A DNA stretch of 42,535 nt. Source: Acidobacteriota bacterium (GTDB taxonomy: Bacteria > Acidobacteriota > Thermoanaerobaculia > Gp7-AA8). Both the position numbers and the translations under genes were made by a program. The notes below the pieces were generated by a model. That model was not told the DNA's origin, did no database searches, and saw nothing but the letters and a program-made list of their open reading frames with translations. Where the stretch lies: positions 1 through 42,535 of the forward strand of contig JAJXWV010000032.1 in NCBI GenBank assembly GCA_021781455.1, in the 5' to 3' direction. The number at the start of each line of letters is the position of its first letter. The first letter of the stretch is position 1. Positions 1 to 42,535 of the stretch are shown here, in pieces.

Positions 1-294
1 GCGCGCAGTGTGGTTCGTTCTTTCTCGTCCAAGGGCCACCTCCGTGGACGAGGGTAGCAGATCTGCGTAGGTCTGGCAACGCCTGTAACCTACCTACATA
101 TAATTTGTCCAAACTCCAGGGCGGCCTGACGGCCGCCGCTAAATGATGTCGGCGGCTCCGCCGCCTCGACAAAGCCCCACTGGCGACCTGGAGACGGCCA
201 GGGTGAGGGGTTCTCTGCAAACGATCGACGCAGTAGCCATGAACCCAGCTGTCAAAGCCGAATCCCATCTCACCCACGGAAATCCCGGAAGAGC
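1..294. other. Gene-free edge region with two GC-rich hairpins
   Basis: I see no credible coding sequence here. Two short perfect hairpins stand out: a 7-bp stem GGCGGCC/GGCCGCC at 120-137 with a TGAC loop, and a 6-bp stem GGCGGC/GCCGCC at 151-165. The region lies downstream of the minus-strand permease gene, so these may belong to its 3' region, although a likelier terminator sits closer at 295-345. The neighbour to the left is outside the window. Confidence 0.5.
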
Positions 295-345
295 CAGAAT
301 TCAGAATTGAGAGAAGCGCTCCAGCTTCTTTCAATTTTCAATTTC
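295..345 (-). terminator. Imperfect hairpin made of 7-nt tandem units, probable terminator of the permease gene
   Basis: The left arm starts with CAGAATT twice (295-301, 302-308) and the right arm ends with TTCAATT twice (330-336, 337-343). The arms pair as an imperfect stem of about 20 bp around a short GCTCCA-type loop, just after the stop of the minus-strand gene. This is one member of the 7-nt tandem/inverted class seen in several gaps of the window. The terminator role is inferred from position. Confidence 0.5.
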
Positions 346-349
346 AGCA

Positions 350-1573
350 TCACTCGTGCCTCAGCGCGTCGACCGGATTCAGTCTCGCGGCGCGCATCGA
401 CGGGATGATCGTGGCGATGAACGACACCACGATCGAGAACGCGGCAATGATCGCCAGGTCTCGCCACCGCGTCACGAACGGAATGGACGAGACGAAGTAG
501 ACCTCGGCAATCTCCGGCGGAAATGACACCAGCTTGAACTCCGTGATGATCCAGCAGACCAGCGTTCCCACGGCGATTCCGATCCCTGTGCCGGCCAGTC
601 CCACCATCGTCCCGTACCAGATGAAGACGCGGCGCACCGTTCTCTGGCCCGCTCCCATCGACGTAAGGATGCCGATCTCCTTTCGCTTCTCATGAACCGT
701 CATGATCAGCGTGGAGACGATGTTGAACGTGGAGACGAACACGATCAGGCCGATGACGATGAAGAGGACCAGCTGCTGGATCTTGAGCATCGAAAAGAGC
801 TGCTTGTTCATCTCGCGCCAGTCGCTGACGGCGAAGCGATGAGCGGTGCGGCGGCCGATCTCGCGCACCACGTCGTCGATCGACGCCCCCGGGTCAAGCC
901 GGACCTCGACCAGGTTTGCGGCGCCGGGCGTGCCGGCCAGCCGCTCGGCCTCGTGCAGGTCGATGAACAACCAGCGCGCGTCGTACTCATAGAAGCCGGT
1001 GGCGAAAACGTTCATGACCACGAACGAGGCGCTGCGCGGCAGGAACGACTGGCTGCTGTCGCTGGGCACGGTGACGCTGATGGAATCGCCTTCCTTCACG
1101 CCGAGGCGATCGGCGAGGTAGCGTCCCACGGCGACGCCGTTCTCCCCATCGGGCGATTCGAAGCGGCCCCGCGAACCCACGATTCTGGCCAGCATCGGCG
1201 TGCTCTTCGCTCGCGCCGGATCGAATCCCTTGACCATGACCTCGGAGCCCGTGGTGTTGTGCTCAGTGGTCACGAGCGCGTGCTGGAAGAGCACCGGCGA
1301 GGCTTCGGCTACTCCGGGAACGGAGCGCACCGCCGACACCAGTGCGCCCGTGTCGCGGATCGGTCCCGACACCGAGTAGACGAAGACCTCGGCATTCCCG
1401 CCGAGGAGCTTGCGCTGCAGGTCGCCGCGATACCCGGTCATCAGCGCCATGGAGATGACCAGCGCCATCACCCCGATGACCAGGCCGAGGATGGAGACGA
1501 TGCCGACGGCAGAAACGAGCTTGTCGGTCGGGCGGCGGATGTAGCGCCAGGCGATCAGACGCGGCAGGTTCAC
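350..1573 (-). CDS. LolC/LolE-type lipoprotein-releasing ABC transporter permease
   Basis: A 407-aa FtsX/MacB-fold permease. A membrane helix lies near residues 20-50 (VGIVSILGLVIGVMALVIS), followed by a periplasmic domain of about 220 residues. Three more helices sit near 265-295, 315-345 and 370-395, and the protein ends in the typical PSMRAARLNPVDALRHE tail. LolC and LolE extract lipoproteins from the inner membrane and pass them to LolA, powered by the ATPase LolD. Length and topology fit LolC/E better than MacB. The start is GTG at 1573 with a weak ribosome site; an N-terminal LPRLIAWRYIRR stretch supports it. No lolD lies within the window, although the gene could continue into one to the left. 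Which of C or E it is cannot be told, because single-permease (LolCE/F) systems also exist. Confidence 0.88.
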   Translation of the reverse strand: MNLPRLIAWRYIRRPTDKLVSAVGIVSILGLVIGVMALVISMALMTGYRGDLQRKLLGGNAEVFVYSVSGPIRDTGALVSAVRSVPGVAEASPVLFQHALVTTEHNTTGSEVMVKGFDPARAKSTPMLARIVGSRGRFESPDGENGVAVGRYLADRLGVKEGDSISVTVPSDSSQSFLPRSASFVVMNVFATGFYEYDARWLFIDLHEAERLAGTPGAANLVEVRLDPGASIDDVVREIGRRTAHRFAVSDWREMNKQLFSMLKIQQLVLFIVIGLIVFVSTFNIVSTLIMTVHEKRKEIGILTSMGAGQRTVRRVFIWYGTMVGLAGTGIGIAVGTLVCWIITEFKLVSFPPEIAEVYFVSSIPFVTRWRDLAIIAAFSIVVSFIATIIPSMRAARLNPVDALRHE

Positions 1574-1726
1574 CGCCGCAGTTTATCGCGACGCCTCCAG
1601 GCATCGGGCGGACCCCACGGTTCCAGTCCGTCGTGAAAACCTCCACACTGCCAGGTGCCAAAGGCCACAGGGCAACGTGTTAGGACAATCATTGCAATCC
1701 ATACATCGCTCGGCTAGCCTGACGCC
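1574..1726. promoter_or_regulatory. Divergent promoter region between permease and MarR genes
   Basis: This 153-nt divergent gap must hold promoters for both genes. Overlapping small palindromes at 1686-1698 (CAATCATTG and ATTGCAAT) lie about 30 nt before the MarR start and could be an operator for autoregulation, since MarR proteins often bind short inverted repeats at their own promoter. No strong -35/-10 pair can be assigned. Confidence 0.3.
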
Positions 1727-2221
1727 GTGGCCAACGAAAAGGTCGTGAAAGAGATCATGGACAGCGTGCGCCGGATCGTGCAGGCGCTGCGGACCTCCCA
1801 CCGCGCCGCGGGGGCGATGAAGCTGACCGGAGCCCAGCTGTTCGTGATCGCCAGTCTGGGCGACGCCGAGGGGCCGCTCAGCGTAGGCGAGCTGGCGCGA
1901 CGGACGCGCACCGACCAGAGCACGGTCTCGGTGGTGGTGTCGCGGCTCGTCGAGAAGGGGATCATCAAGCGTGGGACGTCCTCACAGGACAGCCGGCGCG
2001 TCGAGCTCTCGCTCACGCCGAAGGGACGGACGCTACAGAAGAGAGCGCCGGCGACCGTGCCACAGCAGAAGCTGGCTCGGGCGCTCGAGCACCTGCCGCC
2101 GCGCGATGCGGCCGCGCTGTCGAAGCTGCTCTCCGACATCGTCGCCGACATGGGCGAAGCGGATGTGCTCGCTCCGATGCTGTTCGAAGACGGACCGCGC
2201 CGTCGCTCCAAAAAAGAGTAG
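1727..2221 (+). CDS. MarR-family transcriptional regulator
   Basis: A 164-aa protein with the MarR winged-helix fold. A dimerisation helix spans residues 1-30, and a helix-turn-helix near 50-80 contains VGELARRTRTDQSTVSVVVS. A wing at about 85-105 (GTSSQDSRRVELSLTPKG) shows the DxRR motif characteristic of MarR. The C-terminal helices run from 110 to 150. MarR dimers usually repress nearby genes and release DNA when a small phenolic or oxidant ligand binds. The start is GTG at 1727, with no clear ribosome site. The next gene on the same strand begins 24 nt after its stop. The ligand cannot be read from the sequence. Confidence 0.88.
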   Translation: MANEKVVKEIMDSVRRIVQALRTSHRAAGAMKLTGAQLFVIASLGDAEGPLSVGELARRTRTDQSTVSVVVSRLVEKGIIKRGTSSQDSRRVELSLTPKGRTLQKRAPATVPQQKLARALEHLPPRDAAALSKLLSDIVADMGEADVLAPMLFEDGPRRRSKKE

Positions 2222-2245
2222 CGACTACTTTGGTATCCATCTAAT

Positions 2246-2656
2246 ATGCGCGTCGTGCCGCCGGCAGCCGGCCGGCCGCCGTTCGTCATGAGCGCATTCG
2301 ACGCCGACATCCTCGCGTTCATCACCCGCTGCATCGACTCAGTCGAGACTCTGGACGTGCTGCTGCTCCTGCGGCGCTCGCCGGACACTTTCTGGGCGCC
2401 CGCAGCCGTGGCCCGGCACCTCGGGATCGAGCCGGAGACCGCAGCGAACAAGCTCGCCAGCCTGCATTCGCGGGGCCTGCTGGGCCGCGCGGCCGCCACG
2501 TCGGCGTTCCGTTTTGCGCCCATCGAGGCCGCCAACAACGCCCTGATCGGCAGACTGGAGTCGCTCTATCGCGACCGCCGGGCTTCCGTCCTCGGCGTCA
2601 TCCGCAGTCGCGGCGGCCTGGCTGAAGAGGAAAACGGAGACGGCGTTAGGGCATAA
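2246..2656 (+). CDS. Hypothetical protein with a probable winged-helix fold
   Basis: 136 aa, or 122 aa if the ATG at 2288 is used. The stretch TFWAPAAVARHLGIEPETAA (about residues 47-66) followed by KLASLHSRGLLGRA reads as a helix-turn-helix plus recognition helix of a winged-helix domain, and a hydrophobic helix (LDVLLLLRR) comes before it. No family name can be assigned. It sits between the MarR gene and a secreted peptidase, on the same strand, ending 10 nt before the latter. It may be a small DNA-binding partner or an anti-sigma-like adaptor, but this is not shown. The ATG at 2246 follows TAAT directly and has no ribosome site. Confidence 0.55.
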   Translation: MRVVPPAAGRPPFVMSAFDADILAFITRCIDSVETLDVLLLLRRSPDTFWAPAAVARHLGIEPETAANKLASLHSRGLLGRAAATSAFRFAPIEAANNALIGRLESLYRDRRASVLGVIRSRGGLAEEENGDGVRA

Positions 2657-2666
2657 TCGCCCGGCC

Positions 2667-4985
2667 ATGGTCCGCAAAATCAGCCTCACCGCACTCGCTG
2701 TCTGTCTGCTCGCTCTGGCGGCCTCTGCCGCGACCGTCCCCACCCCTTCGCAATTCCTGAAGCTCAACGTGGGCGCCGATCGAACCCTCGCCGACTACCG
2801 CCAGATCGTCTCGTACCTGCGCGCTGTCGCCGCCGCTTCGCCGCGCGTCAAGGTCGAGAGCCTCGGTAAAACGACTCTCGGCGAAGACTACGTCATGGTC
2901 ATCGTCTCCTCCGAGGAGAACATGCAGAAGCTCGACCGGCTGCGTGACATCGCCCGGCAGATCGCCGATCCCCGCGGACTGAGCGACGAGCAGGCGGACC
3001 CGCTCATGCGCGAGGGCCGCACCATCGTGCTCGTCACCTGCAACATCCACTCGACCGAGATCGCTTCGAGCCAGATGGCCATGGAGTGGGTCCACGACCT
3101 CGCCACCGCGAACGACCCCGAGACCCGCCGACGCCTCGACAACGTCGTCCTTCTTCTCGTCCCCTCACTCAATCCCGACGGCCAGATCATGGTCACGGAC
3201 TGGTATCGCAAGTACCTCGGCACCCGCTACGAGGGCGGCCGCATGCCCGAGCTCTACCACCACTACGTCGGCCACGACAACAACCGCGACTGGTACATGC
3301 TCACGCAGGTCGAGACCCAGGAGCTCAATCGCGCCGTCTACCACCAGTGGTTCCCGCAGGTGTGGGTCGATGAACATCAGATGGGCTCCGCCGGTCCGCG
3401 CATGTTCATCCCGCCATTCGCCGATCCGGTCGATCCAACGGTGAATCCGCTCATCTGGCGCGAGGCAAACATCATCGGGTCGAACATGGCCTTCCGCCTC
3501 GAGCAGCAGAACAAGTCCGGGTTGATCTACGGCTATTCGTTCGACGCGTACTGGCTCGGTGGAACGCGGAACACAGGCTGGTGGAAGAACGTCACCGGCC
3601 TCCTGCTGGAGACCGCCTCGGCTCGTGTAGCGACACCGGTCGTGATCGAGCCGAGCGAGCTGCACGGCGGTCAGAAGGGCCTCGTCGAGTACAAGGCTAC
3701 GATCAACCACCCGAACCCGTGGAAGGGCGGCGTCTGGAGACTGCGCGACATCATGGACTACGAGCGCATCGCCTCGGACGCCCTGCTCGAGACAGCCGCC
3801 GACCGCCGCCTCGATTTCGAGCGCGATCTGCTGACCAGGGCCCGTGCGGCGATCGCCGCGGCAGCTCCCGGCGAGGCGTATCGCATCCCGAAGCAGCAGC
3901 GTGACTGGCCCACCGCCCAGCAGATGGCGCAGATTCTGATCGAGCACAACGTGGAAGTACGCCAGGCCGACAACGGCGACTACTGGATTCCGATGGCGCA
4001 GCCGTACGGCAAGTTCGTCACCGAGATGCTCGAGCCTCAGCGCTACCCCGAGGTGCGCATGCAGCCTGGCAAGGACATCCTCCGACCCTACGATGTGGCC
4101 ACATGGACGTTGCCGCTGGCGATGGGAGTGACGGTCGAGCACACCACCATGCCCGCCCCCCTGAAGGCGAAAGCGGTCACGGAGATCAAGCCGGAGACGA
4201 AGGAAGTGATCCGGCGCGGCGAGAAGCTGGCGCGCAAGCCGCGCGTGGCAATCTACAACCCCTGGGGCGGTGCCCTCGACGAAGGCTGGACGCGCTGGCT
4301 CCTCGATGCGTACGGCTTCGCGCCCAAGTCGCTTCATCCGCAGGAGGTGAAGGCTGGCCTGCAGAACATCGACGCTTTCATCATCCCGGACATCGACAAG
4401 GAAACCATCTCGACCGGCCGGCGCCGCATCGACGAGACCTCGATGAAGTACGAAGACGAGCTGCCGCCTGAGTACCGCGGCGCTCTCGGCAAGGACGGCG
4501 CCGAGACCGTGCGCGGATTCGTCGAGAACGGCGGAACACTGATCGCCTTCGGCGCAGGCTGCGACTGGGTCATCCAGGAATTCAACATCCCGGTGCGGAA
4601 CGCCCTGGCGCGCGCGACGCCAGCCGATTTTTCGGTCCCAGGCTCGCTCGTCCGCGTTCACGTGCGGACTGATCATCCGGTGACGCAGGGCATGCCGGAG
4701 GAAACCGCGATCTTCATCGATCGCCCGATGGCCTTCGAAACCACAGCGCCCGGAGCGGAGATGCAGCGCTGGGTCCTGGCGACGTATCCGGAAGATCCGC
4801 GCGACATCCTGCTGTCCGGCTGGATCTCAGGCCAGGAGAAGCTGACCCGTAAAGCCGCTGCTGTGGCGATGACCTTCGGCAAGGGAAAGATCGTGCTGTT
4901 CGGCTTCCGTCCCCAGCACCGCGGCCAGACGCACGCAACGTTCCCGATGATCTTCAATGCGCTGTACTGGAGCGTGGCAAAGTAG
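2667..4985 (+). CDS. Secreted M14-family zinc carboxypeptidase with C-terminal glutamine-amidotransferase-like domain
   Basis: A 772-aa protein with a signal peptide at residues 1-22 (a positively charged start, then ALAVCLLALAASAA). The peptidase_M14 domain follows: the zinc motif HSTE gives His128 and Glu131 in the sequence CNIHSTEIASSQMAMEW. NPDG comes about 45 residues later, then NNRDWYML, and a candidate third zinc ligand in WVDEHQMG near residue 237. From about residue 510 on, the protein resembles a class-I glutamine-amidotransferase/ThuA-like fold (PRVAIYNPWGGALDEGWTRW, then NGGTLIAFG). This two-part layout of about 750-900 aa is common in large environmental M14 proteins. It probably trims peptides in the periplasm or outside the cell. 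The ATG at 2667 lacks a ribosome site, but CATAAT ends 9 nt upstream, suggesting a leaderless start. Confidence 0.85.
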   Translation: MVRKISLTALAVCLLALAASAATVPTPSQFLKLNVGADRTLADYRQIVSYLRAVAAASPRVKVESLGKTTLGEDYVMVIVSSEENMQKLDRLRDIARQIADPRGLSDEQADPLMREGRTIVLVTCNIHSTEIASSQMAMEWVHDLATANDPETRRRLDNVVLLLVPSLNPDGQIMVTDWYRKYLGTRYEGGRMPELYHHYVGHDNNRDWYMLTQVETQELNRAVYHQWFPQVWVDEHQMGSAGPRMFIPPFADPVDPTVNPLIWREANIIGSNMAFRLEQQNKSGLIYGYSFDAYWLGGTRNTGWWKNVTGLLLETASARVATPVVIEPSELHGGQKGLVEYKATINHPNPWKGGVWRLRDIMDYERIASDALLETAADRRLDFERDLLTRARAAIAAAAPGEAYRIPKQQRDWPTAQQMAQILIEHNVEVRQADNGDYWIPMAQPYGKFVTEMLEPQRYPEVRMQPGKDILRPYDVATWTLPLAMGVTVEHTTMPAPLKAKAVTEIKPETKEVIRRGEKLARKPRVAIYNPWGGALDEGWTRWLLDAYGFAPKSLHPQEVKAGLQNIDAFIIPDIDKETISTGRRRIDETSMKYEDELPPEYRGALGKDGAETVRGFVENGGTLIAFGAGCDWVIQEFNIPVRNALARATPADFSVPGSLVRVHVRTDHPVTQGMPEETAIFIDRPMAFETTAPGAEMQRWVLATYPEDPRDILLSGWISGQEKLTRKAAAVAMTFGKGKIVLFGFRPQHRGQTHATFPMIFNALYWSVAK

Positions 4986-5103
4986 GAGTGCGGACGTCTC
5001 GTCCGCAACGGTCGGGCGTCCCGCCCGATCGTGTTTTGCGCGCAGTGCCTGAATCTCCGCCTGACGAGACCTCCGGCGGAGGCGGACGGGACGTCCGCGC
5101 TCC
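4986..5103. terminator. Cluster of three hairpins inside a 12-nt inverted repeat (GGAGTGCGG family)
   Basis: It contains GCGGAC/GTCCGC (4990-5006), TCGGGC/GCCCGA (5012-5028) and GCGGAC/GTCCGC (5082-5098). The outer arms GGAGTGCGGACG (4986-4997) and CGTCCGCGCTCC (5092-5103) pair with one mismatch. It lies between convergent genes, so a bidirectional terminator is the simplest role. A relative with the same outer arm occurs at 28673-28798. Confidence 0.55.
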
Positions 5104-5128
5104 GAAGAACCAGGGGAGCCGCAGCCAG

Positions 5129-5491
5129 TCACTCGGCGGCGACGAGCGATGCGGGCGGCTCGGGGATGGATGCGGTGGCAGCGCGCTCCATCCAGTTCTG
5201 CAGAAGCACGATCAGCTCCGGAAAGGCGCCGTCGGCAACGTAGATGCGGCGACGGGACGCCGACTGTGCGTCGGGGTTTGCGAACGTGCAGAGCCACTCA
5301 TTGCCGGAGTGCAGGATCGTAAAGTGCAGCGTCGGCTCGCTGTTGAATCGCACCACAAGCGCGCCGTCGTGATGACGAATCCCGGTCGGCGTGCTCTGCC
5401 CCGGAGCGCGCTCTTCGAACGCGAGACGATTACTCGGGATGCCTGAGTGGACGATCGCCTTCCGAACCTGCGCGCGATAACTGGAGTGCAT
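5129..5491 (-). CDS. Small conserved-looking hypothetical protein
   Basis: 120 aa from the ATG at 5491, which has GGAG a few bases upstream. The frame also stays open to a TTG at 5530 (133 aa). There are no membrane segments. The middle is beta-rich (GALVVRFNSEPTLHFTILHS, then NEWLCTFANPDAQ), followed by ADGAFPELIVLLQNWMERA, a likely amphipathic helix. I do not recognise a family. It is convergent with the M14 peptidase gene and follows tryptophanase on the same strand, separated by a tandem-repeat hairpin, so it is probably a separate transcript. Confidence 0.55.
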   Translation of the reverse strand: MHSSYRAQVRKAIVHSGIPSNRLAFEERAPGQSTPTGIRHHDGALVVRFNSEPTLHFTILHSGNEWLCTFANPDAQSASRRRIYVADGAFPELIVLLQNWMERAATASIPEPPASLVAAE

Positions 5492-5558
5492 GGACTCCAG
5501 TAACTTCGCTGCCGCGACGGAATAACGCAACGAGCAATTCCGGCAAGTCGCGACGAAG

Positions 5559-5624
5559 TCCTGAGTCCTGAGTGCTGAGTCCTGAGTAAATCGAGAACCA
5601 CTCAGGACTCAGGACTCAGGACTC
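5559..5624. repeat. Inverted arms of 7-nt tandem repeat CTGAGTN
   Basis: The left arm (5559-5587) is four CTGAGTN units; the right arm (5600-5624) is the complementary ACTCAGG units. The 12-nt gap would form the loop of a stem of about 25 bp. It lies just downstream of the tryptophanase stop on the minus strand, so termination is a plausible role. The same unit recurs at 37358-37467. Confidence 0.75.
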
Positions 5625-5647
5625 GCATCGCGGCCTCAGCACGAGGC

Positions 5648-7045
5648 TCAGCTCACGTCGACGGGAACAGCCCTGGCGCGGAGCGGCTCGAACTCGGCGG
5701 TGAAATGGCGGAGGACCGGCGGTGCGGAAACGATCCGGTAACCCTTCAGCGCCCAGCTGATCTCCTTCACGGCCGCGGCGATCTCAACCACGTAATCGAT
5801 GTGCGATTGCGTGTACAGCCGACGGGGGATGGCCAGCCGGACCAGTTCCATCCCCGCCGCGGTCTCGTGACCGTCGGGATGAAGCCCGAACATCACCGTC
5901 CCGATCTCGCACGATCGAATGCCGCCCTCGAGATAGAGCGAATTGACCAGCGCGATGCCTGGATACTGCAGCGCCGGGATGTGCGGAAGGAGCGCCGCAG
6001 CATCGACGTAGACGGCGTGTCCGCCCGCGGGCTGCACGATGGGAATGCCCATGGCGAGAAACTTTTCGGCGAGGTACTCGATCGAGCGAATGCGATAGCG
6101 GAGGTAGTTCTCGTCGACGACCTCCACCAGTCCCTGCGCGATGGCCTCGAGGTCGTAGCCGGCGAGACCTCCGTACGTCGGGAAACCTTCGGTCAGGATG
6201 AGCAGGTTCCGGCACTTCTGGGCCAGCGCGTCGTCGTTCATCGCCAGGAAGCCGCCGATGTTCGCCAGGCCGTCCTTCTTCGCCGACATCAGGCATCCGT
6301 CGGCCAGCGAGAACATCTCCTGAGCGATCTCCTTCGGCGAGCGGTTGTGCTGACCGGCTTCGCGCTGCTTGATGAACCAGGCGTTCTCCGCGAAGCGGCA
6401 GGCATCGAGGAAGAAGGCCTTGCCGTAGCGGTCGCAGAGCGCGCGCACGGCGCGGATGTTCTCCAGCGATACGGGCTGCCCCCCGCCCGAGTTGTTCGTG
6501 ACCGTCAGCATGACCATGGCCACGCGTGCCCCCTCTTCGCCGCGGAGCACCGACTCGAGCGCCTCCAGGTGCATGTTGCCCTTGAACGGGTGGATGAATG
6601 CCGGCAGCCGCCCCTCAGGCATGACGAGGTCGCGCGCCTCGGCGCCCTCGTACTCGACGTTCGCCCGCGTCGTGTCGAAGTGGATGTTGTTGATGACGAC
6701 GTCGCCCGGCTGCAGCGTGGAATGGAAGAGGATGCGCTCGGCCGCACGCCCCTGATGCGTCGGGATGACGTGCTTGAACCCGGTCAGGTCGCGAACGACG
6801 CTGTCGAAGCGCTCGAATGAGCGCGAGCCGGCATACGACTCGTCGCCCTGCATCAGCGCGCCCCACTGCGCGGCCGACATCGCGCCCGTGCCGGAGTCGG
6901 TCAGCAGGTCGATCGTCACGTCGTGCGCGCGGAGCTTGAAGACGTTGTATCCCGCCTTCGCAAGCGCACGTTCACGCTCGGCTCGCGTCGTGAAACGGAG
7001 CGGCTCGACGGTTTTGATCCGGAACGGCTCGATGATGACACCCAT
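5648..7045 (-). CDS. tnaA: Tryptophanase (tryptophan indole-lyase)
   Basis: A 465-aa PLP-dependent beta-eliminating lyase that splits tryptophan to indole, pyruvate and ammonia in the cytoplasm. The PLP lysine is Lys257 in MSAKKDGLANIGG. Tyr71 (DESYAG) is the general-acid tyrosine of the family. Two positions separate it from tyrosine phenol-lyase: Asp124 in FDTTR (matching Asp137 of E. coli TnaA) and Ile in SCEIG, where phenol-lyases have the phenol-binding Arg. The start at 7045 follows AGGAGG at about 7-nt spacing; the frame is open to 7159 but has no ribosome site there. No TnaC-like leader peptide was seen upstream. A paralogue with phenol-lyase residues lies at 27250. Confidence 0.92.
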   Translation of the reverse strand: MGVIIEPFRIKTVEPLRFTTRAERERALAKAGYNVFKLRAHDVTIDLLTDSGTGAMSAAQWGALMQGDESYAGSRSFERFDSVVRDLTGFKHVIPTHQGRAAERILFHSTLQPGDVVINNIHFDTTRANVEYEGAEARDLVMPEGRLPAFIHPFKGNMHLEALESVLRGEEGARVAMVMLTVTNNSGGGQPVSLENIRAVRALCDRYGKAFFLDACRFAENAWFIKQREAGQHNRSPKEIAQEMFSLADGCLMSAKKDGLANIGGFLAMNDDALAQKCRNLLILTEGFPTYGGLAGYDLEAIAQGLVEVVDENYLRYRIRSIEYLAEKFLAMGIPIVQPAGGHAVYVDAAALLPHIPALQYPGIALVNSLYLEGGIRSCEIGTVMFGLHPDGHETAAGMELVRLAIPRRLYTQSHIDYVVEIAAAVKEISWALKGYRIVSAPPVLRHFTAEFEPLRARAVPVDVS

Positions 7046-7183
7046 GGTTGCGGCCTCCTGGTGACGCGCAACCGCCTCAGAACAAATGTGGAAGAGGCGC
7101 GGCGCCTTCAGCTCGCACCATGCCGAAAGAGCGGCACATGCGTCCGTGATCGTGGCCACACGGGATAGTGAGGCAAAGCCGCG

Positions 7184-7205
7184 GGGACGCGCAGCAGCGC
7201 GTCCC
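7184..7205 (-). terminator. 9-bp perfect hairpin at the end of the histidine kinase gene
   Basis: GGGACGCGC (7184-7192) pairs perfectly with GCGCGTCCC (7197-7205) around a 4-nt loop. The hairpin touches the minus-strand kinase stop codon and lies before the tryptophanase gene. No U-run follows, so the terminator role is inferred from position. Confidence 0.5.
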
Positions 7206-9160
7206 TACTCTTCCAGCGCGATCGCGGGCTTGATCTCGGCGGTTCTCTCCCCCATCGCAATCGGCAGGCGAACCACGAACGCGGCGCCGCGATTGGGTCC
7301 CTCGCTGAAGGCCTCGATCTTCCCGCCGTGGATCCTCACGATGTGGCGCACGACAGCCAGGCCCAGACCGAGCCCTCCGAACTCGCGCGTTGTGGAGAGG
7401 TCTTCCTGGGCGAACCAGTCGAAGACGTGGGGCAGGAACTTCGCGCTGATTCCGCGGCCGGAGTCGCTCACGCGAAGGGTCGCCTCGCCCGCGGTGCGCT
7501 GCAGGACCACCTCGATCGACCCTTCGCGGGGCGTGAACTTCACGGCGTTCGACAACAGATTCCAGACGACCTGATGAAGGCGCTGCTGGTCGCCGCGAAC
7601 GATCATCGGTTCCGGCGGAGTGTCGATGGTGAAGCGAATGGCCCGCTCCGCGGCCACGGGGCGGAAATTCGCGGCAGCGCCGTGAACCAGGGCGCTCAGG
7701 TCCAGCTCTTCCGCATGGATGACGAGCTTTCCAGCCACGGCGCGCGAGAAATCGAGAAGATCGTCGATGAGCCGCGCCTGCAGGCGAGCGCTTTCCCCGA
7801 GAAGACCGATCCCCTCGCGGGCCGTGGCCGGGTCGGTGCCCGCCGCGAGAATGGTGGCCCAGCCGAGGATCGAGGTCATGGGCGTTCGCAGCTCATGGGA
7901 GATGACGGCCAGAAACTCGTCCTTGGCACGGTTGGCCCGTTCGGCTTCTGCGCGCGCCGCCCGCTCCCGCACCTCGGCGGCTTTCTGCTGCATCAAGTCG
8001 ATGACGAAAGCGATGTACTGGACCTTCGATGTCGGGACGGTGGCGAAGCCGACCAGCACGGGCACTCGTGAGCCGTCTTTGCGGATGTACTCCTTCTCGT
8101 ATGGTCTGCACGCTCCCCGTTCACTCGCTTCGGCGACGGCGCGCTCGTCAATGGGAAGAAACTCCGGCGGCGTGATCTCGCGCCAGTTGATTCGGCCGGT
8201 CAGGAACTCTTCGCGGGTGTAACCCAGCATGGACAGGTAGGCGTCGTTGGCCTCGTCGATGGTACCGTCGGCGCGGCTCGTGGCGATGCCGACGATGTTC
8301 GAATCGACGAGCCGACGCAGCGTGGCGTTTGCGTCGATGAGTGCCTGTCGGGCCTGGTGAGTCTCGGTCACGTCGATGATGATCCCGGCCGAGAACTCCG
8401 GTTCGCCGCGGTCATTGCGCACTGCACGAATGGAGGTTCTCACCCATTTCACTTCGCCGCTCTTCAGGACGTACCGTTTCTCTGCCTCGTAGGATTCGCC
8501 GGTCTTCTTGGCCTGATCGTACTGATGCTGCGCCAGCGGCCGGTCGTCGGGATGCGTGATGTCGAGGAAGGTACGACCGGCCAGCAGCTCCTCCTGCGTA
8601 TACCCGGTCAGCTCCGCCAGCTTCCGGTTGACGCGAAGGAACTGTCCCGTAATGGCGTCAACCTCGGCGAATCCGGCGCCCGCCAGCTCGAAGAAGGCGC
8701 GATTCCGCTCCTCGCTGCGGCGGAGGTCATCGACGAAGCGCTCGCGCTCCGCGGCATGCTCATTCTCCTTCTCGAGCTCGACCTGGCGGCGCAGAAGCAC
8801 TTCGAAGCGATGGCGAAGTCCACCGACGAGGAGAGACATGGCCATTCCCGAAATCAGAATCGTTCCGAGGCGCCATTCGTCGGTGTACCCCGAGACCGGC
8901 CAGAACCACAGCATCGCGTAGACGAAGGTGATGACCGTCCCGACGACTCCGCCGCGGATGCCGTCGAGAAACGAGGCCGTGACCACGCCCAGAAGCGTGA
9001 CCGCCGCCGGGTTGGGGAGATCCGCTGTGCGGATGAGGATGTCGGCGACGGCGATCGAGGCGAGGATCGCGATCTGAGCCCGGACCGGCTGTGGCACTCG
9101 CATCGTGCGAGCGATTCTCCGCCACTTGTCGATCCATGAGAAGACCGATACGGAACGCAT
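7205..9160 (-). CDS. Membrane-bound PAS-PAS sensor histidine kinase
   Basis: 651 aa from the ATG at 9160, which has AGGA upstream; an upstream ATG at 9226 has no ribosome site. A membrane domain of about four helices comes first (residues about 15-105, KdpD/DUF4118-like). A short coiled coil (RRQVELEKENEHAAERERF) leads into two PAS/PAC domains at about 145-265 and 275-395, each with the usual GYTxEE motif. HisKA has the phospho-acceptor His422 in SHELRTPMTSILGW, and the ATPase domain has GRGIS and GLGLGLAVVRHIV near the end. It probably phosphorylates a response regulator encoded elsewhere, since none lies nearby. The signal sensed is unknown. It diverges from the UspA gene. Confidence 0.9.
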   Translation of the reverse strand: MRSVSVFSWIDKWRRIARTMRVPQPVRAQIAILASIAVADILIRTADLPNPAAVTLLGVVTASFLDGIRGGVVGTVITFVYAMLWFWPVSGYTDEWRLGTILISGMAMSLLVGGLRHRFEVLLRRQVELEKENEHAAERERFVDDLRRSEERNRAFFELAGAGFAEVDAITGQFLRVNRKLAELTGYTQEELLAGRTFLDITHPDDRPLAQHQYDQAKKTGESYEAEKRYVLKSGEVKWVRTSIRAVRNDRGEPEFSAGIIIDVTETHQARQALIDANATLRRLVDSNIVGIATSRADGTIDEANDAYLSMLGYTREEFLTGRINWREITPPEFLPIDERAVAEASERGACRPYEKEYIRKDGSRVPVLVGFATVPTSKVQYIAFVIDLMQQKAAEVRERAARAEAERANRAKDEFLAVISHELRTPMTSILGWATILAAGTDPATAREGIGLLGESARLQARLIDDLLDFSRAVAGKLVIHAEELDLSALVHGAAANFRPVAAERAIRFTIDTPPEPMIVRGDQQRLHQVVWNLLSNAVKFTPREGSIEVVLQRTAGEATLRVSDSGRGISAKFLPHVFDWFAQEDLSTTREFGGLGLGLAVVRHIVRIHGGKIEAFSEGPNRGAAFVVRLPIAMGERTAEIKPAIALEE

Positions 9161-9249
9161 ACTGATCCTACATTGGCCTGACACTGCGCGTTCGGGGTCG
9201 AAGGCGTTAAGTTTAGGAAGGAGCATTCGAGGCCGGCCAGGGAGACGCC

Positions 9250-9969
9250 ATGAACGTGCCGAAGAAGATTCTCGTGGCCACGGACTTCAACGATCTCGCC
9301 ACAGGGGCCTTGCGAGCGGCGGCCGGGATCGCCGAGAAGACGGGCGGCAGCCTGGTCCTGCTGTACGCCGACACATTCGAGCCTCCTGGGGAGTTCACCG
9401 CCCCACAGCTTCTGCGTGTTGCCAAGGCCGTCGAGTCGTCTCGCCGGCGCGCCAAGGAGGAGCTCGAGAGCTGTGCGCGCAGAAACGTGCCTGCCGGTGT
9501 GTCGTATCTCAACGTGGTCATCGACGCCCTTCCCGTGCAGGCCATCACCGGTTACGCCGAGGGACACGACATCGACCTGATCGCCCTCGGCACTCATGGC
9601 CGCGGCGGGGTTCAGCGCATCCTCCTCGGCTCCGTCGCCGAGCAGGTCATGCACCACATCTCCGTCCCGCTGCTCACCATTCACGACCCGGCACGCGTTC
9701 GCTCGATCGCCCGGATTGCCTCGACTCCCTCCGCACGCGAATACTCAGCGGCGCTGGCACTCGCTCTCGGGGCCACGGTTGCGATCGTCGACGGCGAGCA
9801 GATCGACGCTCTCGATGGCGCCGGCTTTGAGCTCATCGTCGCCGACCAGGGTTTTCGCGACATCCGCAAAGTCGTCCGTCACGCCCACGTTCCCGTCCTG
9901 TCGCTTCCGCCCGTGGAAAGACGTGGCAGGATGGTGTCTGCGGAGAACTCGTATGAGCTGCAGCACTGA
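9250..9969 (+). CDS. Universal stress protein, UspA family
   Basis: 239 aa. The N-terminal UspA domain (residues about 1-140) begins KKILVATDFNDLATGAL and carries the ATP-binding pattern GTHGRGGVQRILLGS. The second half (about 150-239) looks like a worn second Usp domain, because it lacks that loop. GGGAG lies upstream of the ATG. Tandem Usp proteins usually bind ATP and act under starvation or redox stress. The 3' end overlaps the next gene by 17 nt, implying co-expression. The divergent neighbour is a sensor kinase, so a shared stress response is possible but not shown. Confidence 0.85.
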   Translation: MNVPKKILVATDFNDLATGALRAAAGIAEKTGGSLVLLYADTFEPPGEFTAPQLLRVAKAVESSRRRAKEELESCARRNVPAGVSYLNVVIDALPVQAITGYAEGHDIDLIALGTHGRGGVQRILLGSVAEQVMHHISVPLLTIHDPARVRSIARIASTPSAREYSAALALALGATVAIVDGEQIDALDGAGFELIVADQGFRDIRKVVRHAHVPVLSLPPVERRGRMVSAENSYELQH

Positions 9970-10144
9970 CCCGCAGGAGATCTGGGAGTGCACGTTCTGC
10001 GGAACGCAGTTCGTCAGCGGCGTCGCCGATCCCGGACCGCACGGTGAGCCTCGCTGTCCGCAGTGCCTCTTCTACACCGCCCGCCTGGTGCCCCCCGAAG
10101 ACGTCGGCGATTTCGTGGTCATGGAGCGGACGCCATTCCGCTGA
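9953..10144 (+). CDS. 63-aa zinc-ribbon protein
   Basis: It begins inside the end of the UspA gene, with ATG at 9953. Two knuckles, CTFCG (residues about 13-17) and CPQC (about 35-38), form a four-cysteine zinc ribbon. The flanking sequence is acidic (PPEDVGDFVVMERTPF), and there is an extra Cys near the N-terminus. Small stand-alone zinc ribbons often serve as adaptors or bind nucleic acid, but no specific function can be given. The overlap with usp suggests translational coupling. Confidence 0.7.
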   Translation: MSCSTDPQEIWECTFCGTQFVSGVADPGPHGEPRCPQCLFYTARLVPPEDVGDFVVMERTPFR

Positions 10145-10184
10145 GGTTGCTCGTGAACCTGGCCGGGCGCCGGGAACGAGATCT

Positions 10185-10216
10185 CGAGGTCGCGAGGTTT
10201 CGAGGCCGCGAGGCGA
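10185..10216. repeat. Four-unit 8-nt tandem repeat, CGAGGYYG type
   Basis: Units CGAGGTCG, CGAGGTTT, CGAGGCCG and CGAGGCGA stand in a row between the zinc-ribbon gene and the small membrane gene. They belong to the same 8-nt GAGGTNRC class as 10505-10540, 40003-40088 and 41311-41345. No opposing arm was seen here. Confidence 0.6.
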
Positions 10217-10267
10217 TTCGAGCGACAATTCGCGACTTCGCAGTCCGAACCGAAAGACTCAACGACG

Positions 10268-10501
10268 ATGACTAAATGGCTTTCCGACCTTCCGTACATG
10301 ATTCTGATTCCGCTGGCCGTCCTCATGGCGCTGGCGCCGTTCGGCTCGACGCCGCACCTGGTCGAGAAGTGGGGAATGCTCTTTCGCGGGGTTCTTCGCC
10401 GTCCGCTGGACTGGTTCGACCTGGTGCTGCACAGCGCACCGCTGATCCTGCTGCTGTTGAAAGTGGCGGTCACCGTCCGGATGAGAATCGCAGCTCCGTA
10501 A
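10268..10501 (+). CDS. Small two-helix membrane protein, function unknown
   Basis: 77 aa. Hydrophobic helices lie at residues about 10-25 (PYMILIPLAVLMALAPF) and 53-70 (LHSAPLILLLLKVAVTV), with a basic/aromatic loop between (KWGMLFRGVLRRPLDWFDL). The spacing and conserved-looking Pro/Trp residues suggest a real small inner-membrane protein. It follows the usp and zinc-ribbon genes on the same strand, after 8-nt repeats. It has no clear ribosome site. I do not recognise the family. Confidence 0.65.
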   Translation: MTKWLSDLPYMILIPLAVLMALAPFGSTPHLVEKWGMLFRGVLRRPLDWFDLVLHSAPLILLLLKVAVTVRMRIAAP

Positions 10502-10504
10502 TTC

Positions 10505-10540
10505 AGGTCACGAGGTCACGGGGTTGCGAGGTCACGAGGC
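10505..10540. repeat. 8-nt tandem repeat AGGTCACG
   Basis: Units AGGTCACG, AGGTCACG, GGGTTGCG, AGGTCACG and AGGCGCTC lie directly after the small membrane gene and about 50 nt before the TetR promoter. This is the same 8-nt class as the long arrays at 40003 and 41311. No inverted partner arm was found nearby. Confidence 0.65.
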
Positions 10541-10586
10541 GCTCTGGTTCGCCTTAACCCGACACCCGACACCCGAAAACAAAGCG

Positions 10587-10622
10587 TGCTATACTAACCA
10601 TCTGGTTTAACTAACCGGTTAG
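10587..10622 (+). promoter_or_regulatory. Extended -10 promoter overlapped by two palindromic operators for the TetR gene/export operon
   Basis: TGCTATACT (10587-10595) is a good extended -10 element. Just downstream are AACCATCTGGTT (10597-10608; 5-bp arms) and the perfect palindrome CTAACCGGTTAG (10611-10622), 16 nt apart centre to centre. Both share AACC/GGTT half-sites. They cover the expected start of transcription and end 2 nt before the tetR ATG, so TetR autorepression of the whole operon is the natural reading. No good -35 is visible, as expected for extended -10 promoters. Confidence 0.6.
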
Positions 10623-10624
10623 AT

Positions 10625-11290
10625 ATGGCAAGAGCACGAACCGATTCCGACCCCCGCGTGCGCATCCTCGATGTGGCCGCCCAGGTCTTCGCCTCCAGCG
10701 GATTCGCCGGCGCCCGCATCGACGACATCGCCGAGCGCGCCCGCGTCAACAAGGCCATGCTCTACTACCACGTCGGCGACAAGCAGGCCCTGTACGCCGC
10801 CGTCCTCCTCCAGACCATCGACCATGCCCTGGCCCGCATCGACGCGGCCCTGGCTGCCGCGCGGTCAGCCGAGGAACGGCTGCGGGTCATCGTCTCCACG
10901 GTTGCGGCGGCCGCGCAGGAAAACCCGAATTTCGCGCCGCTGATGCTGCGCGAGCTCGCCTCCGGCGGCCAGTCCATCCCCGACCAAGTCGTCCGCCGCA
11001 TGGCCCGCCTCTTCCGCACCGTCGCCGAGATCCTCGCCGACGGTGAGCGAGCCGGCCGCTTCCGCAACGTCGACCCGGTCATGACGCACATGAGCATCAT
11101 GGGCAGCATCATCGTCCTCACCGCCGGCGCGCCGATCCGCCGGCGTATCCGCGACGTGGTCGGCGGCCCCAGGGCGAGCTTCGTCGACCGCAGTGCGGCC
11201 GATATCGCCGCCCACTTCTCCGACCTCATCCTGGAAGGCCTGCAGAAGCGCGTCCCGGCGCCCGCCAGGCGCCGCACTCGTACGAAATGA
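10625..11290 (+). CDS. TetR-family repressor of the adjacent export operon
   Basis: 221 aa. The TetR helix-turn-helix spans residues about 12-58, with ILDVAAQVFASSGFAGARID and a recognition helix ending in NKAMLYYHVGDKQALYAAVL. The C-terminal ligand/dimer domain ends in an Arg-rich tail (PAPARRRTRTK). It sits 13 nt before a HlyD-ATPase-ATPase-permease-permease set, the same order as E. coli cecR-ybhGFSR, so it likely controls that pump in response to a drug-like ligand. It has no ribosome site. Two palindromes right before the start are the likely operators. Confidence 0.88.
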   Translation: MARARTDSDPRVRILDVAAQVFASSGFAGARIDDIAERARVNKAMLYYHVGDKQALYAAVLLQTIDHALARIDAALAAARSAEERLRVIVSTVAAAAQENPNFAPLMLRELASGGQSIPDQVVRRMARLFRTVAEILADGERAGRFRNVDPVMTHMSIMGSIIVLTAGAPIRRRIRDVVGGPRASFVDRSAADIAAHFSDLILEGLQKRVPAPARRRTRTK

Positions 11291-11303
11291 CCCCGGAGGT
11301 GCC

Positions 11304-12296
11304 ATGAACAAACGCCGTGTCATTCCCATCGCCGTTCTCGTCATCATCGCCGCCGCCGTGATCTTCTTCATGGCATCGCGACCGAAGCGAGACGGCAACT
11401 CCATCCGCATGTCCGGCAACATCGAGGTCGTCTCCGTCGAGCTGAGCTTCCGCATCCCCGGCCGGATGATCTCCAGACCGCTCGACGAGGGGATGATCGT
11501 TCGTCGCGGCCAGGTCGCAGCATCGCTCGATCCGACCGAGCTGCAGCACAGCATCGCCCAGCAGAGCGCGAGTCTCGGAGCAGCGCGCGCCCAGCTTGCG
11601 GAGCTCGAGCATGGTTCGCGGCCCGAGGACATCCGCAGCGGCGAGGCCGCGGTCAAAGCCGCCCAGGCGGACCTGAGCCGCTGGGATGCGGAGCTCGCCC
11701 GCAGACGCGATCTGCACAAGTACGGCATCGTCGCCCTGACCGATGTCGAGGTCGCCGACGCGAACGACAAACAGGCTCGCGAGAAGGTTGATCAGACGAA
11801 GCAGGCGCTCGCCCTGCTCAGGAAGGGGCCCCGCGTCGAGGAGATCGAGCAGGCCCGCGCCAAAGCCGACCAGGCTCAGGCCGCCCTTGCCGAATCGCAG
11901 ACCCAGCTGACTTTCTGCACTCTCCGCTCACCCGTCGACGGAGTCGTCCTGGCCAAGCACATCGAGCCCGGCGAGCAGGTCGCGGCCGGGACTCCGGTGC
12001 TCACCGTCGCCGATCTCCACGACATCTGGCTCCGCGGCTACATCGACGAGACCGACCTCGGGCGCATCCAGCTCGGCCAGAAGGTCCGCGTCACCACCGA
12101 CTCCTTCCCCGGCAAGGTCTACGACGGCACGATCTCGTTCATCTCCTCGGAAGCGGAGTTCACGCCCAAGACCGTGCAGACCCAGAAGGAACGCGTGAAG
12201 CTCGTCTACCGCATCAAAGTCACGATCGCCAATCCGAACCTCGAGCTCAAGCCCGGGATGCCGGCCGACGGCGAGATCATCGCCGGAGCCCGCTGA
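11304..12296 (+). CDS. HlyD/YbhG-type membrane fusion (periplasmic adaptor) protein
   Basis: 330 aa from the ATG at 11304, with GGAGG well placed. An N-terminal membrane anchor (IPIAVLVIIAAAVIFFMA, residues about 7-24) is followed by a lipoyl half-motif (GNIEVVSVELSFRIPGRM). A long alpha-hairpin coiled coil (about 80-195) has a repeated GPRVEEIEQA/GSRPEDIRSG pattern. The second lipoyl half (TLRSPVDGVVLAKHIEPGE) and a beta-barrel follow. Such adaptors link ABC-2 pumps to outer-membrane channels; no TolC-like gene lies in the window. The gene stops 1 nt before the next ATG, so it is translationally coupled. Confidence 0.9.
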   Translation: MNKRRVIPIAVLVIIAAAVIFFMASRPKRDGNSIRMSGNIEVVSVELSFRIPGRMISRPLDEGMIVRRGQVAASLDPTELQHSIAQQSASLGAARAQLAELEHGSRPEDIRSGEAAVKAAQADLSRWDAELARRRDLHKYGIVALTDVEVADANDKQAREKVDQTKQALALLRKGPRVEEIEQARAKADQAQAALAESQTQLTFCTLRSPVDGVVLAKHIEPGEQVAAGTPVLTVADLHDIWLRGYIDETDLGRIQLGQKVRVTTDSFPGKVYDGTISFISSEAEFTPKTVQTQKERVKLVYRIKVTIANPNLELKPGMPADGEIIAGAR

Positions 12297-12297
12297 C

Positions 12298-13218
12298 ATG
12301 GACGTCGTCGTCACTCGTGGCCTGACGAAGACATTCGGCGAGACGCGCGCCGTCGAGGGGCTCGATCTCGCCATTGCCGAAGGCGAGATCTTCGGGCTGG
12401 TCGGGCCCGACGGCGCGGGCAAGACCACCACGCTGCGCATGCTGGCCTCGATCATGGACCCGAGCTCCGGCGATGCCTTCATCCTCGGCCGGCATACCGT
12501 GCGCGAGGCCGCCGCGGTGAAGGACCAGATCGCCTACATGAGCCAGCGCTTCGGCCTCTATCCCGATCTGACGGTGCTGGAGAACCTCGTCTTCTACGCC
12601 GACCTGTACGGCGTTTCCCGGCGCGAGCGCGACGCGCAGATCGACCGCCTGCTCGCCTTCAGCAACATGGCCCCCTTCCGCAAACGGCGCGCCGGCAATC
12701 TCTCCGGCGGCATGAAGCAGAAGCTCGGCCTGGCCTGTGCGCTGATCCACGCGCCGAAGGTGCTTCTCCTGGACGAGCCGACCAACGGTGTCGACCCGGT
12801 CTCGCGCCGCGAGTTCTGGCGCATCCTCTACCACCTCCTCAAGGAGGGAGTGACGATCGTCGTCTCGACCGCCTACCTCGAGGAGGCGGAGCGTTGCTCA
12901 CGCGTGGCCTTCCTGCACGAAGGAAAGCTGGCGGCGGTCGACACGCCCGCGGCCCTGCACCGTCTTCTTCCGGGCCGGGTGCTGGAAGTGAGGACGAACG
13001 AGACCCGCGGGACGGCCGAGCGGCTGCGCGATTCGCTGGGCGCGGCGAACGTCATGGTCTTCGGCGATCGCGTGGACGTCTCCCCCGCCGCGAAGAGCAG
13101 CGCCGACAGCATCCGTGAGCTGTTAGGCCACGAGAACATCGAAGTCGAGTCGATCGACAGCGTCGAGCCGAAGCTGGAAAACGTCTTCGTGGCGCTGCTG
13201 TCGGGAGGCACGCCATGA
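12298..13218 (+). CDS. ABC exporter ATPase, YbhF N-half type (degenerate H-loop)
   Basis: 306 aa. Walker A is GPDGAGKT (36-43), the signature is LSGGM (135-139), and Walker B is VLLLDE (155-160). The switch histidine is replaced by Ala192 in VVSTAYLEEAE. A C-terminal extension of about 90 residues is typical of ABC-2 exporter ATPases. In E. coli YbhF two such halves are fused; here the other half is the next gene, which overlaps by ATGA. With that partner it should form one degenerate and one normal ATP site. It powers export through the two permeases downstream. Confidence 0.9.
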   Translation: MDVVVTRGLTKTFGETRAVEGLDLAIAEGEIFGLVGPDGAGKTTTLRMLASIMDPSSGDAFILGRHTVREAAAVKDQIAYMSQRFGLYPDLTVLENLVFYADLYGVSRRERDAQIDRLLAFSNMAPFRKRRAGNLSGGMKQKLGLACALIHAPKVLLLDEPTNGVDPVSRREFWRILYHLLKEGVTIVVSTAYLEEAERCSRVAFLHEGKLAAVDTPAALHRLLPGRVLEVRTNETRGTAERLRDSLGAANVMVFGDRVDVSPAAKSSADSIRELLGHENIEVESIDSVEPKLENVFVALLSGGTP

Positions 13219-14216
13219 GCGAGCGCGCCGGCAGTCAGGCCGAATCCGAGACTCCCGATCCCGCCGTCGTCCTTCACGATCTCGAGAAACGCTTCGGTGA
13301 TTTCGTGGCCGTCGATCGGATCTCCCTCGAGATCCGGAAGGGAGAGATCTTCGGGTTTCTCGGGCCGAACGGCGCGGGAAAATCGACGACCATCCGCATG
13401 CTCTGCGGCATCATCGCCCCGACCGCGGGCCGGGGAAGCGTGGCCGGCTTCGACATCGCCACCCAGCCCGACGAGATCAAGATGCGCATCGGCTACATGA
13501 GCCAGCGCTTCTCGCTCTATGACGACCTGAAGGTCGAAGAAAATCTCGATTTCTACGCCGGAATCTACGGTATTCCCCCTGAAAAACGAGCCGCGCGGAA
13601 GCAGTGGGTCCTGGAGATGGCGGACCTCGTTGCGCAGCGCAACGACTTCACGAGGTCCCTCCCCGTCGGATGGAAGCAGCGCCTGGCCCTCGGCTGCGCG
13701 GTGCTCCACGACCCGCCCATTCTCTTCCTCGACGAGCCCACGTCCGGCGTCGATCCCATCTCCCGCCGCCGGTTCTGGGAGCTCATCTACGACCTCTCCT
13801 CGCGCGGCGTGACCGTCTTCGTGACCACGCACTACATGGAAGAGGCGGAGTACTGCCAGCGCCTGGGAATGATCTACCGCGGCGAGCTGATCGCCGACGG
13901 CACGCCCGACGAGCTCAAGACGAAGCTGATGCGCGGCCATGTCTTCGAGATCACGGCCAATCCCCCCCAGGAAGCGATGGAGGCGGTGGCCGGGGTGGAA
14001 GGCGTCTCGGAGACGGCGCTCTTCGGCACCACCGTGCACGCGCTGGTGATGGATGACGCGGCTTCGATCGCGCCGGCCATCGAGCGGCGCCTGCACGATG
14101 GCGGTTTCGCCGGCGCTGCCGTGCGCCCGATCAAACCCTCTCTGGAGGACGTCTTCGTGGCCCTCGTCCGTGAGCGCGACGCGCGCACGGCGCCCGTGGC
14201 GGAGGTGAAGCGATGA
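13215..14216 (+). CDS. ABC exporter ATPase, YbhF C-half type (degenerate signature)
   Basis: 333 aa. Walker A is GPNGAGKS (50-57), Walker B is ILFLDE (169-174), and the switch His206 is in TTHYMEEAE. The signature motif is changed to LPVGW (149-153) in place of LSGGQ. It therefore complements the preceding ATPase, which has a good signature but lacks the histidine. The two ATPases overlap by 4 nt (ATGA), as do this gene and the permease that follows, so a fixed stoichiometry is likely. It has a short N-terminal extension rich in Ser/Glu. Confidence 0.9.
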   Translation: MSERAGSQAESETPDPAVVLHDLEKRFGDFVAVDRISLEIRKGEIFGFLGPNGAGKSTTIRMLCGIIAPTAGRGSVAGFDIATQPDEIKMRIGYMSQRFSLYDDLKVEENLDFYAGIYGIPPEKRAARKQWVLEMADLVAQRNDFTRSLPVGWKQRLALGCAVLHDPPILFLDEPTSGVDPISRRRFWELIYDLSSRGVTVFVTTHYMEEAEYCQRLGMIYRGELIADGTPDELKTKLMRGHVFEITANPPQEAMEAVAGVEGVSETALFGTTVHALVMDDAASIAPAIERRLHDGGFAGAAVRPIKPSLEDVFVALVRERDARTAPVAEVKR

Positions 14217-15343
14217 GTGTCCGCCGCATCGCCGCCGTGGCGCAGAAGGAGTTCCTGCACATCGTGCGCGATCCCCGCAGCCTGGCCATGGGCATCGCCA
14301 TGCCGATGATCCTGCTGCTCCTGTTCGGCTACGCGCTGACTCTCGACGTCGACGACGTGCCGATCGCGATCTGGGATCAGAGCCGCACTCCCGACAGCCG
14401 CGATCTCATCGAGCGCTTCCACGGATCGCGCTACTTCTCGATCGTCGGCCAGGCCGCCTCCTACCCGGAGATCGAGCGCGCCATCGACCGGCGCCAGGTC
14501 ATGGCGGCCGTTGTCATTCCGTACGATTTCGCGCGCCGCATCCGGGGCAGCGGCTCCGACGTACAGCTGATCGTCGACGGCACCGACGCGAACACAGCCT
14601 CGCTGGCCATCGGGTACGCGCAGGGAATCGCCTCGTCGTGGTCGCTCGATTTCGCCGTGCAGATGCTGCGGCGACAGGGACAGCCGCCCCTGACGATGCC
14701 GCTCGACCTGCGCCCGCGCGTCTGGTTCAACGAGGATCTCGAGTCGCGAAACTACATCGTGCCCGGCCTGATCGCCATCGTCATGGCCGTCATCGCCGCG
14801 CTGCTGACCTCGCTGACCATCGCCCGCGAGTGGGAGACCGGCACGATGGAGCAGCTGATCTCGACCCCGCTGCGCGGATCCGAGCTCATCACCGGCAAGA
14901 TCATCCCCTACTTCCTCATCGCCGCAATCGACGTGGCCATCGCCGTGGTCATGGGGATGTTGCTCTTCCACGTGCCGTTCCGCGGCTCGCCAATCCTCCT
15001 CGTCCTCACCTCGGCGTTTTTTCTGGTGGGGATGCTCTGTCTCGGGCTGGTGATCAGCATCGTCACGAAGAGCCAGCTGCTCGCGGCTCAGATCGCACTG
15101 GTGGGCACATTCCTGCCGGCCTTTCTGCTCTCGGGCTTCATGTTCGACATCTCCAACATGCCGCGGCCGCTGCAGCTCATCACGTACATCATCCCGGCCC
15201 GCTATTTCGTCTCCGTGCTCAAGGCGCTGTTCCTCAAGGGCGTGGGCCTGAGCGTGATTGCCGCGGATGTCGGGTTGCTCGTCGCCTTCGGCACGATCAT
15301 GGTGCTCGTCGCAAATGCGAAGTTCAGGAAGAAGCTCGTGTAG
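14213..15343 (+). CDS. ABC-2 type permease, YbhS-like
   Basis: 376 aa. An N-terminal helix (MGIAMPMILLLLFGYALTL) is followed by a large periplasmic domain (residues about 45-175). Five helices lie in the C-terminal half, starting at NYIVPGLIAIVMAVIAALLT. The motif REWETGTMEQLISTPLRGSE is the conserved cytoplasmic coupling loop of ABC-2 exporters. It probably forms a heterodimer with the next permease and exports a drug or lipophilic cation, as suggested for YbhSR. It is separated from the next gene by an 81-nt gap with tandem repeats, unlike the tightly packed genes before it. Confidence 0.9.
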   Translation: MSVRRIAAVAQKEFLHIVRDPRSLAMGIAMPMILLLLFGYALTLDVDDVPIAIWDQSRTPDSRDLIERFHGSRYFSIVGQAASYPEIERAIDRRQVMAAVVIPYDFARRIRGSGSDVQLIVDGTDANTASLAIGYAQGIASSWSLDFAVQMLRRQGQPPLTMPLDLRPRVWFNEDLESRNYIVPGLIAIVMAVIAALLTSLTIAREWETGTMEQLISTPLRGSELITGKIIPYFLIAAIDVAIAVVMGMLLFHVPFRGSPILLVLTSAFFLVGMLCLGLVISIVTKSQLLAAQIALVGTFLPAFLLSGFMFDISNMPRPLQLITYIIPARYFVSVLKALFLKGVGLSVIAADVGLLVAFGTIMVLVANAKFRKKLV

Positions 15344-15407
15344 GGCTCTTGGCTCTCAGCTCTTGGCTCTTGGGATCGCTCCGTTGAGGCCCAAGAGCCA
15401 ACAGCCC
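15344..15407. repeat. 7-nt tandem repeat GGCTCTT with inverted arm inside the export operon
   Basis: The left arm is GGCTCTT, GGCTCTC, AGCTCTT, GGCTCTT then GGG (15344-15373). The right arm CCCAAGAGCCAACAGCCC (15390-15407) pairs with its inner half. It sits between two co-directional permease genes that should be co-expressed, so a full terminator would be surprising. mRNA stabilisation or attenuation is possible. A sequence relative is at 27053-27130. Confidence 0.65.
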
Positions 15408-15424
15408 GTCGGCCGGGTGGAAAA

Positions 15425-16558
15425 ATGGTTCTCGAACGAATCAAGCAGATGCTGATCAAGGAAGTGAAGCAGGTGCGGCGCGATCCGCGCATGCGCGCAG
15501 TGATTCTCATCGTGCCGATCCTGCAGTCGCTGGCGTTCGGGTACGCCGTGACGACGGATGTGCGCCACGTCCCCACGGCCGTGTATGACACGGACAATTC
15601 CGTCGAGAGCCGGGACTTGATCAGCCGCTTCCTCGGGTCGGACTACTTCGACGCCGTCGAGTATGTGCATAACGACGACGGCGCGCGCGACGCGCTCGAT
15701 CACGGCCGGGTGCGGCTCGTCATCCACCTGCGACACGGGTTCGGCGAGGCGGTGCGCAACGGCCGCACCGCCGAGGCGCAGCTGCTCATCGACGGCACCG
15801 ACTCGAACACGGCAGGCCTGGTGCTGCAGTATGCGTCGGGCATTGCCACCGATTACGACCGCGACATCCTGGTGACGCGTGCCCTGGCCACGACCGGAGT
15901 CGTCCCGGTGGTGGAGCCGATGAACCTCGAGGTGAGGTCGTGGTTCAACGAGAACCTGGAGAGCCGCAACTACTTCGTTCCGGGCGTGATCGCACTCCTC
16001 GTCGCCGTAACCACGCTTCTCCTCACGTCCATGGCCGTCGTGCGCGAAAAGGAGATCGGCACAATCGAACAGATCATCGTCACGCCCATCACGAAGACCG
16101 AGTTCATCCTCGGCAAGAGCGTGCCTTTCGTGATCATCGCCTACATGAACGTGCTGCTCGTGACCGCCGTTTCCGTCTTCTGGTTCAACGTGCCGATCCG
16201 CGGCAGCATCCTGCTGCTCCTCGGCGCCACGGGGCTTTACCTTCTGACGATGATCGGCATCGGCCTGTTCATCTCCACGGTGGCTTCGACGCAGCAGCAG
16301 GCCATGATGAGCGCGTTCTTCTTCATCTTCCCGGCGATCCTGCTCTCGGGGTTCATCTTCCCGATCGCCAACATGCCCGTGGTCGTGCAGTGGTTCACGT
16401 ATCTCGATCCCCTGCGTTACTTCCTGATCATCATCCGCGGCGTGTTTCTAAAGGGTGTCGGCACGGCCGTGCTGTGGCCACAGCTGGCCGCCCTGGCCGT
16501 GCTGGGCGTTCTCACGCTGTCGTTCTCGGTGAGCATGTTCCGCAAGACGCTGGGGTAA
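15425..16558 (+). CDS. ABC-2 type permease, YbhR-like
   Basis: 377 aa, same architecture as its upstream partner. A first helix (ILIVPILQSLAFGYAV) is followed by a periplasmic domain of about 150 aa and five helices from NYFVPGVIALLVAVTTLLLT on. The coupling loop is REKEIGTIEQIIVTPITKTE. The conserved phrase LLSGFIFPIANMP appears in both permeases (FMFDISNMP in the other), pointing to an ancient duplication. The ATG at 15425 has only a weak purine run upstream, after the repeat hairpin. Confidence 0.9.
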   Translation: MVLERIKQMLIKEVKQVRRDPRMRAVILIVPILQSLAFGYAVTTDVRHVPTAVYDTDNSVESRDLISRFLGSDYFDAVEYVHNDDGARDALDHGRVRLVIHLRHGFGEAVRNGRTAEAQLLIDGTDSNTAGLVLQYASGIATDYDRDILVTRALATTGVVPVVEPMNLEVRSWFNENLESRNYFVPGVIALLVAVTTLLLTSMAVVREKEIGTIEQIIVTPITKTEFILGKSVPFVIIAYMNVLLVTAVSVFWFNVPIRGSILLLLGATGLYLLTMIGIGLFISTVASTQQQAMMSAFFFIFPAILLSGFIFPIANMPVVVQWFTYLDPLRYFLIIIRGVFLKGVGTAVLWPQLAALAVLGVLTLSFSVSMFRKTLG

Positions 16559-16580
16559 TGCGACAGCGGCGGAACTCGCG

Positions 16581-16767
16581 CCCCCGTCACTCTGAGCCGG
16601 CGGAGCCGCGGGAAAGGGCGGGAGGGTGGAGCGGCGCAGCGCGGCGAAGAGTCTCTTACCGGGACGATCAGTCAGCTGGAGACTCTTCCCCGCGCTACGC
16701 CGCCGGAGGCGGCTTCGCCGACTCAAGAGTGACGGGAGCCCGGCTCCACCGGCTCAGAGTGACGGCG
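16581..16767. repeat. Dispersed palindromic repeat, copy A (GTCACTCTGAGC family)
   Basis: Conserved blocks shared with 39189-39373 are CCCCCGTCACTCTGAGC at the left end, a GGTGGAGCGGCGCAGCGCG block, GAAGAGTCTC facing GAGACTCTTC, and ACGCCGCCGGAGGCGGCT. The right end reads CTCA-AGTGACGG, complementary to the left end, so the unit can fold into one long imperfect hairpin. A partial extra end (GGCTCAGAGTGACGG) follows. It separates two convergent genes. Repeats with CACTCTGAGC ends resemble known non-coding palindromic families in several phyla. Confidence 0.75.
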
Positions 16768-16776
16768 GGTAGCTCC

Positions 16777-17178
16777 TCAAACGTTTGCGAGCGCGATCTT
16801 CAGGCGCTTCTTCGCATCCTCGGCCACGGTGCGCAGAGTGTCGTTGCCGGCGACCTGCATCATCACTTCGGGATCGGCAGCGGCGACCACCGACTCGTCG
16901 TCCGTGACTTCATAGACGATCACATTGCAGGGCAGGAGCAGACCGATCTCGGGCTCGGCCAGCAGAGCTTTGTGGGCGAGCGGTGGATTGCAGGCGCCGA
17001 GGATGATGTAGCGCTTGAAGTCCACTCCGAGCTTCTCCTTCAACTTTTCCTTGATGTCGATTTCGGTGAGAACTCCGAAGCCCTGGTCCTTCAAGGCCGC
17101 ACGCGTCTTCTCGACGGCCTTGTCGTACGAAAGAGGGACCGTCTTCTTCATTCCGTACGCCATCGCGGTGGTCACCAT
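16777..17178 (-). CDS. DUF302-family protein
   Basis: 133 aa, starting at the ATG at 17178 preceded by GAGGAGG. The DUF302 core includes TRAALKDQGFGVLTEIDI and ILGACNPPLAHKALLAEPEI, the latter being the family's most typical segment with its single Cys. This is followed by GLLLPCNVIVYE. The role of DUF302 is not established; it is often found near heavy-metal, sulfur or redox genes. There is no signal peptide, so it is probably cytoplasmic. It diverges from a small membrane peptide gene and an OsmC-like gene. Confidence 0.88.
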   Translation of the reverse strand: MVTTAMAYGMKKTVPLSYDKAVEKTRAALKDQGFGVLTEIDIKEKLKEKLGVDFKRYIILGACNPPLAHKALLAEPEIGLLLPCNVIVYEVTDDESVVAAADPEVMMQVAGNDTLRTVAEDAKKRLKIALANV

Positions 17179-17224
17179 CACAGCCTCCTCGCGTCCGAGA
17201 ATATTACTCTATGATCGCGCAGTT

Positions 17225-17320
17225 ATGAATGCCATGGATATCCTGATGCTTGCCGGATTCACCCTGCTGTACGTCTTGCTCGTCGGCTTCGTCCTCCCCC
17301 GCCTCGGAGTGCCGACGTGA
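17225..17320 (+). CDS. 31-aa single-helix membrane peptide
   Basis: Reads MNAMDILMLAGFTLLYVL then VGFVLPRLGVPT: one membrane helix with a short polar tail containing PRLGVPT. TATGAT (17210-17215) lies 9 nt before the ATG, with no ribosome site, so the message is probably leaderless. The stop overlaps a possible GTG start of the OsmC-like gene, which suggests an operon. The size fits accessory subunits of membrane complexes, but no family is recognised. It could be missed by gene finders. Confidence 0.5.
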   Translation: MNAMDILMLAGFTLLYVLLVGFVLPRLGVPT

Positions 17321-17382
17321 GCCAGCGCAGCATGCCGCGGGCCGGCATCAAAGGACGACGACAGCGATCACAAGGAGCAGAG

Positions 17383-17796
17383 ATGAAATTCGACGTTTCC
17401 TTCAACGGCGGCATGCGCGTCGACGCGCACTTCCGCGGCCACACTGTTCACACCGACCAGCCCGTCGAGGTCGGCGGCACCGACACCGCGATGGCGCCGT
17501 TCGACCTCTTCCTCAGCTCGCTCGCGACATGCGCCGGCCTGTACGCGATGCGCTTCTGCGAGCAGCGCGCCATTTCTACGACCGGTCTCGCCGTGACTCT
17601 CGAGCCCATTCGGGAGCCGGAGGCGAAGAAGCTCGGCAAAATCCGGATCGAGCTCACCCTGCCCGAAGGGTTTCCGGAGAAATATCGAGAGGCGATTCAC
17701 CGCGCCGTCGATCACTGCGCCGTCAAGCGCGCGGTGCTCGATCCGCCAGAGTTCGAAATTGCCATGATCGAGGCGGGCGTCGAAGTCGGCGTGTAG
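17383..17796 (+). CDS. OsmC/Ohr-family protein
   Basis: 137 aa from the ATG at 17383, with GGAG upstream; the frame is also open to a GTG at 17317. The OsmC fold is shown by GGTDTAMAPFDLFLSSLATC (the Cys near residue 48 follows the hallmark LSSLATC) and the later CAVKRAVLDPPEFE. Family members reduce organic hydroperoxides with two cysteines; the second would be Cys in VDHCAVKR (about residue 110). This spacing is like YhfA/OsmC-like redox proteins rather than classical Ohr. It probably works in thiol or peroxide defence. Confidence 0.85.
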   Translation: MKFDVSFNGGMRVDAHFRGHTVHTDQPVEVGGTDTAMAPFDLFLSSLATCAGLYAMRFCEQRAISTTGLAVTLEPIREPEAKKLGKIRIELTLPEGFPEKYREAIHRAVDHCAVKRAVLDPPEFEIAMIEAGVEVGV

Positions 17797-17812
17797 CGCG
17801 ACCCGGAGGGGA

Positions 17813-17856
17813 GTCGCCGGGCTTGAAGCCCGGCGACCGGCGGGCAGGATGCCCGC
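17813..17856. terminator. Double hairpin between convergent osmC and fadL genes
   Basis: Stem GTCGCCGGGC/GCCCGGCGAC (17813-17822, 17828-17837), then GCGGGC/GCCCGC around AGGAT (17840-17856). The GGGCAGGATGCCC core recurs, in either direction, in the element at 28673-28798. The position between two stops suits a bidirectional terminator. Confidence 0.6.
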
Positions 17857-17862
17857 ACCCCT

Positions 17863-19122
17863 TTAGAAGCCGAAGGAGTAGCCGAACTCGGCCTCCCACT
17901 CGTTCATGTTCAGGCGGATCTGCTGCTGGCCAGGAACCTCGAGCGGATTCGCGCCGACGACACTCTTCGACGGCGCGTACATCAGCGCAAAGTTGAACCG
18001 GCCGGGGCCCTGCATCTGGCGGCTGAAGCCGAAGGTGATGTGATCCTCGATCACGCCGGGTGCGAGGATGTTGAACAGCACTTCCGCAGAGGGAATCGGC
18101 TGGTCGCACTTCGAGTAACCGGCTCGCCACGTCCAGGTCTCGTTCTGCTTCCACTGCAGTCCGATCTTGTAGACGTTGATGTCACTCCAGCCGAAGCCCG
18201 CTCCTCCGGCACTTCCGAGCGGCGCCGCCATGATGTTCGGCAACAGCGGATTGCCGACGGCGAGGACGTCGCTGTAGTGAATGCGCTGGTAGTCGAGCGC
18301 GGTGGTCAGTCCCTCGACAGGCTTGTAGGCCAGGCCCGCCGACACGGACGACGGGATATCGAACCGCCCGCCTTGGGCGAACAGACCCGAATACGACTTG
18401 AAATCGCTCATGCGGATCTTCGGGCTGTAGGCCGCACCGATCGAAACCTTCGGCGTGAGCTGGCCGAGGTACCCGACACGAACGCCGATGCCGTATGAGG
18501 TGTCGTAACCGTTGTTGGTGAGGTTCTGCGCGTTGGACGAGAACATCGAGAAGGCCTGCAGGCCGCTGGCCTTGAAGCGCTGCCCGACCGCGACGGCGCT
18601 CAGGCCTAACGCCTGGTTCGCCGTGAGCTTGTGCGCATACGTCGCGGACAGGAACATCTGCGCGAGATCGACACCGGTGTGATCGGAGCCGTAGAACGTC
18701 GCCGTCCGGTAGTCGGAGTTCATCCCGCCATGGGCGACGAGATTGAAGGTCAGCGCGTTGTTCTCGTCGACGCGGTGGTTGTATCCGAAGGCCGGCATCG
18801 GGAAGTAGTCCGACTTGCTCGACACTTTTCCGGGCGTCAGACCGAAGGTTCCGGGAGCACCCGATGGATTTCCGACGACCGTGTAGTCGCGCTTCGGGCT
18901 GAACAGAGCCAGCGAGATGCTGTAGCCGCTATTGAGGAAAACCGAGGCAGCTGGATTCGTTTCGGCGTCGAGCGCGTCCTGCGCGATCGCCGTGGTTGCA
19001 CCGACCATCCCTTTGCTGGCAGCCCCCTGCCCATGCGTGAAATAGCCGTTCGTGGCATACAGCGGCGTCGCAAGCACAGCGATGGCCATCAGGGCCCCGA
19101 GCGGATTGTGCAGTCGGATCAT
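17863..19122 (-). CDS. FadL/OmpP1-family outer-membrane transport protein
   Basis: 419 aa from the ATG at 19122, with GAGGAGG upstream. A signal peptide (ALMAIAVLATPLYA) is cut just before the mature N-terminus TNGYFTHGQGAASKGM, which is the FadL plug signature. The remainder is beta-barrel-like, with alternating aromatic strands and a C-terminal aromatic (EFGYSFGF). FadL proteins pass hydrophobic compounds across the outer membrane. It is the last gene of the sulfur operon, 16 nt after the DsrC-like gene. Uptake of hydrophobic sulfur (S8 or polysulfide) is a reasonable idea but is inference; toluene- or fatty-acid-type uptake is the general family role. Confidence 0.88.
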   Translation of the reverse strand: MIRLHNPLGALMAIAVLATPLYATNGYFTHGQGAASKGMVGATTAIAQDALDAETNPAASVFLNSGYSISLALFSPKRDYTVVGNPSGAPGTFGLTPGKVSSKSDYFPMPAFGYNHRVDENNALTFNLVAHGGMNSDYRTATFYGSDHTGVDLAQMFLSATYAHKLTANQALGLSAVAVGQRFKASGLQAFSMFSSNAQNLTNNGYDTSYGIGVRVGYLGQLTPKVSIGAAYSPKIRMSDFKSYSGLFAQGGRFDIPSSVSAGLAYKPVEGLTTALDYQRIHYSDVLAVGNPLLPNIMAAPLGSAGGAGFGWSDINVYKIGLQWKQNETWTWRAGYSKCDQPIPSAEVLFNILAPGVIEDHITFGFSRQMQGPGRFNFALMYAPSKSVVGANPLEVPGQQQIRLNMNEWEAEFGYSFGF

Positions 19123-19138
19123 CGTCTCCTCCTCTTCA

Positions 19139-19387
19139 TCACTCCGGGACGCCCGCGAGGTTCGACAGAACTGTGCGCACATCTCCCGGAAAAAGCTCGT
19201 TCAATTTCGTGGCTGTAAAACCGCAGCATTTCAGCTCCGCGAGCATCGGCACCCGGCCGAAGCGCGCGGTAAGCTCGCGCCAGCAAGTGATCGCCTTCCA
19301 GTGCTCGCCGCTCAGCACGAGTCCCGCGCCAGCCGCCGATTCCTCGGCGATTTCCGGCGACCATTCGCTCGCGTCGGCTTTGTGCAT
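19139..19387 (-). CDS. DsrC/TusE-like sulfur-relay protein lacking the C-terminal cysteines
   Basis: 82 aa. It fits the DsrC/TusE core: EWSPEIAEESAAGAGLVLS, then GEHWKAITCWREL, P-x-L around residue 50, KLNELFP (about residue 63) and LAGVPE at the end. Normal TusE/DsrC ends LAGLPKP followed by a Cys that accepts sulfur; here the chain stops right after VPE, so that Cys and its partner are missing. It has other cysteines (ITCWRE and KCCGF). It lies 9 nt after the NrfD gene in a psr-like operon, so a sulfur-binding or regulatory task is likely, but its chemistry must differ. Confidence 0.65.
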   Translation of the reverse strand: MHKADASEWSPEIAEESAAGAGLVLSGEHWKAITCWRELTARFGRVPMLAELKCCGFTATKLNELFPGDVRTVLSNLAGVPE

Positions 19388-19396
19388 CGCCCCGCC

Positions 19397-20338
19397 TCAG
19401 ACTGCGGCCTGACCGGCAAGGACGAAGATCCACCGGAGGGCCAGGCCACCGATCAACAGAAGCACCGGCGCCAGCACCGCCGCGTTCACGTGGCGCCGCG
19501 ATTCGATCGTCTCCAGCGCCATCGGCATTCCGAGTCCCGCGATGACCACGACCGCCCAGAAGAACGCGGTGTAAGGGCCGCCGAAAAACAACGCAGCCGC
19601 GGCACGCCCGCGCTCACCGCCGTCGGACGCCAGGTCGATGAAGAAGATCGCCAGCGCTCCGATTTCCGCGGCCATGGCCATGACGTCCCACCGGCGCAGC
19701 TGGTCGCGCTCTTCGGACGTGGTCGGGAGCAGCATCGTCGCCGCCGCTCCGGCCGAGAATCCCGAGATCAGGAACAGCGGCGCCAGCCACATCGAGCTCC
19801 AGAGCGCACGGGCCGCCAGGGTGCCCAGCAGAATCCCGGTGTAAGCGCCGAGCGCAACGCCAAGAATGACGTTCAGCCGCTCCAACGCCTCGACGTTCCG
19901 GCGCGTCCATGACAGGACAGAGGAGAACGCCGGCGACAGACGTGGCCAGCGGCTGACCAGTGAGAGCGTCTCCTCGGCACTCAGGCGCGCCGAGCCGAGC
20001 CCCAGCGTGGCCGGGTAGATCAGCAGCAGAATCCACGCACCCCATGACATCGGCGACGTGATCCGCAGTGCCGTGTAGAAGCGGAACACGTGGAGTTCGA
20101 ATTCGAGATCCAGCAGGAGTGCCAGCATGCCCAGCGACAACAGGACCGGCGCTGCGAAGGGCAACAGCCGCAGGGCGCGTGATTGCCGCTCTTCCGGAAC
20201 CCGCCGCGAAAGCAGCGGAGCGATGATCATCAGCCCGGCCGTCATTCCGCCGAGGAAGAGGTACACCGCAATCTCCCAACCCCAGACGTGAATGCCGGAG
20301 CTGTCAAAGCCGCTTCTGAAAATCTCGGTCTCGTACAT
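19397..20338 (-). CDS. NrfD/PsrC-family membrane subunit (quinol-interacting)
   Basis: 313 aa with about eight membrane helices. It begins WGWEIAVYLFLGGMTAGLMI, the hallmark first helix of NrfD/PsrC, and later has SPMSWGAWILLLIYP, matching the family's SPMSWG motif. PsrC anchors the PsrAB catalytic pair and exchanges electrons with quinones. It lies downstream of the two YeeE genes, with a 112-nt gap before it. The ribosome site is weak. The placement completes a PsrABC-like respiratory complex, although the direction of electron flow (reductase or oxidase) cannot be read from the sequence. Confidence 0.88.
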   Translation of the reverse strand: MYETEIFRSGFDSSGIHVWGWEIAVYLFLGGMTAGLMIIAPLLSRRVPEERQSRALRLLPFAAPVLLSLGMLALLLDLEFELHVFRFYTALRITSPMSWGAWILLLIYPATLGLGSARLSAEETLSLVSRWPRLSPAFSSVLSWTRRNVEALERLNVILGVALGAYTGILLGTLAARALWSSMWLAPLFLISGFSAGAAATMLLPTTSEERDQLRRWDVMAMAAEIGALAIFFIDLASDGGERGRAAAALFFGGPYTAFFWAVVVIAGLGMPMALETIESRRHVNAAVLAPVLLLIGGLALRWIFVLAGQAAV

Positions 20339-20450
20339 CGTCGATCTTTCTTTCTTCTGGTCATCGGATCGGCCGGCAGCGAGCCACGGGCCCGCTCCGA
20401 ACGATCATTGGTAGGCGTCGAAGATGCGAATTTCCTCGGCTCGACCCACC

Positions 20451-21533
20451 TCAGGAGCTGCAGCCGCCGGCCTTCTTCTTCGGTTTCGAGAAGGTTGCGG
20501 CGCCTGCAACAGACGGAGGTGGAGGGGGCGGACCCCCGCTGGTCATTGCTTTGACCAGCGGATCGGCTTTCCATGCGGCGATCCCTCCGGCAAGCAGCCG
20601 CGCGTTCGGCGGAAGGCGGCTGGCGTCGCCGACGATCACGACGGCACGACCATCGTCCGGCAGGTCTGAAAGCGATGCGGCGCTGACGTTGATCGATCCC
20701 GGAACGCGGTCTTTCGCGTACAGAGCGGCATCGCGGACGTCGATGATCCGGATCGTCCAGGGCGCATCGACGACTGCGCGGGCCAGATCCGCGGCGCTGA
20801 TCGTGGACCGGGGCTGTTTCGCCATCACCTGCGTCGTGGGAACGGCGATGGTCACGAGAGCGACGACCGCGAGTGCGCTCACAGTTGCGAACGCATAGCG
20901 GCGCACTCGCGGCGGCCGCAGTGCGGGACGCGTTCCGCTCACGATCGCTTCGACCTTCTCCGCGCCGATGAATGCCAGGATCGCCATGACTGCCACAGCC
21001 GCGGCGAGCGCCTGGGGCGGAACCTTGATCACGTCGTACAGGAACCACGAGCCCCTGGCCCCGCTGTTGTGGAACTGCTGGAACTTCGGGATCTGCTGAA
21101 GCTCCGAATAGACGAAGGTCCCGGTGATCACGCCGAGCACGGTGAAGAGTCCGTCGAAGTTGCCGGAGGCGGCCGACACGATGGAAGTCCCGGGGCAGTA
21201 TCCGGAAACGATGAATCCGACACCGAGGACGAAGCCGCCGACGAGCATCGGCCAGATGAACGTGAAACTGGCGATCGACTCGGAAATGTCGCGCAGATTC
21301 GTCAGGCCCAGCCCGGAGGTGATCACCAGTCCGAGCATGGCCGTGACGATAGCCGTGAACATCACCTTGAACACGCGCATGTCGCGCAGATAGAACTGGG
21401 CGGCCAGCTTGTCGGCGCGCCCGAAAGCGGCACGTTCGAGGACAAAACCGAAGGCCATGCCGATCAGCACGGCCACGAGGAGTCCTTCCTGCCGCGCCGC
21501 GGTCGAAAGAGCGGTGAATGGAAAGAAGGTCAT
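20451..21533 (-). CDS. YeeE/YedE sulfur transporter half fused to a rhodanese-like domain without active-site Cys
   Basis: 360 aa from the ATG at 21533, which overlaps the previous stop (ATGA). The Sulf_transp membrane domain occupies residues about 10-205, with the conserved SGYCPGTSIVSA motif. A further helix at about 220-240 is followed by a rhodanese-like domain (about 245-330: IRIIDVRDAALYAKDRVPGS and LLAGGIAAWK). Where rhodaneses have the persulfide Cys loop, this reads VVIVGDASRLP, with no Cys. The tail has six prolines, then KPKKKAGGCSS, ending near a single Cys. It probably moves thiosulfate- or sulfide-derived sulfur across the inner membrane, paired with the other half-transporter. 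Confidence 0.85.
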   Translation of the reverse strand: MTFFPFTALSTAARQEGLLVAVLIGMAFGFVLERAAFGRADKLAAQFYLRDMRVFKVMFTAIVTAMLGLVITSGLGLTNLRDISESIASFTFIWPMLVGGFVLGVGFIVSGYCPGTSIVSAASGNFDGLFTVLGVITGTFVYSELQQIPKFQQFHNSGARGSWFLYDVIKVPPQALAAAVAVMAILAFIGAEKVEAIVSGTRPALRPPRVRRYAFATVSALAVVALVTIAVPTTQVMAKQPRSTISAADLARAVVDAPWTIRIIDVRDAALYAKDRVPGSINVSAASLSDLPDDGRAVVIVGDASRLPPNARLLAGGIAAWKADPLVKAMTSGGPPPPPPSVAGAATFSKPKKKAGGCSS

Positions 21534-22045
21534 GACCACTGTCTCCTCACAAACCAGGCGAATGCGTATCCGCCGGCGAAGACGGAAAGCATGAAGATCC
21601 AGGCTCCGACCGAAAGGACCGCGCCACCACTGAGCGCCTGCCCCGAGGTGCAGCCGCGGCCCGCGCGGGCGGCGAGGCCCATGAGCACGCCGCCGCTGAA
21701 GGCGAAGGCGAGGCGGACGGGAATGGTGGTCGCGGAGCCCCGGATGACCTTGGCGCCAAAGCGGCCGGCAGTCACGGCCCCCAGCGCTCCGCCGAGGAAA
21801 ACCCCGAGAACTTCGAAGACCAGCCAGTCATCGAGGACGTTGGATCGATCGCCTTTCGTCGCAGCGAGATTCGGGTTCGCAGCAACGTGCGCCGGCGCGA
21901 GCACCTCGGCAATGAAGACACCGATTCGATTCGCGGCACCCGATGCGCCGAGCTCCTTCCCCATGACGAGAAAGGTCGTCAGCAGCACGAGCCCGAGGGC
22001 GATGCCTGCCAGGTAGGGATTCCAGAATTTCTCTGCTCGTTCCAT
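21530..22045 (-). CDS. YeeE/YedE-family sulfur transporter, first half
   Basis: 171 aa from the ATG at 22045; a GTG at 22051 is the alternative. Four to five membrane helices are visible. The motif GRGCTSGQALSGGA (residues about 125-138) is the conserved cysteine motif of the YeeE/YedE (TsuA, PmpA/B) family, in which such cysteines pass thiosulfate or sulfide along the channel. A stop-start overlap with the next gene indicates that the two halves are made together and probably associate. Between it and the Fe-S gene is a 57-nt gap. Confidence 0.87.
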   Translation of the reverse strand: MERAEKFWNPYLAGIALGLVLLTTFLVMGKELGASGAANRIGVFIAEVLAPAHVAANPNLAATKGDRSNVLDDWLVFEVLGVFLGGALGAVTAGRFGAKVIRGSATTIPVRLAFAFSGGVLMGLAARAGRGCTSGQALSGGAVLSVGAWIFMLSVFAGGYAFAWFVRRQWS

Positions 22046-22102
22046 ATGCACTCACCCCGCCCCCTTCCCGCGTCGAGCGCGCTCAGAGGGCAAACGTCTC
22101 CT

Positions 22103-22657
22103 TCAGATCAGGAAGTACAGATTCGGTTTCGTTCCGGCTTCGGTGTCGATCTGCTTCCACTGGCGCGTGCGGAGCACCTTCGCGATGTCGCTGCCGGAAT
22201 CGTTGATGTCGCCGAACGCAAGAGATTGCGTCGGGCAGGCAGCAACGCAGGCCGGCTTCAATCCCTTGTCGACTCGATGCAGACAGAACGTGCACTTGTC
22301 GGCGTAGCCATCGGGATGGATGGAGCGCGCGCCGTAGGGACAGGAAGCGACGCACGCCTTGCAGCCTGTGCAGAGACTCCGATCGACGAGGACCACGCCG
22401 CCCTTTGCGTAGTAACTCGCGCCGGTCGGGCAGTTCGCTACGCATGCGGCATCGGTGCATTGCTCGCATCGCTCGCTGCGGATCTCCATGGCCAGGTCGG
22501 GAAACCTTCCGCGGGTTTCGGTCTCGATCCACGAGCGGAAGCTGGCGAGAGGCAAGGCGTTCTCTTCCTTGCAGGCAATGACACATGCGCTGCAGCCAAC
22601 GCACTTCCGCGTGTCGACCGCCATCGCATAACGTTTCCTGGAGAGGTTGAATCGCAT
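22103..22657 (-). CDS. PsrB/PhsB-like four-cluster ferredoxin subunit
   Basis: 184 aa with four cysteine sets: CVGCSACVIACKEEN (about 19-33), CEQCTDAACVANCPTGA (about 64-80), CTGCKACVASCPYGA (about 96-110) and CTFCLHRVDKG with PACVAACPTQSL after it. This is the usual layout for the electron-transfer subunit of Psr/Phs/Nrf/Ttr molybdoenzymes, carrying four [4Fe-4S] clusters. It starts 2 nt after the stop of the catalytic subunit gene. It should pass electrons between PsrA-like and NrfD-like subunits at the outer face of the inner membrane, co-exported with its partner. Confidence 0.92.
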   Translation of the reverse strand: MRFNLSRKRYAMAVDTRKCVGCSACVIACKEENALPLASFRSWIETETRGRFPDLAMEIRSERCEQCTDAACVANCPTGASYYAKGGVVLVDRSLCTGCKACVASCPYGARSIHPDGYADKCTFCLHRVDKGLKPACVAACPTQSLAFGDINDSGSDIAKVLRTRQWKQIDTEAGTKPNLYFLI

Positions 22658-22659
22658 CG

Positions 22660-24891
22660 TTAGGCCTCCGCCCGTAGCAAGCGGACGAAATTGACGTTCA
22701 TCCCGGTCCCACCCATGATCGGGTCGACCTCGAACTTGGTGACCAGTTCGTTGTCCGACGCGCCGCGTCCTCTGGCGAACTTCAGTCCCTTCGATCTGTG
22801 ACCCCAGCCGTGGATCATGTAGACGCAGTCGCCGCGGATGCGCTCGGTGACCTTGGCCTTGATCGGGGTGCTGCGTGCGCCGTCCTGGTTTTCGAGCACG
22901 ACCAGGTCCCCGCTCTTGAGAGGTTTGTCTTCGAAGCCGGCCAGAGCCCTCGCCGCGACGGTGTTGATCCAAAGCTCGTTCTCGCTGACGACCGATCCGA
23001 GCAGACGGTTGTTCGCCGTGCGGCCGAAGGTGTGCACCGCTGCCCGGCCGAAGAGGAGCCGGAACATCCCGTCGGGCGGTTGTGCGTGCGGGGTGTAGTT
23101 GGGGAGGGGATCGTATCCCGCCGCTTTGATCGTGCTGCTGACCAGCTCGATCTTCTTGCTCGGCGTATCGAAGGAGAGCGCCAGACCTTCTTCTTCGGAG
23201 ACCGGCTGACGTTTTCCAGTGATCACGCCCTGCGCGAGCAGTGCATAGATGTCCTGTCCGGCGGCCTTGGCACGCCACTGGATGAGCTCGAGAGGGTTCT
23301 TCCAGCCGAAGTAGTCGCCCAGGCCAAGGCGTACGCCGAGCTCACGTGCAATCCACCACCCGGGCTTCGACTCGTACATCGGTTCGACTGCCGGCTGGCG
23401 GATGGCGATGAAAGGCTCCTTGTACGCCGGCGCCCAGAGGTTGTCGTATCTCTCCAGGTAGGTCGATTCCGGAAGGACGACGTCGCTCCATCCCGTGATC
23501 TCCGAAGGGAGGACATCGACGGTGACGAGAAAATCGAGATCCTGAATCGCCTTCTCTGTCTCCTTCGGCGCTGGAAGCGACTGCAGCAGATCGGTGGCAT
23601 ACACCATCCATCCCTTGATCGGGTACGACGCCTTCCCGCGCAAGATCGCCGCGTCACGCATTCCGCAGGTCAGGACGTCTTCCGAGAGCCGATAGAGACT
23701 CGGATTCTCACGATCGGCGGCTGGACGCGGCGTGTATTCGGGTTTTTTTGCCGGATATGCCGGCAGATCCATCGAGCCCGGAAGGATGTAGCCTCCCCGT
23801 CGGCCCCACGAGCCGAGCAGGGCGGACAGAATCGCGACGGCGCGCAGGCGCTGCGTGTCATCTCCGTACCATGTGGTGTGGCGCCCCGGATGGATCAGCG
23901 AGGCGGGACGCGCGCCGGCGATGAATCGCGCGCTGTCGCGAATGACCTCCGGCTCGATCCCTGTGATCGGATAAGCCCACTCCGGCGTCTTGTCGGAGAC
24001 ATGCTTCGCGAGCTCGTCGAAGCCGGTGGCGTACTTCGCGATGTACTCGGCGTCGTAGCGCTTTTCGGCGACGATCACGTTCATCCAGGCAAGCAGCAGA
24101 GCGATGTCGGTTCCCGGCTTGATCGGCAGCCAGTACTTCGCTTTCGACGCAGCAACCGAGAAGCGCGGATCGACGACAACGAGCTCGGCGCCGCGGCCGA
24201 TTGCCGTCGCCAGCTCCTGTACCTGGGTGTTGTGCATGTTTTCGCCGAGGTGCGAGCCGATCAGCGTGATGCAGCGGGAGTTCTCGATGTCGATCGACTC
24301 GGGCGAGCCGAGTCCCTGACCGTAGGTGAGCCCGAAAGCGCCTTCCCGCGGTCCCATGCACTGAGCGTAGGCCGGCTCGGAGATGTTCGGCGTGCCATAC
24401 GCCTGCGCCAGCCGGATGAACCAGGAAGCACCAAAGCCGTGGATAAAAAGGCCCAGCGCTTCGGGGCCGTACTTCTTGCGGATGGCGTCCATGCGGCCGG
24501 CCGTCTCGTCGAGCGCCGCAGACCACGTCACCGGCTCAAACACCTGCGCGCCGCGCTTGCTGCGGCGGACCAGCGGCGTCTTCAGCCGATCCGGATCGTA
24601 AAGAAGCCCGACGCCGCCTTCGCCGCGCGGGCAGAGCCTTCCCTTGGAGAGGGGATGCGCGGGATTGCCCGTGATCTTGGTGACGCGCCCGTTCCTGACG
24701 TGCGCAAGAACGCCGCACTTCCAGAAGCACATCTCGCAGAAGGTCGGCACCACATGGTCGCCGTCGGTCTTCGGGTCGGGGATTTCGTGCGCCTGTAGGT
24801 TCCACCAGTTCGTCGTCAGGCCGGACGCCGCAACCGCCGCGGCTCCGCCGATTCCGCCGATCCTGATGAACTCCCGTCGTGTGAACGCCAT
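22660..24891 (-). CDS. PsrA/PhsA-like molybdopterin oxidoreductase (polysulfide/thiosulfate reductase type)
   Basis: 743 aa from the ATG at 24891, preceded by GGAGG. A Tat signal (TRREFIRIGGIGGAAAVAA) directs export of the folded enzyme. The N-terminal [4Fe-4S] motif is CEMCFWKCGV followed by CPRG. The likely Mo ligand is the Cys in YAQCMGPREG. Later molybdopterin-binding segments include LIGSHLGENMHNTQ, VVVDPRFSVAASKAKYW and HTFGRTANN. The set of catalytic, ferredoxin and NrfD subunits matches polysulfide, thiosulfate or tetrathionate reductases. The YeeE, DsrC-like and rhodanese-like neighbours point to a sulfur substrate. An arsenate or selenium compound cannot be excluded. Confidence 0.88.
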   Translation of the reverse strand: MAFTRREFIRIGGIGGAAAVAASGLTTNWWNLQAHEIPDPKTDGDHVVPTFCEMCFWKCGVLAHVRNGRVTKITGNPAHPLSKGRLCPRGEGGVGLLYDPDRLKTPLVRRSKRGAQVFEPVTWSAALDETAGRMDAIRKKYGPEALGLFIHGFGASWFIRLAQAYGTPNISEPAYAQCMGPREGAFGLTYGQGLGSPESIDIENSRCITLIGSHLGENMHNTQVQELATAIGRGAELVVVDPRFSVAASKAKYWLPIKPGTDIALLLAWMNVIVAEKRYDAEYIAKYATGFDELAKHVSDKTPEWAYPITGIEPEVIRDSARFIAGARPASLIHPGRHTTWYGDDTQRLRAVAILSALLGSWGRRGGYILPGSMDLPAYPAKKPEYTPRPAADRENPSLYRLSEDVLTCGMRDAAILRGKASYPIKGWMVYATDLLQSLPAPKETEKAIQDLDFLVTVDVLPSEITGWSDVVLPESTYLERYDNLWAPAYKEPFIAIRQPAVEPMYESKPGWWIARELGVRLGLGDYFGWKNPLELIQWRAKAAGQDIYALLAQGVITGKRQPVSEEEGLALSFDTPSKKIELVSSTIKAAGYDPLPNYTPHAQPPDGMFRLLFGRAAVHTFGRTANNRLLGSVVSENELWINTVAARALAGFEDKPLKSGDLVVLENQDGARSTPIKAKVTERIRGDCVYMIHGWGHRSKGLKFARGRGASDNELVTKFEVDPIMGGTGMNVNFVRLLRAEA

Positions 24892-24979
24892 CGGCACCTC
24901 CGAGATCGGAGATGGCAGATCGCAGGTCGCAGGTTCTCACCAGCGCTTGCGCCACCATCGACTCTCGGTGCCCGGGGAG

Positions 24980-24995
24980 AGCTATCCGGCTGCCA
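24980..24995 (-). promoter_or_regulatory. Candidate sigma-54 promoter of the sulfur operon
   Basis: On the minus strand the sequence reads TGGCAGCCGGATAGCT: GG and GC are separated by exactly 10 nt, and 9 of the 12 defined consensus positions match. The predicted start is near 24969, giving a leader of about 78 nt before the PsrA-like ATG. The adjacent gene encodes a sigma-54 activator, which raises the odds. A weaker GG-N10-GC match lies at 25168-25182. Confidence 0.5.
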
Positions 24996-25082
24996 TGGCG
25001 GCTATCAGCAGAACCGTTGCACATTCAGTGCGTTACCAACGGGTCGGTGCGCCGCGTCACCGTTTCATCTGGAACGGACCGG

Positions 25083-25094
25083 TGCAACGTTGCA
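25083..25094. promoter_or_regulatory. Perfect palindrome TGCAACGTTGCA, candidate activator (UAS) site
   Basis: A perfect 12-bp palindrome, centred about 120 nt upstream of the predicted sigma-54 start, the classic distance for an activator binding site. A further GTTGCA half-site lies at 25016-25021. The likely protein is the Fis-type activator encoded at 25362-26714. Confidence 0.5.
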
Positions 25095-25361
25095 ACGACG
25101 CGGGGGCAGATCGCAGATGGCAGATCGCAGGTGGGCTTTGTGCGGGAAGCGCCTGATGCCCGGGGAAGCATTGCACCACCCACACCCACCCGTGCTTCAT
25201 GTCTTCCTTTAGTCGCTTCGACGGCGCCGACACACAGATGTCGAATCACAGCAATTACCGCGATCTGAAGGACCGAGATCGCCCGTATGTCGAACGGCAT
25301 CCTTCAATATCTGAACGCTCGGTAACGCGGCTCCCCTGCGATCTGCGACCTGCGATCTGCC

Positions 25362-26714
25362 TCAACCCAGCCGCAACTCCCGCATGCGCCGCCACAGCGT
25401 GGTCCGGCTCATGCCGAGGGCGCGGGCGGTTTCTTCGCGGTTCCAGTGGTGCGTGTCGAGGGCGGTGCGGATCGCGGCAGCCTCGTCGCTGTCGTTACCC
25501 GCTGCACGCGCAAGCTGCGGCTCGGAGGCTTCCACGACCTCGAGCGGCAGGTCGTCTTCGTGAATCGTCTGCCCCTTGACGACGGCCACCGCGTACTCGA
25601 TGGCATTCTCGAGCTCGCGGACGTTGCCGGGCCACGGGTAGCGGAGCATGGCCCGGATGGCCTCAGGTGCGAAGCGCAGCTCGCGGCCGTGCCGCGCTCC
25701 GACGCGCGCCAGCAGGTAATGAGCGAGCGGCTCGACGTCCTCTCGCCGCGTCCGCAGCGGCGGAATCTCGATCGGGACGACACGCAGCCGGTAATACAGA
25801 TCCTCGCGGAAACGTCCTTCGGCGATGGCCCGCCGCAGGTCGACGTTCGTGGCGGCGATGATGCGCGCATCCGCCGAGCGGGAGACGCTCTCTCCGATGC
25901 GCTCGAACGTCCGTTCCTGCAGGACGCGGAGGAGCTTGGCCTGGAGGTGCAGCGGCACGTCGCCGACTTCGTCGAGGAACAGAGTCCCGCCGGCGGCGTG
26001 CTCGAAACGGCCGACGCGATCGCGGACCGCGCCGGTAAACGAGCCGCGCACATGCCCGAACAGCTCCGCCTCCAGCAGCTCGCCGGGAAGAGCTGCGCAG
26101 TTCACGGCCACGAAGCGGCCACGACGGCGCGACGAGTTGGCGTGGATGGCACGCGCCAGCACTTCCTTTCCCGTGCCGCTCTCCCCGCTCAACAGCACGG
26201 TCGCATCGCTCGACTGCAGGTTCTGAACGAGCCCGAAGAGACGCACCATCGCCGCTGACCTCGTGACCATTCCAAAGAAGACCGTCGGCCCGGCCGTGCC
26301 GGCCAGTGGATCCTCCTCCGCGGGGCGCAGCACGATGACGTATTTGACGCGCGGGTCGCAGATGCCGAGATCGTCGGCGACGAAGGGTGCCGCGGTGAGG
26401 GAGACGATGCGCGTGGCTCCGTCGCCGGCCGGCATCGCCGCACGCCAGCCTTCGCGCATTTCACCGCGCTCCAGATCCTGCCGCAGCGTGCCGCCGGCTC
26501 CGAACAGCTCTTCGCCGAGGAGCTCGGCCACCGGATGGCCGACGACCGAGGAGGCCACTTCCGAGCCGGCGAATTTCCCGAGAAGCTCAGAGGCATGGAT
26601 GACACGGAAGTCGCGGTCGAGGCAGATCAGCACGCGGCCGATCGAGCAGAACACCGCGCTGACACCGACCAGCGCGGCGGCGGTGGACGGGGGCTCGCAC
26701 GCGACTGTGCTCAT
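25362..26714 (-). CDS. PAS-domain sigma-54-dependent transcriptional activator (Fis-type)
   Basis: 450 aa from the ATG at 26714. The N-terminal PAS-like domain (residues about 12-130) includes GRVLICLDRDFRVIHASELL. The AAA+ domain (about 150-375) has Walker A GESGTGKE and the sigma-54 contact loop as GSFTGA (a mild variant of GAFTGA). It also has Walker B GGTLFLDEVGDV and the usual RYPWPGNVRELENAIEYA. The C-terminal Fis helix-turn-helix is NREETARALGMSRTTLWRRM. There is no receiver domain, so it senses its own ligand or redox state through PAS. It lies just upstream of, and in the same direction as, the psr-like operon, which has a candidate -24/-12 promoter. Confidence 0.92.
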   Translation of the reverse strand: MSTVACEPPSTAAALVGVSAVFCSIGRVLICLDRDFRVIHASELLGKFAGSEVASSVVGHPVAELLGEELFGAGGTLRQDLERGEMREGWRAAMPAGDGATRIVSLTAAPFVADDLGICDPRVKYVIVLRPAEEDPLAGTAGPTVFFGMVTRSAAMVRLFGLVQNLQSSDATVLLSGESGTGKEVLARAIHANSSRRRGRFVAVNCAALPGELLEAELFGHVRGSFTGAVRDRVGRFEHAAGGTLFLDEVGDVPLHLQAKLLRVLQERTFERIGESVSRSADARIIAATNVDLRRAIAEGRFREDLYYRLRVVPIEIPPLRTRREDVEPLAHYLLARVGARHGRELRFAPEAIRAMLRYPWPGNVRELENAIEYAVAVVKGQTIHEDDLPLEVVEASEPQLARAAGNDSDEAAAIRTALDTHHWNREETARALGMSRTTLWRRMRELRLG

Positions 26715-26821
26715 GTCGTGATGATGCGGCTCGGGTTTCGGGGAGACCATCGGTCGCGTCGCGAGCGGGCGTGATACCGCACACAACCGGCGCCGGAACG
26801 ACAGCCCCGCCGAGCGATCCC

Positions 26822-27040
26822 TCAGCTCTGCGTTGCCGGGTGCTTGCCGCAGGTGCTGATCCCGATCAGCGAATAGAGCGGGCAGACGCCGGCCAGGCCG
26901 GTGACGAGCGGGAGGAACCCGATCAGGCCGAGCAGCGTCCTGGGCCCGAAGAAAACGAGCGAGATCCCTACGAGTCCGACGATCACCCGGATGACGCGAT
27001 CGATCGTTCCTTCGTTGTGGGCAAGGAGGTTTGTGGTCAT
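26822..27040 (-). CDS. DUF2892-family (YgaP-like) inner-membrane protein
   Basis: 72 aa from the ATG at 27040. It begins NEGTIDRVIRVIVGLVGISL, then has a second helix GLIGFLPLVTGLAGVCPLYS and ends GISTCGKHP. The NxGxxDR start and CPLY...G-STC pattern define DUF2892. In YgaP it follows a rhodanese domain and helps export sulfur-derived products. Its position directly upstream of the sulfur activator, on the same strand, therefore fits a sulfur role, although it is a general family. The ribosome site is weak (GGGGA). Confidence 0.88.
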   Translation of the reverse strand: MTTNLLAHNEGTIDRVIRVIVGLVGISLVFFGPRTLLGLIGFLPLVTGLAGVCPLYSLIGISTCGKHPATQS

Positions 27041-27052
27041 GGCGTTTTCCCC

Positions 27053-27130
27053 GGTCCGGGCTGTTGGCTCTTGGCTCGTGGGGGAATGCGTCCTGGAGTC
27101 GTCCCAAGAGCCGACAGCCACCAGCCCGGA
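27053..27130. repeat. Inverted arms of 7-nt tandem repeat GGCTSTT
   Basis: The left arm is GGCTGTT, GGCTCTT, GGCTCGT, GGG (27053-27083). The right arm reads CCCAAGAGCCGACAGCC, then ACCAGCCCGGA (27103-27130). The unit is the same as in the element at 15344-15407. It lies between divergent genes (DUF2892 and tyrosine phenol-lyase), so it is not a simple terminator. Confidence 0.7.
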
Positions 27131-27138
27131 CGGCATGA

Positions 27139-28665
<1,527 letters not shown>

Positions 28666-28672
28666 CGAGGAG

Positions 28673-28798
28673 TGCGGGCATCCTGCCTGCCTGTCGACGG
28701 CCCTCCAGGCCGGCGACTGTCCCCTTACGTCTGAAGCGGTCGGGCAGGACGCCCGACCGCAGAGGGGCCGGAAGCCCGCCGTCTCAAGCCGGCACTCC
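28673..28798. terminator. Hairpin cluster of the GGAGTGCGG family between convergent genes
   Basis: The outer arms AGGAGTGCGGGC and GCCGGCACTCCT pair with one mismatch, as in the element at 4986-5103. Inside are a GGGCATCCTGCC-type stem, a GGCCCTCCAGGCC stem and GCGGTCGGGC/GCCCGACCGC around AGGAC. The position after two facing stops fits a bidirectional terminator. Confidence 0.6.
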
Positions 28799-29403
28799 TA
28801 GAACCTGAACTTCACGCCGGCCGACAGGATCATCGGGTTGAGTTTCAGCTGGAGCGATGATCCGGCGCTCGTGGAGTTCGGTTTGTACGGGACGTACTTG
28901 CCGTCGATCGCCAGCCCGATGTTGTGGCTGAAGTTGACGTTCACGCCAGCATTGGCCGCCCAACCCCACTTCTTCTCGATGCTCACCGATCCGGCCGAGC
29001 TGAGCGCGAGATCGCTGCTGTTCAGGTCTCCCGCTTTCACGTAAGCCGCGCCGGCGCCAATGTAGGGATCGACGAAACCGGAGCGACTGAAGTGCCACAG
29101 CGCAATTCCTGTCGCAACCTTCGTGGTGAGCCGGCCGAGGTCGAGCACGTTCTCGCCCACGACACGAATGCGCCCGTTGTTTCGCAGATCGGCATACGTG
29201 AACTCCGTCGAGAAATGACCGAACCAGAAATGGTTGTAGCTCGCGCCGTATCCGTGGCCGCTGCTGAACTTCACGTCCGAGTCGGTGGTGCTCGTCGTGC
29301 TCAGACGCACGCTCGAGTACCACACGCCGATGTCGTTCGACTGCGCGAGAAGAGGAACCGAAACGAAGGCAAGGACGAGGGTGAGAAGGAACCCGGATCG
29401 CAT
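28798..29403 (-). CDS. OmpW-like outer-membrane beta-barrel protein
   Basis: 201 aa. The signal peptide (FLLTLVLAFVSVPLLAQ) is cleaved near residue 20. Eight beta strands are likely: SNDIGVWYSSVRL, SYNHFWFGHFSTEFTYADL, TKVATGIALWHF, VDPYIGAGAAYVKAG, WGWAANAGVNVNFS, NIGLAIDGKYVPY, LQLKLNPMILSAGVKFRF. The C-terminal Phe suits BAM insertion. The pattern VDPYIGAGAAY and YVPY match OmpW, a small channel for hydrophobic molecules. It is divergent from the penicillin-acylase-type gene. Confidence 0.8.
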   Translation of the reverse strand: MRSGFLLTLVLAFVSVPLLAQSNDIGVWYSSVRLSTTSTTDSDVKFSSGHGYGASYNHFWFGHFSTEFTYADLRNNGRIRVVGENVLDLGRLTTKVATGIALWHFSRSGFVDPYIGAGAAYVKAGDLNSSDLALSSAGSVSIEKKWGWAANAGVNVNFSHNIGLAIDGKYVPYKPNSTSAGSSLQLKLNPMILSAGVKFRF

Positions 29404-29457
29404 GCGGCCTCCTACGAAGCGGGCATTCTACGACGAGCAGCGCGGCGATCACAGAAT

Positions 29458-29493
29458 TTGTGTGTCACGCATCACCGGGGTATAACGATCGTT
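29458..29493 (+). promoter_or_regulatory. Sigma-70-type promoter and palindrome before the acylase gene
   Basis: -35 TTGTGT (29458-29463), a 17-nt spacer and -10 TATAAC (29481-29486). A perfect 10-nt palindrome AACGATCGTT (29484-29493) overlaps the -10 and could be an operator. The ribosome site AAGGAGG follows before the ATG at 29518. Confidence 0.55.
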
Positions 29494-29517
29494 CTTTGAT
29501 CCAAGGAGGCTTGGCAG

Positions 29518-32355
29518 ATGAAACGTTTCGTCATCGCGGCTCTTCTACTCGCGGCGTCCTCCGCTGTGGCGCAGGACATGCCAAATGGCCATTTCGCGAA
29601 GCTGCCGGGGATGCTACAGCGCGGAATGATCACGCGCGAAGCGAACGGGATTCCGCACGTATTCGCCTTCAACAAGCACGACCTGCTGTTCCTCAACGGT
29701 TGGCTGCACGCGCAGGACCGCTTCTTCGAGATGGACATGAGCCGGCGCCAGGCCAGCGGCACCATCTCCGAGGTTCTCGGCGCCGCGGCGCTGTCGACCG
29801 ACGTTCAGTTGAGGACACTCGGACTCCGCCGCGCGGCGGAGGCCACGCTGCCGACCATCTCAGCTGATGCGAAGGCGGCCCTGCAGGCCTACGCGGATGG
29901 CGTCAACGCGTACATTTCGACGCATCCTCTTCCGCCGGAGTACGGCCTCCTGTCACTTTCGAAGACCGACCCGTGGACACCGACGGATTCGCTCGCGGTC
30001 GGAAAGCTGATCGCGTTCGGTCTCTCGTTCGACAACGACACCGACGCGACGGTCGAGCTCCTGACGGATGAGGCCATCGGCAAAGCAGCCGGCTTCGACG
30101 GCCTGAAACTCTTCAACGACTTCACGCGTCTCGCGCCGTTCACGAGTGCAGCGACGATTCCGGACGCCTCCGGAACGGGTGGGAAGCTCCCCATCAGGAC
30201 GAACGCGGACGCGATTCCGCAGTGGCTTGCCAAAGCGGATACGAGTTACCTGCGGCCGGAAACGATCGAGATGATGAAGAAGTACGTCGAGGCCGTTCGC
30301 GACATGCCGGTCCTGGCCGGATCAGTCGACCCCGAGAAGCACGCGGGATCGAATGAATGGGCCATCGCGCCGAAGAACTCGTCGACCGGAAACGCGCTCT
30401 TGTCGAACGACCCGCACTTGTCGCTGAGCGCACCGGCGACGTTCTACCCGATCTCCCTTCACGCCGGCGCAACGAACGTCGCCGGCATGGGCTTCCCCGG
30501 CGCACCATTCGTCATTCAGGGCCAGAACCAGCGCATTGCATGGGGCTCGACCGTGCACCCGATGGATGTGACCGACTGGTACCAGGAGACGGTGGTGCCC
30601 GATCCCTCGTCGCCGAGCGGTCTGTCGACGATCTACAAGGGAGCCAAAGAAGCCATCATCCCGATCCCGCAGACCTTCCGCATGAACAACCCGGGGACGG
30701 GCAAGATGGACAACATCACGGTCGTGACTCCGACGGCGACGAATGGCATTCCGCCGGCAGTCCTGATGGTGCCTCGCCACGGTCCGATCGTCTCCTTCAC
30801 CGCGCCCACGGCAGCCCATCCGACGGGTACGGCGGTCTCGGTGCAGTACGTCGGCTTCTATCCGACGCATGAGCTCGAGGCATTCATGCTGGCGGACGAC
30901 GCCCAGAACATGGATCAATTCAAGGCCGCGCTGCAGTACTTCGACTTCGGCTCGCAGAACTTCGCGTATGCCGATGTCGACGGCAACATCGCCTACTTCA
31001 CGAGCGGCGAGATGCCGATCCGCGAGGACCTGCAGGCCGGCACGGTCAACGGACTGCCGCCGTTCTTCATCCGCAACGGAGAGGGCGGCAACGAGTGGCT
31101 GCCCGTGAAGAATCCACAGCCTCATCAGGCCATCCCGTACGAGATCCTCCCCTACTCCGAGATGCCGCAGGTCGCGAATCCGGCGAACGGCTTCTTCGTG
31201 AACGCGAACAATGATCCGATCGGGCAGTCGCTTGACAACAACCCGCTGAACATGACCCGGCCGGGTGGCGGCATCTACTATCTCAACCCCTCCTACGACG
31301 GCTACCGCGCGGGCCGCATCACGCAGATGATCCGGCAGAAGCTCGCCAACGGCGGCAAGATCTCGCCCACCGACATGAAGCAGATGCAGGGCGACACGGT
31401 CCTCATCGACGCCGAAGTGTTCGTGCCGTACATCGTGCAGGCGATGGCCAATGCGAAGGCCTCCGGCGCGAACCCGATTCTGGCAAGTTTCGCGGCGAGT
31501 CCTGTGATCCAGGGCGTGGTCGCACAGCTCGCAGGCTGGGACTTCAGCACGCCGACCGGCGTCGACAACGGCTACGACGCGAGCTGGGTGCACACGCCCG
31601 GCTCCGCCGTCTCGCAGGCCCAGATCAGCAACAGCGTGGTCGCGACGATCTATGCGGTGTGGCGCAGCACCTTCCTGGCGAACACGATCGACGGCGTGTT
31701 AGGCGCGATCGGCAAGCAGGCCGGCGTCAGAATGCCCCTGCCGGGCTCACAGCAGGCGCTCTCCGCGCTGCGTTTCCAGCTCGACAACTTCGCCCAGACA
31801 CACGGCGTCGGCACCTCGGGGCTCCCCTTCTTCAACGTCACGGGTGTGACCGATCCGGCCGCCGCGCGCGACATCGTCATCCTGAAGAGCGTCGCCGACG
31901 CAGTGACGCTGCTGCAGAGCGATGCCTTCGCACCCGCCTTCAACAAGTCCGCGAACCTGAGCGACTATCGCTGGGGCAAGCTGCATCGCATCGTCTTCTC
32001 GCACATCACCGGATTCAACATCCTCGAGCCGGGTGCCCCGTACGGAACGCCGCCGCTGCCTACGTTCCTCAATCTCCCCGGCGTGGCGCGGCAGGGCGGC
32101 TTCGAGACGGTGGATGCGGCCTCGCATAACGCGCGCGCCCTGACGGTGAACGGATTCATGTTCGGCAGCGGCCCGAACCGCCGATACGTCGGCGATTTCG
32201 CGAAGACGGGAATCAACGGACAGTCGTCTCTGCCAGGCGGCGTCAGCGGCGATCCGGGCAGCCCGTTCTACACGAACCTGCTCATGCAGTGGCTGGTGAA
32301 CGATACGTTCGCAGTCAGCGCTGATACGTCTCCGCGCATTCCCTGGATGCGCTGA
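29518..32355 (+). CDS. Penicillin-acylase-family N-terminal-nucleophile hydrolase
   Basis: 945 aa. The signal peptide (FVIAALLLAASSAVAQ) is followed by an alpha region starting GMITREANGIPHVFAFNKHD and HAQDRFFEMDMSRRQASGTI. Self-cleavage should occur before Ser278 in KHAG-SNEWAIAP, the catalytic N-terminal Ser of the beta chain. Later family motifs are SNDPHLSL, GAPFVIQGQNQRIAWGST and DFGSQNFAYADVDGNIAYF. Family members split amide bonds of penicillin G, acyl-homoserine lactones or aculeacin; the substrate here is not evident. It is probably periplasmic. AAGGAGG gives a good start. Confidence 0.92.
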   Translation: MKRFVIAALLLAASSAVAQDMPNGHFAKLPGMLQRGMITREANGIPHVFAFNKHDLLFLNGWLHAQDRFFEMDMSRRQASGTISEVLGAAALSTDVQLRTLGLRRAAEATLPTISADAKAALQAYADGVNAYISTHPLPPEYGLLSLSKTDPWTPTDSLAVGKLIAFGLSFDNDTDATVELLTDEAIGKAAGFDGLKLFNDFTRLAPFTSAATIPDASGTGGKLPIRTNADAIPQWLAKADTSYLRPETIEMMKKYVEAVRDMPVLAGSVDPEKHAGSNEWAIAPKNSSTGNALLSNDPHLSLSAPATFYPISLHAGATNVAGMGFPGAPFVIQGQNQRIAWGSTVHPMDVTDWYQETVVPDPSSPSGLSTIYKGAKEAIIPIPQTFRMNNPGTGKMDNITVVTPTATNGIPPAVLMVPRHGPIVSFTAPTAAHPTGTAVSVQYVGFYPTHELEAFMLADDAQNMDQFKAALQYFDFGSQNFAYADVDGNIAYFTSGEMPIREDLQAGTVNGLPPFFIRNGEGGNEWLPVKNPQPHQAIPYEILPYSEMPQVANPANGFFVNANNDPIGQSLDNNPLNMTRPGGGIYYLNPSYDGYRAGRITQMIRQKLANGGKISPTDMKQMQGDTVLIDAEVFVPYIVQAMANAKASGANPILASFAASPVIQGVVAQLAGWDFSTPTGVDNGYDASWVHTPGSAVSQAQISNSVVATIYAVWRSTFLANTIDGVLGAIGKQAGVRMPLPGSQQALSALRFQLDNFAQTHGVGTSGLPFFNVTGVTDPAAARDIVILKSVADAVTLLQSDAFAPAFNKSANLSDYRWGKLHRIVFSHITGFNILEPGAPYGTPPLPTFLNLPGVARQGGFETVDAASHNARALTVNGFMFGSGPNRRYVGDFAKTGINGQSSLPGGVSGDPGSPFYTNLLMQWLVNDTFAVSADTSPRIPWMR

Positions 32356-32377
32356 CAAATGTCATGTTCGTCGTGCC

Positions 32378-32407
32378 TGCCTCCGCGCACAGTCATGCGC
32401 GGAGGCA
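32378..32407 (+). terminator. Perfect 12-bp hairpin after the acylase gene
   Basis: TGCCTCCGCGCA (32378-32389) and TGCGCGGAGGCA (32396-32407) pair perfectly around a 6-nt loop, 22 nt after the stop. There is no U-run, but position and strength suit a terminator. The rest of the gap to 32625 shows no gene. Confidence 0.65.
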
Positions 32408-32625
32408 GCACATGATTCGAATTTCCATCCTTTCCATCCACTACGTCGAACGGCTGCATCTGGCATCGCAAGCTGCCGGCCAGGACGAACACTGATCGAT
32501 ACGGGCCCGTACGCTTGCTCCGCACACGCTCGCGGAACCTCCTCCGATCCCGAGACCCTTCTCCCCGTCGCAGCGGGAAGAAGGTCCGAAGGTGGATGGG
32601 AGCCTCCCTCATCTATGATCCAGCC

Positions 32626-33060
32626 ATGCGATCCACTTCCGCGGGACCCGACGCGTTCCTTCTCGTGTTCGACACAGGCGACGAGATCGTGGAGACCCTG
32701 CGCCGATTCGCAACATCATCCGGGATACAGTCGGCCCACTTCCAGGGCATCGGCGGACTGCACCACGCCACCATCGCCTACTGGAACTGGGACACGAAGC
32801 AGTACGAGGACATCGCCGTCGACGAGCAGGTCGAGGTCATGTCCATCCTCGGCAACATCACTCGCGCTGGAGACGGCTTCAAGGTTCACGCGCACGTCGT
32901 CCTCGGCCGCCGTGACGGCTCGACCATCGGAGGGCATCTGAAGCAGGGCTTCGTCCGACCGACAGCCGAAGTGGTCGTGACTGCGATTCCGACCGCGATC
33001 TCACGTGAACGCGATCCGAAGACGGAGCTGGAGCTGATCAAGCTGCCGCCGTCATCCTGA
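32626..33060 (+). CDS. PPC/DUF296-domain protein
   Basis: 144 aa, a single PPC (plants and prokaryotes conserved) domain: DAFLLVFDTGDEIVETLRRF, SAHFQGIGGLHHATIAYW and HAHVVLGRRDGSTIGGHL, with the HxH...GGHL metal-site-like pattern typical of the family. Bacterial members are trimeric and of unclear role. The chosen ATG lies 6 nt after TATGAT (32614-32619) and has no ribosome site, so the transcript may be leaderless. The open frame extends upstream to 32515, but that part lacks family similarity. Confidence 0.85.
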   Translation: MRSTSAGPDAFLLVFDTGDEIVETLRRFATSSGIQSAHFQGIGGLHHATIAYWNWDTKQYEDIAVDEQVEVMSILGNITRAGDGFKVHAHVVLGRRDGSTIGGHLKQGFVRPTAEVVVTAIPTAISRERDPKTELELIKLPPSS

Positions 33061-33069
33061 GAATTGGCC

Positions 33070-33349
33070 GACTCCGATTCACCACAGAGACACGGAGCCA
33101 GAGAGATTCACAGCGCAGGCTCGCGAGGCTCGCCCGCAACCGAATATGGCCGCATGGGTCCCCTCGCCCGCGGCGCGATGCACCAACCGCTCGGATCGAA
33201 GGCCCGCGGGGTTGTTCGTCGGGGAGCACGGGGCGAGGGGACCGGTCGCCCTGCCGTTTGTCCAAGGAAATCTTCGCGTGGCGCGCAGAAACTTCGAGTG
33301 AGTAGCACAGAGAGCTCTCCGTGCGTCTCTCTGTGGTGAATCGGAAGTC
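33070..33349. repeat. Nested inverted repeats between convergent genes
   Basis: The outer arms near 33070-33097 and 33317-33349 match with small gaps (CGATTCACCACAGAGACAC against its complement). Inside them, GGTCCCCTCGCCC (33157-33169) faces GGGCGAGGGGACC (33231-33243) perfectly. An open frame on each strand crosses it, but neither resembles a protein. This fills the 298-nt gap between two stops. Confidence 0.65.
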
Positions 33350-33358
33350 GTAACCGCT

Positions 33359-34705
33359 CTACTTCGCCACCGCCGCGAGCTTCAGCGCATTCCGGACAGC
33401 CGCCTCGATGACGCCGCTCTTCTGCTCGCGCAGGTCGTATCGGACGCGCACCGCGGGCTTGTCGAGATTCAGGACTCGACGCAGGTCGATCGGCGTTCCG
33501 ACCACCACGACGTCCGCGGGAGTCCTGCGGATCGTTTCCTCGAGCTCGGAGATCTGCTCCTGGCTGTAGCCCATGGCCGGGAGAATGCCTGAGGCGTTGG
33601 GATACTTCGCGTAGGTCTGCCGGATCGATCCGACCGCGTATGGCGTCGGATCGACGATCTCCGCCGCGGAGCCGCGCACAGCGACGACTCCCGCGCCAAA
33701 GCTCATGCCCCCGTGCGTGAGGGTGGGGCCGTCTTCGATGACCAGGACGCGCTTGCCGCGCACGAGTTCCGGCTTGTCGATCGTCACCGGCGAATTCGCG
33801 CGGATGACCGTCGCCTTCGGGTTGAGCTTCGCGGCGTTCTCCTCGATGGAGCGGATCTTCGTCTCCGCCGCCGAGTCGCACTTGTTGATGATGATCAGAT
33901 CGGCGCGCAGGAAGTTCACCTCGCCCGGGAAGTAGCCGATCTCATCACCGGCGCGATGCGGGTCGGCGATGCAGATGTGCAGCGCCGGCGCATAGAACGG
34001 CAGGTCGTTGTTCCCACCGTCCCAGAGGATCACATCCGCTTCGTCTTCCGCGGAACGGAGAATCGTTCCGTAGTCGACTCCGGAGTAGCAGACGAAGCCG
34101 TTGTCGATGTGCGGCTCGTACTCCTCACGCTCTTCGATCGTGCACTCATGGCGCACGAGGTCCTCGTATTTGGCGAAGCGCTGGCACTCCTGCGCCGCCA
34201 GGTTGCCGTACGGCATCGGATGCCGTACCGCCACCACGCGCAGCCCGAGGTCCTTGAGGATGCGCGAGAGGTAGCGCGTGGTCTGGCTCTTTCCGGCGCC
34301 GGTGCGCACAGCGGTCACAGCGATGACGGGAATGCGCGAGGTGAGCATCGTCCGTTCCGGCGCCAGGAACATGAAATCAGCGCCCGATGCGAGCGCGCGC
34401 GAGCCGCTGCGCATCACCTGCCCGTACGAGACATCGGAATACGAGAAGACACAGAGGTCGACGCGCTCTTCGCGGATCAGGCGAGGCAGCTCGCTCTCGG
34501 GGATGATCGGGATTCCGTTCGGATAGAGCGAGCCGGCCAGCGACGGTGGATAGAGACGGCCGTCGATGCCGGGGATCTGAGTCGCAGTGAACGCGACCAC
34601 TTCGTAGATCGGATCGTTGCGGAACACGACGTTGAAATTGTGAAAATCACGCCCTGCTGCGCCGAGAATCGCCACACGCCGCCGAATCGGTAGATCGCTG
34701 ATCAT
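33359..34705 (-). CDS. Cyclic 2,3-diphosphoglycerate synthetase-like GTPase/ATPase
   Basis: 448 aa. An N-terminal Rossmann-like part (VAILGAAGRDFHNFNVVFR) is followed by a P-loop near residue 135 (VTAVRTGAGKSQTTRYLSRI). A DxGN-like motif (ILWDGGNNDLPFY) and NKCD (ADLIIINKCD) follow. This is the family named after the archaeal cyclic-2,3-diphosphoglycerate synthetase; bacterial members are common, and their product is not established. GGAG precedes the ATG. It stands alone, divergent from a frameshifted membrane gene. The archaeal reaction should not be assumed. Confidence 0.8.
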   Translation of the reverse strand: MISDLPIRRRVAILGAAGRDFHNFNVVFRNDPIYEVVAFTATQIPGIDGRLYPPSLAGSLYPNGIPIIPESELPRLIREERVDLCVFSYSDVSYGQVMRSGSRALASGADFMFLAPERTMLTSRIPVIAVTAVRTGAGKSQTTRYLSRILKDLGLRVVAVRHPMPYGNLAAQECQRFAKYEDLVRHECTIEEREEYEPHIDNGFVCYSGVDYGTILRSAEDEADVILWDGGNNDLPFYAPALHICIADPHRAGDEIGYFPGEVNFLRADLIIINKCDSAAETKIRSIEENAAKLNPKATVIRANSPVTIDKPELVRGKRVLVIEDGPTLTHGGMSFGAGVVAVRGSAAEIVDPTPYAVGSIRQTYAKYPNASGILPAMGYSQEQISELEETIRRTPADVVVVGTPIDLRRVLNLDKPAVRVRYDLREQKSGVIEAAVRNALKLAAVAK

Positions 34706-34885
34706 GGTTCACACTCCGCTGCCACGCTATGCCGGGGGGTGCACCCGAGCCGATGCGAATGATCACCCCGCATCATGGTCATCGCCCACAGCCACGCGTC
34801 ATCCCTCTGATACAGCGCGAGATATGAGAAACGTCATACAAAACGTCTCAGCTCCTTCCCACACTCGTCGACGGAAGGAGAGGAT

Positions 34886-35536
34886 GTGTCCCGTTGTCCT
34901 CGTTCCCTCAGCCATCCCTTCGATCAGGGTCTCTCGGCGATCCTGATCACCTACGTTGCTACAGGCCTGGCCTTCATGCTGCTGCCCGGTACCTTGATCG
35001 GTGTAGTCAGCTTGTTGACTATCGCGGCAAAGCAGACGCCCGGCTCGGCTGACGCTGCATGGATTCAGGCGCACGGTCATGCCCAGATCTTCGGCTGGCT
35101 GGGCACGTTCATCCTCGGCATCGCGCTTCTACACGATTCCGCGGCTGCGCCTCAGTCGCTACTCGCCGCTGGCCGGCTGGACCGCGTACGCGCTCTGGAC
35201 GGCGGGCGTGACGGCACGAGTCGCGGCGGGAATGTGGGGGTGGCGCTGGCGCGAGATGATGGCGTTCGGAGCGGTCTCCGAGGTCGCAGCGGTGGCGATC
35301 TTCGCAGCGTCGGTGTACCTGGGCGTTCCGCGCGCCCGCGACGACACCTGGTCGGATTCCGTGCGGCTCATTTCCATCGCCGGGATCGGCTTCAGCTGGC
35401 ATGGCGCGTCCTCCCCTTTTCCGCCATCACCGAAATGGTCGCTGTAGGCCTTTTCGCAGGTAACATGCTGATGTCTCTGACCACCGGCACGCCCTTCGAT
35501 ACCTACCTGGAGTCGCAGAGAAATGCCGAGGCCTGA
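34886..35536 (+). pseudogene. Frameshifted membrane protein with HGHAQIFGW motif (oxidase/NnrS-like)
   Basis: The reading frame starts well (GLSAILITYVATGLAFMLLP, then AHGHAQIFGWLGTFILGI) but turns into Arg-rich nonsense near 35125. There the next frame continues sensibly as FYTIPRLRLSRYSPLAGW and AGMWGWRWREMMAFGAVSE. Near 35396 the coding sense returns to the first frame (LAWRVLPFSAITEMVAVGLF). A single extra base in ggcatcgcgcttc and one missing base near cagctgg would restore about 216 aa with five or six helices. The HGHAQ pattern recalls haem-binding helices of NnrS or oxidase subunit I, but the family is uncertain. This is either gene decay or sequencing error. Confidence 0.6.
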
Positions 35537-35547
35537 GCCGTTGAAGA

Positions 35548-36243
35548 ATGTCGCCGATCCGCCACGATCCCGTTGGCGTGCTGAGCCGCACGTCTCTGTT
35601 CGCCGACCTGTCGGATGGCGAGCTGCACGCGCTGGCTCATCGCACCATCACGCACAACATCCCTTCCGGTCAGGTCATCTTCTCGGAGGGTGAGCCGTGC
35701 CAGGGGTTGTTCGTCGTCGCCCAGGGAGCCGTAAAGATCTTCAAGACGGCTCCGACCGGACGCGAGCAGGTCCTGGTGATCCACCGTGAAGGCGAAGCAT
35801 TCGCCGAGCTGCCGGTCTTCGATGGTGGCAACTACCCCGCCTCGGCAATCACCATCGCCGACAGTGCGCTCCTCTTCGTGAGCAAACAGGACTTCCGCGG
35901 TCTGTGTCTGGAGCATCCCGAGATCGCGCTGAAAGTGCTCAAGAGCGTGGGCGGACGGCTGCGGCAACTGGTCATGCTGATCGAGGAGCTGTCGTTCACA
36001 ACGGTTCGGAGCCGTCTGGCCTCGCTGCTGCTGCGCGTGGCGAAGACGCAGGGCCAGCAAACGGAACGCGGGACCGAGATCGCGATCGGATCCCACACCG
36101 AGCTGGCGGCGCAGATCGGAACCGTCCGTGAGCTCGTCTCGCGAAACCTGGCGCGCTTCCAGTCGGAGGGACTGATCCGGACCGATGGAAAGCGGATGAT
36201 CATTCCCGATGCCGAAGCGTTGGCGGAGGCGGTGAAAGACTGA
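35548..36243 (+). CDS. Crp/Fnr-family transcriptional regulator
   Basis: 231 aa. The cyclic-nucleotide-binding fold (residues about 20-135) includes GEPCQGLFVVAQGAVKIFK and GEAFAELPVFDGGNYPASA. A long dimer helix follows, then the helix-turn-helix TELAAQIGTVRELVSRNLAR. There is no N-terminal Cys cluster, so it is not a [4Fe-4S] Fnr; it is closer to DNR-type nitric-oxide or redox regulators. It lies 12 nt after the frameshifted membrane gene, in the same direction, perhaps as an operon. The ATG has only a weak ribosome site. Confidence 0.88.
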   Translation: MSPIRHDPVGVLSRTSLFADLSDGELHALAHRTITHNIPSGQVIFSEGEPCQGLFVVAQGAVKIFKTAPTGREQVLVIHREGEAFAELPVFDGGNYPASAITIADSALLFVSKQDFRGLCLEHPEIALKVLKSVGGRLRQLVMLIEELSFTTVRSRLASLLLRVAKTQGQQTERGTEIAIGSHTELAAQIGTVRELVSRNLARFQSEGLIRTDGKRMIIPDAEALAEAVKD

Positions 36244-36321
36244 CAGCGGGGTTGCGGACGCGGTGCCGCGCGTCCCTGCGGCTGACCGGTGTTGGTACGG
36301 CTCTGGCAGTCCCATCCTTAC

Positions 36322-36477
36322 ATGGGCAATCTGCTTTGGCTGATCATCGTGGTCCTGGTTCTGTTGTGGCTCGGCGGGTTCGCATTTCACATCGGCGGCG
36401 GACTGATCCACCTGCTGCTCGTCATCGCGGTCATTGTCCTCATCATCCGGCTCGTCACCGGGCGGCGAGCGCTCTGA
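36322..36477 (+). CDS. 51-aa two-helix membrane protein, lmo0937 family
   Basis: Begins MGNLLWLIIVVLVLLWLGGF, with a second helix GGLIHLLLVIAVIVLIIRLV and a short RRAL end. This matches the lmo0937-type small membrane proteins, known from many phyla but without an assigned role. It follows the Crp/Fnr gene by 78 nt, with a hairpin (GCGGACGCG-type, near 36250-36275) between. It is easy to miss because of its size. Confidence 0.75.
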   Translation: MGNLLWLIIVVLVLLWLGGFAFHIGGGLIHLLLVIAVIVLIIRLVTGRRAL

Positions 36478-36518
36478 CGACAGACTGACCGGAACGATCG
36501 CCAGGTCGGGTGGGGCAT

Positions 36519-36546
36519 CGCGCAACCGCGGAACCGGGTAACCCGG
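36519..36546. repeat. Short 8-nt tandem array GCGCAACC ending in a hairpin
   Basis: Units GCGCAACC, GCGGAACC and GGGTAACC end in CCGGGT-A-ACCCGG (36534-36546). The unit equals the right arm of the array at 40113-40170. It lies between two convergent stops. Confidence 0.5.
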
Positions 36547-37350
36547 CTAGCGGAATCCTCGCCACGCCTCAACGAGTCGCTCGACGCGCTCGCGCTCGAC
36601 TGGCCCGTCGACATCGCCTCCGCGCTTGATCGACGTTCCGACGATCGCGCCGTCGGCATCGGCGAAGACACCCGCGTTCTCAGCCGAGAGGCCGCTGCCG
36701 ATGACGATGGGCGCATCGACGGCGGCGCGCACGAGCGCCAGCCGGTCTGCAGGCGGCGCCGCGCCGGTCTCGGTTCCGCTGACGATCAGCACATCGGCGA
36801 GACCCCGCAGCCGCAGATCCTTCGCCGACTGTCCGGCGTCCGTTCCAGGCGGCGGCGTGGCGTGCTTGACAAGATGATCAGCGAAGATCAGCACCCCGGG
36901 AGCCATCGTCGCGCGCCGGCGAACGGTCTCGGCCGCCTCTCCTTCGATCATTCCCTGATCCGCGAACATCACTCCGGTGTGGACGTTGACGCGGATGAAC
37001 GCGGCGCCCGTGGCCGCCGCAATTCCGAGCGCGGAGAGCGCGTCATTGCGCAGAACATTCACCCCGAACGGCAGCCGCACCTCGCGCACGACTTCGGCGA
37101 GAGCTCTCGCCATCGAGGCGACAGTCTCCGCACCCACGCGGTTCTTCGCGAACGGGCGATCGCCGAAGTTCTCGAACACGAGCCCGTCGCATCCCCCGGC
37201 AGCAATCTCCTTCGCATCGGCCAGCGCTGCCTCGATCACCTCATCGACAGATCCGCCGAACAACGGCGCCCCCGGCAACGGCCGCAGATGAACCATGCCG
37301 AAGAGCGGCTTGAGGCCGAAGTGTCTGGCGAATCCGTCACGAGTCAACAT
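36547..37350 (-). CDS. BtpA/SgcQ-family TIM-barrel protein
   Basis: 267 aa. Typical BtpA motifs are PLFGMVHLRPLPGAP, GGCDGLVFENFGDRPF, GAAFIRVNVHTGVMFADQG and a closing VIGSGLSAENAG with GAIVGTSIKRGG. BtpA was linked to photosystem I stability in cyanobacteria. Elsewhere the family is likely metabolic, with an aldolase-like barrel. It has no clear ribosome site; its leader carries one arm of the 32-bp inverted repeat. It is divergent from cysS. Confidence 0.85.
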   Translation of the reverse strand: MLTRDGFARHFGLKPLFGMVHLRPLPGAPLFGGSVDEVIEAALADAKEIAAGGCDGLVFENFGDRPFAKNRVGAETVASMARALAEVVREVRLPFGVNVLRNDALSALGIAAATGAAFIRVNVHTGVMFADQGMIEGEAAETVRRRATMAPGVLIFADHLVKHATPPPGTDAGQSAKDLRLRGLADVLIVSGTETGAAPPADRLALVRAAVDAPIVIGSGLSAENAGVFADADGAIVGTSIKRGGDVDGPVERERVERLVEAWRGFR

Positions 37351-37357
37351 GGGTTGA

Positions 37358-37467
37358 AGTGCTGAGTACTGAGTGCTGAGTACTGAGTCAATGCGCTGAG
37401 TCTACTCGCCGGCCGTCGTTTCGTTTGCTCCCTCCGACTCAGTACTCAGCACTCAGTACTCAGCACT
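37358..37467. repeat. Perfect 32-bp inverted repeat made of 7-nt CTGAGTN units
   Basis: The left arm (37358-37389) and right arm (37436-37467) are exact reverse complements over 32 nt, each formed of CTGAGTA/CTGAGTG units, with 46 nt between. Unlike most repeats here it lies between divergent genes, with the right arm ending 1 nt before the cysS TATAAT box. It therefore overlaps both promoters. Confidence 0.85.
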
Positions 37468-37468
37468 C

Positions 37469-37474
37469 TATAAT
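37469..37474 (+). promoter_or_regulatory. cysS: TATAAT -10 box of cysS, near-leaderless
   Basis: A perfect consensus -10 lies 9 nt before the cysS ATG, so transcription should start 1-4 nt from the start codon. There is no ribosome site. The -35 region falls inside the 32-bp repeat arm. Confidence 0.6.
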
Positions 37475-37483
37475 CCGCCGTCG

Positions 37484-38893
37484 ATGTCCGACCTGAAGCT
37501 CTACAACACGCTGACCCGCGACAAGGAGCTCTTCATCCCGCTCGTTCCCGGCCAGGTGAGGATGTACTCGTGCGGGCCGACCGTCTACAACCGACCACAC
37601 ATCGGCAACCTGCGCACGTTCCTCTGGAGCGATCTGCTCCGGCGCTACCTCGAGTTCCGCGGCCTGCAGGTGAAGCAGGTCATGAACATCACCGACGTCG
37701 AGGACAAGATCATCCGCAACGCGAACGCGGCCGGCAAGGACATCAAGAGCTACACCGCGCCGTTCATCGACGAGTTTCATGCCTCGCTTGCCGAGCTGCG
37801 CGTCCGCCCGGCCGACGCCTACCCGCGAGCCACCGATTACATCCCACAGATGGTCGAGCTCGTGGAGAAGCTGAAAGAGCGCGGACACACGTATGCGGCC
37901 GACGGCTCGACGTACTTTCGCGTCTCCACTCTTCCAGGCTACGGCAAGCTCTCACGCATCGAGGTCGATTCCAGCAGCGACTTCACCCGGATCGAAACCG
38001 ACGAATACGAGAAGGAAAACGCCCGCGACTTCGTGCTCTGGAAGGCGAAGAAGGAAGGCGAGCCCTCCTGGCCGACGGAGATCGGCGAAGGACGCCCGGG
38101 ATGGCACCTGGAGTGCTCGGCCATGTCGATGCACCTTCTGGGCGAGACTTTCGACATCCACACCGGAGCGGTCGACCTCATCTTCCCCCACCACGAGAAC
38201 GAGATCGCCCAGAGCGAAGGGGCCACCGGAAAGCCGTTCGTCCGCTTCTGGATCCACGGCGAACACCTCAACATCGAGCAGCAGAAGATGTCGAAGTCTC
38301 TCGGCAACATCTACACACTCGCCGAAATCAAGGAGATGGGCTACAGCCCGCTGGCCCTCCGCTACGCGCTGCTGTCGGTCCCCTACCGAACGAAGCTGAA
38401 TTTCACGAGGCAATCGCTCGACGACGCGAAGAACGCGCTCGAGCGGATCGAATCGTTTCTGCTGCGGCTGGACGGCATCGTCACCTCGGCACCGGCTGAT
38501 GCTGCGCATTCCGACGGGCACGCCGACCAGCTGATCGGCAAATTCCTCATCGCCTTCGAGGAAGCGATGGACGACGACCTGAACACGGCCGGCGCACTGG
38601 GCGCTCTCTTCACGTTCATCCGCGACGCCAACACGGCCATGGACGCCGGCCGCATCAGCGCGGCCGATGCCGCCGGAATGCGCGCGGCGCTGACGAAAGT
38701 CGACGGGGTGCTGGACATCGTTCCGCGGCGCGACGAGAACGTCGACGCGGACATCGAAAAGATGATCGAGGCGCGGATCGCGGCGAGGAAGGCACGGAAC
38801 TTCGCCGAGGGCGACAGAATCCGCGACGAGCTCCTCGCGCGGGGAATCCTTCTCGAGGACACGCCCCAGGGAACGCGATGGCGGAGGAAGTGA
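37484..38893 (+). CDS. cysS: Cysteinyl-tRNA synthetase
   Basis: 469 aa, class-I synthetase joining Cys to tRNA-Cys. The start SDLKLYNTLTRDKELF leads to the zinc/HIGH region YSCGPTVYNRPHIGNLRTFL. Further zinc ligands are in WHLECSAMSMHLLGE and HHENEIAQSE. KMSKS occurs as QQKMSKSLGN. The C-terminal part ends in the small helical domain with ARKARNFAEGDRIRDELLARGI. Length and motifs are all normal. The stop overlaps the next start (TGATG), so the following gene is co-translated. Confidence 0.97.
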   Translation: MSDLKLYNTLTRDKELFIPLVPGQVRMYSCGPTVYNRPHIGNLRTFLWSDLLRRYLEFRGLQVKQVMNITDVEDKIIRNANAAGKDIKSYTAPFIDEFHASLAELRVRPADAYPRATDYIPQMVELVEKLKERGHTYAADGSTYFRVSTLPGYGKLSRIEVDSSSDFTRIETDEYEKENARDFVLWKAKKEGEPSWPTEIGEGRPGWHLECSAMSMHLLGETFDIHTGAVDLIFPHHENEIAQSEGATGKPFVRFWIHGEHLNIEQQKMSKSLGNIYTLAEIKEMGYSPLALRYALLSVPYRTKLNFTRQSLDDAKNALERIESFLLRLDGIVTSAPADAAHSDGHADQLIGKFLIAFEEAMDDDLNTAGALGALFTFIRDANTAMDAGRISAADAAGMRAALTKVDGVLDIVPRRDENVDADIEKMIEARIAARKARNFAEGDRIRDELLARGILLEDTPQGTRWRRK

Positions 38894-39171
38894 TGAAAGC
38901 GACCGCAGAGATCCAGGTCATCCCCATCGGCGTCGGAGTGTCGGTCCGGCAATACGTGAAGAAGGCGCACGAAACGCTCGCCGCGTCCGGGCTGAACGTG
39001 CAGCTGCATGCCTTCGGAACGAACGTCGAAGGCGATCTCGACGACATCCTCGCTGCCGTGAAGCGGGTCCACGAGGTGCTGCACGCCGACGGCGTGGTGC
39101 GGGTGACCAGCTCGGTCAAGATCGGCACACGCACGGACAAAGAGCCTTCGCTGGCCGCGAAGCTGTTCTGA
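38893..39171 (+). CDS. Thiamine-binding/MTH1187-family (YkoF-like) protein
   Basis: 92 aa, starting at the ATG overlapping the cysS stop, with GGAGGAAG upstream. It has the DUF77 ferredoxin-like core: IQVIPIGVGVSVRQYVKKAH, LHAFGTNVEGDLDDILAAVK and VLHADGVVRVTSSVKIGTRT. Members bind thiamine or related small molecules, but the function is not firmly known. The frame is open slightly further upstream to 38878 inside cysS. Confidence 0.85.
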   Translation: MKATAEIQVIPIGVGVSVRQYVKKAHETLAASGLNVQLHAFGTNVEGDLDDILAAVKRVHEVLHADGVVRVTSSVKIGTRTDKEPSLAAKLF

Positions 39172-39188
39172 GGGGGTTGCGCGGTCAT

Positions 39189-39373
39189 ACCCCCGTCACT
39201 CTGAGCAGAGCCGCATGGGAAGTGCGGGCGGGTGGAGCGGCGCAGCGCGACGAAGAGTCTCCGGCCTGCGAATCGTTCCGGTAAGAGACTCTTCGCCGCG
39301 CTACGCCGCCGGAGGCGGCTCCGCCGGCTCAGAGTGACGGACGACCAAAGTTCCGCCGGCTCAGAATGACGGG
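39189..39373. repeat. Dispersed palindromic repeat, copy B (GTCACTCTGAGC family)
   Basis: The second copy of the element at 16581-16767, sharing CCCCCGTCACTCTGAGC, GGGTGGAGCGGCGCAGCGCG, GAAGAGTCTC/GAGACTCTTC and CGCTACGCCGCCGGAGGCGG. It also has the same partial extra end (CCGGCTCAGAATGACGGG). Here it sits between co-directional genes, before ruvA. Confidence 0.75.
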
Positions 39374-39404
39374 AGCATGAGTCGCCCTACGCTAAACTCC
39401 CCAC

Positions 39405-39992
39405 GTGATCGGCTATCTGGAAGGCACCCTCCGCTCCCTCGACGCCACGCGCGCGGTCGTTCTGGCAGGCGGCGTCGGGTACGAGGTGCACATCTCGCTG
39501 CAGACCTATTACCGGCTCGAAGGAAAGGCTCACGCCGAGCTCGACATCTACACGCATGTCCGTGAAGACGCGCTCTCCCTCTACGGATTCGCGACGGCGG
39601 AGGAAAAGCTCGCGTTCGAGAAACTGATCGACATTTCGGGAATCGGTCCGACGCTGGCACAGAAGATTCTCTCCGGCATCGATGCGCCCGATCTCGCCGA
39701 TGCCGTCGCTCGCGCCGACGCGCGCAAGCTCTCCTCGATTCCGGGAGTCGGCAAGAAGACGGCCGAGCGGATCTGCCTCGAGCTTCGCGACAAGCTTCCG
39801 ATCAGCACGCAACCGGCAGCGCCAGCCGTCGTCCGCACCTCAGTCGACGAGGACGTCCATTCGGCACTCGTAAACCTCGGCTACAAGCCCGCGCACGCCG
39901 ATGCTGCGCTCGACAAAGCTCGCAAGGAGCTGGGAACCGACGCCGAGCTCGGCGCACTCCTGAAAGCGGCGCTGCGGCAACTGACGAGGTGA
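39405..39992 (+). CDS. ruvA: Holliday junction branch-migration protein RuvA
   Basis: 195 aa, starting at GTG 39405 (TAAACT 6 nt upstream, no ribosome site). The OB domain begins IGYLEGTLRSLDATRAVVLA and contains GVGYEVHIS. It has two helix-hairpin-helix motifs (ISGIGPTLAQKILSGI and SIPGVGKKTAERICLELRDK). The C-terminal domain III (VHSALVNLGYKPAHADAALD) contacts RuvB. The tetramer binds four-way junctions. No ruvB or ruvC follows; an inverted tandem-repeat array and a convergent CBS gene come next. Confidence 0.96.
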   Translation: MIGYLEGTLRSLDATRAVVLAGGVGYEVHISLQTYYRLEGKAHAELDIYTHVREDALSLYGFATAEEKLAFEKLIDISGIGPTLAQKILSGIDAPDLADAVARADARKLSSIPGVGKKTAERICLELRDKLPISTQPAAPAVVRTSVDEDVHSALVNLGYKPAHADAALDKARKELGTDAELGALLKAALRQLTR

Positions 39993-40002
39993 CCGGATCG
40001 TG

Positions 40003-40170
40003 GGGTCACGAGGTCACGAGGTTGCGAGGCCACGAGGTTGCGAGGTCGCGAGGTCACGAGGTCGCGAGGTCGCGAGGTCACGAGGTCGATCGCGAGTGGT
40101 GAGTCTGGGACACCGCGCAACCGCGCAACCGCGTAACCGCGTAACCTCGTAACCTCGTAACCTCGTAACC
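40003..40170. repeat. Long 8-nt tandem array GAGGTNRC with inverted arm
   Basis: The left arm (40003-40088) has about ten GAGGTCAC/GAGGTTGC/GAGGTCGC units. The right arm (40113-40170) is about seven complementary GCGYAACC/TCGTAACC units. The arms can form a long imperfect hairpin around about 24 nt. It lies between the convergent ruvA and CBS genes. It is the largest member of the class in the window. Confidence 0.85.
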
Positions 40171-40184
40171 GGCCGGGCGGTGGT

Positions 40185-40628
40185 TTACAGCATCACGCGT
40201 TTCGGCGGCATGCCGGCGGGATGCGAGATCTCGAACAGGAGCTCGCCCGCTTTCTGCTCCGGGAGGATCTCTGCGATATCGGCCTGAGAGATGATTCCGA
40301 CGAGTTTGCCGCGGCTGTCGACGACGGGAAGCCGCCGCACCTGTCTCCGCTCCATGATCGACAGCGCCTTTTCGACGCTGTCGCTGGCCCGAACGGTGAA
40401 GACCTTCGCGGTCATGACCTGCCGGACCGCGACGCCGACCGGATCGCGACCCTTGGCGACGGTGCGCACCATCATGTCGCGGTCAGTCACGACGCCGATC
40501 AACTTGCCGGCGTCACAAACCGGGATCTCGCCGCAGTCGTGCTCCACCATCAGCCGCGCCACCTCTTCGAGCTTCGTCTCCGGAGCGCAGCACACCGGTT
40601 TGACGGTCATGATGTCTCGGACGGACAT
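40185..40628 (-). CDS. Two-CBS-domain protein
   Basis: 147 aa from the ATG at 40628, preceded by GGGAGG. CBS1 is at about 8-60 (IMTVKPVCCAPETKLEEVAR, LIGVVTDRDMMVRTVAKG) and CBS2 at about 70-125 (VMTAKVFTVRASDSVEKALS, LVGIISQADIAEIL). Paired CBS domains bind adenine nucleotides and usually sense energy state. It is divergent from a second CBS gene. The leader GGAGGTCGCC is nearly the same in both, pointing to duplication. Confidence 0.9.
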   Translation of the reverse strand: MSVRDIMTVKPVCCAPETKLEEVARLMVEHDCGEIPVCDAGKLIGVVTDRDMMVRTVAKGRDPVGVAVRQVMTAKVFTVRASDSVEKALSIMERRQVRRLPVVDSRGKLVGIISQADIAEILPEQKAGELLFEISHPAGMPPKRVML

Positions 40629-40869
40629 GGCGACCTCCCGACTCGATTCGGCTCCGCGCTCAATGTCGATTCCCGCGATTTTGCGCGGTTTGTTCCTGGT
40701 CACAGCGGTGCGTGAGTCGAGCTCGGGAGGCGAGGTGGCACATGCATGCTCACCACCGCCGTCGTCCAGCGAGACACCTCGCACAGTTCGTCGTGACTGG
40801 CCTGCTCGTCCAGGCCAGATCGCGGCCCTACGTTCGTGACAGCGCGGATTCACCGCGCCAGGAGGTCGC
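40629..40869. promoter_or_regulatory. Divergent promoter gap between two CBS genes
   Basis: 241 nt with no credible gene. It should contain both promoters. Small inverted stretches are present (GGCCTGCTCGTCCAGGCC near 40799-40816), but no clear -35/-10 pair can be named. Near-identical ribosome-site leaders flank it on both sides. Confidence 0.3.
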
Positions 40870-41298
40870 ATGAGAGTGCGAGACGTCATGAGTGCGAAGG
40901 TCAGGACGGTTACCCCGGACGAAACAATCGGCGATGCTCGAGAGACTTTCCGGCGTTACGACATCGACCAGCTCGTCGTCGTGCAGCACGGTGCGATCGT
41001 TGGCATCATCGCCGACGCGCATCTGCGCGATGTGCCGGACGACGCCCGGATCAACGACCACATGGTCCGTCACGTGACCACCATCGCTCCCGATGCCACG
41101 CTGCGAAAGGCCGCCGGCATGATGGCTGGCCAGGCCATCGGTTCTCTCCCGGTCGTCGAGAACGGCAAGCTGGTCGGGATCCTCACCACGGCCGATCTGC
41201 TGACATTGCTTTCGAAGGGAAGCACGCATCCCGCGATGAACCGCAAGCGCCAGATCCTGACGCGCCGCGGCATGCGCAAACGAACGGCTGTTTTCTAG
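40870..41298 (+). CDS. Two-CBS-domain protein
   Basis: 142 aa, with AGGAGG before the ATG. CBS1 is at about 1-55 (VRDVMSAKVRTVTPDETIGD, AIVGIIADAHLRDVP) and CBS2 at about 60-120 (MVRHVTTIAPDATLRKAAGM, LVGILTTADLLTLLSKG). The C-terminus is strongly basic (RKRQILTRRGMRKR), unlike its divergent paralogue, so it could contact nucleic acid or a partner. The partner is unknown. Confidence 0.9.
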   Translation: MRVRDVMSAKVRTVTPDETIGDARETFRRYDIDQLVVVQHGAIVGIIADAHLRDVPDDARINDHMVRHVTTIAPDATLRKAAGMMAGQAIGSLPVVENGKLVGILTTADLLTLLSKGSTHPAMNRKRQILTRRGMRKRTAVF

Positions 41299-41310
41299 CC
41301 ACCGCCCACC

Positions 41311-41407
41311 GGTTGCGAGGTTGCGGGGTACCGCGGTTGCGAGGTGTCCGAGCCTCACCACTCGCAATCAACCTCGTGACCTCGCAACCTCGCACCTCGT
41401 GACCTCG
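41311..41407. repeat. 8-nt tandem repeat with inverted arms after the CBS gene
   Basis: Left-arm units GGTTGCGA, GGTTGCGG and GGTTGCGA (41311-41345) face ACCTCGTG, ACCTCGCA, ACCTCGCA-type units (41370-41407). This is the same class as at 40003-40170. It occupies a convergent junction. Confidence 0.7.
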
Positions 41408-41409
41408 AG

Positions 41410-41748
41410 TCAGTTCCGCTCGCCGTGTCCAACGAGCTCGGGCACGCGCGCGTCGAGGAGGCTGTCCCTCAGACGCTCGCTGAGCTCGCGCAGCTCGCAG
41501 ACCAGATCGGCGCGAACGAAGTCACAGTGCTCCGTTCGCGAACAGTCGTCCGCGCAGCGCGCCACGGTCAGGGTGAGCTTTTCGAGCCGCACCAGGTCGA
41601 CCGAGGAGACGGCTCCCCTTTCGATCACACCGTCGAGAAGAGCGCCGAGGTCGTGGAGCTGGTGATGCATGACGCCGCAGTCCTGCGCAGCGCGGGCCAC
41701 GATCAGGCGAAGGCGCCAGAGGGTTCTCTCGTCGGATTTCTTCAGCAT
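41410..41748 (-). CDS. Hypothetical protein (weakly supported)
   Basis: 112 aa if started at the ATG at 41748; the frame is open to 41889. The content is helical and Cys-containing (RLIVARAAQDCGVMHHQLHD, KLTLTVARCADDCSRTEHCD, ELRELSERLRDSLLDARVPE), which looks more protein-like than the opposite-strand frame. There is no strong ribosome site and no known family. It could be a non-coding stretch. The 223 nt before it, to the next CBS gene, shows nothing else. Confidence 0.4.
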   Translation of the reverse strand: MLKKSDERTLWRLRLIVARAAQDCGVMHHQLHDLGALLDGVIERGAVSSVDLVRLEKLTLTVARCADDCSRTEHCDFVRADLVCELRELSERLRDSLLDARVPELVGHGERN

Positions 41749-41971
41749 GCTCGTCGAATTTATGAAGATCGAGTCCCGAGTCTCATCGGCGATGAGAGGC
41801 GAGACTCGGGGGACGTATGGATCGCTCGCCTTCTCGTGCCTCATCCTCATCTCCTCAGTGTCCGCAGCCATCGAACTACGAACATGCATTCAAGCTGGCG
41901 TTGGCTGCGGCTCGCGGCCTTGACCGCGCCCACAGCTCGCCGTGACGCACGATTCGTTCAGGTTCGACCGA

Positions 41972-42391
41972 TCACCCGTGGCGGGCGTGGGACGTCCGGC
42001 GCGCCAGCTGTGCGACTTGGTGATCGGGAAGGTGCTCGACCATGTCGGATGACGACACGATCCCGATCAGCTGCCCGTTGCGCACGACCGGCAGCCGGAT
42101 CACGCCGGCGTCGCTCATGATCTGCAGAGCCCGGTCGAGCGTCTCGTTTTCAGAGATGCTCACCACGCCCGCGGTCATCACGTAGCGCACGGGGATTTCG
42201 AGCGGGTTGAAGCCCTGCGTGAAACCACGGCAGGCCATGTCACGATCGGTAATCACGCCGATCACGCCGCGGTCGTCGCAGACGGGGATTCCTCCGCAGC
42301 AGTTCTCGGCCATCATCCTGGCTACCTCGCGCAGGGTGGAGTCCGGCCGGGCGAAGACGGGATCGATGGTCATGATCTCCTTGACGAGCAT
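41972..42391 (-). CDS. Two-CBS-domain protein
   Basis: 139 aa from the ATG at 42391, with GGAGG upstream. CBS1 is at about 1-58 (VKEIMTIDPVFARPDSTLRE, VIGVITDRDMACRGFTQG) and CBS2 at about 65-125 (VMTAGVVSISENETLDRALQ, LIGIVSSSDMVEHLP). It is closest in design to the CBS protein at 40185-40628, with the same ITDRDM phrase and CGGIPVCD against CGEIPVCD, so it is likely a recent paralogue. This is the third such gene within about 2.2 kb. Confidence 0.9.
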   Translation of the reverse strand: MLVKEIMTIDPVFARPDSTLREVARMMAENCCGGIPVCDDRGVIGVITDRDMACRGFTQGFNPLEIPVRYVMTAGVVSISENETLDRALQIMSDAGVIRLPVVRNGQLIGIVSSSDMVEHLPDHQVAQLARRTSHARHG

Positions 42392-42535
42392 GGCAGCCTC
42401 CATCGCCGCTAGTGGCCTGTATCGGCTGAATTGGTACCACTTGGCTTGGTCTCGACGCCGTGAGCTTCGTTGCGCCTCCTCAGCATAGTCACCGCTATGC
42501 CTGCGTCGGCGCGCCTCGCTCACGTCGCCGATCCC
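42392..42535. other. Gene-free window edge with small hairpin
   Basis: Upstream region of the last CBS gene. A 6-bp hairpin GCATAG/CTATGC lies at 42483-42500. Promoter elements for the CBS gene are likely here but are not clear. No gene start is visible before the edge. Confidence 0.4.

Follow-up and report, generated by a model that had tools for sequence, protein, structure and literature searches.

A polysulfide-reductase-type operon in which a split YeeE transporter carries a rhodanese-like domain that lacks its catalytic Cys and ends in a conserved Gly-Cys tail

Previous work has shown that YedE1E2, a transporter with one essential Cys in each of its two halves, imports zero-valent sulfur, while export was not seen (PMC10812762). 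It has been proposed that the Cys of SoxY hands sulfur over to the channel SoxT (PMC11582611), and the periplasmic polysulfide carrier for Psr in Wolinella, Sud, has a rhodanese fold (Klimmek 1998, as cited in PMC10092268 and PMC3397948). In sulfur metabolism, the route of sulfane sulfur out of periplasmic enzymes and through YeeE-type pores has yet to be settled, and passage of solid S8 across the outer membrane is not established. We analysed an operon that bears on both points, in a window (the whole stretch of DNA studied) of 42,535 nucleotides from an Acidobacteriota bacterium (contig JAJXWV010000032.1).

Positions 17863-24897 of the minus strand hold seven co-oriented genes, for PsrA, PsrB, two YeeE halves, PsrC/NrfD, a DsrC-like protein and a FadL-type protein. 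Their spacing is tight, from a 4-bp overlap between the two YeeE genes up to 112 bp, and all seven are open frames, as the original prediction of a tightly packed set had it. The set is a sulfur operon whose core consists of a periplasmic enzyme of polysulfide-reductase type and of a split sulfur importer. The features, including a regulator gene upstream, are as follows.

17863..19122, minus: FadL/TodX-type outer-membrane porin with a signal peptide, 419 aa (Pfam Toluene_X/FadL, 4e-14)
19139..19387, minus: DsrC-like protein of 82 aa lacking the Cys of the DsrC/TusE C-terminal arm (Pfam DsrC, 2e-9)
19397..20338, minus: psrC, NrfD-type quinone-interacting membrane subunit, 313 aa (Pfam NrfD, 1e-43)
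20451..21533, minus: YeeE half 2 (PmpB/N-half type, pore Cys113 in GYCPGT), followed by an extra TM helix, a rhodanese-like domain and a tail (Pfam, alignment, AF2)
20451..20552 (approximate), minus: disordered Pro/Lys/Gly tail with terminal Gly-Cys, the proposed swinging arm (conserved in 63/63; pLDDT < 50)
21530..22045, minus: YeeE half 1 (PmpA/C-half type, pore Cys in RGCTSGQ; Pfam Sulf_transp, model positions 173-309)
22103..22657, minus: psrB, 4Fe-4S ferredoxin-like subunit, 184 aa (Pfam Fer4_11, 1e-21; NrfC/DsrO/TtrB models)
22660..24897, minus: psrA, Tat-exported molybdopterin oxidoreductase of polysulfide/thiosulfate reductase type, 743-745 aa (Pfam Molybdopterin, 5e-37)
within 25362..27179, minus: sigma-54-type regulator, with its true start inside the frame (Pfam Sigma54_activat, HTH_8)

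The enzyme has the make-up of a PsrABC complex, namely a Mo-bisMGD subunit with a Cys ligand and a Tat signal, and B (4Fe-4S) and C (NrfD) subunits encoded in the same operon. Translation of psrA from the ATG at 24891 yields a TRREF Tat motif. Among solved structures, the best relative of PsrA is the Psr of Thermus thermophilus (2vpw; 707 bits), and the two share the Mo-ligand Cys; models of ArrA and TtrA scored far lower. A plasmid search with PsrA returned only PhsA of Enterobacteriaceae, at about 32% identity, and a PDB sequence search with PsrC at E 0.001 found no chain. The Mo-ligand Cys was present at 63/63 loci with the module described below and the Tat-like motif at 62/63, the lone exception being cut at a contig end. 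On the PsrA tree, the module proteins form a large separate clade.

Both YeeE genes matched Pfam Sulf_transp (4e-20 and 2e-16) and, as expected of a split transporter of the PmpAB/YedE1E2 type, each half has a conserved Cys, found at 63/63 module loci for half 1 and 63/63 for half 2. The rhodanese-like part had been predicted to be a gene of its own and a cytoplasmic carrier. Instead, it forms the C-terminal domain of the YeeE half 2 protein, it is predicted to be periplasmic, and its catalytic Cys is absent. The domain matched Pfam Rhodanese at 2e-6 in the window protein and at 2e-14 in a relative (L038), and a rhodanese fold was predicted by Foldseek (7.7e-8 to rhodaneses), in agreement with the profile matches. 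Canonical rhodaneses align a Cys at the active-site loop position where it is lost here; 64/66 relatives have Ser, Gly, Ala, Asp or another residue there, and only L086 and L088 retain the Cys. The net charge before and after the membrane anchor was +3.4 and +0.5 for separate domain proteins (26/32) and +3.5 and +0.5 for fused ones (18/22), which places the domain outside, in the periplasm.

The original prediction overlooked the most conserved oddity of the operon, the Gly-Cys tail at the end of the YeeE half 2 protein. The window protein contains only two cysteines, Cys113 in the pore and Cys358 in the tail, which ends in KPKKKAGGCSS (the invariant Gly-Cys column is G359-C360 in ORF numbering). 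A tail Cys, always preceded by Gly, was present in 63/63 intact rhodanese-like proteins. A terminal Cys was found in 0/75 PsrC, 0/76 YeeE1, 0/45 YeeE2-only, 1/98 PsrB and 5/99 PsrA proteins. Myxococcota-type members end in GGGGCGG and have two additional cysteines within the domain. AF2 predicted the tails to be disordered in both models, from input alignments of only 28-29 sequences. The terminal Cys was rejected as a signal for sorting or lipid attachment, since lipobox, MYXO-CTERM and GlyGly-CTERM signals require an N-terminal Cys or a TM helix after the motif, both absent here. The literature that we searched held no description of this protein family.

Among 1,087 genomes surveyed, PsrABC with a split YeeE and the rhodanese-like domain recurred at 62 loci in four phyla, which shows that the set is no isolated case and lies far beyond chance. 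The groups concerned are Acidobacteriota, Gemmatimonadota, Bacteroidota/Ignavibacteria and Myxococcota-type bacteria. Many lineages have the domain as a fusion to YeeE half 2; in many Bacteroidota-type loci a gene of its own encodes it, as a protein with a membrane anchor. Six loci have the arm module next to octaheme tetrathionate reductase, an unrelated enzyme. Since Gemmatirosa has the YeeE-arm module without PsrA, and L069 and L095-L100 have PsrABC without the module, the two are separable.

We propose, with about even confidence, that the operon encodes a coupled sulfur machine. PsrABC would act on sulfane sulfur (polysulfide, S8-derived sulfur or thiosulfate) at its periplasmic molybdenum site, and the two YeeE halves would form one transport pore, to which each contributes one essential Cys. 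The rhodanese-like domain, fused to YeeE half 2 or encoded beside it, would have given up catalysis and would serve in the periplasm as a scaffold for the flexible tail. The tail Gly-Cys, with sulfur bound as a persulfide, would swing between PsrA and the pore of YeeE in the manner of the Gly-Cys arm of SoxY among Sox enzymes, transport probably being inward; FadL would be the way across the outer membrane for sulfur that is hydrophobic or poorly soluble. Weighing against this proposal are the separability of the module and PsrABC, the Cys kept at the rhodanese site in two relatives, the two further domain cysteines of the Myxococcota-type members and the lack of FadL in most relatives. Also against it, TusA and DsrA had no match in the window's host genome; on the same ground, the originally predicted path to reduced sulfur inside the cell was not supported.

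The arm could instead serve only the enzyme, its Gly-Cys tail capturing periplasmic polysulfide sulfur for PsrA (or the octaheme reductase) as Sud does, with YeeE acting as an anchor or as a separate assimilation route. The precedent of Sud as the periplasmic polysulfide carrier of Psr, as cited in PMC10092268 and PMC3397948, the match of the Sud structure 1qxn to profile A2 of the domain and the separate domain proteins of Bacteroidota-type loci agree with this. We nevertheless consider it rather unlikely: fusion to YeeE half 2, the strict presence of both pore cysteines and the modules found beside the octaheme reductase or without a reductase link the arm to YeeE no less closely than to PsrA. 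An oxidative role or another substrate appears improbable. The complex would then oxidize sulfide or act on thiosulfate, tetrathionate, selenium or arsenic species; export or detoxification, not import, would be the task of the arm. Psr and Phs substrates are indeed not distinguishable from sequence (PMC13047784), and YeeE half 2 weakly matches a selenium transporter model, at 43 bits for a cut-off of 200, a score on which selenium transport by this half was rejected. However, T. thermophilus Psr is the nearest to PsrA, with ArrA and TtrA models far behind, YedE1E2 imported zero-valent sulfur and did not export it (PMC10812762), and the octaheme partner belongs to the tetrathionate-reductase family. 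That the tail Cys is a redox sensor, a disulfide anchor or a plug gating the pore seems very improbable. By reasoning, a single Cys close to a pore could enter a reversible disulfide and a Lys-rich tail could bind membrane or pore, but the Gly before the Cys in 63/63 proteins, the resemblance of the GGGGCGG ends to the SoxY carrier tip and the recurrence beside two unrelated sulfur reductases suit carriage better.

The FadL-like protein belongs to its family by a Toluene_X score of 52.4 bits (cut-off 29.7) and PDB matches to TbuX/CymD/TodX of about 50 bits. It was borne out that one module, as predicted, joins three elements: an exported molybdoenzyme of Psr type (with Tat motif and Mo-ligand Cys), a sulfur transporter of the inner membrane and a FadL porin. 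FadL might still be a bystander, placed there by chance of gene order, for the import of fatty acids or aromatics. The usual cargo of FadL is hydrocarbons and fatty acids, only 20/68 YeeE-linked PsrA loci have the gene, and our literature search found no paper on a role of FadL in sulfur uptake. We hold this to be somewhat unlikely, because a same-strand FadL occurred at those 20/68 loci, in three phyla, versus 0/21 unlinked PsrA loci (Fisher p 0.0026, uncorrected for kinship), with a gap to the operon of ≤132 bp in 17/20. FadL forms at least three clades and shows 11 state changes on the PsrA tree, which implies repeated association with the module, and it also occurs in one octaheme cluster without PsrA.

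A penultimate C-terminal Cys is the defining feature of DsrC/TusE (PMC3397948). By alignment, it is kept in 27/27 canonical homologues from the phylum (L005-L031) and absent from the DsrC-like proteins of the window and of L050. The window protein passed the Pfam DsrC cut-off (38 bits vs 24.9) and failed that of NCBIfam TIGR03342 (26.9 vs 53.5). For the loss of the arm Cys, it was rejected as a working sulfur carrier, the role originally predicted for it. Elsewhere, a DsrC-like gene was found in a psr operon of one genome only, from the same family as the window. The original prediction was to fall if homologous operons always lacked FadL or DsrC-like genes; for FadL, which recurs in three phyla, they do not.

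A sigma-54-type regulator of the same subfamily as that of the window (>430 bits) occurs at 11 module loci. No significant -24/-12 site was found 5' of psrA, where the window's best candidate did not exceed shuffles (0.12), so that a link to regulation rests on the position of the regulator gene only.

More broadly, we tentatively suggest, with less than even confidence, that these proteins represent an unrecognised, widespread class of periplasmic carrier, in which a dead rhodanese with a SoxY-like Gly-Cys arm, part of the YeeE pore protein or its neighbour, would pass sulfane sulfur from two unrelated respiratory sulfur reductases directly to the importer, with FadL bringing elemental sulfur through the outer membrane. 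If so, arms like that of SoxY evolved anew on a different fold, and a dead rhodanese with terminal Gly-Cys beside a split YeeE would be a sequence marker, among uncultured Acidobacteriota, Gemmatimonadota, Bacteroidota/Ignavibacteria and Myxococcota-type bacteria, of those that respire or import sulfur. Because a pore half is fused to a single-Cys arm, the handover can be tested with one point mutation.

Compared with known systems, the operon shares with PsrABC/PhsABC of Thermus thermophilus, Wolinella and Salmonella a Tat-exported Mo subunit with a Cys ligand, a 4Fe-4S subunit and an NrfD-type membrane subunit, but encodes them together with a split YeeE, a dead rhodanese that bears a Cys arm and, in many cases, FadL. 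Like PmpAB/YedE1E2, it has two half-size proteins with one conserved pore Cys apiece, but half 2 bears an extra TM helix, the periplasmic dead rhodanese and the Cys tail, or is followed by a gene for such a protein, and the link is to a respiratory reductase rather than to persulfide dioxygenase. The 82-aa protein resembles DsrC/TusE by its DsrC domain match, without the C-terminal arm and the strictly conserved penultimate Cys. Sud is likewise a periplasmic rhodanese fold serving a Psr enzyme; it is soluble and keeps its Cys in the rhodanese loop, whereas the proteins described here are membrane-bound, have lost the loop Cys and carry their conserved Cys at the C-terminus. In Desulfurivibrio dismutans, a psr operon includes a secreted rhodanese protein, and a porin adjoins YeeE elsewhere in that genome, but the rhodanese has three domains and a signal peptide, and the available text of that report mentions no split-YeeE fusion or Gly-Cys arm (PMC12142623). 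SoxY is a periplasmic carrier with a Gly-rich C-terminal arm bearing one Cys, and some relatives of the window protein have GGCGG-like ends. Its Gly-Cys tip has a counterpart in 63/63 proteins by sequence, but the fold here is that of a rhodanese on a membrane anchor, with no SoxY Pfam match and no SoxZ-type partner seen in the operon; the arm protein may therefore be said to work like SoxY, not to be one.

All seven predicted genes were confirmed in the window, tightly spaced on one strand (17863-24897, minus). The rhodanese-like protein, predicted as a gene of its own, turned out to be the C-terminal part of YeeE half 2, to which it is connected by one extra transmembrane helix. A TRREF Tat motif is present in PsrA. 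Its best solved relative is Thermus thermophilus Psr (707 bits), with whose Mo ligand a PsrA cysteine aligns. YeeE half 1 aligns with the C-half of the Sulf_transp model and half 2 with its N-half. Judged by their place in the family, their signature cysteines (RGCTSGQ and GYCPGT) correspond to the essential cysteines of YedE1E2, an importer of zero-valent sulfur (PMC10812762), and of TsuA (PMC11582611). Other genes of the window were as follows:

5648-7159 (-), beta-eliminating lyase (tryptophanase / tyrosine phenol-lyase type, PF01212)
16777-17181 (-), DUF302 gene, bordering the operon
17317-17796 (+), OsmC-like gene, bordering the operon
26822-27136 (-), regulator region, small protein with a YgaP-like transmembrane domain (PF11127), lacking the rhodanese that usually accompanies it
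27250-28665 (+), second beta-eliminating lyase of the same type

OsmC and/or DUF302 genes were also present close to several relatives (L083, L084, L118 and L095), and are possibly loosely associated with the operon.

All intact rhodanese-like proteins of the set (63/63) had a Cys in their last three residues, immediately preceded by Gly, with ends such as KKKKKEGC, KKGGGC, GGGGCGG and GGGGCSG; L085, whose frame stops early, inside the domain, was excluded. In the same loci, a Cys in the last six residues was found in 0/75 PsrC, 0/76 YeeE1, 0/45 YeeE2 alone, 1/98 PsrB and 5/99 PsrA. The catalytic position, where solved rhodaneses align their Cys, was Cys in only 2/66 proteins, the others having Ser, Gly, Ala, Asp and more. 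The tail Cys was the sole one of the last 170 residues in 43/63, and the 360-residue fused protein of the window has two cysteines: Cys113 belongs to the pore motif, Cys358 to the tail. One group of proteins has the usual EGC end but also a CxxCH haem-like motif (e.g. CGTCH) within the dead domain, which from sequence hints at a haem-bearing version:

L125:10318-10944
L126:7576-8199
L127:9664-10935

In AlphaFold2 models of both the window protein and a stand-alone one (L038), the rhodanese domain is predicted with confidence and the tail is disordered (pLDDT <50). Foldseek matched the L038 domain to rhodaneses (7.7e-8; 96 matches below 0.001) and the window model to the same family, more weakly. 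The mean net charge before and after the anchor helix was +3.4/+0.5 when the domain was a separate gene and +3.5/+0.5 when fused; by the positive-inside rule, the domain is therefore predicted to lie outside, which would bring arm and PsrA into one compartment.

A scan of genome contigs for the fused protein gave relatives labelled Acidobacteria, Thermoanaerobaculia, Deltaproteobacteria, Gemmatimonadota, Ignavibacteriales and Bacteroidetes. PsrA was searched in four phyla (396, 296, 200 and 195 genomes, with phylum names deduced from the named locus seeding each search), and about 85 neighbourhoods were retrieved. Among the loci analysed, both YeeE halves were near PsrA in 68, and 62 of these also had the rhodanese-like domain, either fused or encoded by the following gene. 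On the PsrA tree, YeeE-linked forms fell mostly within one supported clade (76 rows, SH-aLRT 99), with occasional losses. The closest complete counterpart of the window operon is L050, which shares its contig with L032 (Centralia_MAG_134) and belongs to the family of the window genome; it has the seven genes in identical order and the sigma-54 regulator as well. A second, deeper PsrA group with YeeE halves (L128-L132 and second copies in L109 and L113) had no detectable rhodanese arm. In L069 (genome G222, also of the window genome's family), psrA seemingly consists of two overlapping frames, and a YeeE gene was not found next to psrB/psrC; either this copy is decaying or the assembly contains a frameshift.

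The YeeE-arm pair was also found next to another enzyme:

L057:3059-8894 (-), octaheme tetrathionate reductase (TIGR04315, 597 bits), then a further YeeE1-YeeE2-rhodanese(GGC) pair
L034:1-3043 (+), octaheme tetrathionate reductase, C-terminal fragment, then a further such pair

The L057 cluster also has FadL and a DsrC with a Cys in its C-terminal region (PPQCNHEP). A phylum-wide search for this reductase (20 loci examined) gave four more clusters with the pair (L143, L146, L149 and L151). The arm ends in GGC in each of them, and L146 also contains FadL. In cultured Gemmatirosa kalamazoonensis, the YeeE-arm part is present with no PsrA nearby. Thus, the arm goes with YeeE and would join different periplasmic sulfur enzymes, PsrA or the unrelated octaheme tetrathionate reductase. 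Given pairs that occur apart from PsrA, we consider the main rival to the mechanism favoured below, a Sud-like arm serving PsrA alone, rather improbable.

It had been proposed that constant absence of FadL from homologous operons would count against the prediction; a same-strand FadL was found in 20/68 YeeE-linked and 0/21 unlinked loci (Fisher p 0.0026; p 0.008 when restricted to loci ≥12 kb; neither corrected for kinship). In 17/20, the nearest gene of the operon lies ≤132 bp away from FadL. The FadL family has only three genes in the window genome. Across the loci, the FadL proteins sort into at least three well-separated clades, and on the PsrA tree FadL switches between present and absent 11 times, indicating that the association was gained or lost repeatedly. 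FadL is known for its preference for hydrophobic compounds, which together with the gene context suggests that the operon FadL may take up sulfur. Searches of open-access literature gave no paper linking FadL to sulfur uptake.

The cytoplasmic carrier role predicted for the DsrC-like protein was not supported. The protein scored above the Pfam DsrC cut-off and below the NCBIfam one. While DsrC/TusE have a C-terminal arm with a strictly conserved penultimate Cys (PMC3397948), the alignment shows that this protein lacks both. Outside the window, such a gene within a psr operon was found only in L050, and a search of the host genome gave no match for TusA or DsrA, and one DsrE. A DsrC-style relay is therefore unlikely.

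We favour, with about an even chance of being right, a swinging arm that would reach both PsrA and the YeeE pore and pass sulfane sulfur between them; carriage, direction and substrate are all proposed. The parts belong to known families; their combination and the dead rhodanese with its Gly-Cys arm appear new, no description having been found in searches of open-access literature. The handover is modelled on the published suggestion that the SoxT channel receives sulfur from a SoxY cysteine (PMC11582611). Unlike in that proposal, the candidate carrier is here membrane-bound and linked to the pore itself, which is new.
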